DNA from: Gemmatimonadota bacterium
GTDB taxonomy: Bacteria > Gemmatimonadota > Gemmatimonadetes > Palauibacterales > Palauibacteraceae
Assembly: GCA_029861425.1 (NCBI GenBank)
Contig: JAOTZH010000022.1
Location: forward strand, 1-32,665
Direction of reading: 5' to 3'
DNA length: 32,665 bases
The notes beneath the pieces are model-generated. The model ran no database searches. It was not told the DNA's origin and saw only the letters and a list, made by a program, of their open reading frames with translations. The translations under genes and the position numbers were made by a program. This document shows positions 1 to 32,665 of the stretch, piece after piece (positions within the stretch are counted from its first letter, which is position 1; the number at the start of each line of letters is the position of its first letter).

Positions 1-722
1 CCGCGCACCCACGAAGCGGAGCGGGGTCCGCCACCGGATACGAGGCTCCGCAAGAACACGTACGCCGTACCCGCCGCCATCGGACCCTGGAGCACACCCC
101 GACATCCCAACGCCGCGAGCGACCCGAGGAGCGCGTCGTGCTCGAACCACTCCTCGAGGAGCTCCTGGATCGTCATGGGGAGGAGTCGCGTGAGCTCCAG
201 CGCATCGCCACGACCGATCCGCCCGAGCCTCAACCCGAGTCTTGCCAGCTCGATCAGCTCCGCCCGACCCGCTCCCGGGATGACGGGTGGGGCGGCTTCG
301 TGAAGCACCGCCAGGGTTTTGCCTGCCCGTCCCATCGCCTCGACAAACCCGCCCCAGCGCTCGGCGTCCCGAACGGAGAACGGACGAATGGCCTCCGCGC
401 ACAGACCGGGATCACGCCAGAGCTCGAGGTCCGGTCCGTCCGGCTGAAGGGCCCGCACCATGGGATCCATCGGGATGAGGCGGAGGCCGGCTCGTTCGAG
501 GCCGAGATCGGCCGTGACCCGACGATCCAGCCCGTTCGTTTCGTGTGCGCCGACATCGACGTGATGCCCGGGCCATAGCTCCTCGGTCGCCGCACATCCG
601 CCCGTCGATTCCGAGCGCTCGAGCACGAGCGTCCGTAGCCCGCTCTTCGCCAGGTACGTCGCGGTGACCAGTCCGTTGTGGCCGGCCCCCACGACGATCG
701 CGTCGTACGCGCCCGGCGTCAT
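1..722 (-). CDS. NAD(P)/FAD-dependent oxidoreductase, 3' part missing (window edge)
   Basis: This is an open reading frame without a stop that runs off the left edge, with about 240 codons visible. The start is the ATG at 722-720, which overlaps the stop of the upstream gene as ATGA (719-722), a translational-coupling arrangement. The N-terminus reads YDAIVVGAGHNGLVTATYL, a Rossmann FAD-binding GxGxxG motif followed by the LERSESTGG segment typical of phytoene-desaturase-like/PYROXD2-like flavoproteins. It is clearly a paralogue of the next gene (719-2308), with shared GHNGL, LVLER and PGTAYV-like segments. The substrate cannot be read from the sequence. The context (GcvT-like protein plus two flavoproteins) suggests oxidation of an amine or another small molecule. 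The family call is secure; the function is unknown. Confidence 0.85.
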   Translation of the reverse strand, partial: MTPGAYDAIVVGAGHNGLVTATYLAKSGLRTLVLERSESTGGCAATEELWPGHHVDVGAHETNGLDRRVTADLGLERAGLRLIPMDPMVRALQPDGPDLELWRDPGLCAEAIRPFSVRDAERWGGFVEAMGRAGKTLAVLHEAAPPVIPGAGRAELIELARLGLRLGRIGRGDALELTRLLPMTIQELLEEWFEHDALLGSLAALGCRGVLQGPMAAGTAYVFLRSLVSGGGPRSASWVR

Positions 723-2308
723 CGCCCGAGGTCCTTGAGGATCTCGAGCGCGGCCAATCGTCCCGATGCTCCGCAGACCCCGCCGCCCGGGTGCGTGCCG
801 GAGCCACATTGGTAATAGCTCTTCACCGGCGTCCGGTAGTTCGACCAGGCCGGCGCCGGCCGGTAGAAGAAGAGCTGATGGAGCGAGAGCTCGCCGTGAA
901 AGATGTTGCCCTCGGTGAGCCCCATCACTTCCTGCATGTCGAGCGGCGTCATGACCTGCCGGTGGAGAATCGCCTCCTTCAGATTGGGGGCGTACTCGGC
1001 GAGCGTGTTCACGACGGCGTCCCCGAATGCCTCGCGCTTCGCGTCGTTCCAGCCCCCGTTCAGATCGAAGGGCGCGTACTGTACGAAAATCGACATCACG
1101 TGCTTGCCGGGCGGAGCCATGCCCGGATCGATCATCGACGGGATGATGATGTCCATGTACGGCTGTCTCGAGAACTCGCCGTACTTCGCGTCATCGTACG
1201 CGCGCTCCAGGTAGTCGATCGACGGACTGATCGAAAACGCGCCACGGTGGTGCGGGCCCCGGCCCGGAAGACAGGTGAAGTCGGGGAGCTCGCTGAGCGA
1301 GAGATTCACCTTGCCGGAGGATCCGCGGATCCGGAACCGCCTGATGGCCTCCGCGAAGTCGGTCGGCAGGTCCGACTCTTCGAGCAGACGCGTGAACGTC
1401 ACCTTCGGGTCGACGCCGGAGACGATCGTCTTCGCGTAGATCTCCTCCCCGCCCTCGAGCGCGACGCCGACCGCTCGCCCGCCCCGGACGATCACTCGAT
1501 CGACGGAAGCCTCGAGACGGATATCCGCGCCGTGCTCGCGCGCCGCCGAGGCGATGGACTCGCTAACCGCGCCGTTCCCGCCCTTCGCCATGCCCCAGGC
1601 CCTGAACACGCCGTCGATCTCGCCCATGTAGTGGTGGAGGAGCACGTACGCCGTGCCGGGAGACCGCGGCCCCAGAAAGGTCCCGATGATCCCGCTCGCG
1701 GACATGGTCGCCTTCAGAGGCTCGAACTCGAACCACTCGTCCAGGAAGTCCGCCGAACTCATCGTCATCAGCTTGTAGAGCGCGTTGAACTGCTTCTCGC
1801 CGAGATCGCGGGCGTGCTTCCCGAGCCGGAGCATCGCCTTCAGATCGCGCGGGCTCATGGACAGCGGGTCGGGGGGAACCATGGCCAGGATCGGCTTGAC
1901 CGCCCATGCCAGCTGGAACATCAGGGTCCCGAAATCGTCGTACGCCTCGGCGTCGCGAGGAGAATGCCGATAGAGCTCCCGTCGCGTCCGGTCGTGATCC
2001 GCCCAGCGTCCCAGGTAGTCGCCGTCGGGAAGCGGCGTGACCGTGCTCTCGAGCGGGAGGATCTCCAGACCGTGTCGCGGAAGGTCGAGATCGCGAATGA
2101 TCTCCGGACGAAGCAGGCTGACGACGTAGGACGCCACCGAGTACTTGAAGCCGGGGTTCACTTCCTCTGTGACGGCGGCTCCGCCGACGAGGTGGCGACG
2201 CTCGAGGACGAGGCAGCGCAGCCCCGCTCGACCGAGATACGCGGCCGTGATGAGCCCGTTGTGCCCACCGCCAACGATGATCGCGTCGTACCCGCTGTCC
2301 CTGCTCAC
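719..2308 (-). CDS. NAD(P)/FAD-dependent oxidoreductase (phytoene desaturase/PYROXD2-like)
   Basis: The protein has 529 residues from a GTG at 2308-2306. This start overlaps the stop of the GcvT-like gene as GTGA (2305-2308). The longer upstream reading frame was rejected because it runs inside that neighbour. Residues 7-18 (YDAIIVGGGHNG) carry the GxGxxG dinucleotide motif at G13, G15 and G18, followed by VLERRHLVGGAAVTEE. The C-terminus has GSGTHPGGGVCGASGRLAA, the second FAD-contact motif of the phytoene-desaturase-like amine-oxidase superfamily. Length fits full-length members (about 500-550). It is probably a cytoplasmic two-electron oxidoreductase. Carotenoid desaturation is unlikely because no other carotenoid gene is nearby and the partner is a folate-type transferase. 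The family is certain; the substrate is unknown. Confidence 0.9.
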   Translation of the reverse strand: MSRDSGYDAIIVGGGHNGLITAAYLGRAGLRCLVLERRHLVGGAAVTEEVNPGFKYSVASYVVSLLRPEIIRDLDLPRHGLEILPLESTVTPLPDGDYLGRWADHDRTRRELYRHSPRDAEAYDDFGTLMFQLAWAVKPILAMVPPDPLSMSPRDLKAMLRLGKHARDLGEKQFNALYKLMTMSSADFLDEWFEFEPLKATMSASGIIGTFLGPRSPGTAYVLLHHYMGEIDGVFRAWGMAKGGNGAVSESIASAAREHGADIRLEASVDRVIVRGGRAVGVALEGGEEIYAKTIVSGVDPKVTFTRLLEESDLPTDFAEAIRRFRIRGSSGKVNLSLSELPDFTCLPGRGPHHRGAFSISPSIDYLERAYDDAKYGEFSRQPYMDIIIPSMIDPGMAPPGKHVMSIFVQYAPFDLNGGWNDAKREAFGDAVVNTLAEYAPNLKEAILHRQVMTPLDMQEVMGLTEGNIFHGELSLHQLFFYRPAPAWSNYRTPVKSYYQCGSGTHPGGGVCGASGRLAALEILKDLGR

Positions 2309-3522
2309 GCGGCACCCCGGGTCGGACTGGCCGGCGTCTCCCGCTTTCGGGGAGGATCGAAGAAGGGCGTCCTGGCCACGGTCGCCGTGGCCCTGCGCCG
2401 CCGGTGCTCGACCGTGACCTCGATCTCGAGGTGTGTCCCGAGCGAGGAGTGAGGGACGCGCAGGTGAGCGAGCGCCAGGAAGCGCTTGAGCGCGGGCGAC
2501 CAGCACCGTGAGGTCGCGTATCCGACCTGTGCCCCATCGCGGTAGAGCGGAACGCTGTCGCGCACCGTGGAACCCGGCACCTGGGGTGGCAGGCCGAACT
2601 CCTGATACGCGCTCTCGAGCGACTCCCAGTCCACGACCAGCCCGCAGAACTCCCACTCGGGCCCGCGGGCCTTCTCGGCCACGAGAGCGGCCTGTCCCAC
2701 GAAGGGGGCCGTATCCAGCTTCACCGTCCACCCGAGGCCGAGCTCGAACGGGGACGACTTCCGGTCTTCGATGACGGCCCGGTGCGCCGGGACGTAGTCG
2801 ACGTCGATGAGGATCAGCCCCGCCTCGACGCGGACCATGTCGAGCGCGATCAGGCCGGCCGGCGCGACTCCGAAGGTCTCGCCGTGCTCGATGAGCGTGT
2901 CCCAGAGAGCGAGGGCGTCTCCGGCTCCCACCCAGATCTCGTACCCAAGATCCCCGGTATATCCGGTTCGCGAGATGCGCACCGGGACGCCGCGGATGGA
3001 CGTGTCCATCGTGCGGAAGAACCGGAGATCCTCTACGGCGCCCTCCGTGATTCCACGCAGGATCTCGCGGGAGGCCGGCCCCTGCAGCGCGAGCGCTCCG
3101 ACTTCTTCCGTCTCTTCACGGATGGTCACGTCGAGCCCGGTCGCGTTGTCGTGCATCCAGAGCAAGTTCGGCTCGGCCGAGGTCAGGAGAAAATCGTGCT
3201 CGCCGAGACGATGCACGGTTCCATCGTCCCGCACTTTCCCGGCGGGGTCGCACCACGGGGTATAGAGCACCTGCCCCACGTCGCACGTGGACACGTCGCG
3301 GGTGATCATCCGATCCATGAGCCGCGCCGAGTCGGGGCCCGTGACGCGGTACTTGAACAGAGGCGACACATCGATGATGCCCGCCGTCCCCCGGATGGCC
3401 GCGTACTCGTGTTCGTGGGTCAGCTCGTAGGCCCCCGCCGCGACGCAACCGCCCCAGCGACGCCAATCGCTCGCCTCGCAGAGCGGTGCGGTACGCTCGT
3501 GGAACGGAGTGCCGCGCAGCAT
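2305..3522 (-). CDS. Aminomethyltransferase-family (GcvT-like) protein
   Basis: The protein has 405 residues and starts at the ATG 3522-3520. It shows glycine-cleavage T-protein features: KVRDDG (95-101) with the Asp pair of the folate site, LALQGPAS (144-151), RTGYTGDLGYEIWV (185-198), GLIALDMVRVEAGL (223-236) and a C-terminal barrel region. Members of this superfamily move one-carbon units to tetrahydrofolate (GcvT, sarcosine and dimethylglycine demethylation, DmdA). It is not a standard GcvT, because no gcvH or gcvP is adjacent and the N-terminal half (TPFHERTAPL, AYELTHEHEYAAIR) differs from textbook T-protein. It is fused by overlap to two flavoprotein genes downstream. A likely reading is oxidative demethylation or C1 transfer coupled to the flavoproteins; this is inference. 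Confidence 0.88.
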   Translation of the reverse strand: MLRGTPFHERTAPLCEASDWRRWGGCVAAGAYELTHEHEYAAIRGTAGIIDVSPLFKYRVTGPDSARLMDRMITRDVSTCDVGQVLYTPWCDPAGKVRDDGTVHRLGEHDFLLTSAEPNLLWMHDNATGLDVTIREETEEVGALALQGPASREILRGITEGAVEDLRFFRTMDTSIRGVPVRISRTGYTGDLGYEIWVGAGDALALWDTLIEHGETFGVAPAGLIALDMVRVEAGLILIDVDYVPAHRAVIEDRKSSPFELGLGWTVKLDTAPFVGQAALVAEKARGPEWEFCGLVVDWESLESAYQEFGLPPQVPGSTVRDSVPLYRDGAQVGYATSRCWSPALKRFLALAHLRVPHSSLGTHLEIEVTVEHRRRRATATVARTPFFDPPRKRETPASPTRGAA

Positions 3523-3525
3523 CAG

Positions 3526-3550
3526 CCGGCAGACCCCGCCGCGCTGCCGG
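3526..3550 (-). terminator. Possible hairpin between PQQ dehydrogenase and GcvT-like gene
   Basis: A perfect 7-bp inverted repeat, CCGGCAG (3526-3532) and CTGCCGG (3544-3550), has an 11-nt loop. On the minus strand it lies about 25 nt past the stop of the PQQ dehydrogenase and directly in front of the GcvT-like start. It could be an attenuator, a weak terminator or a ribosome-site-masking hairpin. It has no T-run, so intrinsic termination is uncertain. Confidence 0.35.
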
Positions 3551-3574
3551 GCATGGACACGGTGGCCAACGCGG

Positions 3575-5521
3575 CTAGGGAAGCTTCAGTGCGACGAGCT
3601 CACCCGGCACATCGCGACCCGAGACGACGACGACGACGTACTGCTCGCCTTCGTGCATATACGTCATCACGCCGCCGGTCTGATGGGCGGGGAGCTCGAT
3701 CTCGGCCACGATCGCCCCCGTGTCCTTGTCGTGTGCTCGCAGCACGCCTTGCGGCCGAGCGCCTGCACCGCCCTGGCCGGTGCCTGCGAAGAGAAGGGTC
3801 TTCGTGACCAGGAGCCCCGCACGAGTGGACCGACCGGTCCGCGGGACGTCGACCCCTTCGAGCGCCGCATGATTCGCGATGTACTCAGGTGTGTCGTCGT
3901 TCGCGATCCACCACAGGTGCTCGCCGGTGTTCATGTCGATCGCCGTGATCTTCCCCCACGGCGGCTTGAACATCGAGAACCCCGGCCGCCCCACCCGGCT
4001 CGTGGCTCTCGGCCGCCCGAGGATGTAGCGCATGTCCGAGCGCTCGGGATCGTTGACCATGCCGATGATCGACGCGTACGAGGCCGATGGGAAGAAGAGC
4101 CGGCCCGTCTCCGGGTCGACGGCCCCGCCCGGCCAGTTCGCGGCTCCGAGCTCGCCGGGAAACAGGATGGTCCCCTGGTTCCCGTCCTCCTCGATCACCG
4201 TCGGCGGCGTGTACAGCGGGCCGGTCGTGAGGTTCGCGATGGCCTCCACGGCCTCCGCCCTCAGCTCCGGGGTGAAGTCGACCAGATCATCCTCGGTTAC
4301 GCCCTGACGCTCGACCGGCGCGGGGAGCCTGGGGAACGGCTGGGTCGGCGAGGTTCGTTCGCCGGGCACGTCCGTTTGCGGCACCGGGCGCTCCTCGATC
4401 GGCCACACCGGCTCTCCGGTGACGCGGTCGAATACGAACGTGAACCCCTGTTTGGTGAGCTGGGCCACCGCGGGGATGTCGCGTCCGTCGACGCGGATGT
4501 CGAGAAGAATCGGGGCCTGCGGCGGGTCGTAGTCCCAGATCCCGTGATGGACCATCTGAAAGTGCCAGACCCTCTCGCCGGTTCTGGCGTCGAGACACAC
4601 GAGACTCTGGGAGAAGAGATTGTCTCCCAGGCGGTGGCCACCGTAGAAGTCGCCTGTCGGCGCCTCGACCGGGAGGTATACGTAGCCGAGGTCGAGGTCC
4701 GCGCTCATGGGCGTCCAGACGGCCGTGTTCCCCGTGAACTCCCAGGAGCCGTCTTCCCACGTCTCGTGCCCTGATTCCCCGGGCTGCGGGATCGTGTGGA
4801 AACGCCACAGCATCTCCCCCGTCCGGACATCGAACCCGCGGACGTGCCCTGGCGGCATGTTTCGGGATCGTGGCATGGCACCCCGCTCGAGCGCGGCCCC
4901 GACGACCAGAACGTCGCCGACGACCATCGCAGGAGAGCTCGACCCGATCTCGGCCGTCTCGGTGTCCACGTCGCGGCCTAGGTTCTCGCGCAGATCCACC
5001 ACGCCGCCCTCGCCGAACGCGGGGTCGGGAATCCCGGTAGCCGCGTCGAGCGAGATCATATGGTACGCGGGGGTGATCACGACGACTCGTTCGTCGTCTC
5101 CGTCCGTCCAGTAGGAGACGCCCCGCCCCGAATTGAGTCTTGGAGAACTCTGTTGACGTTCGCCCTCATCGAAGCGGTACATCCAGAGCGTCTCGCCCGT
5201 GCCGGCGTCGATCGCGACGACCGTCCGCCGGTAGCTCGCCGTCGTATAGAGCACCCCATCGACGAAGAGCGGTGTTACACGCATGTAGCTCTCGGGTCGG
5301 GGCCCGAAGTTCAGGGAGGTCCAGCGCCATGCAGTCCGGAGGTCACCGGCGTTCGTCGCGTCGATCTGGTCGAGCGAGGAGTACCGCGTGGAGCCGGCGT
5401 CGCCGCCGTGGTGATGCCACTCGCCGGTCGTGCCCGCCTGCCCGTGCGCGTCGGCGGAGAGCGCAAGACCAAACGTGACGGCCGCCAGCGCGCCAGCGGA
5501 CTTGATTCGTTTGCTTCTCAC
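3575..5521 (-). CDS. Exported PQQ-dependent dehydrogenase (quinoprotein, beta-propeller)
   Basis: The protein has 648 residues from a GTG at 5521-5519, chosen because GGAG lies about 5 nt upstream and a signal peptide follows directly (RSKR, hydrophobic core, AHGQA, cleavage near residue 28). The reading frame continues upstream without stops, but that stretch looks like leader DNA. The mature start HHHGGDAGSTRYSSLDQI (36-53) is the classic first blade of quinoprotein glucose/alcohol dehydrogenases. Other family motifs are WHFQMVHHGIWDYDPP, GAANWPGGAVDP, and the closing TYMHEGEQYVVVV and LVALKLP. The enzyme should oxidise an alcohol or sugar in the periplasm and pass electrons to the respiratory chain. 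I see no C-terminal haem-c CxxCH motif and no N-terminal membrane anchor, so it is probably the soluble/short type. The substrate is unknown. Confidence 0.9.
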   Translation of the reverse strand: MRSKRIKSAGALAAVTFGLALSADAHGQAGTTGEWHHHGGDAGSTRYSSLDQIDATNAGDLRTAWRWTSLNFGPRPESYMRVTPLFVDGVLYTTASYRRTVVAIDAGTGETLWMYRFDEGERQQSSPRLNSGRGVSYWTDGDDERVVVITPAYHMISLDAATGIPDPAFGEGGVVDLRENLGRDVDTETAEIGSSSPAMVVGDVLVVGAALERGAMPRSRNMPPGHVRGFDVRTGEMLWRFHTIPQPGESGHETWEDGSWEFTGNTAVWTPMSADLDLGYVYLPVEAPTGDFYGGHRLGDNLFSQSLVCLDARTGERVWHFQMVHHGIWDYDPPQAPILLDIRVDGRDIPAVAQLTKQGFTFVFDRVTGEPVWPIEERPVPQTDVPGERTSPTQPFPRLPAPVERQGVTEDDLVDFTPELRAEAVEAIANLTTGPLYTPPTVIEEDGNQGTILFPGELGAANWPGGAVDPETGRLFFPSASYASIIGMVNDPERSDMRYILGRPRATSRVGRPGFSMFKPPWGKITAIDMNTGEHLWWIANDDTPEYIANHAALEGVDVPRTGRSTRAGLLVTKTLLFAGTGQGGAGARPQGVLRAHDKDTGAIVAEIELPAHQTGGVMTYMHEGEQYVVVVVSGRDVPGELVALKLP

Positions 5522-5626
5522 AGTGTCTCCGGATGGTGCGGCTGTCGCGTCCCCCCGCACCGCGAGGGGCCCCGTGGCCCGATAGGGTGCCGCGCGGCAC
5601 GTCCGCGTGCAACCCGGCCAAAGCAC

Positions 5627-5655
5627 GTGACGAACGGCCGCCCGTCGTGTAGCAT
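5627..5655 (+). promoter_or_regulatory. Candidate sigma-70-type promoter for the lipoprotein gene
   Basis: GTGACG (5627-5632) and TAGCAT (5650-5655) are separated by exactly 17 bp. Each matches the -35/-10 consensus at four of six positions. It lies in the 210-bp divergent region between the PQQ dehydrogenase and the lipoprotein gene, with the predicted start about 70 nt before the lipoprotein ATG. Consensus rules may not hold well for this phylum, so this is only a candidate. Confidence 0.3.
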
Positions 5656-5732
5656 GTTCGCCGCTCCAATGCGTTGTCTTTCAGAAGCCGGGTCGTCGGC
5701 GACGACCCTGAACGGGTGCTCGGGGAGGCAGG

Positions 5733-6215
5733 ATGCGTCGCACAATCTTCGTTCTTGGTCTCTCGGCCCTCGTCGGTTGCGGCGAGTCCACCACCGGCCC
5801 GGGTGCCGCGAACCTGTGCGCAACATCCCAGGGGGTAGAGGTCTGCGCGCCGCGGTCCGAATACCGTCCCAACGAAGTGGTGTCCGTGTCCGTGACGAAC
5901 GAGACGTCTGCCACCATCTACATCGACACCTGTTCCGTGAAGCCCGTCGGGAAGACCAGCCGCGAAGCGGCGTTCCCGGTCGACTACTCTCCGCAGAACC
6001 AATGCGGCAACGATGTAGACGTCGAAGAAATCGTCGCGAACATGATCGAGCTTCCGGCCGGTCAATCGATCCAGGTGACCGGCAACATCTCATCGTTCGC
6101 GTTCCAGGGTTTCTACCGGATAAACGTGTGGGTTCTCGACGTGGCGGGTGCTCGCGTGTCCAACCTGCCGGTGTTCTCGGGGACGTTCGAGGTATTCCCG
6201 TCCGCCGGAACCTGA
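5733..6215 (+). CDS. Small lipoprotein with Ig-like/BsuPI-like fold, function unknown
   Basis: The protein has 160 residues, with the start at an ATG preceded by GGAGG. The N-terminus MRRTIFVLGLSALVGCGES is a lipoprotein signal with lipobox LVGC (Cys16), so the mature protein should be membrane-anchored. The remainder (EYRPNEVVSVSVTNETS, AGQSIQVTGNIS, FYRINVWVLD, SGTFEV) reads as an all-beta sandwich similar in pattern to BsuPI-type or Ig-like envelope domains. Four further cysteines (CATS, VCAP, DTCS, NQCG) could form disulphides. It ends 3 bp from the convergently transcribed next gene, leaving no room for a terminator. No enzyme motif is seen. Confidence 0.75.
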   Translation: MRRTIFVLGLSALVGCGESTTGPGAANLCATSQGVEVCAPRSEYRPNEVVSVSVTNETSATIYIDTCSVKPVGKTSREAAFPVDYSPQNQCGNDVDVEEIVANMIELPAGQSIQVTGNISSFAFQGFYRINVWVLDVAGARVSNLPVFSGTFEVFPSAGT

Positions 6216-6218
6216 TCG

Positions 6219-6878
6219 CTACCGGCTGATCTCGAAGGCCTCGAGCGCCCGCCGCCGCAGGCCTGCCGAGAGCTCATTCCACGAATCGGGACTGCCGTCC
6301 AGCTCGGCGACCGAGGTCCCGTGATCGGCCAGGTCCTCCATGTAGATCAGCATCAGCTCGTCCCTCGGCGGCTCGTTCAGCAGCCAGACCAGCCGCACTC
6401 GCGCGACGTCCGCCCCCAGCTCGTAGCCGTTTTCGCGGAGCAGGCGAACGACGTGGTCGCCGTCCGAGTTCGCGCGGCCCGGCAGGTCGGAGGAAGGGTA
6501 GTAGCGCGTACTCGTATGGAACCCCCGACCTTCTACCTCGGTGACCGGATCGTCCGAGTAGTCGTAGGTGTGCTCGTTGTCCGGCCGATACCCCTCGAAC
6601 TGGACCCAGAGGAGTCGCTTCACCCGTCGACCATCCGCTTCCAGGAACAGGTGGAGCTCCACGTCGGCGACCCCGTAGAGAGGGAAGAGGACTACGCCCA
6701 CGTGGGTAAGGGCCGGGTCGACCACGACCGTCGCTTCGGGCAGGGTGAGAGACGCGATCCGATTGCCCGCCACCGTCCTCTGAGACCAGGCGGGGGTGGC
6801 GGCTCCGGCGAAGGCGACCAGCGCGAGCGCCACCGCCTGGGCCGCGGTGCGACATCGCTCGCGGTCGATCGTCCACAT
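6219..6878 (-). CDS. Secreted protein of unknown function
   Basis: The protein has 219 residues from an ATG at 6878-6876, chosen because GGAGA lies about 5 nt upstream; an in-frame GTG four codons earlier overlaps that ribosome site. A signal peptide is evident (basic DRERCR, then AAQAVALALVAFAGAATPAWS, cleavage near residue 32). The mature part contains LPEATVVVDPALTHVGVVLFPLYG and LLWVQFEGYRPDN-type segments and a C-terminal helical stretch with no catalytic motif I recognise. It is divergent from the S9 peptidase gene with about 127 bp between starts, so the two may share regulation. An AGTATC/GATACT element near 6905-6910 could be its -10. I cannot name a family. Confidence 0.7.
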   Translation of the reverse strand: MWTIDRERCRTAAQAVALALVAFAGAATPAWSQRTVAGNRIASLTLPEATVVVDPALTHVGVVLFPLYGVADVELHLFLEADGRRVKRLLWVQFEGYRPDNEHTYDYSDDPVTEVEGRGFHTSTRYYPSSDLPGRANSDGDHVVRLLRENGYELGADVARVRLVWLLNEPPRDELMLIYMEDLADHGTSVAELDGSPDSWNELSAGLRRRALEAFEISR

Positions 6879-6945
6879 GCCGCTCTCCACTTTCGAGGTT
6901 CGTCAGTATCAGGACGCAGGACGCCACGCGCGAGTTGCAGCAACC

Positions 6946-6974
6946 TTGTCACGTCCGGGACGGCGCCCCAACAT
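6946..6974 (+). promoter_or_regulatory. Candidate promoter for the S9 peptidase gene
   Basis: TTGTCA (6946-6951), five of six to the -35 consensus, is followed after 17 bp by a weak -10, CAACAT (6969-6974). The start codon is 31 bp downstream at 7006. The -10 is poor, so this is a low-confidence call. Confidence 0.28.
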
Positions 6975-7005
6975 CCGGCGAGACCCAAAGACAGGGAGAA
7001 GTCAG

Positions 7006-9087
7006 ATGTTTCGTCGCCCAGCCGTAATCGTCGTCTGCGCCGCCGCCCTCCTCGCCACGCCCGTCCTCGGCCAGGATCGTCGCGACATGACGATCGTCGA
7101 TCTCATCGAGATGCCCGGCATCGGGGGTCCCGTCATCTCGCCCGACGCGAGCCAGGTGCTCTTCACGCGGACGGACGCCGACTGGGATTCGAACGCGACC
7201 CGCACACACATCTGGCGCGTCGGGATGGACGGCGCGGCGGCCGTCCAGATGACGAACGGCGAGAACGGCGAAGGGAACCCGCGCTGGGCGCCGGACGGCT
7301 CGCGGATCGCCTTCGTCGCGCGCCGGGGCGATGAAGAGGCATCGCAGATCTACCTGATCTCGAATGCGGGCGGCGAAGCGCGGGCGCTGACAGAGCACCC
7401 CACCAGCGTCAACGCGATCGAATGGTCCCCGAACGGCGAGTGGATCTACTTCGTGGCGCAGCGTGAGGAGACGGAGGCGGAAGAGGCCCGCGCTGCCGTG
7501 AAGGACAACGTCTTCCGGTACGAGGAGGACCTCAGACGGAGCGACCTGTGGCGTGCCAGCGCCGAGACCGGCGAGGCCGAGATCGTGTCGGACGGGATCC
7601 ATCATGTTCGCGGATACTCGGTCTCCCGCGACGGGACGAAGCTGCTGGTGCAGATGTCTCCGACCCCGCTCTTCGACGACATGCTCGCCTCTGAGCTGTG
7701 GATCGCGGACGGGGACGGGGCCGGCGCGAGGCAGATCACGCACAACCGGGTAGGCGAGGGCAACGCGACGCTGTCTCCCGACAATCGCCACGCGATCTTC
7801 GTGGCGAACACGAACGACGAGCTGAGCGACTTCTATTTCAACCAGCGCGTGTTCGTGGTGCCGACGGACGGGGGCGAGCCGGTGTCGATCCTGCCCGGCG
7901 GGCACCTGGACGTAAACGGGGCCATGTGGTCCGCGGACGGAAGCGAGGTTTTCGTCCGGGTGAACACGGGGGTAAGACAGCAGATCTTCTCGGCCGAGCT
8001 CGGGGATATCGAGGGCGACGGACAACACGACGCCCGGGTGACGCCGGTGACCGAGGGTGACCACAGTGTCGGCGCCTGGGACTACCACCCGGCCACGGAG
8101 ACTCACGTCTTCTCGATCAACCGGGCGGACAACGCCGGCGACCTGTGGGTGCTCTCCGCGGGGCGGGGTGGGCCTCGACAGGTCACGCATGTCTTCGACT
8201 ACCTGACGGAGGAGTTCCGGATTCCACGCATCGAGGACATTCGGTGGGAGGGCGAGGATGGCGTCGAAGTGGAGGGCCTCCTCTACTATCCCATCGATTA
8301 CGTCGAGGGCACCCGGTATCCCCTCGTCGTCCAGACGCACGGCGGCCCGCCGGCATCCGACAAGTTCGGGTTCTCCCGCTCGCACAACTACGAGGCCGTT
8401 CTGGCCGCCCGCGGCTTCTTCGTCTTCAAGCCCAACTACCGGGGTTCCACGGGCTACGGGGACGACTTCCTGCGGAACATGGTCGGCCACTATTTCGACC
8501 AGGCCCACAAGGACGTGATGGCTGGCGTCGATCATCTGATCGACGCGGGACTCATCGACGGCGCACGCATGGCGAAGATGGGCTGGAGCGCCGGCGGTCA
8601 CATGACGAACAAGATCATCACCTACACGGACCGCTTCAAAGCGGCCTCATCCGGCGCGGGCGCGATCAACTGGATGTCAATGTACGCGCAGAGTGATGTG
8701 CGGATCTACCGAACCCCATGGTTCGGAGGGACCCCCTGGTCGGAGGACGCGCCGATCGAGGCCTACATGGAGGCGTCGCCGCTGTTCGATCTCCACAAGG
8801 TCACGACGCCGACCATCGTCCTCGTCGGTGAGAACGACAATCGCGTTCCCATGGCGCAATCCGTCGAGCTCTATCAGGGCCTCAAGTCGAACGGCGTCGA
8901 GACCCACCTGTACGTCGCGCCTGAACAGGGTCACGGCTGGCGAGAGCTTCAGCAGCGGCTCTTCAAGGCCAACGTCGAGCTCGACTGGTTCTACAAGTGG
9001 GTGCTCGAGGACGAGTACGAGTGGGAGACGTCGCCGGCCCACCCGAAGACGGAGAAGGCGGTGACGACCGCCGGCCAGGACGGCTAG
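7006..9087 (+). CDS. S9 family peptidase (prolyl-oligopeptidase/acylaminoacyl-peptidase type), exported
   Basis: The protein has 693 residues. The start is the ATG at 7006, behind GGGAGAAG and followed by a clear signal peptide (MFRRPAVIVVCAAALLATPV, cleavage near residue 22). The longer frame upstream overlaps the divergent gene and was rejected. The N-terminal two-thirds is a TolB/PD40-type beta-propeller (repeated ISPDASQVLF, WAPDGSRIAFV, WSPNGEWIYFV, LSPDNRHAIFV motifs). The C-terminal alpha/beta-hydrolase domain has the nucleophile in MGWSAGG (S528), the acid in VGENDNRVP (D611) and the histidine in EQGHGW (H643). Family members cleave short peptides in the periplasm for peptide scavenging. 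Its last four bases overlap the convergent neighbour's stop. The family call is near certain. Confidence 0.95.
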   Translation: MFRRPAVIVVCAAALLATPVLGQDRRDMTIVDLIEMPGIGGPVISPDASQVLFTRTDADWDSNATRTHIWRVGMDGAAAVQMTNGENGEGNPRWAPDGSRIAFVARRGDEEASQIYLISNAGGEARALTEHPTSVNAIEWSPNGEWIYFVAQREETEAEEARAAVKDNVFRYEEDLRRSDLWRASAETGEAEIVSDGIHHVRGYSVSRDGTKLLVQMSPTPLFDDMLASELWIADGDGAGARQITHNRVGEGNATLSPDNRHAIFVANTNDELSDFYFNQRVFVVPTDGGEPVSILPGGHLDVNGAMWSADGSEVFVRVNTGVRQQIFSAELGDIEGDGQHDARVTPVTEGDHSVGAWDYHPATETHVFSINRADNAGDLWVLSAGRGGPRQVTHVFDYLTEEFRIPRIEDIRWEGEDGVEVEGLLYYPIDYVEGTRYPLVVQTHGGPPASDKFGFSRSHNYEAVLAARGFFVFKPNYRGSTGYGDDFLRNMVGHYFDQAHKDVMAGVDHLIDAGLIDGARMAKMGWSAGGHMTNKIITYTDRFKAASSGAGAINWMSMYAQSDVRIYRTPWFGGTPWSEDAPIEAYMEASPLFDLHKVTTPTIVLVGENDNRVPMAQSVELYQGLKSNGVETHLYVAPEQGHGWRELQQRLFKANVELDWFYKWVLEDEYEWETSPAHPKTEKAVTTAGQDG

Positions 9088-9515
9088 CCGACCGCCTCGC
9101 GGGGCTCACGACCGCGTCGAGCGGCGCGGTCGATCGGGCGAGCGAGCAGGGCAAAGAAGCCGGCGCCAACGGCCGCGGACGCGATCGCGACTCCGACTCC
9201 GGTGTCACCCCAGAAGCGGCTGGCGAACCCGGCGGCCGCACCAGCCGTCGCGACCCAGGCGAGAAGCGCCGCCCTGGTGAAGGAGGGTCGCCACCACAGG
9301 GACCAGGCCACGAGCAGGCCGGCCATTCCCCAGGTCAGGGACATGCTGGCGGCAGTGTACTGACCCGTGGTGGAGGCCGTGAAGAAATCCCTGAAGGCAG
9401 TGTAGGCGCCGTAGCCGCCGACCACGAGCAGGAACCCGCTCCAGATTCTCACGGAGCCGGGGGGTCTTCGAATCGATCGCCGGGCTGGAAGCTCCCGGGA
9501 GGTCAGCCCTCCCAC
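9084..9515 (-). CDS. Small integral membrane protein, unknown function
   Basis: The frame gives 143 residues from a GTG at 9515-9513, overlapping the stop of the upstream gene (9503) by 13 nt. A later GTG at 9452 (VRIWSGFLLVVGG) is an alternative start lacking a clear ribosome site. About four hydrophobic helices are visible: WSGFLLVVGGYGAYTAF, MSLTWGMAGLLVAWSLW, AALLAWVATAGAAAGFA and GVAIASAAVGAGFFALL. The tail is basic and probably cytoplasmic. It converges on the S9 peptidase with a 4-nt stop-to-stop overlap. No motif identifies a family. It is probably co-expressed with the small coiled-coil protein upstream. Confidence 0.65.
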   Translation of the reverse strand: MGGLTSRELPARRSIRRPPGSVRIWSGFLLVVGGYGAYTAFRDFFTASTTGQYTAASMSLTWGMAGLLVAWSLWWRPSFTRAALLAWVATAGAAAGFASRFWGDTGVGVAIASAAVGAGFFALLARPIDRAARRGREPREAVG

Positions 9516-9817
9516 CCCTCTCGATTCGGAAGCTGCTTCGGATCCCGGTGCGACAGGAGGTTCTCGACGAAGTCCTGTCGCTCACCGAGGAGCTCCAGAT
9601 GCCCCTCGATCCGCCCGACCGCGTGCTTGATCTGCTCGATTTCGCCTTCGAGCATGGCGGCGTTGCCGCGGCCCAGGCGGGCCTCCTGACGGTCTCGAAT
9701 CGTCTCCTCCATCACGCGGCCCAGCCGTCGGAGGATGGGGAACGTGACGATGAAGCCTCCGATGATGACGGTCATCACGACGGCGAAGATCATTCCGGCC
9801 TCTGCGTACGGATCCAT
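9503..9817 (-). CDS. Small single-pass membrane protein with coiled-coil tail
   Basis: The protein has 104 residues from the ATG at 9817-9815, selected because GGGGGAAAG precedes it; an upstream in-frame start would place codons in the inverted-repeat region. Residues around 8-28 (GMIFAVVMTVIIGGFIVTFPI) form one transmembrane helix. A long charged helix follows (RVMEETIRDRQEARLG, EGEIEQIKHAVGRIEGHLELLGERQDF) with coiled-coil heptads. The layout is reminiscent of small PspB-like or scaffold membrane proteins, but I see no specific match. It overlaps the next membrane protein gene by 13 nt, implying co-translation. Confidence 0.65.
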   Translation of the reverse strand: MDPYAEAGMIFAVVMTVIIGGFIVTFPILRRLGRVMEETIRDRQEARLGRGNAAMLEGEIEQIKHAVGRIEGHLELLGERQDFVENLLSHRDPKQLPNREGWEG

Positions 9818-9838
9818 GCTTTCCCCCGGCAAGAGCGT

Positions 9839-9867
9839 TTGTGGGCTGGACGATAAGGCGCCCACAA
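9839..9867. promoter_or_regulatory. Inverted repeat (operator or stem-loop) upstream of aldolase gene
   Basis: TTGTGGGC (9839-9846) and GCCCACAA (9860-9867) are perfect 8-bp inverted arms with a 13-nt spacer that contains GATAAG, a possible -10 element. It lies in the divergent region between the small coiled-coil protein (-) and the aldolase/SDR gene (+). The symmetry fits a dimeric repressor operator or a leader stem-loop; the sequence alone cannot decide. Confidence 0.5.
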
Positions 9868-9872
9868 GACGG

Positions 9873-9949
9873 ACGGCTGGCAGGGGGCGCGAGTTTCACC
9901 CGTGAACTGGCGCGCCCGGCGTGGCCCGGGGTACCCTCCTGCCAGCCGT
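9873..9949. repeat. Long nested inverted repeat / structured leader
   Basis: The outer arms are a perfect 12-bp inverted pair, ACGGCTGGCAGG (9873-9884) and CCTGCCAGCCGT (9938-9949). Inside them a second stem pairs 9885-9891 (GGGCGCG) with 9911-9917. It continues through A92-G93 with C07-T08 and TTCA with TGAA around a CCCG loop (9899-9902). A 20-nt stretch (9918-9937) is left unpaired on the 3' side. The element ends 42 bp before the aldolase start. It could be a cis-regulatory RNA, an attenuator, or a bidirectional terminator-like insulator between divergent genes. Confidence 0.55.
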
Positions 9950-9991
9950 GGATCGAGGTGCCGCAACGAACCGGGAATCAGGCAGGCAGGG

Positions 9992-12046
9992 ATGCAGAAC
10001 CGCTGGTCCGACGAAGACGCCGCACGTGCCGTCGAGAGTTACGGCACCGAAGGAATCCAGGAAGATCTCGCGCTCCGAGTGTACACGACCCGGCTGCTGG
10101 GATCCGAGCCGCGGCTCGTTCTTCACGGCGGCGGGAACACCTCGGTCAAGTCGAGAGCCGTCGACCTGACCGGAGCGGAGCTCGACGTCCTGTTCGTGAA
10201 GGGGAGCGGCTGGGACATGGGGACGATCGAGCCGCCGGGGCTCCCGGCGGTTCAACTCGAGCCGCTCCTGGCCCTGGCCGCCATGGAGAGCCTGACCGAC
10301 GAAGACATGGTCAACTTCCAGCGGCGGAACCTGCTCGACTCGACGTCGCCGAATCCGTCGGTGGAGACCCTCCTCCACGCATGGGTCCCGCACAAATTCA
10401 TCGACCATACACACGCCAACGGCGCTCTCGTCCTCACGGACCAGCCCGACGGTGAGGCGGTTTGCCGGGAGCTGTATGGGGAACGCCTGGCGATCGTCCC
10501 CTACATCATGCCGGGCTTCGATCTGGCGAAGGCCTGCAAAGCGGTCGCCGACGTCCACCCGGAGGCCGAAGGGCTCGTGCTGCTCAAGCATGGGCTGTTC
10601 ACCTTCGGTGCGACCGCACGCGAGGCGTACGAGCGCATGATCGATGTCGTGACGCTCGCCGAGGAGCGCATCGAGCGGGGACTCGGCGCGCCGATCGTGT
10701 CGGCTGGCTGGCCGGCGATGGCGGCCCCGCCGGAGGCGATCGCGCCGGCGTTGCGCGGCCTCCTCGCGAACGAGACCGATGCGACCGAGGGTAGGTACGA
10801 GCGCTTCGTGCTGGACTTCCGGACCCACGACGCGATCCTCGACTACGTCGGCGCGGCCGACATCGGGACCTTCAGCCAGGTCGGCACGGTGACGCCCGAC
10901 CACGCGATCCGGACGAAGCCGCTTCCCGTGATTTTGCCACACCCGCCGGTGGGCGATCTGGAGGCATGGACGGCCGCCGCGGCCGAGTCGATCGCGGAAT
11001 ACAGAAAGGCCTACGTCGAGTACTTCGAGCGTCACAATCCGCGATATGGCGGGGGAAAACAAATGCTCGACACCAGCCCCCGAGTGATGCTCGTACCCGG
11101 AGTCGGGTTGTTCGGGGCCGGCAACTCCGCAGCCGCCGCGAGTGCCGCGGCCGATCTGGCCGAGACCACGGTGGAGGTGATTGCCGCCGCACACCGGATG
11201 GGGGGCTTCGAGAGCATCTCCGAAGGCGACCTGTTCGACATCGAGTACTGGTCGCTGGAGCAGGCGAAGCTCGCCGGGCGCAAGGAGGGCGAGCTCGCTC
11301 GACACGTGGTCGCGATCACCGGAGGAGCCGGAGCCATAGGCCGTTCTACCGCCGAGGCGTTTCGTGCCCGTGGCGCCGAGGTGGCGTTGCTCGATCTCGG
11401 GGGAAAGGCGCTCGATGAGGCGTCGGAGACCATCGGGGCCGCCGCGATCGCGTGCGACGTGACCGACGCACCATCCGTCGAGCTCGCCCTGCGGACCGTC
11501 GCCCGGACCTTCGGAGGGCTGGACATCCTCGTCTCGAACGCGGGAGCCGCGTGGCAGGGCGGCATGGCCGACGTGGATGATGAGCTGCTCCGCCGGAGCT
11601 TCGAGTTGAACTTCTTCGGACACCAACACGCCGCGAAATCGGCTGTCGGCATCATGCGCGAGCAGGGGACCGGCGGTGCGCTCCTGTTCAACGTGTCCAA
11701 GCAGGCGGTGAACCCCGGGCCGAACTTCGGTCCCTACGGCTTGCCGAAGGCCGCCACGCTCGGCCTGGTCAGGCAATACGCGATCGAACACGGTCGCGAC
11801 GGCATCCGCTCGAACGGGGTGAACGCGGACCGCATCCGGAGCGGTATCCTCACCGACGACATGGTGTCCGAGCGTGCGGATGCCCGTGGAGTCAGCGAGT
11901 CCGACTACATGCGCGGCAACCTTCTCGGGCGCGAGGTTCTCGCGTCCGACGTCGCGGAGGCCTTCGTCGCGCTCGCGTTGGCCCGCAAGACGACCGGTGC
12001 GATCCTGACCGTCGATGGCGGGAACGTGGCGGCCGCCCTCAGGTAG
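9992..12046 (+). CDS. Bifunctional class II aldolase / short-chain dehydrogenase (RhaD-aldolase/ADH-like)
   Basis: The protein has 684 residues from the ATG at 9992 (AGGCAGGG just upstream). The open frame back to 9902 covers the hairpin region and was not used. The N-terminal domain (about 1-430) is a class II aldolase/adducin fold with GGGNTSVKS (49-57 region), zinc-binding H139 and H141 in HTHANGAL, and H200 in KHGLFTFG. The C-terminal domain is an SDR with TGGAGAIG (443-450) and YGLPK (Y582, K586). This is the architecture of bifunctional rhamnulose-1-phosphate aldolase/lactaldehyde dehydrogenase-type proteins: cleavage of a (deoxy)ketose 1-phosphate to DHAP plus an aldehyde, which the SDR then reduces or oxidises. 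No other rhamnose gene is nearby, so a different deoxysugar phosphate is possible. It converges on the amidohydrolase, 26 bp away. Confidence 0.9.
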   Translation: MQNRWSDEDAARAVESYGTEGIQEDLALRVYTTRLLGSEPRLVLHGGGNTSVKSRAVDLTGAELDVLFVKGSGWDMGTIEPPGLPAVQLEPLLALAAMESLTDEDMVNFQRRNLLDSTSPNPSVETLLHAWVPHKFIDHTHANGALVLTDQPDGEAVCRELYGERLAIVPYIMPGFDLAKACKAVADVHPEAEGLVLLKHGLFTFGATAREAYERMIDVVTLAEERIERGLGAPIVSAGWPAMAAPPEAIAPALRGLLANETDATEGRYERFVLDFRTHDAILDYVGAADIGTFSQVGTVTPDHAIRTKPLPVILPHPPVGDLEAWTAAAAESIAEYRKAYVEYFERHNPRYGGGKQMLDTSPRVMLVPGVGLFGAGNSAAAASAAADLAETTVEVIAAAHRMGGFESISEGDLFDIEYWSLEQAKLAGRKEGELARHVVAITGGAGAIGRSTAEAFRARGAEVALLDLGGKALDEASETIGAAAIACDVTDAPSVELALRTVARTFGGLDILVSNAGAAWQGGMADVDDELLRRSFELNFFGHQHAAKSAVGIMREQGTGGALLFNVSKQAVNPGPNFGPYGLPKAATLGLVRQYAIEHGRDGIRSNGVNADRIRSGILTDDMVSERADARGVSESDYMRGNLLGREVLASDVAEAFVALALARKTTGAILTVDGGNVAAALR

Positions 12047-12053
12047 CCTGCCG

Positions 12054-12070
12054 CGGGCGTCCGCAGCCCG
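12054..12070. terminator. Weak hairpin between convergent genes
   Basis: CGGGC (12054-12058) and GCCCG (12066-12070) form a 5-bp stem with a 7-nt loop. It fills the 26-bp gap between the convergent aldolase/SDR and amidohydrolase stops. It is short and lacks a T-run, so it is at best a weak bidirectional terminator. Confidence 0.25.
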
Positions 12071-12072
12071 GG

Positions 12073-13404
12073 TCAGCTCCCTGTTATCTCCTCTGCGTGG
12101 GCTTCGATCTTCAACGACAGATCGCGGACCGCCGACAGAACCTTCGGTTCATCGAGAGTCGTGAGCATGCGGTCGCGCATCACCCAGCGTCCGTCGATCA
12201 GCACGGACCGCACGTCGTCCCGGCCGATCGTGTAGACGAGGTGAGCGTACGGATCGTACATCGGGAGCAGGTGAGGCCGATCCAGATCGACGAGGATCAC
12301 GTCCGCGCGCTTCCCCGGCTCGACTGATCCGATGCGATCGCCGAGTCCGAGGGCCTTCGCTCCGACCGATGTAACCATGCGGACGATCTCGACGGCCGGC
12401 GTTAGGGTCGGGTCCTGCCGGGCGCCACGCTGCAGCAGTCCGGCGAACCGCATGGCCGTCCACATGTCCAGGTCGTTCGAGCTCACCGGTCCGTCGGTGC
12501 CCACCAGGACGGGGATTCCATCCTCGAGCATCCGGGCGACGGGCGCGATCCCCGATCCGAGCTTGAGATTGGACAGCGGGTTGTGGAGCACGCCGGTCCC
12601 GGTCCGGACGAGACGGGCGAAATCGTCGTCGGTGAGGTGCACGCAGTGAGCGAGCACGGTGGGGCCGTCGAGGATCCCGAGCTCATCGAGGTGGGCTACG
12701 GGCGTGTGGCCGAACCGGTCGCGCGTCGAGTCGACCTCGGTCGCCGTCTCCGAACAGTGCGTGTGGAAGAGCGCGTCATGTCTGTCTGCCAGCGCCCGGG
12801 CGGCGGTCATCATTTCGGGGGATACCGTGAGCGCGTTGTGCGGCTCCACGCAGGCCGTGACAAGGGGCTCCCCGGCGAAGCGCTCGAACCAGGCCTCCCC
12901 CACCGCGAGCCGGTCGGGGTTGTCGATGCCGTCCGGTCCCTCGAAGTCGAAGAAGATCGGGCCGGTAACGACCCTGAAGCCCGCGTCCACGCTCGCTTCC
13001 GCCGCGGCCTCGGGGAACCAGAACATGTCGAGTCCACAGGTAGTCCCGGACCGGATCATCTCGGCCAGTGCGAGCTGGACGCCGAGCCGGACGTTGTCGT
13101 GGGTGACGAAAGCGCGCTCCGACATCCACAGCCGTTCGAGCCAGGGTTCGAGCGGCAGGTCCTCCACCAGGCTTCGAAACAGCGAGTCTCCCATGTGGAC
13201 ATGGCCGTTCACGAGGCCCGGCATGAGCAGTTGCCCGGATGCATCGACGGTTTCCGCAGCATCTACCGCGGAGAGCTCGGAGCGCGAACCGACCGCGGCG
13301 ATCGCCCCACCCGTAATGGCGATCGCCCCATCCTCGATGATTCGTTCCTCGCGATCCATCGAGACGATTGTCGGACCCAGAATCAGCAGTTCCGCGTCAG
13401 CCAC
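12073..13404 (-). CDS. mtaD: Amidohydrolase, 5-methylthioadenosine/S-adenosylhomocysteine deaminase type
   Basis: The protein has 443 residues from a GTG at 13404-13402, preceded by GGAG at 7-nt spacing inside the end of the phosphorylase gene, giving an 8-nt overlap. Metal-site motifs of the MtaD/ATZ-TRZ amidohydrolases are all present: GLVNGHVH (H68, H70), HTHCSE (H216 metal, E219 catalytic), LAHCVH (H253) and VGTDGPVSSNDLDMW (D304, with the family's SNNDLDM-like loop). The C-terminus has GSVEPGKRADVILVDLD. Characterised relatives deaminate MTA, SAH or other 5'-modified adenosines to inosine derivatives in the cytoplasm. The overlapping nucleoside phosphorylase would then split the product. 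Exact substrate preference cannot be read; related guanine- or triazine-type hydrolases are less likely. Confidence 0.85.
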   Translation of the reverse strand: MADAELLILGPTIVSMDREERIIEDGAIAITGGAIAAVGSRSELSAVDAAETVDASGQLLMPGLVNGHVHMGDSLFRSLVEDLPLEPWLERLWMSERAFVTHDNVRLGVQLALAEMIRSGTTCGLDMFWFPEAAAEASVDAGFRVVTGPIFFDFEGPDGIDNPDRLAVGEAWFERFAGEPLVTACVEPHNALTVSPEMMTAARALADRHDALFHTHCSETATEVDSTRDRFGHTPVAHLDELGILDGPTVLAHCVHLTDDDFARLVRTGTGVLHNPLSNLKLGSGIAPVARMLEDGIPVLVGTDGPVSSNDLDMWTAMRFAGLLQRGARQDPTLTPAVEIVRMVTSVGAKALGLGDRIGSVEPGKRADVILVDLDRPHLLPMYDPYAHLVYTIGRDDVRSVLIDGRWVMRDRMLTTLDEPKVLSAVRDLSLKIEAHAEEITGS

Positions 13405-14176
13405 TCGTGTTCTCCGGAGTAGTAGGGGCTTCGCCCCCGAGCGCCGCCGCCGAATCGACGGCGATCTCCAGCATATCCGACACCCCCGAGGCCACGACCT
13501 GGCGGTGCGGGTCATAGTCGGACATGTCGGCGCTCCGGGTGTCCACCAGGTTTCCGTCGACGGTCAGTATCCCGCCGGCTCGCACGCTGTTCATGCTCGC
13601 GATCACGAACAGGGCGGACATCTCCATTTCGACGGCCATCGCACCATGGTCGGTGTAGGACTGCCAGCGGGGCGGGAATGCCCCAGGGTAGAAGATGGCC
13701 TCCGTGACGACGAGTCCCTCCCGACAGGATCGACCGCGCGCTTCGGCCGACCGGACCAGCGATCGCGTCACATCGCGATCCGCGACGGCGGGGTAGGCGG
13801 CTCCGATCAACTGGTCGCTCGCGCCGTCCTCACGAACCGCCGCCGTGGCGATCAGGACCTCTCCGTCCTGGATGCCGAAGGAGATCGCCCCGCACGTGCC
13901 GGCCCGGATCAGGGTGCCGACTCCCGCCTTGATCAGCTCGGCGAAGCACACGAGCGCCCCCGAGGCTCCGACCCCGTGAGAAGCCACGCAGATGCGCACG
14001 CCGTCGCGCGAGCCGACGAGCGTCAGGTATTCCCGGTTGGAGGCGAGCTCTACCGTTTCGTCGAGAAGGGTAGCGGTCTCGCGGGCCCGTTCGGGATCTC
14101 CCACGACGATCGCGACATCAGGGACGTCCGCGGGGCGCACGCCCAAAATTGGAAGAGCTTGGTCCTCGGGTGGCAC
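13397..14176 (-). CDS. Nucleoside phosphorylase, PNP/UDP family
   Basis: The protein has 259 residues from a GTG at 14176-14174, with GGAG six bases upstream. Family features are the phosphate-binding GDPERA (26-31), RAGTCGAI (91-98), FYPGAFPP near 162-169 and the ribose-binding Glu-Met-Glu in AVEMEMSALF (E183, M184, E185). Length and motif order match uridine phosphorylase and trimeric/hexameric purine phosphorylases (NP-I family). It overlaps the MTA/SAH-type deaminase by 8 nt, so both should be made together. The natural reading is phosphorolysis of the inosine or methylthioinosine that the deaminase produces. A plain uridine phosphorylase role remains possible. Confidence 0.87.
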   Translation of the reverse strand: MPPEDQALPILGVRPADVPDVAIVVGDPERARETATLLDETVELASNREYLTLVGSRDGVRICVASHGVGASGALVCFAELIKAGVGTLIRAGTCGAISFGIQDGEVLIATAAVREDGASDQLIGAAYPAVADRDVTRSLVRSAEARGRSCREGLVVTEAIFYPGAFPPRWQSYTDHGAMAVEMEMSALFVIASMNSVRAGGILTVDGNLVDTRSADMSDYDPHRQVVASGVSDMLEIAVDSAAALGGEAPTTPENTSG

Positions 14177-14230
14177 GGCCGGCTCCGCGCAAGGGTTCGC
14201 TCAGCGCGAGCCACCGGCGCGTGTGCAGAT

Positions 14231-14256
14231 CGCCGGTTCGGGCTCGCGAGCCGGCG
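14231..14256 (-). terminator. Hairpin terminator after the degenerate JAMM-domain gene
   Basis: CGCCGGTTC (14231-14239) pairs with GAGCCGGCG (14248-14256), nine pairs including one G-T wobble, with an 8-nt loop. On the minus strand it starts 9 nt after the stop of the gene ending at 14265. No T-run follows, as is common in G+C-rich genomes. It also lies upstream of the phosphorylase start, separating the two minus-strand units. Confidence 0.45.
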
Positions 14257-14264
14257 CCAATCTA

Positions 14265-16256
14265 TCAGCCCCCGATGGGCATCGGGCAGTCCGTCAGCTC
14301 GTAGTGAGTGCGTGCGACGGCGAACTGACGGAGTGCCGCCCGGTAGGTCCGGGCGGTCGTGGCCTCGACACGGTCCGCGATGTCGGCGTGTCGTCTCTCG
14401 AGCCGTTGGCTCCCCTCGAGGACCCCACGGTACGCGAGATTCAACGGATTACACGTGGTGAGTTCCTCGTCGAACTCTTTTCGAAGCTCCTCGTATCGGT
14501 CGACTTCCACCCGGAAGATCGTCAGGGCGTTGTCGAACGCCGACACAGCCGGATCCTGGACCTGGAAGGAGTCCAGCGTGGGAGCCGCGACGATGTCCGG
14601 GGGCAGAGGAGACGGGATCGGCGCCGAGTCGTTGGCGTCGGCCCCGGCTGTCGGGGACTCGGCCTCCCCGTCCGCCAAGACATTCCGCGGGTCGAGTGCG
14701 CCGATGGCATCCCCTGCGGCCTCCTCGGGTGGGGTGGCACCGTCGCTCGTCGAGGTGGATACGTCTTCCTCGTTGGAAACCCCCTCGCCGCGCCCCTCGA
14801 TCACCGGCTCGTCGCTGGCGGGCTCGACCGTCTCGGTGCCCGAATCGACCGGCTCCCCGGGCTGCCCGAACAGATCGTTCGGCGAGAGCGAGAGCCCGGC
14901 GACCGCCGACTCGCCGTTCGACTCCGCCCCGTCGGCCGGAGCTCCGACCATCCGGGTGCCGACCCACCCTGCTCCCGCCAGCACCACCACGCCAGCGGCT
15001 GCGGCGACCATCTTCATGGCGGGGAGACGGCTCCGCCTCCGCGCCCCTCCCACGAGCGGTTTGGCCGCGGAGACCCCGGAACTGATCGGGATGACGCCAC
15101 CCGTCTCCTCCGTCCGCTTTCCCTCGCCCCCCGTCGGAGCGGCCTCCCGGGTGTCGATCACGGTCAACGACGGCCGGGTGTCCTCAGGGTCCACGTCCGA
15201 TGCGACGCCGTCATCAGCGGCCGGTGCCGGAGCGGGGGCGTCGGACCTGGCCTCCGGCCTCTCGTGCGCCGGCGCACCCAGCTCGCTGATCGTGCCCGGC
15301 CCGAGCGATCGGCCGACCGCCATCAACGACCGCTGGATCTGGACCTTCTCCCACTCGGCGTCGACTTCGTCCGTCGACGCCGGCTCTGCGGTTTCGGGTG
15401 TCTCCCGTCCCCGGTCCGGTGGCAGCTCGAGCAACGGAAGTCCGTCGATCGCCGGGCTCATCCGCTCGGGCGGCAACGGAGTCGATTCCACCTCGTCCAG
15501 GATGTCGGGAGCCGTCTGATCTCGATCCCTCGCGATGCTTGGCACTGGAGGCTCCGCAAGATCCCGAATGGTGGCGACGGTCACGGGAGCCTCCGTCTCT
15601 CCCGGCCGCACGACGCGGGTCTCGCTCTGATAGTTGGCCCACGTGAGAAGAGTCCGGCGCGCCGTCGAGCCCGGACGCGGGTCCTCCGCCGCGAGCTCGT
15701 AGAAGGGGGTGTACACCGAGCGGCTGAGCCCTTCAGGGTCCGTCCTCTGGAAGACGCCTCCCGCCAGACGATCGCTGGCCCCGGCCAGGATCAAGGCGAA
15801 CGCCCATGGCTCGGGGAACTCTCGCTCGTGGAACGTCGCCTCATCCGGGGCGAGGTAGAGCCCCGCTTGATGGTGCGTGCGATACCACCCGATGATCGAC
15901 GCATCGCCGACCGACGTCCGGGTGCGGGACACGGCCTCCACGAGGTCGTCCACGGCGGCGTCTTCGGCCACGGGGCTCCTGGAGGCGACTACCCGATCGA
16001 GGCGAGCCCAGCGGCGCGCGCACGTCGGATCCTCGAAGACCGTGCCCACGATCGCCCCGAACACGGGCGAAGCCGGGGCAGAGGCAAGCTGCGCATGAAT
16101 CTCGCCCAGTACCTGCTGGGTGAAGACGAGATCCACGATGGTGGTCGGCGCCGTCCCGCCCGAGAAGCGTCGCGGCACCCACTGGATGCAGTCGACGTAC
16201 GGAGGAGCGGACTGCGAGATCCCCCTCTGATCGGCCCTGTTCTCTGATTCGGACAC
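14265..16256 (-). CDS. Membrane protein with degenerate JAB/MPN (JAMM-like) domain
   Basis: The protein has 663 residues from a GTG at 16256. An ATG at 16346 would add 30 residues, but that stretch has A/T-rich third positions and no ribosome site. An MPN domain near residues 38-200 aligns over its full length with the neighbouring JAMM protein (VFTQQVLGEIHAQL, GWYRTHHQAGLYLAPDE, REFPEPWAFAL, GGVFQR). Catalytic positions are altered: Glu to Pro, first His to Arg (R126), Ser to Ala (A136), Asp to Glu (E139); only H128 remains. Then come a long Pro/Ala/acidic linker, RRRSR and one transmembrane helix (about 417-436). Another acidic linker leads to a helical C-terminal domain with two cysteines (C602, C657), presumably periplasmic. 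It is probably a non-catalytic partner of its paralogue. No name can be assigned. Confidence 0.75.
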   Translation of the reverse strand: MSESENRADQRGISQSAPPYVDCIQWVPRRFSGGTAPTTIVDLVFTQQVLGEIHAQLASAPASPVFGAIVGTVFEDPTCARRWARLDRVVASRSPVAEDAAVDDLVEAVSRTRTSVGDASIIGWYRTHHQAGLYLAPDEATFHEREFPEPWAFALILAGASDRLAGGVFQRTDPEGLSRSVYTPFYELAAEDPRPGSTARRTLLTWANYQSETRVVRPGETEAPVTVATIRDLAEPPVPSIARDRDQTAPDILDEVESTPLPPERMSPAIDGLPLLELPPDRGRETPETAEPASTDEVDAEWEKVQIQRSLMAVGRSLGPGTISELGAPAHERPEARSDAPAPAPAADDGVASDVDPEDTRPSLTVIDTREAAPTGGEGKRTEETGGVIPISSGVSAAKPLVGGARRRSRLPAMKMVAAAAGVVVLAGAGWVGTRMVGAPADGAESNGESAVAGLSLSPNDLFGQPGEPVDSGTETVEPASDEPVIEGRGEGVSNEEDVSTSTSDGATPPEEAAGDAIGALDPRNVLADGEAESPTAGADANDSAPIPSPLPPDIVAAPTLDSFQVQDPAVSAFDNALTIFRVEVDRYEELRKEFDEELTTCNPLNLAYRGVLEGSQRLERRHADIADRVEATTARTYRAALRQFAVARTHYELTDCPMPIGG

Positions 16257-16389
16257 GCAATGCGCAACTTTTTCCGGAGTCTCTGAATTTCGTGAAGAGA
16301 CCGCCAGGCCGTGCCCTCCCGGGTCGAACGACCGAACCCCTGTCATCAGCGGGAGTTACGGTGCCGACGATCGGAGTGGCCTGCACACG

Positions 16390-16410
16390 CCCTCTCCTGT
16401 CCGAAGAGGG
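16390..16410 (-). terminator. Weak hairpin between the two JAMM-domain genes
   Basis: CCCTCT (16390-16395) and AGAGGG (16405-16410) form a perfect 6-bp stem with a 9-nt loop. It lies 20 nt past the stop of the upstream gene on the minus strand. It may attenuate rather than end transcription into the paralogue. There is no T-run. Confidence 0.25.
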
Positions 16411-16429
16411 AAGGGGGCAAGACTGGTGC

Positions 16430-18715
16430 TCAGGAAGGAGGGAGAGCTCCCGCGGACGGATCCTGCGGCGCCATCCCGGGGGGAAACTCACAGTCCGACA
16501 CGGCGAAGCGTCCGCGGGCGGCCACGAACTCGGCGTCGAGGCCGGCGAACCGGTCGCCCAGCTCGGGGGCCGTGGCGACGTAGGACCCGAGCGTTGAATG
16601 CGCAGCGGCCAGCGTCTCGAGGCTCGAACCGAGCCCGGCACAGTCCGTCTGGCCCAGCCTGAAGGCGACCATCCCCTGGCGAAACGTCTGCAGCGCCGTG
16701 AGGAACTGATCCGCGAGGGTGATGAACTCGGGCGTCGGTGGCGCCACGGTGGGCGGGGCGGCCACCGGCCGGTCGGGCGCGCGAGCCACGTCGCCGCCAG
16801 TGAAGAACACCGTTCGCACGACCAATACGGCCAGGATGAGCCCCGCGGCGACCAGGGCGCGCCGGATCTGCGTCTTCGTCGGTCGCCATCCCGTGTCTTC
16901 CGCGAGTATAACGACAGGAATGGCTGCTTCCGGATCGGTGTCCGGAGCGTAGGAGGGTGTCACGTAGGTAGGGCCCCGTGCGCCGGCCGGTCTGGGGCCG
17001 GTGGGTGCCGTGGACGCCGGTGCAGATTCCGCCGTCTGCCGGGTGGCGCTCGCCCTGGCCTCTTCGACCGCCTCCTCGCCCTCGCCAGCTTCCTCCGTCG
17101 GCTCGGCCGCGGGCTCCCGGGTCCCCTCGGCCGCGGACACGTCGGTCGCGGCGTCTTCCTCTGCTACGCTTTCGGGCTCCGGATCGACCTTCGCTTCCTC
17201 CTCACCCGAGGCGCGGGCGGCGAGCGTGTCGCCGATCAGCCCGAGAAGCCAATCCATCGACCCGGAGCCGTCCACTTCGGAGGGCTCCGGCTCGAAGGTC
17301 GGGACAAGCTCGAAACGTGATTGTGACCTCTCCGGCGGCGTCGCGACGGCATCTCCGGATCCCCCGTCGTCAGCCTGAGCCGTGGCCTCCGCCTCGTCGT
17401 CCCGACTCACGGGGCCTTCGTCGGCCTCGGTCTCGAACGGATGCGGCCCCCAGACCGCCTCCTTGAAGTCGGAGCTGTACCAGGCCCCGCCCTCCGCACC
17501 TTCCTCCGTCGGCTCGGCGGTTGCCGGCTCCTCGGGAGGTGCCTCGTCGCTCGCCTGCCGGGATGCAGGTGGCTTCTTCTTGCGCGCGGCGGTCTTCTTC
17601 TTCCTTCGCTTCCTCGCAGACTCCTCGTCGTCGAGCGAGAACTCAGACTCGAAAACGACCGGGTCCTTTTGCAGACGCACGGCGTCGGCGAAGTCGTCCG
17701 CGGCTAGCGGGGCGTCGTCTGGCCGGCCGGGTCCGGCACGCTTCTCGGAAGTCTCCGGACGCCAGGAACGTCCTCCCAGGGAGCCCTTTCGTTTCGGCTG
17801 CGCACCTGGAGCGACGGATCCGCCCTGGGTTGGCAGGTCGACGCCTTCTCCGTGGGCTTTCGCCTTCCACTTCTTCTGTCTGGTCGACGCCCCGGGCCAA
17901 TTCGCCTTGATCACGCTGACCGCTTCACCCGCCCTGTAGTTCTGCCAGTCCACGACCGACGGTCGAAGCCCTTTTAGGAGCTTTGCGTCCAGCTCGACGA
18001 TCTCGTGGAACGGCGCCAGCCCCTTTCGAAACAGCCGGGCGCGGCGGCTCCGCTGGATAAACCCTCCGATGATGCCGCGCGACGAGGAGGCGATGACCAG
18101 CGCGCAGTGCCATGGCTCGGGGAAGAACTCTTCCTGCAGGTGGAGATCCCACTCCGAGAGCCGGAGTCCGAGCACACCGTGGCGGTGATACCAGCCCAGC
18201 ACCTCTCCACGACGATGCCGCGCCTCCCGGGTCGCGGCCACCCACGCGTGGCGGAACCGGTCGAACTCGTTTGCGGGCGGGAGGTCCTGTGTCTCCCGCC
18301 TTACCGAGTCGATCACGATGTACGGCGCCTCGGCCCAGGGGCAGTAGGCGACCTGGCCGATCAGGAATCCGAAGGGCTCGCCGCTCGTGGCCGTTATCAG
18401 GTGCTGTCGTACCTCCGACAACACCGACTGGGAGACGAATAGCTCGTAGTTCTTGTCGACGGCGCGGGCGTCTTCCTGACCAGCGGGCGCCCAGGCGATC
18501 GACCGCGAGTAGGGCTTCGGTCGCTTGCGGAACGGGAGCTTGTCCGGCCACTCACGTGGCAGGGTCGGCTCGGGTGTCTCCAACATGTGAGCTTCGGCGC
18601 CGTCGGGACGACGACTGAAAAGTGCCGCGACGACGTCGCTGGCTCTCTTGAAGCTGGCTTCCACCGATCCACTCCGCGAACGGACGCTGGGGGGGAGTCG
18701 TTCGTCGCCCGTCAT
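16430..18715 (-). CDS. Membrane-anchored JAMM (JAB1/MPN) metalloprotease-domain protein
   Basis: The protein has 761 residues from the ATG at 18715-18713. The open frame continues into the antisense of a tRNA, so longer starts are rejected. The MPN domain (about 90-265) has a complete JAMM signature: E113 in SGEPFG, then H177 and H179 in GWYHRHG, seven residues, S187, two residues, D190. This is the zinc-isopeptidase/peptidase signature of Rpn11, CSN5 and bacterial JAB proteins. A very basic patch (RKRRKKK, AARKKK, about 368-381) and a roughly 200-residue Glu/Ala/Pro linker follow. After TQIRR comes one transmembrane helix (about 618-638), then a C-terminal helical domain with C692 and C742, probably periplasmic. 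The topology puts the JAMM domain in the cytoplasm. The substrate is unknown; no ubiquitin-like, E1 or E2 gene is visible nearby. Confidence 0.82.
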   Translation of the reverse strand: MTGDERLPPSVRSRSGSVEASFKRASDVVAALFSRRPDGAEAHMLETPEPTLPREWPDKLPFRKRPKPYSRSIAWAPAGQEDARAVDKNYELFVSQSVLSEVRQHLITATSGEPFGFLIGQVAYCPWAEAPYIVIDSVRRETQDLPPANEFDRFRHAWVAATREARHRRGEVLGWYHRHGVLGLRLSEWDLHLQEEFFPEPWHCALVIASSSRGIIGGFIQRSRRARLFRKGLAPFHEIVELDAKLLKGLRPSVVDWQNYRAGEAVSVIKANWPGASTRQKKWKAKAHGEGVDLPTQGGSVAPGAQPKRKGSLGGRSWRPETSEKRAGPGRPDDAPLAADDFADAVRLQKDPVVFESEFSLDDEESARKRRKKKTAARKKKPPASRQASDEAPPEEPATAEPTEEGAEGGAWYSSDFKEAVWGPHPFETEADEGPVSRDDEAEATAQADDGGSGDAVATPPERSQSRFELVPTFEPEPSEVDGSGSMDWLLGLIGDTLAARASGEEEAKVDPEPESVAEEDAATDVSAAEGTREPAAEPTEEAGEGEEAVEEARASATRQTAESAPASTAPTGPRPAGARGPTYVTPSYAPDTDPEAAIPVVILAEDTGWRPTKTQIRRALVAAGLILAVLVVRTVFFTGGDVARAPDRPVAAPPTVAPPTPEFITLADQFLTALQTFRQGMVAFRLGQTDCAGLGSSLETLAAAHSTLGSYVATAPELGDRFAGLDAEFVAARGRFAVSDCEFPPGMAPQDPSAGALPPS

Positions 18716-18841
18716 CGGCAGAATATCCCGACGCGGACCGGGGACCCGCAAGTTTTTCGGGGGACGCGACGCTGGTGCCCTGTCCGTTGGGCGCGCATTA
18801 TCGCGGCCCCGGAGCGACGACGGTCGCGCCGGTCGCAGTCC

Positions 18842-18915
18842 GGCCCCGTAGCTCAGGTGGATAGAGCGCGGGATTCCTAATCCCGAGGCCGCAGGTTCGA
18901 GTCCTGCCGGGGTCA
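18842..18915 (+). tRNA. tRNA-Arg (anticodon CCT)
   Basis: This is a full cloverleaf. The acceptor stem GGCCCCG/CGGGGTC (one G-T pair) spans 18842-18848 and 18908-18914. The D arm is GCTC...GAGC. The anticodon stem CGGGA/TCCCG has loop TTCCTAA, giving anticodon CCT (reads AGG). The variable loop is AGGCC, and the T arm GCAGG/CCTGC has loop TTCGAGT. The discriminator is A18915, and CCA is not encoded. It stands alone between two minus-strand genes. No integrase or direct-repeat attachment site is seen beside it. Confidence 0.95.
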
Positions 18916-19001
18916 TTCCTACGACACATGGGGTCGACTCGCATCAGCGAGGAAGCAGGATGTCGGATCCGGTCCCCCCACCCGTCGCCTCGAGGGCGCG
19001 A

Positions 19002-20270
19002 TCATTCGTGGGCGAAGCGTCGGAATGCGAGGGTCGCACTGAGGCCGATGACTCCGAAGGCGGCGACGGCGGCAAACACATGCTGGTGTCCGAGGATGCC
19101 CGGTGATCGGTCGAGCAACACTCCCATCAACGGGCCCATGAAGACGTCCGGAGTAAAGCCTATGACCGAGACGAGGCCGATCGCGCTACCCGTCATGGCC
19201 AGAGGCACGGCCCCCTCCGCGAGCAGTGCGAAGTAGATGCCGCGGAGGGCGTAGATGCCCACGCTCGTCGTGATGATCGTGGCGATGAACATCCACGGGA
19301 CGGTAGGTACGGCGCCCAGCGCGATAACGAGACTCCCGCCGGTCAAGGCAGCGAATCCCCACAGGATCACGCGAGAAGAACTCGATCGATCCGCGAGATA
19401 GCCGGCAGCGACGGCGGTGACCGCGCGAGTCCAGAACGATAGGGTGCCGATCCCCGCAGCCTGGACGTCGTTGAAGCCGAGCACGTCGTGCGCGAGAAGC
19501 GAAAAATCGTCTGTCGCCTTATAGCCCACGTACGCGCACACGATGATGATTGCATGGAGCCAGACGACCGGCATCCGCGCCGCCTGCCGCACCCCGTCGA
19601 GAGAAAGGCCGCGTTCGGCCGCCCCGTCCGGATTGGGGTCGTTGTCCGGCACGACGGCCCAGACGACCAGGGCGATGAGAAGTGTCACTCCGGTGAAGAA
19701 CCAGATCACCATGCGGAAGGAGGCCGCACGCTGGTCCGGGGAAGCCAGTTCAACCTCTCCGGGGAGTGCCGCAGCGAACAGGAGCACGGACACGGACGCG
19801 ATGACGGCGGCGAGCAGACCGCGCCCACCGTCGAGAAGACCGTACGCAAGCCCCTGTCGAGATGCGCCGCCCCATTCCCTCGTTGCACGCAGCATCGCCG
19901 CCCAAAAGAGGAGAATCGTCGTCAGGCCCCAGGCGCCCCACAGCCAGTTCATCACGCGCGGCGTTGGGATTCCCGCGAGTAGCAGCCCACCCAGGCCCGT
20001 CCCGACGAGCGCTAGCGCCATCAACCGCCGGGCGGAATAGCGATCTGCCAGCGGGCCGCCTGCGAAGTAGGCGACCATTGCGACGACACCGTAGACCGAA
20101 AAGGCCGTGCCGAGCTGCAGGTTGGTGATTCCAAAGACATCGAGGAGCGTGGGCCGAAACACTCGGGCGAGCACGAAGGGAAGCAGGAACACGGCCTCGC
20201 CCGCGAGAATGAGGGCCGCGAGAACCAGCCCACGACGGGGTCCGGACAGATCGGTGAGGGATCGACTCAT
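19002..20270 (-). CDS. Major facilitator superfamily transporter
   Basis: The protein has 422 residues from the ATG at 20270-20268, with GGAGG about 11 nt upstream; the 15-residue extension in the open frame lacks support. It has about twelve hydrophobic helices. Loop 2-3 carries the MFS motif A variant GGPLADRYSARRLMAL, repeated weakly after helix 8 as AAGYLADRSSSSRVI. The central cytoplasmic loop is acidic (VVPDNDPNPDGAAERG). Overall pattern fits the 12-helix sugar-acid/organic-anion MFS transporters, but the substrate cannot be inferred. It is divergent from the truncated M20 peptidase, with a 105-bp intergenic region. Confidence 0.88.
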   Translation of the reverse strand: MSRSLTDLSGPRRGLVLAALILAGEAVFLLPFVLARVFRPTLLDVFGITNLQLGTAFSVYGVVAMVAYFAGGPLADRYSARRLMALALVGTGLGGLLLAGIPTPRVMNWLWGAWGLTTILLFWAAMLRATREWGGASRQGLAYGLLDGGRGLLAAVIASVSVLLFAAALPGEVELASPDQRAASFRMVIWFFTGVTLLIALVVWAVVPDNDPNPDGAAERGLSLDGVRQAARMPVVWLHAIIIVCAYVGYKATDDFSLLAHDVLGFNDVQAAGIGTLSFWTRAVTAVAAGYLADRSSSSRVILWGFAALTGGSLVIALGAVPTVPWMFIATIITTSVGIYALRGIYFALLAEGAVPLAMTGSAIGLVSVIGFTPDVFMGPLMGVLLDRSPGILGHQHVFAAVAAFGVIGLSATLAFRRFAHE

Positions 20271-20375
20271 CGGGTTGCCGGCCTCCAGTCCGGGGGGTCG
20301 GCAGCCGTGGCGCACGAGAAGACTCCGAGGTCAGCCTGCTCGCTCGGTCCGTGTACGAACTGAACCAGAGGCTCC

Positions 20376-20801
20376 ATGTCTTCCACCCTTCAATGCCGAT
20401 GCGCCCGGATCGTTGCCGCGATGTGGCTCGTCGGAGCGGCGGGTGCGGACGGGGCCCGCGCGCAGTCCTCCGCCAGCGAGGTCGATCGAGCGCTGGCGGA
20501 CTGGGTTGAAGCCCACCGGGGCGACGCCGTGACGCTATTGGAGGATCTCACCAACATCAACAGCGATACGCTGAACGGAACGGGGGTGAAGGCAGTGGCC
20601 GATGTCCTCGCTCCTCGATTCGCCGCCCTGGGTTTCGAAGTGCGCTGGATCGACGGCTCGGCATTCGGGCGCGGCGTTCTCCGAGCGGTGACCGAGTCGC
20701 GCACCAATGCCCCCCCGCCCGGCGTCTTGCGACGCGGTGCTCGAGCGTTCTACCTGCATCAACTGCAAGAAACACCGTCTCGAACCAGGAGCCAGCGTTG
20801 A
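20376..20801 (+). pseudogene. Truncated M20-family peptidase (N-terminal remnant)
   Basis: The open frame gives 141 residues, starting at an ATG with AGAGG upstream. The N-terminus is a signal peptide (VAAMWLVGAAGADGARAQ). Residues about 33-101 (LADWVEAHRGDAVTLLEDL, NINSDTLNGTGVKAVADVL, FAALGFEVRWIDG, FGRG) match the start of M20 glutamate-carboxypeptidase-like enzymes. At the point where these enzymes continue with the zinc-binding HxD segment, near base 20675, the similarity stops. A Pro/Arg-rich tail of about 40 residues follows. All metal ligands and the dimerisation domain are missing, consistent with an internal deletion. The frame ends TTGA, overlapping the TTG start of the esterase gene. 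Confidence 0.6.
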
Positions 20802-21589
20802 TCTCGTCTCACGTCCCGGATGTCTCGCGTCGCGAGTTCGTGCGTGCCGGGCTGGCCGCTCTCGCGGCCACCGCGACAGTGGGGTGCGGCGGCGTGACCC
20901 AACCCGCGGCCCAGCAGGGCCCGGGCAGCGCGAGGCTCTCGGCTCGCCCCGGGACACCGACGGGGTCACCCACCCTCGGTGAGTCGCCTCTGGGTCTCGG
21001 CGCGCCGCGGGACGGGTGGCTGTATGTCCCGTCGACGTACGATACACAGACGCCCACACCGTTGCTCGTCCTGCTTCACGGGGCGACCGGTGCGGCCGAC
21101 AACTGGCTCAACTATCAGGCTCGTGGCGAAGCGAGCGGCGTCATCATTCTCGCGATCGACTCGAGGGATCGAACGTGGGACATCATCCAGACGCGGTTCA
21201 GCCACGACATCGCGTTCATGGACAGCGCGCTCGGGCAGACCTTCGGGCTATGCAATATCGACCCGACGCGCCTCGCGTTGGGCGGGTTTTCCGACGGGGC
21301 GTCCTACGCCCTCTCCGTCGGCCTCTCCAACGGCGACCTGTTCTCACACGTCGTGGCCTTCTCCCCCGGTTTCGTCATCACCCCTACCCGGGCCGGCCTT
21401 CCCCGCGTGTACATCTCACACGGGGATGCCGACACGATTCTCCCCGTGAACCTCAGCCGGGATGACATCGTGCCGGATTTGAGGGCCGACGGGTATGACG
21501 TCACGTTCGACAACTTCGACGGGCCGCACACGGTGCCGCCCGAGGTCGCCGACCGCGCGTTCGAGTGGCTGCTCGGTATGGGAGCGTAA
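20798..21589 (+). CDS. Alpha/beta hydrolase (phospholipase/carboxylesterase or PHB-depolymerase-like), Tat/lipoprotein signal
   Basis: The protein has 263 residues from a TTG at 20798, supported by AGGAG about 7 nt upstream and a perfect leader. SRREFVRAGLAALAA is a twin-arginine signal, followed by lipobox-like TVGC (Cys32), so export as a folded lipoprotein is likely. The hydrolase core has LLVLLHGATGAADNW (oxyanion region), nucleophile elbow GGFSDGAS (S165), acid in HGDADTILPV (D212) and FDGPHTVP (H244). These fit the LpqC/phospholipase-carboxylesterase group acting on short esters at the cell surface. Its start overlaps the end of the M20 remnant by 4 nt. Confidence 0.85.
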   Translation: MISSHVPDVSRREFVRAGLAALAATATVGCGGVTQPAAQQGPGSARLSARPGTPTGSPTLGESPLGLGAPRDGWLYVPSTYDTQTPTPLLVLLHGATGAADNWLNYQARGEASGVIILAIDSRDRTWDIIQTRFSHDIAFMDSALGQTFGLCNIDPTRLALGGFSDGASYALSVGLSNGDLFSHVVAFSPGFVITPTRAGLPRVYISHGDADTILPVNLSRDDIVPDLRADGYDVTFDNFDGPHTVPPEVADRAFEWLLGMGA

Positions 21590-21697
21590 TTCAGCGAACC
21601 TCGCGGGCTTGCCATGAAGGCGCCCCCATGCGTGCGAGCAGATCGCGTCTTTCGGCCCGGGGTGGAACCGCGTATCACGTGTGACGTATTGTCCGGG

Positions 21698-21714
21698 GTG
21701 ATCGAACGGATCAC
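21698..21714. promoter_or_regulatory. Palindrome in the esterase/M23 intergenic region
   Basis: GTGATC (21698-21703) and GATCAC (21709-21714) are perfect inverted arms around GAACG, 21 bp before the M23 gene start. A smaller inverted TCAC-GT-GTGA element lies just upstream (about 21675-21684). They could be operator half-sites or a short terminator for the esterase. Nothing else stands out in this 146-bp gap. Confidence 0.28.
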
Positions 21715-21735
21715 GGGACGCCACACGAGATCTGA

Positions 21736-23097
21736 ATGGCCATGGCTCGACCGAACCAACGAATCTTCGGTGCCTCGGCGATGGGGCTCGCCCTCCTCTG
21801 CATGGGCACCCTGACGTCCTGCGAGCGCATCGAGGCCGTGATCGAGGACGTCAGACCTGCGCCCGCCACGCCGCACGAGGCGTATCTGGTCTCGCTCGAG
21901 GAGGCGGGTCTCGGTGGGACGGCCCTCGCCGCGCGCTGGCACGAGGCGGCGGTCGGCGCCCTGTCATCTCCGGTAGAGCTCGAGCCGCCGTTCGAGGAGG
22001 TCGCCTTCTACCCGGCCGAGGAGCCGACCGCGGCGGCCTACCTCATCTCGATCGACCAAGGACAGTCGATCCAGGTTTCCTACTCGACGGAGCCGTTCGG
22101 AGCGTCCGGCGTCTTCGTCGACGTGTTCCGTCTCAGCGCGGACGGATCGACCGATCACGTCGCCTACACGCACGAGGGCGATCGGGCGCTCGAGTTCGAG
22201 CCATCGAGCGAGGGGGACTTTCTCATCCGGGTGCAGGCGGAGCTGCTCCAGGACGTTCGGGTGACGCTCAGGATCGTGAAGGCGGCCGTCCTGGCCTTCC
22301 CGGTGCTGGATCACGACACCGGCGACATCCAGAGCTTCTTCGGAGCTTCGCGCGACGCGGGACGACGCTCCCACCACGGCGTGGATATCTTCGCGCCTCG
22401 CGGGACGCCGGTTCTCGCGGTCTCGGAGGGGGTCGTATCGCGAGTCGGCGATCAGCGTCTCGGTGGGAAGGTGGTGTGGGTTCGTGACAACGCACGCGGC
22501 ACTTCGCAGTACTACGCGCACCTCGACGAGCAGCTCGTCGAGCGAGGACGACGAGTCCAGGCCGGCGACACGCTCGGGCTCGTCGGCAACACCGGGAACG
22601 CGAGAACGACTCCACCGCACCTCCACTTCGGGCTCTACAGACGTGGCGAGGGGCCCCTCGACCCGTTCGGATTCCTCGACGAGCCGCCCGACACGCCGCC
22701 GCCTCTCCGCGCTGACCCCTCCCTGATCGGCGAGTGGGTCCGGACCCGTGCGGACGCCCGGGTCGCCTTCGACGGGCAACGCACGACCGACGGCGATGAG
22801 GAGCTGGCCCGCTACAGTGTCTTGAGGCTCCTGGGCGCCGCGGGGCGCGATCTCCGCGTTCGCCTCCCCGACGGACGGGTCGGACTCGTTCGCACTGGAG
22901 TCGAGCTGCTCGACACGCCGATCGACGAGACTGTCGTGGCGGCTGGAGAGGCGATTCTATCCTCGCCGGAGCGCGGCGCCCCTCGACGCACGACCGCAGA
23001 ATCCAGGTCCACCGTCGCCGTCGTGGGCCGCTTCTCGGACTTCCTGCTAGTGAGCCCGGCGAACGGCCCGCGAGCCTGGGTCGAAGTGCCGCGCTAG
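21736..23097 (+). CDS. M23-family (LytM) metallopeptidase lipoprotein with C-terminal SH3-like repeats
   Basis: The protein has 453 residues from the ATG at 21736; a second ATG two codons later is equally possible and neither has a strong ribosome site. The signal MGLALLCMGTLTSC ends in a lipobox (Cys28). The N-terminal region (about 45-185) resembles a beta-rich binding domain. The LytM domain shows SHHGVDIFAPRGTPV with zinc ligands H213 and D217, and PHLHFG with H295 and H297 (H297 as zinc ligand), so it should be an active murein endopeptidase. After about 330, two SH3b-like stretches follow (GEWVRTRADARV, RLPDGRVGLVR; VGRFSDFLLVS, RAWVEVPR). It likely acts on peptidoglycan from the envelope. 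Confidence 0.92.
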   Translation: MAMARPNQRIFGASAMGLALLCMGTLTSCERIEAVIEDVRPAPATPHEAYLVSLEEAGLGGTALAARWHEAAVGALSSPVELEPPFEEVAFYPAEEPTAAAYLISIDQGQSIQVSYSTEPFGASGVFVDVFRLSADGSTDHVAYTHEGDRALEFEPSSEGDFLIRVQAELLQDVRVTLRIVKAAVLAFPVLDHDTGDIQSFFGASRDAGRRSHHGVDIFAPRGTPVLAVSEGVVSRVGDQRLGGKVVWVRDNARGTSQYYAHLDEQLVERGRRVQAGDTLGLVGNTGNARTTPPHLHFGLYRRGEGPLDPFGFLDEPPDTPPPLRADPSLIGEWVRTRADARVAFDGQRTTDGDEELARYSVLRLLGAAGRDLRVRLPDGRVGLVRTGVELLDTPIDETVVAAGEAILSSPERGAPRRTTAESRSTVAVVGRFSDFLLVSPANGPRAWVEVPR

Positions 23098-23121
23098 ACG
23101 CTCCCCGGGTCACCTCTGGCC

Positions 23122-23150
23122 GCCCCGTCGCGAGGGGTCCCGATCGGGGC
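23122..23150 (+). terminator. Possible hairpin after the M23 gene; start of a 271-bp gene-free leader
   Basis: GCCCCG (23122-23127) and CGGGGC (23145-23150) can pair around 17 nt; a smaller CCCC/GGGG stem inside competes. It lies 25 nt past the M23 stop. The gap 23098-23368 holds no gene I can support. It contains the 9-bp word CCCGATCGG twice (23139-23147 and 23195-23203), a possible paired regulator site ahead of the glycan operon. Confidence 0.3.
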
Positions 23151-23368
23151 ATAGCCTTTGCGACCCAACCCACGTCGTACAGCGACGCTACGTACCCGAT
23201 CGGCAGTCATTTCGGGGGTCCCGTGTTGGCACGTTGGTCTGGGAGGACAACCCGCCACCGGTGACCTGTAGCGCACGCGCGACACACGCGGGATGGGAGG
23301 CCCGGGGAGGCCGTCCGCGCGGACAACCCACAGGAACGGCGGCGTCTGACCGGATGACGGAGACAGGG

Positions 23369-24871
23369 ATGCGAGGAGCGCGGTCGTTCGCGCAGCTGCG
23401 GGAGGGCGACCGCGTCGCCGTGCTGGGGGGTGGTCCGGCGGGACTGACCGCCGCCTACGTGCTCGCCGGCGAGGGGGTCGAAGTGACGGTCTTCGAGGCC
23501 ACCGACATGGTCGGCGGCATCTCGCAGACCGCCACATACGATGGCTTCAGATTCGACATCGGCGGTCATCGTTTCTTCACGAAGATCGCGCCGGTCCAGG
23601 AGATGTGGGACGAGGTACTGGCGGACGAGTTCCTCACGGTCCCGCGGCTCTCTCGCATCTACTACGACGGGAAGTTCTTCGACTACCCGCTCAAGCCGAT
23701 GAACGCGCTGTTCGGTCTGGGGATCTTCCGAGCGATCTCGATCTTCTTCAGCTACCTGAAGGCGCACCTTCGACCGAGCCCGGTCGAGGAGAACTTCGAG
23801 CAGTGGGTCACCAACCGGTTCGGCAAGAAGCTCTACGAGACGTTCTTCAAGACGTATACGGAGAAGGTCTGGGGGATCCCCTGCACCGAGATTCGCGCCG
23901 AATGGGCCGCCCAGCGCATCAAGGGGCTCTCGCTCGCGAAGGCCGTGCTCTCGGCCGCCTCGCTCAACAAGCGCTCGACCAAGATCAAGACCCTGATCAA
24001 CGAGTTCAGGTATCCCCGCCTTGGTCCGGGCCAGATGTGGGAGCTGACCGCGAAGGCGATCGAGGACAAGGGAGGCCGGGTGCTGATGCGGCACCGTGTG
24101 GAGGGCGTCGAGGTCGCGGGCGACCGGGCGACCGCGGTCGTCGCCACCTCTCCGGACGGCGAGGTGCGAATCGAGGCCGACCACGTCATCTCGTCGCTCG
24201 ATCTTCGGGGTCTGGTCCGGTGTATCCGACCGACCCCACCGGCGCCGGTCGCCGCCGCAGCCGAAGGACTTCGGTACCGGGACTTCCTCGTCGTGGCCCT
24301 GATCGTGGACGAGAAGGACCTGTTCCCCGACAACTGGATCTACATCCACTCGTCGGGCGTTCAGGTCGGGCGCATCCAGAACTTCGGCAACTGGAGCCCA
24401 CACCTGCTTGGAGACCCGTCGAAGTCCTGCCTGGGACTCGAGTACTTCTGTTTCGAGGGCGATGGACTCTGGGAGACGGCCGATGCGGAACTGATCGAGC
24501 TCGCGAAGAAGGAGATCGGAGAGCTCGGTCTCGCGGATCCGTCGCTCGTGACCGACGGCGCCGTGGTTCGGATGCCGAAAGCGTATCCGATCTACGACGG
24601 AGAGTACCGCGATCATCTGGACGTCATCCGCGACCACATCGATCCGATTCCAAACCTGCACCCCGTGGGCCGGAACGGGATGCACAAGTACAACAACCAG
24701 GACCATTCGATGCTCACGTCGATGATGACCGTCTGGAACATGCTGGGCGCACAGCATGACATCTGGTCGGTGAACACCGACTACGAGTACCACGAGGAGC
24801 AGCGTCTCGAACGGCCGGCGACCCCGTTTCCCGGCGTCGCCCCGGCCGTCGCCGCGAGCCAGGGACGGTGA
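23369..24871 (+). CDS. FAD-dependent oxidoreductase/UDP-galactopyranose-mutase-like protein of a glycan cluster
   Basis: The protein has 500 residues from the ATG at 23369, preceded by GGAG at 6 nt; an ATG five codons earlier has only a poor site. RVAVLGGGPAGLTAAYVL carries GxGxxG at G20, G22, G25, then TVFEATDMVGGIS. FDIGGHRFFTK replaces the GPHIFHT-type segment of UDP-galactopyranose mutase. YTEKVWGIPCTEIRAEWAAQ and RNGMHKYNNQDHS are typical of the large COG1232-type flavoproteins found in exopolysaccharide loci. It probably modifies or rearranges an activated or lipid-linked sugar in the cytoplasm, although protoporphyrinogen-oxidase-like redox roles cannot be excluded. It is the first gene of the plus-strand glycan operon. 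Confidence 0.85.
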   Translation: MRGARSFAQLREGDRVAVLGGGPAGLTAAYVLAGEGVEVTVFEATDMVGGISQTATYDGFRFDIGGHRFFTKIAPVQEMWDEVLADEFLTVPRLSRIYYDGKFFDYPLKPMNALFGLGIFRAISIFFSYLKAHLRPSPVEENFEQWVTNRFGKKLYETFFKTYTEKVWGIPCTEIRAEWAAQRIKGLSLAKAVLSAASLNKRSTKIKTLINEFRYPRLGPGQMWELTAKAIEDKGGRVLMRHRVEGVEVAGDRATAVVATSPDGEVRIEADHVISSLDLRGLVRCIRPTPPAPVAAAAEGLRYRDFLVVALIVDEKDLFPDNWIYIHSSGVQVGRIQNFGNWSPHLLGDPSKSCLGLEYFCFEGDGLWETADAELIELAKKEIGELGLADPSLVTDGAVVRMPKAYPIYDGEYRDHLDVIRDHIDPIPNLHPVGRNGMHKYNNQDHSMLTSMMTVWNMLGAQHDIWSVNTDYEYHEEQRLERPATPFPGVAPAVAASQGR

Positions 24872-24902
24872 ACATGCTCCCGGCGCGGCAACAGGTGCCC
24901 CT

Positions 24903-26078
24903 TTGAGAGTCGGGGTGGACGCCTGCTGCTGGGCGAACGGCCGCGGGTACGGACGCTTCACCCGTGAGCTCCTGCGCTCGATGGTGGACCAGGCGCAGGA
25001 CGTGGAGTTCCTCTTCCTCGCCGATCAAGCGGCATATGAGAGCTTCGATCTCGACGGCCCCAACGTCTCGATCGAGAAGGTCTCCATGAGCGAGTCTCCC
25101 GTGGAGGCGGCGTCGGCCACGAATAGTCGGCGCCTGTGGGACATGCTGAAGCTGACGCGGGCGGTGAAGCGTCAAAACCCCGACGTGTTCTTCTCGCCAT
25201 CGGTATACAGCTACTTCCCGCTTCCGATGAGGCAGAAGGCCGTGGTGGCGATCCACGACGTGATCGCCGACCGATATCCTCATCTGACGCTCCCGACGAC
25301 CCGGTCACGGCTCTTCTGGAAGATGAAGGTCGGTCTGGCCCTTCAGCAGGCGAAGCTGATTCTCACCGTCTCCGACTATTCTGCACGGGCGATCCACGAG
25401 TTCCTCGGGGTGCCCGAGACGAAGATTCGGGTCGCGGGCGAAGCCCCCGCCGCCGTCTATCAGCCCAGCATGAATGGCGACATCCACGGGGCGGCCGGGC
25501 GGCTCGGTCTGCCGGGCGGTGCCCGCTGGTTCGTGTACGTCGGCGGCTTCAACCCTCACAAGCGAGTGACGTCGCTCGTTTGGGCGCACGCGCGTGTCGT
25601 GCGAGAGGAACGGGAAAACGCACCGTACCTCCTGCTCGTTGGTGATCCCGGATCCGACTCGTTCCTGAAGAACATCCAGCGGATCAAGGACGCGATTCAG
25701 GAGGCCGGGACCGAGCAGAAGGTCATGTGGACCGGCTTCGTGCCGGACGACGAGCTGCGGCACCTCCATTCGGGGGCCCTCGCCCTCGTGCTGCCCTCGG
25801 AGGCCGAGGGATTCGGGCTGCCCGCGGTAGAGGCGGCGGCGTGCGGCGCACCGGTGATCGCGACCACGCAAAGCCCGCTGCCGGAGCTTCTCGCGGGAGG
25901 GGGGATCTTCGTGGCGCCCGGTGATCAGGACACGCTCGAGGGCGCCCTGCGCTTGCTCTCGAACGACCCGGTCCTCCAGAAGAAGATGGGGGAAAGGGCC
26001 CTCCAGGGTGCCCGCGCGCTGAGCTGGGAGACCGGTGCCCGCGCGGCGCTCGCCGCCATCCGGGAGGCGGGAGCGTGA
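24903..26078 (+). CDS. Glycosyltransferase family 4 (GT-B) protein
   Basis: The protein has 391 residues from a TTG at 24903 with AGGTG upstream; the N-terminus MRVGVDACCWANGRGYGRF is typical of GT4 enzymes, which supports this start. The first Rossmann half carries VVAIHDVIADRYP and LTVSDYSARAI. The second half has FVYVGGFNPHKRV and the GT4 signature EAEGFGLPAVEA with E302 and E310 (E-x7-E), followed by GAPVIATTQSPLPEL. It is a retaining transferase using a nucleotide sugar at the cytoplasmic face. Acceptor and donor are unknown. It overlaps the next GT4 gene by one base. Confidence 0.92.
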   Translation: MRVGVDACCWANGRGYGRFTRELLRSMVDQAQDVEFLFLADQAAYESFDLDGPNVSIEKVSMSESPVEAASATNSRRLWDMLKLTRAVKRQNPDVFFSPSVYSYFPLPMRQKAVVAIHDVIADRYPHLTLPTTRSRLFWKMKVGLALQQAKLILTVSDYSARAIHEFLGVPETKIRVAGEAPAAVYQPSMNGDIHGAAGRLGLPGGARWFVYVGGFNPHKRVTSLVWAHARVVREERENAPYLLLVGDPGSDSFLKNIQRIKDAIQEAGTEQKVMWTGFVPDDELRHLHSGALALVLPSEAEGFGLPAVEAAACGAPVIATTQSPLPELLAGGGIFVAPGDQDTLEGALRLLSNDPVLQKKMGERALQGARALSWETGARAALAAIREAGA

Positions 26079-27349
26079 TGGCACGACCGCTCCGCGTCGC
26101 GATGCTCACGACATTCTATCCGCCGCACAACTTCGGCGGGGACGGAATCGCGATCCAGCGCCTGTCGCGGGCGCTCGTGCGGCGTGGCCACGAGGTGACC
26201 GTCGTCCACGACGTAGACGCGTACAACACGCTAAACCGGGGTCCGGACCCTGCACCTGTCGAGGAACCCGCTGGGCTCACCGTCGTCGGGCTGAAGAGCG
26301 GCTCCGGCCCCCTGTCACCGCTCCTAAATCAGCAGCTCGGCCGCCCGGTTCTCACGGGCGGCCGAATTCGGGATCTGCTGGCAGACGGGCAGTTCGATAT
26401 CGTTCACTACAACAACATCTCCTTGATCGGCGGCCCCGGGCTGCTTGCGATCGGGGACGGGGTCAAGGTCTACGAAGCCCACGAGCACTGGCTGGTCTGC
26501 CCGTCTCATGTGCTGTGGCGGCACAATCGCGAGCTCTGCACCGGACGGCAGTGCCTTCGGTGTGTGCTGTCCTACCGGCGGCCGCCACAGGCGTGGCGTT
26601 ACGCGGGCAGCCTCGAGCGACGGCTGTCCGAAATCGACGTCTTCATCGCGAAGAGCGAATTCAGTCGCCGGAAGCACGCGGAGTTCGGCTTCAAGCGAGA
26701 CATGGAGGTCCTGCCGTATTTCCTGCCGGACGTCACGGTCGAGCAGGATCGTCGATCCATGGTCGCCGGCGGGTCGCCCCACGGCCGTCCCTACTTCCTG
26801 TTCGTTGGCCGCCTGGAGGCGATCAAGGGCCTGGATGACGTGATCCCGGCGTTTCGCGAGTACGGGGATGCCGACCTGCTGATCGCGGGTGATGGGAACC
26901 ACAGGGCGGCCCTGGAGGCCCTGGCCGAGGGCAATCCCCGCGTCCAGTTCCTGGGCAGACTCGCTCCGGAGGAGCTCGACGGATACTACCGCTCGGCCGA
27001 TGCGCTGATCGTTCCGTCGCTGTGCTACGAGACGTTCGGCATCATCCTGATCGAGGCGTTCCGTCAGGGTACGCCCGTCATCGCACGTCGTCTGGGACCG
27101 TTCCCCGAGATCGTCGAGACGTCCGGTGGGGGCGAGCTGTTCTCCGATACCGAAGAACTGATCCACGCCATGCAGAGGATGCGTGCGGACCCGGAGCACC
27201 GGGCGACGTGCGCCGAGCGCGCCCGTCGGAGCTTCCGGAGTCGGTGGTCGGAAAGCGCGGTGGTTCCCGCGTATCTGGATCTGGTCGGCCGGGCGGCCGA
27301 GCGCGCTGGACGGCACGAGATCGCGCGCGCGATCTCCGAAGCCGCTTGA
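26078..27349 (+). CDS. Glycosyltransferase family 4 protein with cysteine-cluster insertion
   Basis: The protein has 423 residues. The ATG at 26078 shares its A with the previous stop (TGATG) and has GGGAG just upstream; a GTG one codon earlier is an alternative. RVAMLTTFYPPHNFGGDGIAIQRL is the N-terminal GT4 donor-fold start. A cysteine-containing stretch (WLVCPSHVLW, ELCTGRQCLRCVL) is a known insertion in one GT4 subgroup. The C-terminal half has FLFVGRLEAIKGLDDV, DLLIAGDGNH and YETFGIILIEA with E318 and E326 (E-x7-E). It likely adds a sugar to the same glycan as its neighbour. Confidence 0.92.
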   Translation: MARPLRVAMLTTFYPPHNFGGDGIAIQRLSRALVRRGHEVTVVHDVDAYNTLNRGPDPAPVEEPAGLTVVGLKSGSGPLSPLLNQQLGRPVLTGGRIRDLLADGQFDIVHYNNISLIGGPGLLAIGDGVKVYEAHEHWLVCPSHVLWRHNRELCTGRQCLRCVLSYRRPPQAWRYAGSLERRLSEIDVFIAKSEFSRRKHAEFGFKRDMEVLPYFLPDVTVEQDRRSMVAGGSPHGRPYFLFVGRLEAIKGLDDVIPAFREYGDADLLIAGDGNHRAALEALAEGNPRVQFLGRLAPEELDGYYRSADALIVPSLCYETFGIILIEAFRQGTPVIARRLGPFPEIVETSGGGELFSDTEELIHAMQRMRADPEHRATCAERARRSFRSRWSESAVVPAYLDLVGRAAERAGRHEIARAISEAA

Positions 27350-27368
27350 CGGAGCGAAGGAGAACGGC

Positions 27369-28343
27369 GTGAAAGTCTTCATCACGGGCGGAGCAGGCTT
27401 CATCGGTTCCCACCTCGCCGAGCGGTTGCTGGCTGGAGGGCACCAGGTGCTCGTCCTGGACAACCTGTCCACGGGCGCGATGGCCAATATCGACCCGTAC
27501 CTGGATAATCCGAGCTTCGACTATCGAATCGGGACCGTGAGGGACGGACCGCTGGTCCGCGAACTGGTCGATCGCTGCGACATCACAGTGCATCTCGCCG
27601 CGGCCGTCGGCGTTCGACTGATCGTCGAGCAGCCCGTGCACACGATCGAGACGAATGTCCACGGCACCGAGGTCGTGCTCGATTCCGTGTCACGGAAGAG
27701 GAAGCCGATCGTCCTCGCGTCGACGTCCGAGGTCTATGGAAAGAGCGACAAGATCCCGTTCGCCGAAGCGGACGACCTGGTCATGGGGGCGACGACCCAC
27801 GCTCGTTGGGCCTATGCCTGCTCCAAGGCCCTCGACGAGTGGCTCGGCCTCGCCTACCACCGCGACAAAGGCGTCCCCGTCACGGTGGTCCGACTCTTCA
27901 ACACAGTAGGGCCGAGACAGACGGGACAGTACGGCATGGTGCTCCCCACCTTCGCGGCCCAGGCGGTCGCGGGAGAGCCCATCACTGTATTCGGGACCGG
28001 AGAGCAGGCGCGCTGCTTCTGTCACGTCGACGACGCGGTCCGGTCGATCGAAGGGCTGATGCTCGACGAATCCGCCGCGGGGCAGGTATTCAACGTGGGG
28101 TCGGATCGCGAGGTGACGATCAACCGACTCGCCGAGATGGTCCGCGAGGAGGCGGGGAGCGACTCGGAGATCCTTCACATCCCCTACGACGAGGCCTACG
28201 CGGAGGGGTTCGAGGACATGCAGCGTCGTGTACCGGATGTGACGAAGCTCGAGCGCACGCTCGGGTACCGGCCCGAGACGTCGCTCGAGCAGATCGTCTC
28301 CGATGTGGTGGCCGAGCAGCGCGCCGCCCTGCAGTCGGCGTGA
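27369..28343 (+). CDS. NAD-dependent sugar epimerase/dehydratase (extended SDR)
   Basis: The protein has 324 residues from a GTG at 27369 behind AAGGAGAA, an excellent ribosome site. The start KVFITGGAGFIGSHL has TGGxGFIG (G7, G10, G13); the catalytic residues are in LASTSEVYGKS and YACSK (Y149, K153). NTVGPRQTGQYGMVLP and FGTGEQARCFCHVDDAV are typical of UDP-glucose 4-epimerase/UDP-glucuronate decarboxylase/dTDP-glucose dehydratase relatives. It supplies or interconverts a nucleotide sugar for the flanking glycosyltransferases. The precise reaction cannot be chosen from motifs alone. Confidence 0.92.
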   Translation: MKVFITGGAGFIGSHLAERLLAGGHQVLVLDNLSTGAMANIDPYLDNPSFDYRIGTVRDGPLVRELVDRCDITVHLAAAVGVRLIVEQPVHTIETNVHGTEVVLDSVSRKRKPIVLASTSEVYGKSDKIPFAEADDLVMGATTHARWAYACSKALDEWLGLAYHRDKGVPVTVVRLFNTVGPRQTGQYGMVLPTFAAQAVAGEPITVFGTGEQARCFCHVDDAVRSIEGLMLDESAAGQVFNVGSDREVTINRLAEMVREEAGSDSEILHIPYDEAYAEGFEDMQRRVPDVTKLERTLGYRPETSLEQIVSDVVAEQRAALQSA

Positions 28344-28358
28344 GGGGGAGCTAGACGA

Positions 28359-29105
28359 GTGAGAGCGATCCTGACCTATCACTCGATCGACCCCAGCGGG
28401 TCGGTGATCTCGGTCGACGAGTCGACGTTCCGGCGTCACGCGGAGTGGCTCGCCGCGTCACTGACGCGAGTCGTGGGGATCGCGGAGCTTCTCGAGCTTC
28501 CCCCCGAAGAAGACGGCGTGTCTCTGGTGTTCGACGATGCGTTCGAGAACCTCGCGTCTGTCGGCTGGCCGATCCTGCGCGACCTGGGGCTTCCGGCGAC
28601 CGTGTTCGTGGTCACGGGTCACGTGGGCGGCTCGAACGCCTGGGGTGGGCGCGACGATCCGACCATCCCGACCCTCCCGCTAATGAGCTGGGATTCGATC
28701 GGCCGGCTCGCCGAGGAAGGACTCGAGATCGGATCGCACACCCGGCTCCACCCGCACCTCGACGAGGTCGACGACGCACGGCTCGAGGACGAGGTCGCGG
28801 GGGCCGCCGCCGACATCGAGAAACAGCTTGGCAGCCGTGCCGCCGGGTTCGCCTATCCCTACGGCGACCTCGACGATCGCGCGGTCGCCGCCGCCGGCTC
28901 CGTGCACGAATGGGCCTGCACGGCCGATCTCGATACGCTGGGCGCGGGTGCCATGCCACTCCGACTCCCTCGACTCGACGCCTTCTACTATCGCCGCCCG
29001 GGCCAGCTGGAGGCGTGGGGGACCACGACCTTCCGGGCCCGCTTGAGCGTGCGGCGAGCCGCCCGGGACGCCCGCCGCTGGGCCGTGGGGAGGGGGCTCG
29101 CGTGA
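28359..29105 (+). CDS. Polysaccharide deacetylase (NodB/CE4-like)
   Basis: The protein has 248 residues from a GTG at 28359, with GGGGGAG upstream. MRAILTYHSID and SLVFDDAFENL (D59, D60) are CE4 motif 1; the usual glycine after the Asp pair is alanine. EIGSHTRLHPHL gives the metal histidines H127 and H131 (motif 2), and GFAYPYGDLD is motif 3. No signal peptide is present, so it may act on cytoplasmic or lipid-linked intermediates, unlike most exported deacetylases. Its stop overlaps the next start as GTGA. Confidence 0.87.
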   Translation: MRAILTYHSIDPSGSVISVDESTFRRHAEWLAASLTRVVGIAELLELPPEEDGVSLVFDDAFENLASVGWPILRDLGLPATVFVVTGHVGGSNAWGGRDDPTIPTLPLMSWDSIGRLAEEGLEIGSHTRLHPHLDEVDDARLEDEVAGAAADIEKQLGSRAAGFAYPYGDLDDRAVAAAGSVHEWACTADLDTLGAGAMPLRLPRLDAFYYRRPGQLEAWGTTTFRARLSVRRAARDARRWAVGRGLA

Positions 29106-30283
29106 CCGAGCGCGGATCCGTGGGGAAGGACCGAATGGTCATCCGGAAGGGCGATGACGAAGCCGTGCGGCTATCGGTCGTCATGCCGGCTCACCGCGCG
29201 ACCGCCTTTCTGCCAACGGCGATCCGCGCCCTCGAAGCCAGCGACGTCGATCGGTCGGACTGGGAGTTGATCGTCTCGGTCGACGGCGATTCCATGGGAC
29301 ACGACGACGATCGCACCGCCGAGATCGCGCTCGAGCACGCGGACGTCGTCGTCCGCTTTCCCGGTCGGCCCCGCGGTCCGGCATACGCCCGCAATCGGGC
29401 CGCCGAGGTGGCCCGAGGCGAGATCCTCGTCTTCGTCGACTCCGACGTGTGCGTCCACCCCGACGCACTCCGCCGCATCCTCGACACATTCGCCGAGCGC
29501 GGTGACATCGCGGCGGTGTTCGGTTCCTACGACGACTGCCCCGCGGCCCGTGGCATCGTCTCCCAGTACCGCAACCTCCTGCACCACTTCGTCCATCAGC
29601 AGGGGGGCGGTGAAGCCGAGACCTTCTGGGCCGGCTGCGGAGCGATTCGCGCGGACGTCTTCCACGAGGTCGGCATGTACGACGAGTGGCACTTCGCCCG
29701 GCCGCAGATCGAGGACATCGAGCTGGGTCGCAGGCTTCGCCGCAGCGGACACAAGATCCTGCTCGATCCCGCGATCCAGGCGTGTCACCTAAAGCGCTGG
29801 ACGCTCTCGGACGTGCTGCGAACGGATCTCAAGCACCGGGGGGTGCCCTGGACGCGTCTGATCCTGCACGAGGGGCCGAACGCGGGGGGCAGCGCTCTCA
29901 ACGTTCGTCCGATCAACCGGCTCTGCGTCGTGCTGACCTGGCTCGCTTTCGGGATTCTCCCGGCCGCGGCGGTATTCCGATCCTGGTGGCCGGTTGCGGT
30001 CTCCATCTGGGCCGCCTCGGTCGTCGTTCTGCTCAACGCTTCTCTGTTCGCCTGTCTCTTCCGGGCCGGAGGGCTGAGGGTGGCGTTGGGGGCTATCCCT
30101 CTTCACCTGCTGTTCTATTTTTCAAACGGGTTGTCCGCGTTGAGCGGTGCGGTCGCGTATTCCGTGGTGGGGGCGCCGTTGCCGCCCGCCGACGTCGCGG
30201 CCTTCGAGGAAGTGGGCGTCGAGACCTGGCCGCCGCTGCCGTCCCGCCCCAAGGAGAGCGTCTGGTATGAGCACGGTGCCTGA
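29102..30283 (+). CDS. Membrane glycosyltransferase family 2 protein
   Basis: The protein has 393 residues from a GTG at 29102, overlapping the deacetylase stop as GTGA with GGGGAGGGGG just upstream. The frame extends further upstream only as an antisense-like shadow of the deacetylase. GT-A motifs: VRLSVVMPAHRATAFLPTAI, SVDGDSMGHDDD, GPAYARNRAAEVARGEILVF and the DxD site in FVDSDVC (D113, D115), then IEDIELGRRL. Three hydrophobic helices at about 272-292, 296-320 and 327-353 place the catalytic domain at the inner face of the membrane. It likely transfers sugar to a lipid carrier. Its end overlaps the next small gene by 17 nt. Confidence 0.92.
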   Translation: MTERGSVGKDRMVIRKGDDEAVRLSVVMPAHRATAFLPTAIRALEASDVDRSDWELIVSVDGDSMGHDDDRTAEIALEHADVVVRFPGRPRGPAYARNRAAEVARGEILVFVDSDVCVHPDALRRILDTFAERGDIAAVFGSYDDCPAARGIVSQYRNLLHHFVHQQGGGEAETFWAGCGAIRADVFHEVGMYDEWHFARPQIEDIELGRRLRRSGHKILLDPAIQACHLKRWTLSDVLRTDLKHRGVPWTRLILHEGPNAGGSALNVRPINRLCVVLTWLAFGILPAAAVFRSWWPVAVSIWAASVVVLLNASLFACLFRAGGLRVALGAIPLHLLFYFSNGLSALSGAVAYSVVGAPLPPADVAAFEEVGVETWPPLPSRPKESVWYEHGA

Positions 30284-30659
30284 ACTGCACGAGCCGCGGG
30301 AGCGCCCGAGCGACGAGGCCGCCGTCGAGGCGATGCTCGCGTTTCTTCCGATCCACAAGCGAGCGCTGGGCGTTGCGGTCGGTCTCGTGGGCGGGACGCT
30401 TCTGTTTGCGGCGACCGTCTTCGCGCTCGTCGTGCTGGGCGGTGACCCCACGGGTCTGCGTCTGGTGGGCGAGTATTTCTACGGGTACGAGGTCTCGTGG
30501 CCTGGTGCCTTCATCGGCTTTTTCTGGGCCTTCGTCGCCTCGTTCGTCTTCGCCTGGTTCGCGGCCTTCGTGCACAACTTCGCCGTCGCCACGTCCATAT
30601 TCATCGCGAGGACGCGCGAGGAGCTGCGCCAGACCCGCGACTTCCTCGACCATATCTGA
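30267..30659 (+). CDS. Small two-helix membrane protein A (paralogue of the next gene)
   Basis: The protein has 130 residues from an ATG at 30267, with AAGGAG about 10 nt upstream, starting inside the GT2 gene. A charged cytoplasmic N-terminus is followed by helices at about 34-57 and 79-103. Between them lies LVGEYFYGYEVSWPGAFIGF, which repeats position by position in the next protein. A basic C-terminal tail (RTREELRQTRDFLDHI) follows. There is no enzyme motif. The overlap with the GT2 gene and the paralogous neighbour suggest a small membrane partner or scaffold of the glycan machinery. Confidence 0.75.
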   Translation: MSTVPELHEPRERPSDEAAVEAMLAFLPIHKRALGVAVGLVGGTLLFAATVFALVVLGGDPTGLRLVGEYFYGYEVSWPGAFIGFFWAFVASFVFAWFAAFVHNFAVATSIFIARTREELRQTRDFLDHI

Positions 30660-30689
30660 GTCGTCGATCACCGACAGGAGCGACCCATA

Positions 30690-30986
30690 GTGACCGAGCC
30701 GACGAACGACACCGAAGCCATACAGGCCGCCATCCGCCGTCTGAACGAGCGTGCCTGGGGCATCAGCACGGGGCTCGTGCTCGGGCTCGGGCTGCTGGTC
30801 GCGACCCTCTTCCTCGTCATCAAGGGCGGCGCCAACGTGGGCCAGCACCTCAACCTGCTGGGCAACTACCTTCCCGGCTATCGGGTCACGTTTCTGGGCG
30901 CGTTCATCGGCTTCGTGTACGCCTTCGTGCTGGGATACGGCGCCGGGCGTGTCGTGGGCACCGTCTACAATCGGATGGTGCGGTAG
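30690..30986 (+). CDS. Small two-helix membrane protein B (paralogue of the previous gene)
   Basis: The protein has 98 residues from a GTG at 30690, with AGGAG about 9 nt upstream. Helices lie at about 25-45 and 68-90. The loop and second helix LLGNYLPGYRVTFLGAFIGF share the pattern L-G-x-Y-x-x-G-Y-x-V-x-x-x-G-A-F-I-G-F, then xAFV, with protein A, at identical spacing. It is therefore a tandem duplicate that lost the long C-terminal tail. Family and function are unknown. Confidence 0.75.
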   Translation: MTEPTNDTEAIQAAIRRLNERAWGISTGLVLGLGLLVATLFLVIKGGANVGQHLNLLGNYLPGYRVTFLGAFIGFVYAFVLGYGAGRVVGTVYNRMVR

Positions 30987-30994
30987 GGTCGTCC

Positions 30995-31405
30995 GTGACA
31001 GCGGAATGCGATCGTTTCGGACGCTACCTGAGCGGCGTCCAGCCGGGCGACTATGTTCGCGGACGATACGTCGACGCTCTCGAGCGCTTCCCCGAGCGGT
31101 TCTCGCCGGCGGATCGTCTGGATCGTCTCCTGTTCTCGATGAGCTCCTGGCCAATGCCGCTGCGCGCAGTCGACATGACGGCGCGCGTGCTCTCGCCGGC
31201 GTCCGCGGTACGGAAACGGCTCGTCCTCATGACCGCGCTGCTCGAAAACGCGCCTGACACGTTCGAGCTATACGAGCGACCGAGCGCAGGCGGGGCCGCG
31301 TTCTTCTTCGGGCTCGCGACGCGAGGCGTTGTCAGCATTTCGGCGCTGCTGCTGGGGCTCGTGGTTTCCGGCCTCGCGTACCCGCTCGGTGTGGGACGCG
31401 ACTGA
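30995..31405 (+). CDS. Small protein with C-terminal membrane helix, possible GMC-oxidoreductase partner
   Basis: The protein has 136 residues from a GTG at 30995, with TAGGGT just upstream. The soluble N-terminal part is helical and basic/acidic mixed (RYVDALERFPERFSPADRLD, RKRLVLMTALLEN). One hydrophobic helix sits at about 109-130 (RGVVSISALLLGLVVSGLAY). It ends 2 bp before the GMC oxidoreductase start, so the two should be made together. GMC enzymes of bacteria often have a small membrane-associated subunit encoded alongside; that parallel is inference, as I see no sequence match to a gluconate dehydrogenase small subunit. Confidence 0.7.
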   Translation: MTAECDRFGRYLSGVQPGDYVRGRYVDALERFPERFSPADRLDRLLFSMSSWPMPLRAVDMTARVLSPASAVRKRLVLMTALLENAPDTFELYERPSAGGAAFFFGLATRGVVSISALLLGLVVSGLAYPLGVGRD

Positions 31406-31407
31406 TC

Positions 31408-32665
31408 ATGAAATCGGTCACGGTAGTGGGGTCGGGACCCAGCGGAGTGCACTTCGCCCTCGGGCTGCTGAAGAGGGGACTCGCCGTACACCTCATCGAT
31501 GCGGGCCTCGAAGGCGCTCGGGCGGTCGCGCGGGACGCGACGGCGAGCGGGCTCAAGAGCGTCCTCGAGGACCCGATCGATTATTTCCTCGGCCGAGACC
31601 TCTACGGGCTGGCGCTTCCGGGCGCGGACGGAGAGCTCTACGGGTTCCCGCCCCAGAAGCAGTTCGTGTTCGAACGCCCCGAGGGCCTCGAGGAGACGTC
31701 CCGAGGGTTCGAGCCGCTGAGCTCCTGGGCAGCCGGCGGCCTGGCGCGCGCGTGGACCGCCGGGGTCTATCCGTTTACGGAGGAAGAGCTCGCCGAGTTC
31801 ACCTTCGGGTTTCAGGATCTGCTTCCGCACTACGAGGAGGTCGCCGATCGGATCGGGGTGATCGGTGAACACGACGACCTCTCGAGCTTCATGCCGTGGC
31901 ATGCGGGCATCGACGCGCCGCTTCGGCTCGACGCCACCTCCGCATCGCTCCTCGGGAGATACGCGAAGGCACGGACGCGTCTGCGGACGAAGCTCGGCTG
32001 CCACGTCGGACGGTCGCGGCTCGCCGTGCTGTCGCGCGATCGGCTCGATCGGCAGGGCTGCGGCTACCTTAACCGGTGCCTCTGGGGCTGTCCGGTCGGC
32101 GCCCTCTACACCCCCGACATGACGCTCGAACAATGCAGACGATACGACGGATTCACGTACGAGCCGGGCCTTCTCGCCGAAGCGTTCGATCTCGACGAAA
32201 ACCGCCGGGCGACCCGACTGCGGGTGAGACGCCTCGACGGTGGTGGGGAGGAGCACCGCCCGGTCGAGGAGCTGGCTCTGGCCACCGGAACGCTGTCGAC
32301 CGCTCGCCTCTTCCTGACCTCATGGCTCGAGGCGACGGGTGAGCGTCCGGCGCTCGAGGGTCTGATGGACAATCGTCAGGTTCTGGTTCCGTTCGTGCAC
32401 CTGCCGCGGGTCGGGCGCCGGTTCGAGGATTCCGCCTATCAGTATCATCAGCTGTCGATGGGCCTCCCCGGCGACGCGCCCGAGGAGTACGTCCACGGGC
32501 AGATCACCACGCTCACGAGTGCTCAGGCGCACCCGATCATGGAGACGATGCCCTTCGACCTCCGAACTGCCGGCTACGTCTTCCGGAACGCGCGCGCGGC
32601 GCTGGGTCTCGTGAACCTGAATTTCCACGATCGGCGGCGTGAGACGTGCAAGGTATCGATCGACC
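31408..32665 (+). CDS. GMC-type FAD oxidoreductase, 3' part missing (window edge)
   Basis: The frame is open to the right edge, with about 419 residues visible from the ATG at 31408. VTVVGSGPSGVHFALGL gives the FAD motif GSGPSG (8-13). SSWAAGGLARAWTAGVYPF matches the second GMC signature region. CGYLNRCLWGCPVGALYTP is the cysteine-rich segment common in bacterial GMC oxidoreductases. LALATGTLSTARLFLTS is the typical NAD/FAD-adjacent strand and helix. The C-terminal catalytic His/Asn region lies outside the window. It would oxidise an alcohol group, perhaps on a sugar or glycolipid made by this cluster. Confidence 0.85.
   Translation, partial: MKSVTVVGSGPSGVHFALGLLKRGLAVHLIDAGLEGARAVARDATASGLKSVLEDPIDYFLGRDLYGLALPGADGELYGFPPQKQFVFERPEGLEETSRGFEPLSSWAAGGLARAWTAGVYPFTEEELAEFTFGFQDLLPHYEEVADRIGVIGEHDDLSSFMPWHAGIDAPLRLDATSASLLGRYAKARTRLRTKLGCHVGRSRLAVLSRDRLDRQGCGYLNRCLWGCPVGALYTPDMTLEQCRRYDGFTYEPGLLAEAFDLDENRRATRLRVRRLDGGGEEHRPVEELALATGTLSTARLFLTSWLEATGERPALEGLMDNRQVLVPFVHLPRVGRRFEDSAYQYHQLSMGLPGDAPEEYVHGQITTLTSAQAHPIMETMPFDLRTAGYVFRNARAALGLVNLNFHDRRRETCKVSID

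Follow-up and report, generated by a model that had tools for sequence, protein, structure and literature searches.

Tandem MPN genes with an intact and a degenerate JAMM site in Gemmatimonadota, and the membrane-anchored family to which they belong

The DNA analysed here, called the window, is a stretch of 32,665 nucleotides that makes up one entire contig of a Gemmatimonadota MAG (G000). On its minus strand, positions 14265-18715 hold two open frames in tandem, B followed by A, each encoding an MPN protein. The features of the locus are as follows.

18842..18915, plus strand: tRNA-Arg(cct), upstream of B and bounding the B frame (ARAGORN)
16430..18715, minus strand: gene B, 761 aa, full JAMM set (EHHSD), single membrane helix; open frame with gene-like codon use (model m0a5bfb819a04)
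17924..18463, minus strand: MPN domain of B (profile A1, E 6.5e-64)
18110..18196, minus strand: 29-residue core GWYHRH...FPEPW of B, holding HxH, S and D (from the sequence)
16790..16864, minus strand: membrane helix of B (hydropathy 2.52; model helix 614-639)
16490..16732, minus strand: three-helix domain at the C-terminus of B, containing Cys 692 and Cys 742 (pLDDT mostly about 90-97)
14265..16346, minus strand: gene A, MPN protein with a broken active site (PRHAE); open frame (model md939e92e0926)
15618..16151, minus strand: MPN domain of A (profile A1, E 7.7e-55)
15804..15890, minus strand: degenerate 29-residue core GWYRTH...FPEPW of A (from the sequence)
14943..15017, minus strand: membrane helix of A (hydropathy 1.82)
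14286..14552, minus strand: three-helix domain at the C-terminus of A, containing Cys 602 and Cys 657 (pLDDT about 89-97)
13397..14140, minus strand: phosphorylase-superfamily gene, next downstream of A (PF01048)

The start of B is most likely the ATG at 18715, and this fits an alignment with the orthologue of genome G004, which extends upstream of the next ATG (18586). A longer frame starting at 18916 was rejected, as it would read through the tRNA-Arg gene; because this gene occupies 18842-18915, B has to start at or after 18841. For A, the GTG at 16256 (663 aa) may be used instead of the ATG at 16346 (693 aa). That A is a decaying pseudogene was ruled out, the frame being open in both G000 and G004. 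Downstream of A, the phosphorylase-superfamily gene is overlapped by a few bases by an amidohydrolase gene (12073-13404, minus strand). These two were considered as parts of the same system and rejected, since genome G012 carries both together without A or B; the phosphorylase-superfamily gene thus probably lies outside the A/B system. A promoter scan gave 0 promoter-like signals, and a terminator scan gave 2 terminator-like signals on the plus strand against 2.0 expected.

Profile and fold comparisons were used for assigning the two proteins. The MPN domains of A and B are 29% identical over 174 aligned residues (E 6e-22). A genus-free profile, built from 27 of the 32 rows of the family profile A1 after the 5 rows of the window's genus had been dropped, gives 170.0 bits for B and 137.7 bits for A, where the best of 2000 shuffled copies reaches 7.9 bits. 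Profile A1 itself (32 family members) matches Rpn11 in PDB at E 1.7e-8, and also CSN5 and BRCC36. The AlphaFold models of A and B likewise match Rpn11, BRCC36 and CSN5 in PDB, the top Foldseek match being Rpn11 4o8x for A (E 4.8e-8) and BRCC36 5cw4 for B (E 6.5e-8). Block pLDDT is mostly 85-96 in the MPN part of both models; each model has more than 300 residues with pLDDT under 50, the MPN and Cys domains being good. By sequence profile and predicted fold, A and B are members of the MPN/JAMM superfamily.

Curated families capture this relationship weakly. Prok-JAB (PF14464) and JAB (PF01398) matches cover the MPN stretch of A and B below the cut-offs: B reaches 15.5 bits for PF14464 (cut-off 25) and 13.9 for PF01398 (cut-off 22.5), and A reaches 11.4 bits against a gathering cut-off of 22.5. 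Among the family members, 29 of 32 match JAB at E <= 1, and the PF01398 cut-off is passed by 3 of 9 relatives scanned full length. In NCBIfam neither A nor B has a match up to E 0.1, and other family members have weak, sub-cut-off matches only.

The residue set of JAMM/MPN+ metalloproteases consists of E, HxH, S and D. The position of the Glu was checked against Rpn11 via a profile alignment, and in the columns of the family alignment B reads E, H, H, S, D while A reads P, R, H, A, E, so that B carries the full set and A one residue out of five. The initial annotation had described an ungapped 29-residue core, running from GWY to FPEPW in both proteins, and the changes Glu to Pro, His to Arg, Ser to Ala and Asp to Glu in A; the alignment reproduces all of these, and 13 of the 29 core residues are identical. 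The orthologues in G004 read EHHSD for B and SRHSE for A. Judged by these residues, B is classed as MPN+ and A as MPN-, which makes A a predicted pseudoenzyme, and B may still be an enzyme. The window's genome also encodes a third paralogue with MPN domain, membrane helix and Cys residues (L059, contig C251, 2793-4121, plus strand), with the site DRRFE; it sits behind an acyl-CoA oxidase-like gene.

A and B share the same order of parts: MPN domain, disordered linker, one membrane helix, and a C-terminal domain that carries a Cys pair and that the models of A and B alike show as a bundle of three helices. Matching whole architectures had been proposed for the two proteins, and this holds for the order but not for the spacing, because about 130 residues separate the membrane helix from the Cys domain in A and about 20 in B. 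The two Cys after the helix are 50 apart in B and 55 apart in A. The linker, which had been called acidic, is only mildly so (D+E 20% in B and 19% in A, against K+R 12% and 11%, respectively). The positive charges that immediately precede the helix point to an MPN domain in the cytosol and a Cys domain in the periplasm. In the family at large, counted on 83 complete frames with 12 truncated frames set aside, a membrane helix follows the MPN domain in 73, and at least two Cys follow that helix in 69, mostly 54-56 apart and at the extreme C-terminus. The helix of A in G004 falls below the hydropathy cut used in this count.

The distribution of the family was determined at three levels. Within the window's genus, 2 of 17 genomes (G000 and G004) carry A and B, in the same tandem and the same order; the other 15 lack both, and no genome among the 17 has just one of the two. 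In the window's family, 19 of 35 genomes have an MPN match. The phylum sample comprised 395 genomes taken evenly out of a larger group, and a profile search at E <= 1e-10 gave matches in 51 of these, covering 20 of 138 genera. Together with 4 genomes from a separate set this amounts to 95 copies; a weak match in G022 (E 7e-4) was excluded from the copy counts, and for one frame with two matches (L117) the entire span was used. For counts of pairing, G228, which has an MPN domain of another type, was excluded, leaving 54 genomes and 94 copies. A search of public genomes for relatives of B gave 25 loci: 16 from Gemmatimonadota/Gemmatimonadales, 3 from Chloroflexi/Anaerolineales, 4 from Lokiarchaea, 1 from 'Candidatus Benthicola marisminoris' and 1 from an 'uncultured bacterium'.

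The 54 genomes fall into 22 with a single copy and 32 with several. Some of the single-copy genomes are incomplete, and in G241 the contig ends right behind the MPN copy; in genus g16, all 7 of 7 genomes are single-copy at a completeness of 81-99%. Among the 32 multi-copy genomes, HxH and D are kept in some copies but not in others in 16, in all copies in 11 and in none in 5. A full JAMM copy together with a broken one is found in 3 of the 54 (G000, G004 and G025). Two MPN genes lie in one locus in 8 genomes (G000, G004, five of genus g60, and G184), and they are directly adjacent, with no gene between, in G000, G004, G232 and G184; the adjacent pair of G184 has one member with the zinc ligands kept and one broken, and in G232 both are kept. 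In most two-copy genomes outside genera g1, g60 and g81 the copies lie at separate places.

Across the 95 copies, the site is full in 11, has HxH and D kept with the Glu lost in 49, and has HxH or D broken in 35. One of the 11 full sites is that of G228, a JAMM of another type. On the 94 copies used for pairing, the catalytic Glu is lost in 74 and HxH and D are kept in 59. Catalysis is therefore not the shared function of the family, and most genomes have no standard MPN+ protein among their copies. Genomes of family f7 (G229, G253, G368, G372, G387) have MPN copies in which the Glu and the first His are kept and the second His is Ala; each of them also has a further copy at another place that is more eroded.

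Neighbouring genes were read for the same set of copies, leaving out 6 loci whose MPN gene was missed by the simple gene finder. The gene directly behind 38 of the 95 MPN copies encodes a secreted protein whose N-terminal domain is small and carries two Cys, and which also has Big_1 Ig-like domains. In f1, TPR repeats are added to this partner, and its C-terminal stretch looks like an outer-membrane barrel. The N-terminal domain of the partner (profile A5) turned up in 38 of 395 genomes. Of these, 35 belong to the 51 MPN genomes, where about 5 would be expected (Fisher p 3.4e-34, relatedness ignored); 3 genomes have the partner without an MPN gene, and 16 MPN genomes, G000 and G004 included, are without it. 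Outside the window's genus, the secreted Ig-like Big_1 protein is the closest linked partner of the MPN gene. As G000 and G004 are without it, this family-wide partner does not explain the A/B pair. In genus g60, 4 of 5 genomes have a tandem that reads MPN, partner, MPN, partner, a module in duplicate.

The Glu is kept in 0 of the 38 MPN copies with an adjoining partner gene. A rule by which an adjoining partner goes with Glu loss was nevertheless dropped, being unsupported once relatedness was removed (4 independent pairs, not significant). The wider neighbourhood in f5 was also rejected as a functional context, consisting largely of housekeeping-type genes (pyruvate kinase, dnaX, ybaB, recR, cinA); the Ig-like gene alone accompanies the MPN gene to other places. 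A secreted Big_1 protein at L099 (5738-9746, minus strand), and others similar to it, has a new-looking N-terminal domain (EPLRKTDLIRLL...C...C), a domain shared by ORFs that do not lie near MPN genes (e.g. G020:C135 and G025:C209).

A tree was built from 93 of the 95 copies, 2 being dropped. In the best tree A and B are not sisters: B groups with genus g6 (97/93), and A groups with L059 (94/93, on long branches). A clade of A and B was not rejected (p-AU 0.089), so a local duplication is compatible with the data. Between G000 and G004 the MPN domain is 70% identical for B and 46% for A, and from the sequences A and B appear as long-diverged paralogues. Genus g6, nearest to B by the tree, has no second MPN gene adjoining, and all five JAMM residues are present in 5 of its 8 copies. 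In family f5, a large conserved clade has as its sister (100/98) a small one that is eroded and evolves faster. Genera g2, g4 and g5 likewise have an eroded type of 1400 residues that is sister to a type of 680 residues (98/96); by the best tree, the split into kept and eroded copies therefore arose more than once. On the tree, the state of the zinc ligands must have changed at least 6 times and that of the Glu at least 8 times.

Pairs of an active and an inactive MPN protein are characteristic of eukaryotic complexes, and Rpn11/Rpn8 of the 26S proteasome lid and CSN5/CSN6 are soluble complexes of this kind. A and B resemble them in the MPN fold and in having one member with E, HxH, S and D and one without, and the family's best matches in sequence and fold include Rpn11, the proteasome subunit that cuts ubiquitin. 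The BRCC36-Abraxas/KIAA0157 complexes similarly combine an active MPN with a pseudo-MPN protein, BRCC36 being the top fold match of B. Unlike all of these, A and B are bacterial single-pass membrane proteins with a Cys domain that is probably periplasmic. In contrast to Rpn11/Rpn8, they come without a proteasome or PCI context in what was seen, any dimer of A and B is putative, and their pairing is neither obligate nor phylum-wide.

Prokaryotic MPN proteins differ from the pair in other respects. Prok-JAB families usually have a ubiquitin-like protein and an E1 as neighbours; a Pfam scan of 10 window proteins found no ubiquitin-like protein, E1 or E2. A genome search for E2 gave a match in 0 of 8 genomes, and its controls gave no match either. 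Other Prok-JAB kinds were not found in G000 and G004 and were found in 6 of 8 genomes searched, some of these being members of the A/B family. Caldiarchaeum CsRpn11 and archaeal JAMM1, Rpn11-like MPN+ enzymes that match A and B by fold, are soluble and encoded together with ubiquitin, E1 and E2, unlike A and B; the accessible part of the source also describes archaeal Rpn11 as a homodimer in the crystal and states that a heterodimer arrangement is not known in archaea (PMC6043591). Chloroflexi (L088, L089) and Lokiarchaeota (L091, L092, L094) have tandem MPN genes too; there, unlike in A/B, both members keep E, HxH, S/T and D as judged by eye, and no tail like the Cys domain of the A/B family was noted. 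In the Chloroflexi loci (L088 4667-6406, L089 9365-11234) the first MPN gene has a long N-terminal part that by eye resembles an FHA domain, together with CxxC pairs; the Lokiarchaeota genes (L091 8285-11128, L092 8294-11134, L094 8285-11128) have long, coiled-coil-like C-terminal tails. The accessible part of a 2006 survey of prokaryotic JAB neighbourhoods holds no such protein and no mention of Gemmatimonadota (PMC1779556), and searches of an open-access library gave no description of this membrane MPN family.

The initial annotation had likened A and B to the eukaryotic active/inactive heterodimers and had suggested testing whether the pair stays adjacent across the phylum. The intact B, the broken A and their tandem in G000 and G004 bear out the asymmetry, and an intact and a broken MPN protein encoded together are what Rpn11/Rpn8 would lead one to expect. 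The adjacency also holds in 2 of the 2 genomes of the genus that carry the genes. Constancy of the pair as a unit, which was to be abandoned if genomes with one member were routine, did not survive: 22 of 54 genomes hold a single copy, g16 with 7 of 7 among them. The rule of a phylum-wide pair fails because single copies are routine and most copies are without the Glu. An obligate heterodimer of the Rpn11/Rpn8 type, kept as a unit throughout the phylum, accordingly strikes us as very improbable. The uneven copies in 16 of the 32 multi-copy genomes and the sister clades of f5 speak for it, whereas the 11 genomes with HxH and D in every copy, the 5 with these in none, and the mere 3 of 54 with full and broken copies together speak against it, as does the tandem of g60 (f5), where in 4 of 5 genomes it is the MPN-plus-Ig-like module that looks duplicated, rather than an MPN-MPN unit.

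A more serious competitor, which we would still not bet on, takes A and B as mere neighbouring paralogues that form separate homo-oligomers with tasks of their own, their adjacency being a relic of duplication. It would agree with the A+B clade that the tree test left standing, with the separate location of copies in most two-copy genomes outside g1, g60 and g81 and with the homodimeric archaeal Rpn11 (in the part of PMC6043591 cited above), but the best tree separates A from B, and their gene order has been retained in G004 despite the deep divergence of A. The widespread Glu loss with HxH and D retained, and the at least 8 changes of Glu state, would also suit a family that is non-catalytic throughout, B included, serving as an inner-membrane MPN scaffold in which the complete site of B is a leftover. 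This we consider unlikely, given that the five residues of B are intact in both G000 and G004 at 70% domain identity and that g6 retains all five in 5 of 8 copies.

The reading we prefer, at a probability of roughly 0.55, is a family of single-pass membrane MPN proteins in which B is a putative zinc enzyme and A a pseudoenzyme, the two meeting at the membrane, and which elsewhere serves as a binding module with an Ig-like partner. The proteins would be inner-membrane proteins of Gemmatimonadota, the long disordered linker and the one membrane helix holding the MPN domain in the cytosol and the three-helix Cys-pair domain lying in the periplasm. B, with its complete JAMM site, would most likely be a zinc isopeptidase or peptidase. 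In the window's genus, A and B would be made together and would most likely meet at the membrane. Their contact would be through the MPN domains or through the C-terminal bundles, and A would steer B or hold it in place, in the manner of Rpn8 with Rpn11; direct binding of A to B is a tentative element, which we hold to be somewhat less probable than its opposite. In most of the family, the Glu-less MPN domain is probably a binding module joined to the secreted Ig-like partner. For the window's genus, an active/inactive membrane complex of B and A is a fair hypothesis, resting on the two genomes, G000 and G004, that hold the tandem. A fuller version, in which B cleaves some cytosolic substrate, ubiquitin-like or other, A binds and gates it, and the Cys bundles couple the complex to the state of the envelope, with zinc-site binding modules and an Ig-like envelope partner elsewhere and a recurrent active/eroded split, is speculative and as a whole rather unlikely.

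A better description of the family is one of MPN modules anchored in the membrane, with a few members, B included, that are still equipped to cut. If the pair in the window's genus is what it appears to be, a bacterial membrane-bound complex would be an independent case of the active/inactive MPN design, and it would offer a simple setting in which to ask what role the inactive MPN partner plays. The 49 of 95 copies that have lost the Glu while keeping the zinc ligands would allow a direct test of the purpose of an MPN domain that no longer cuts.
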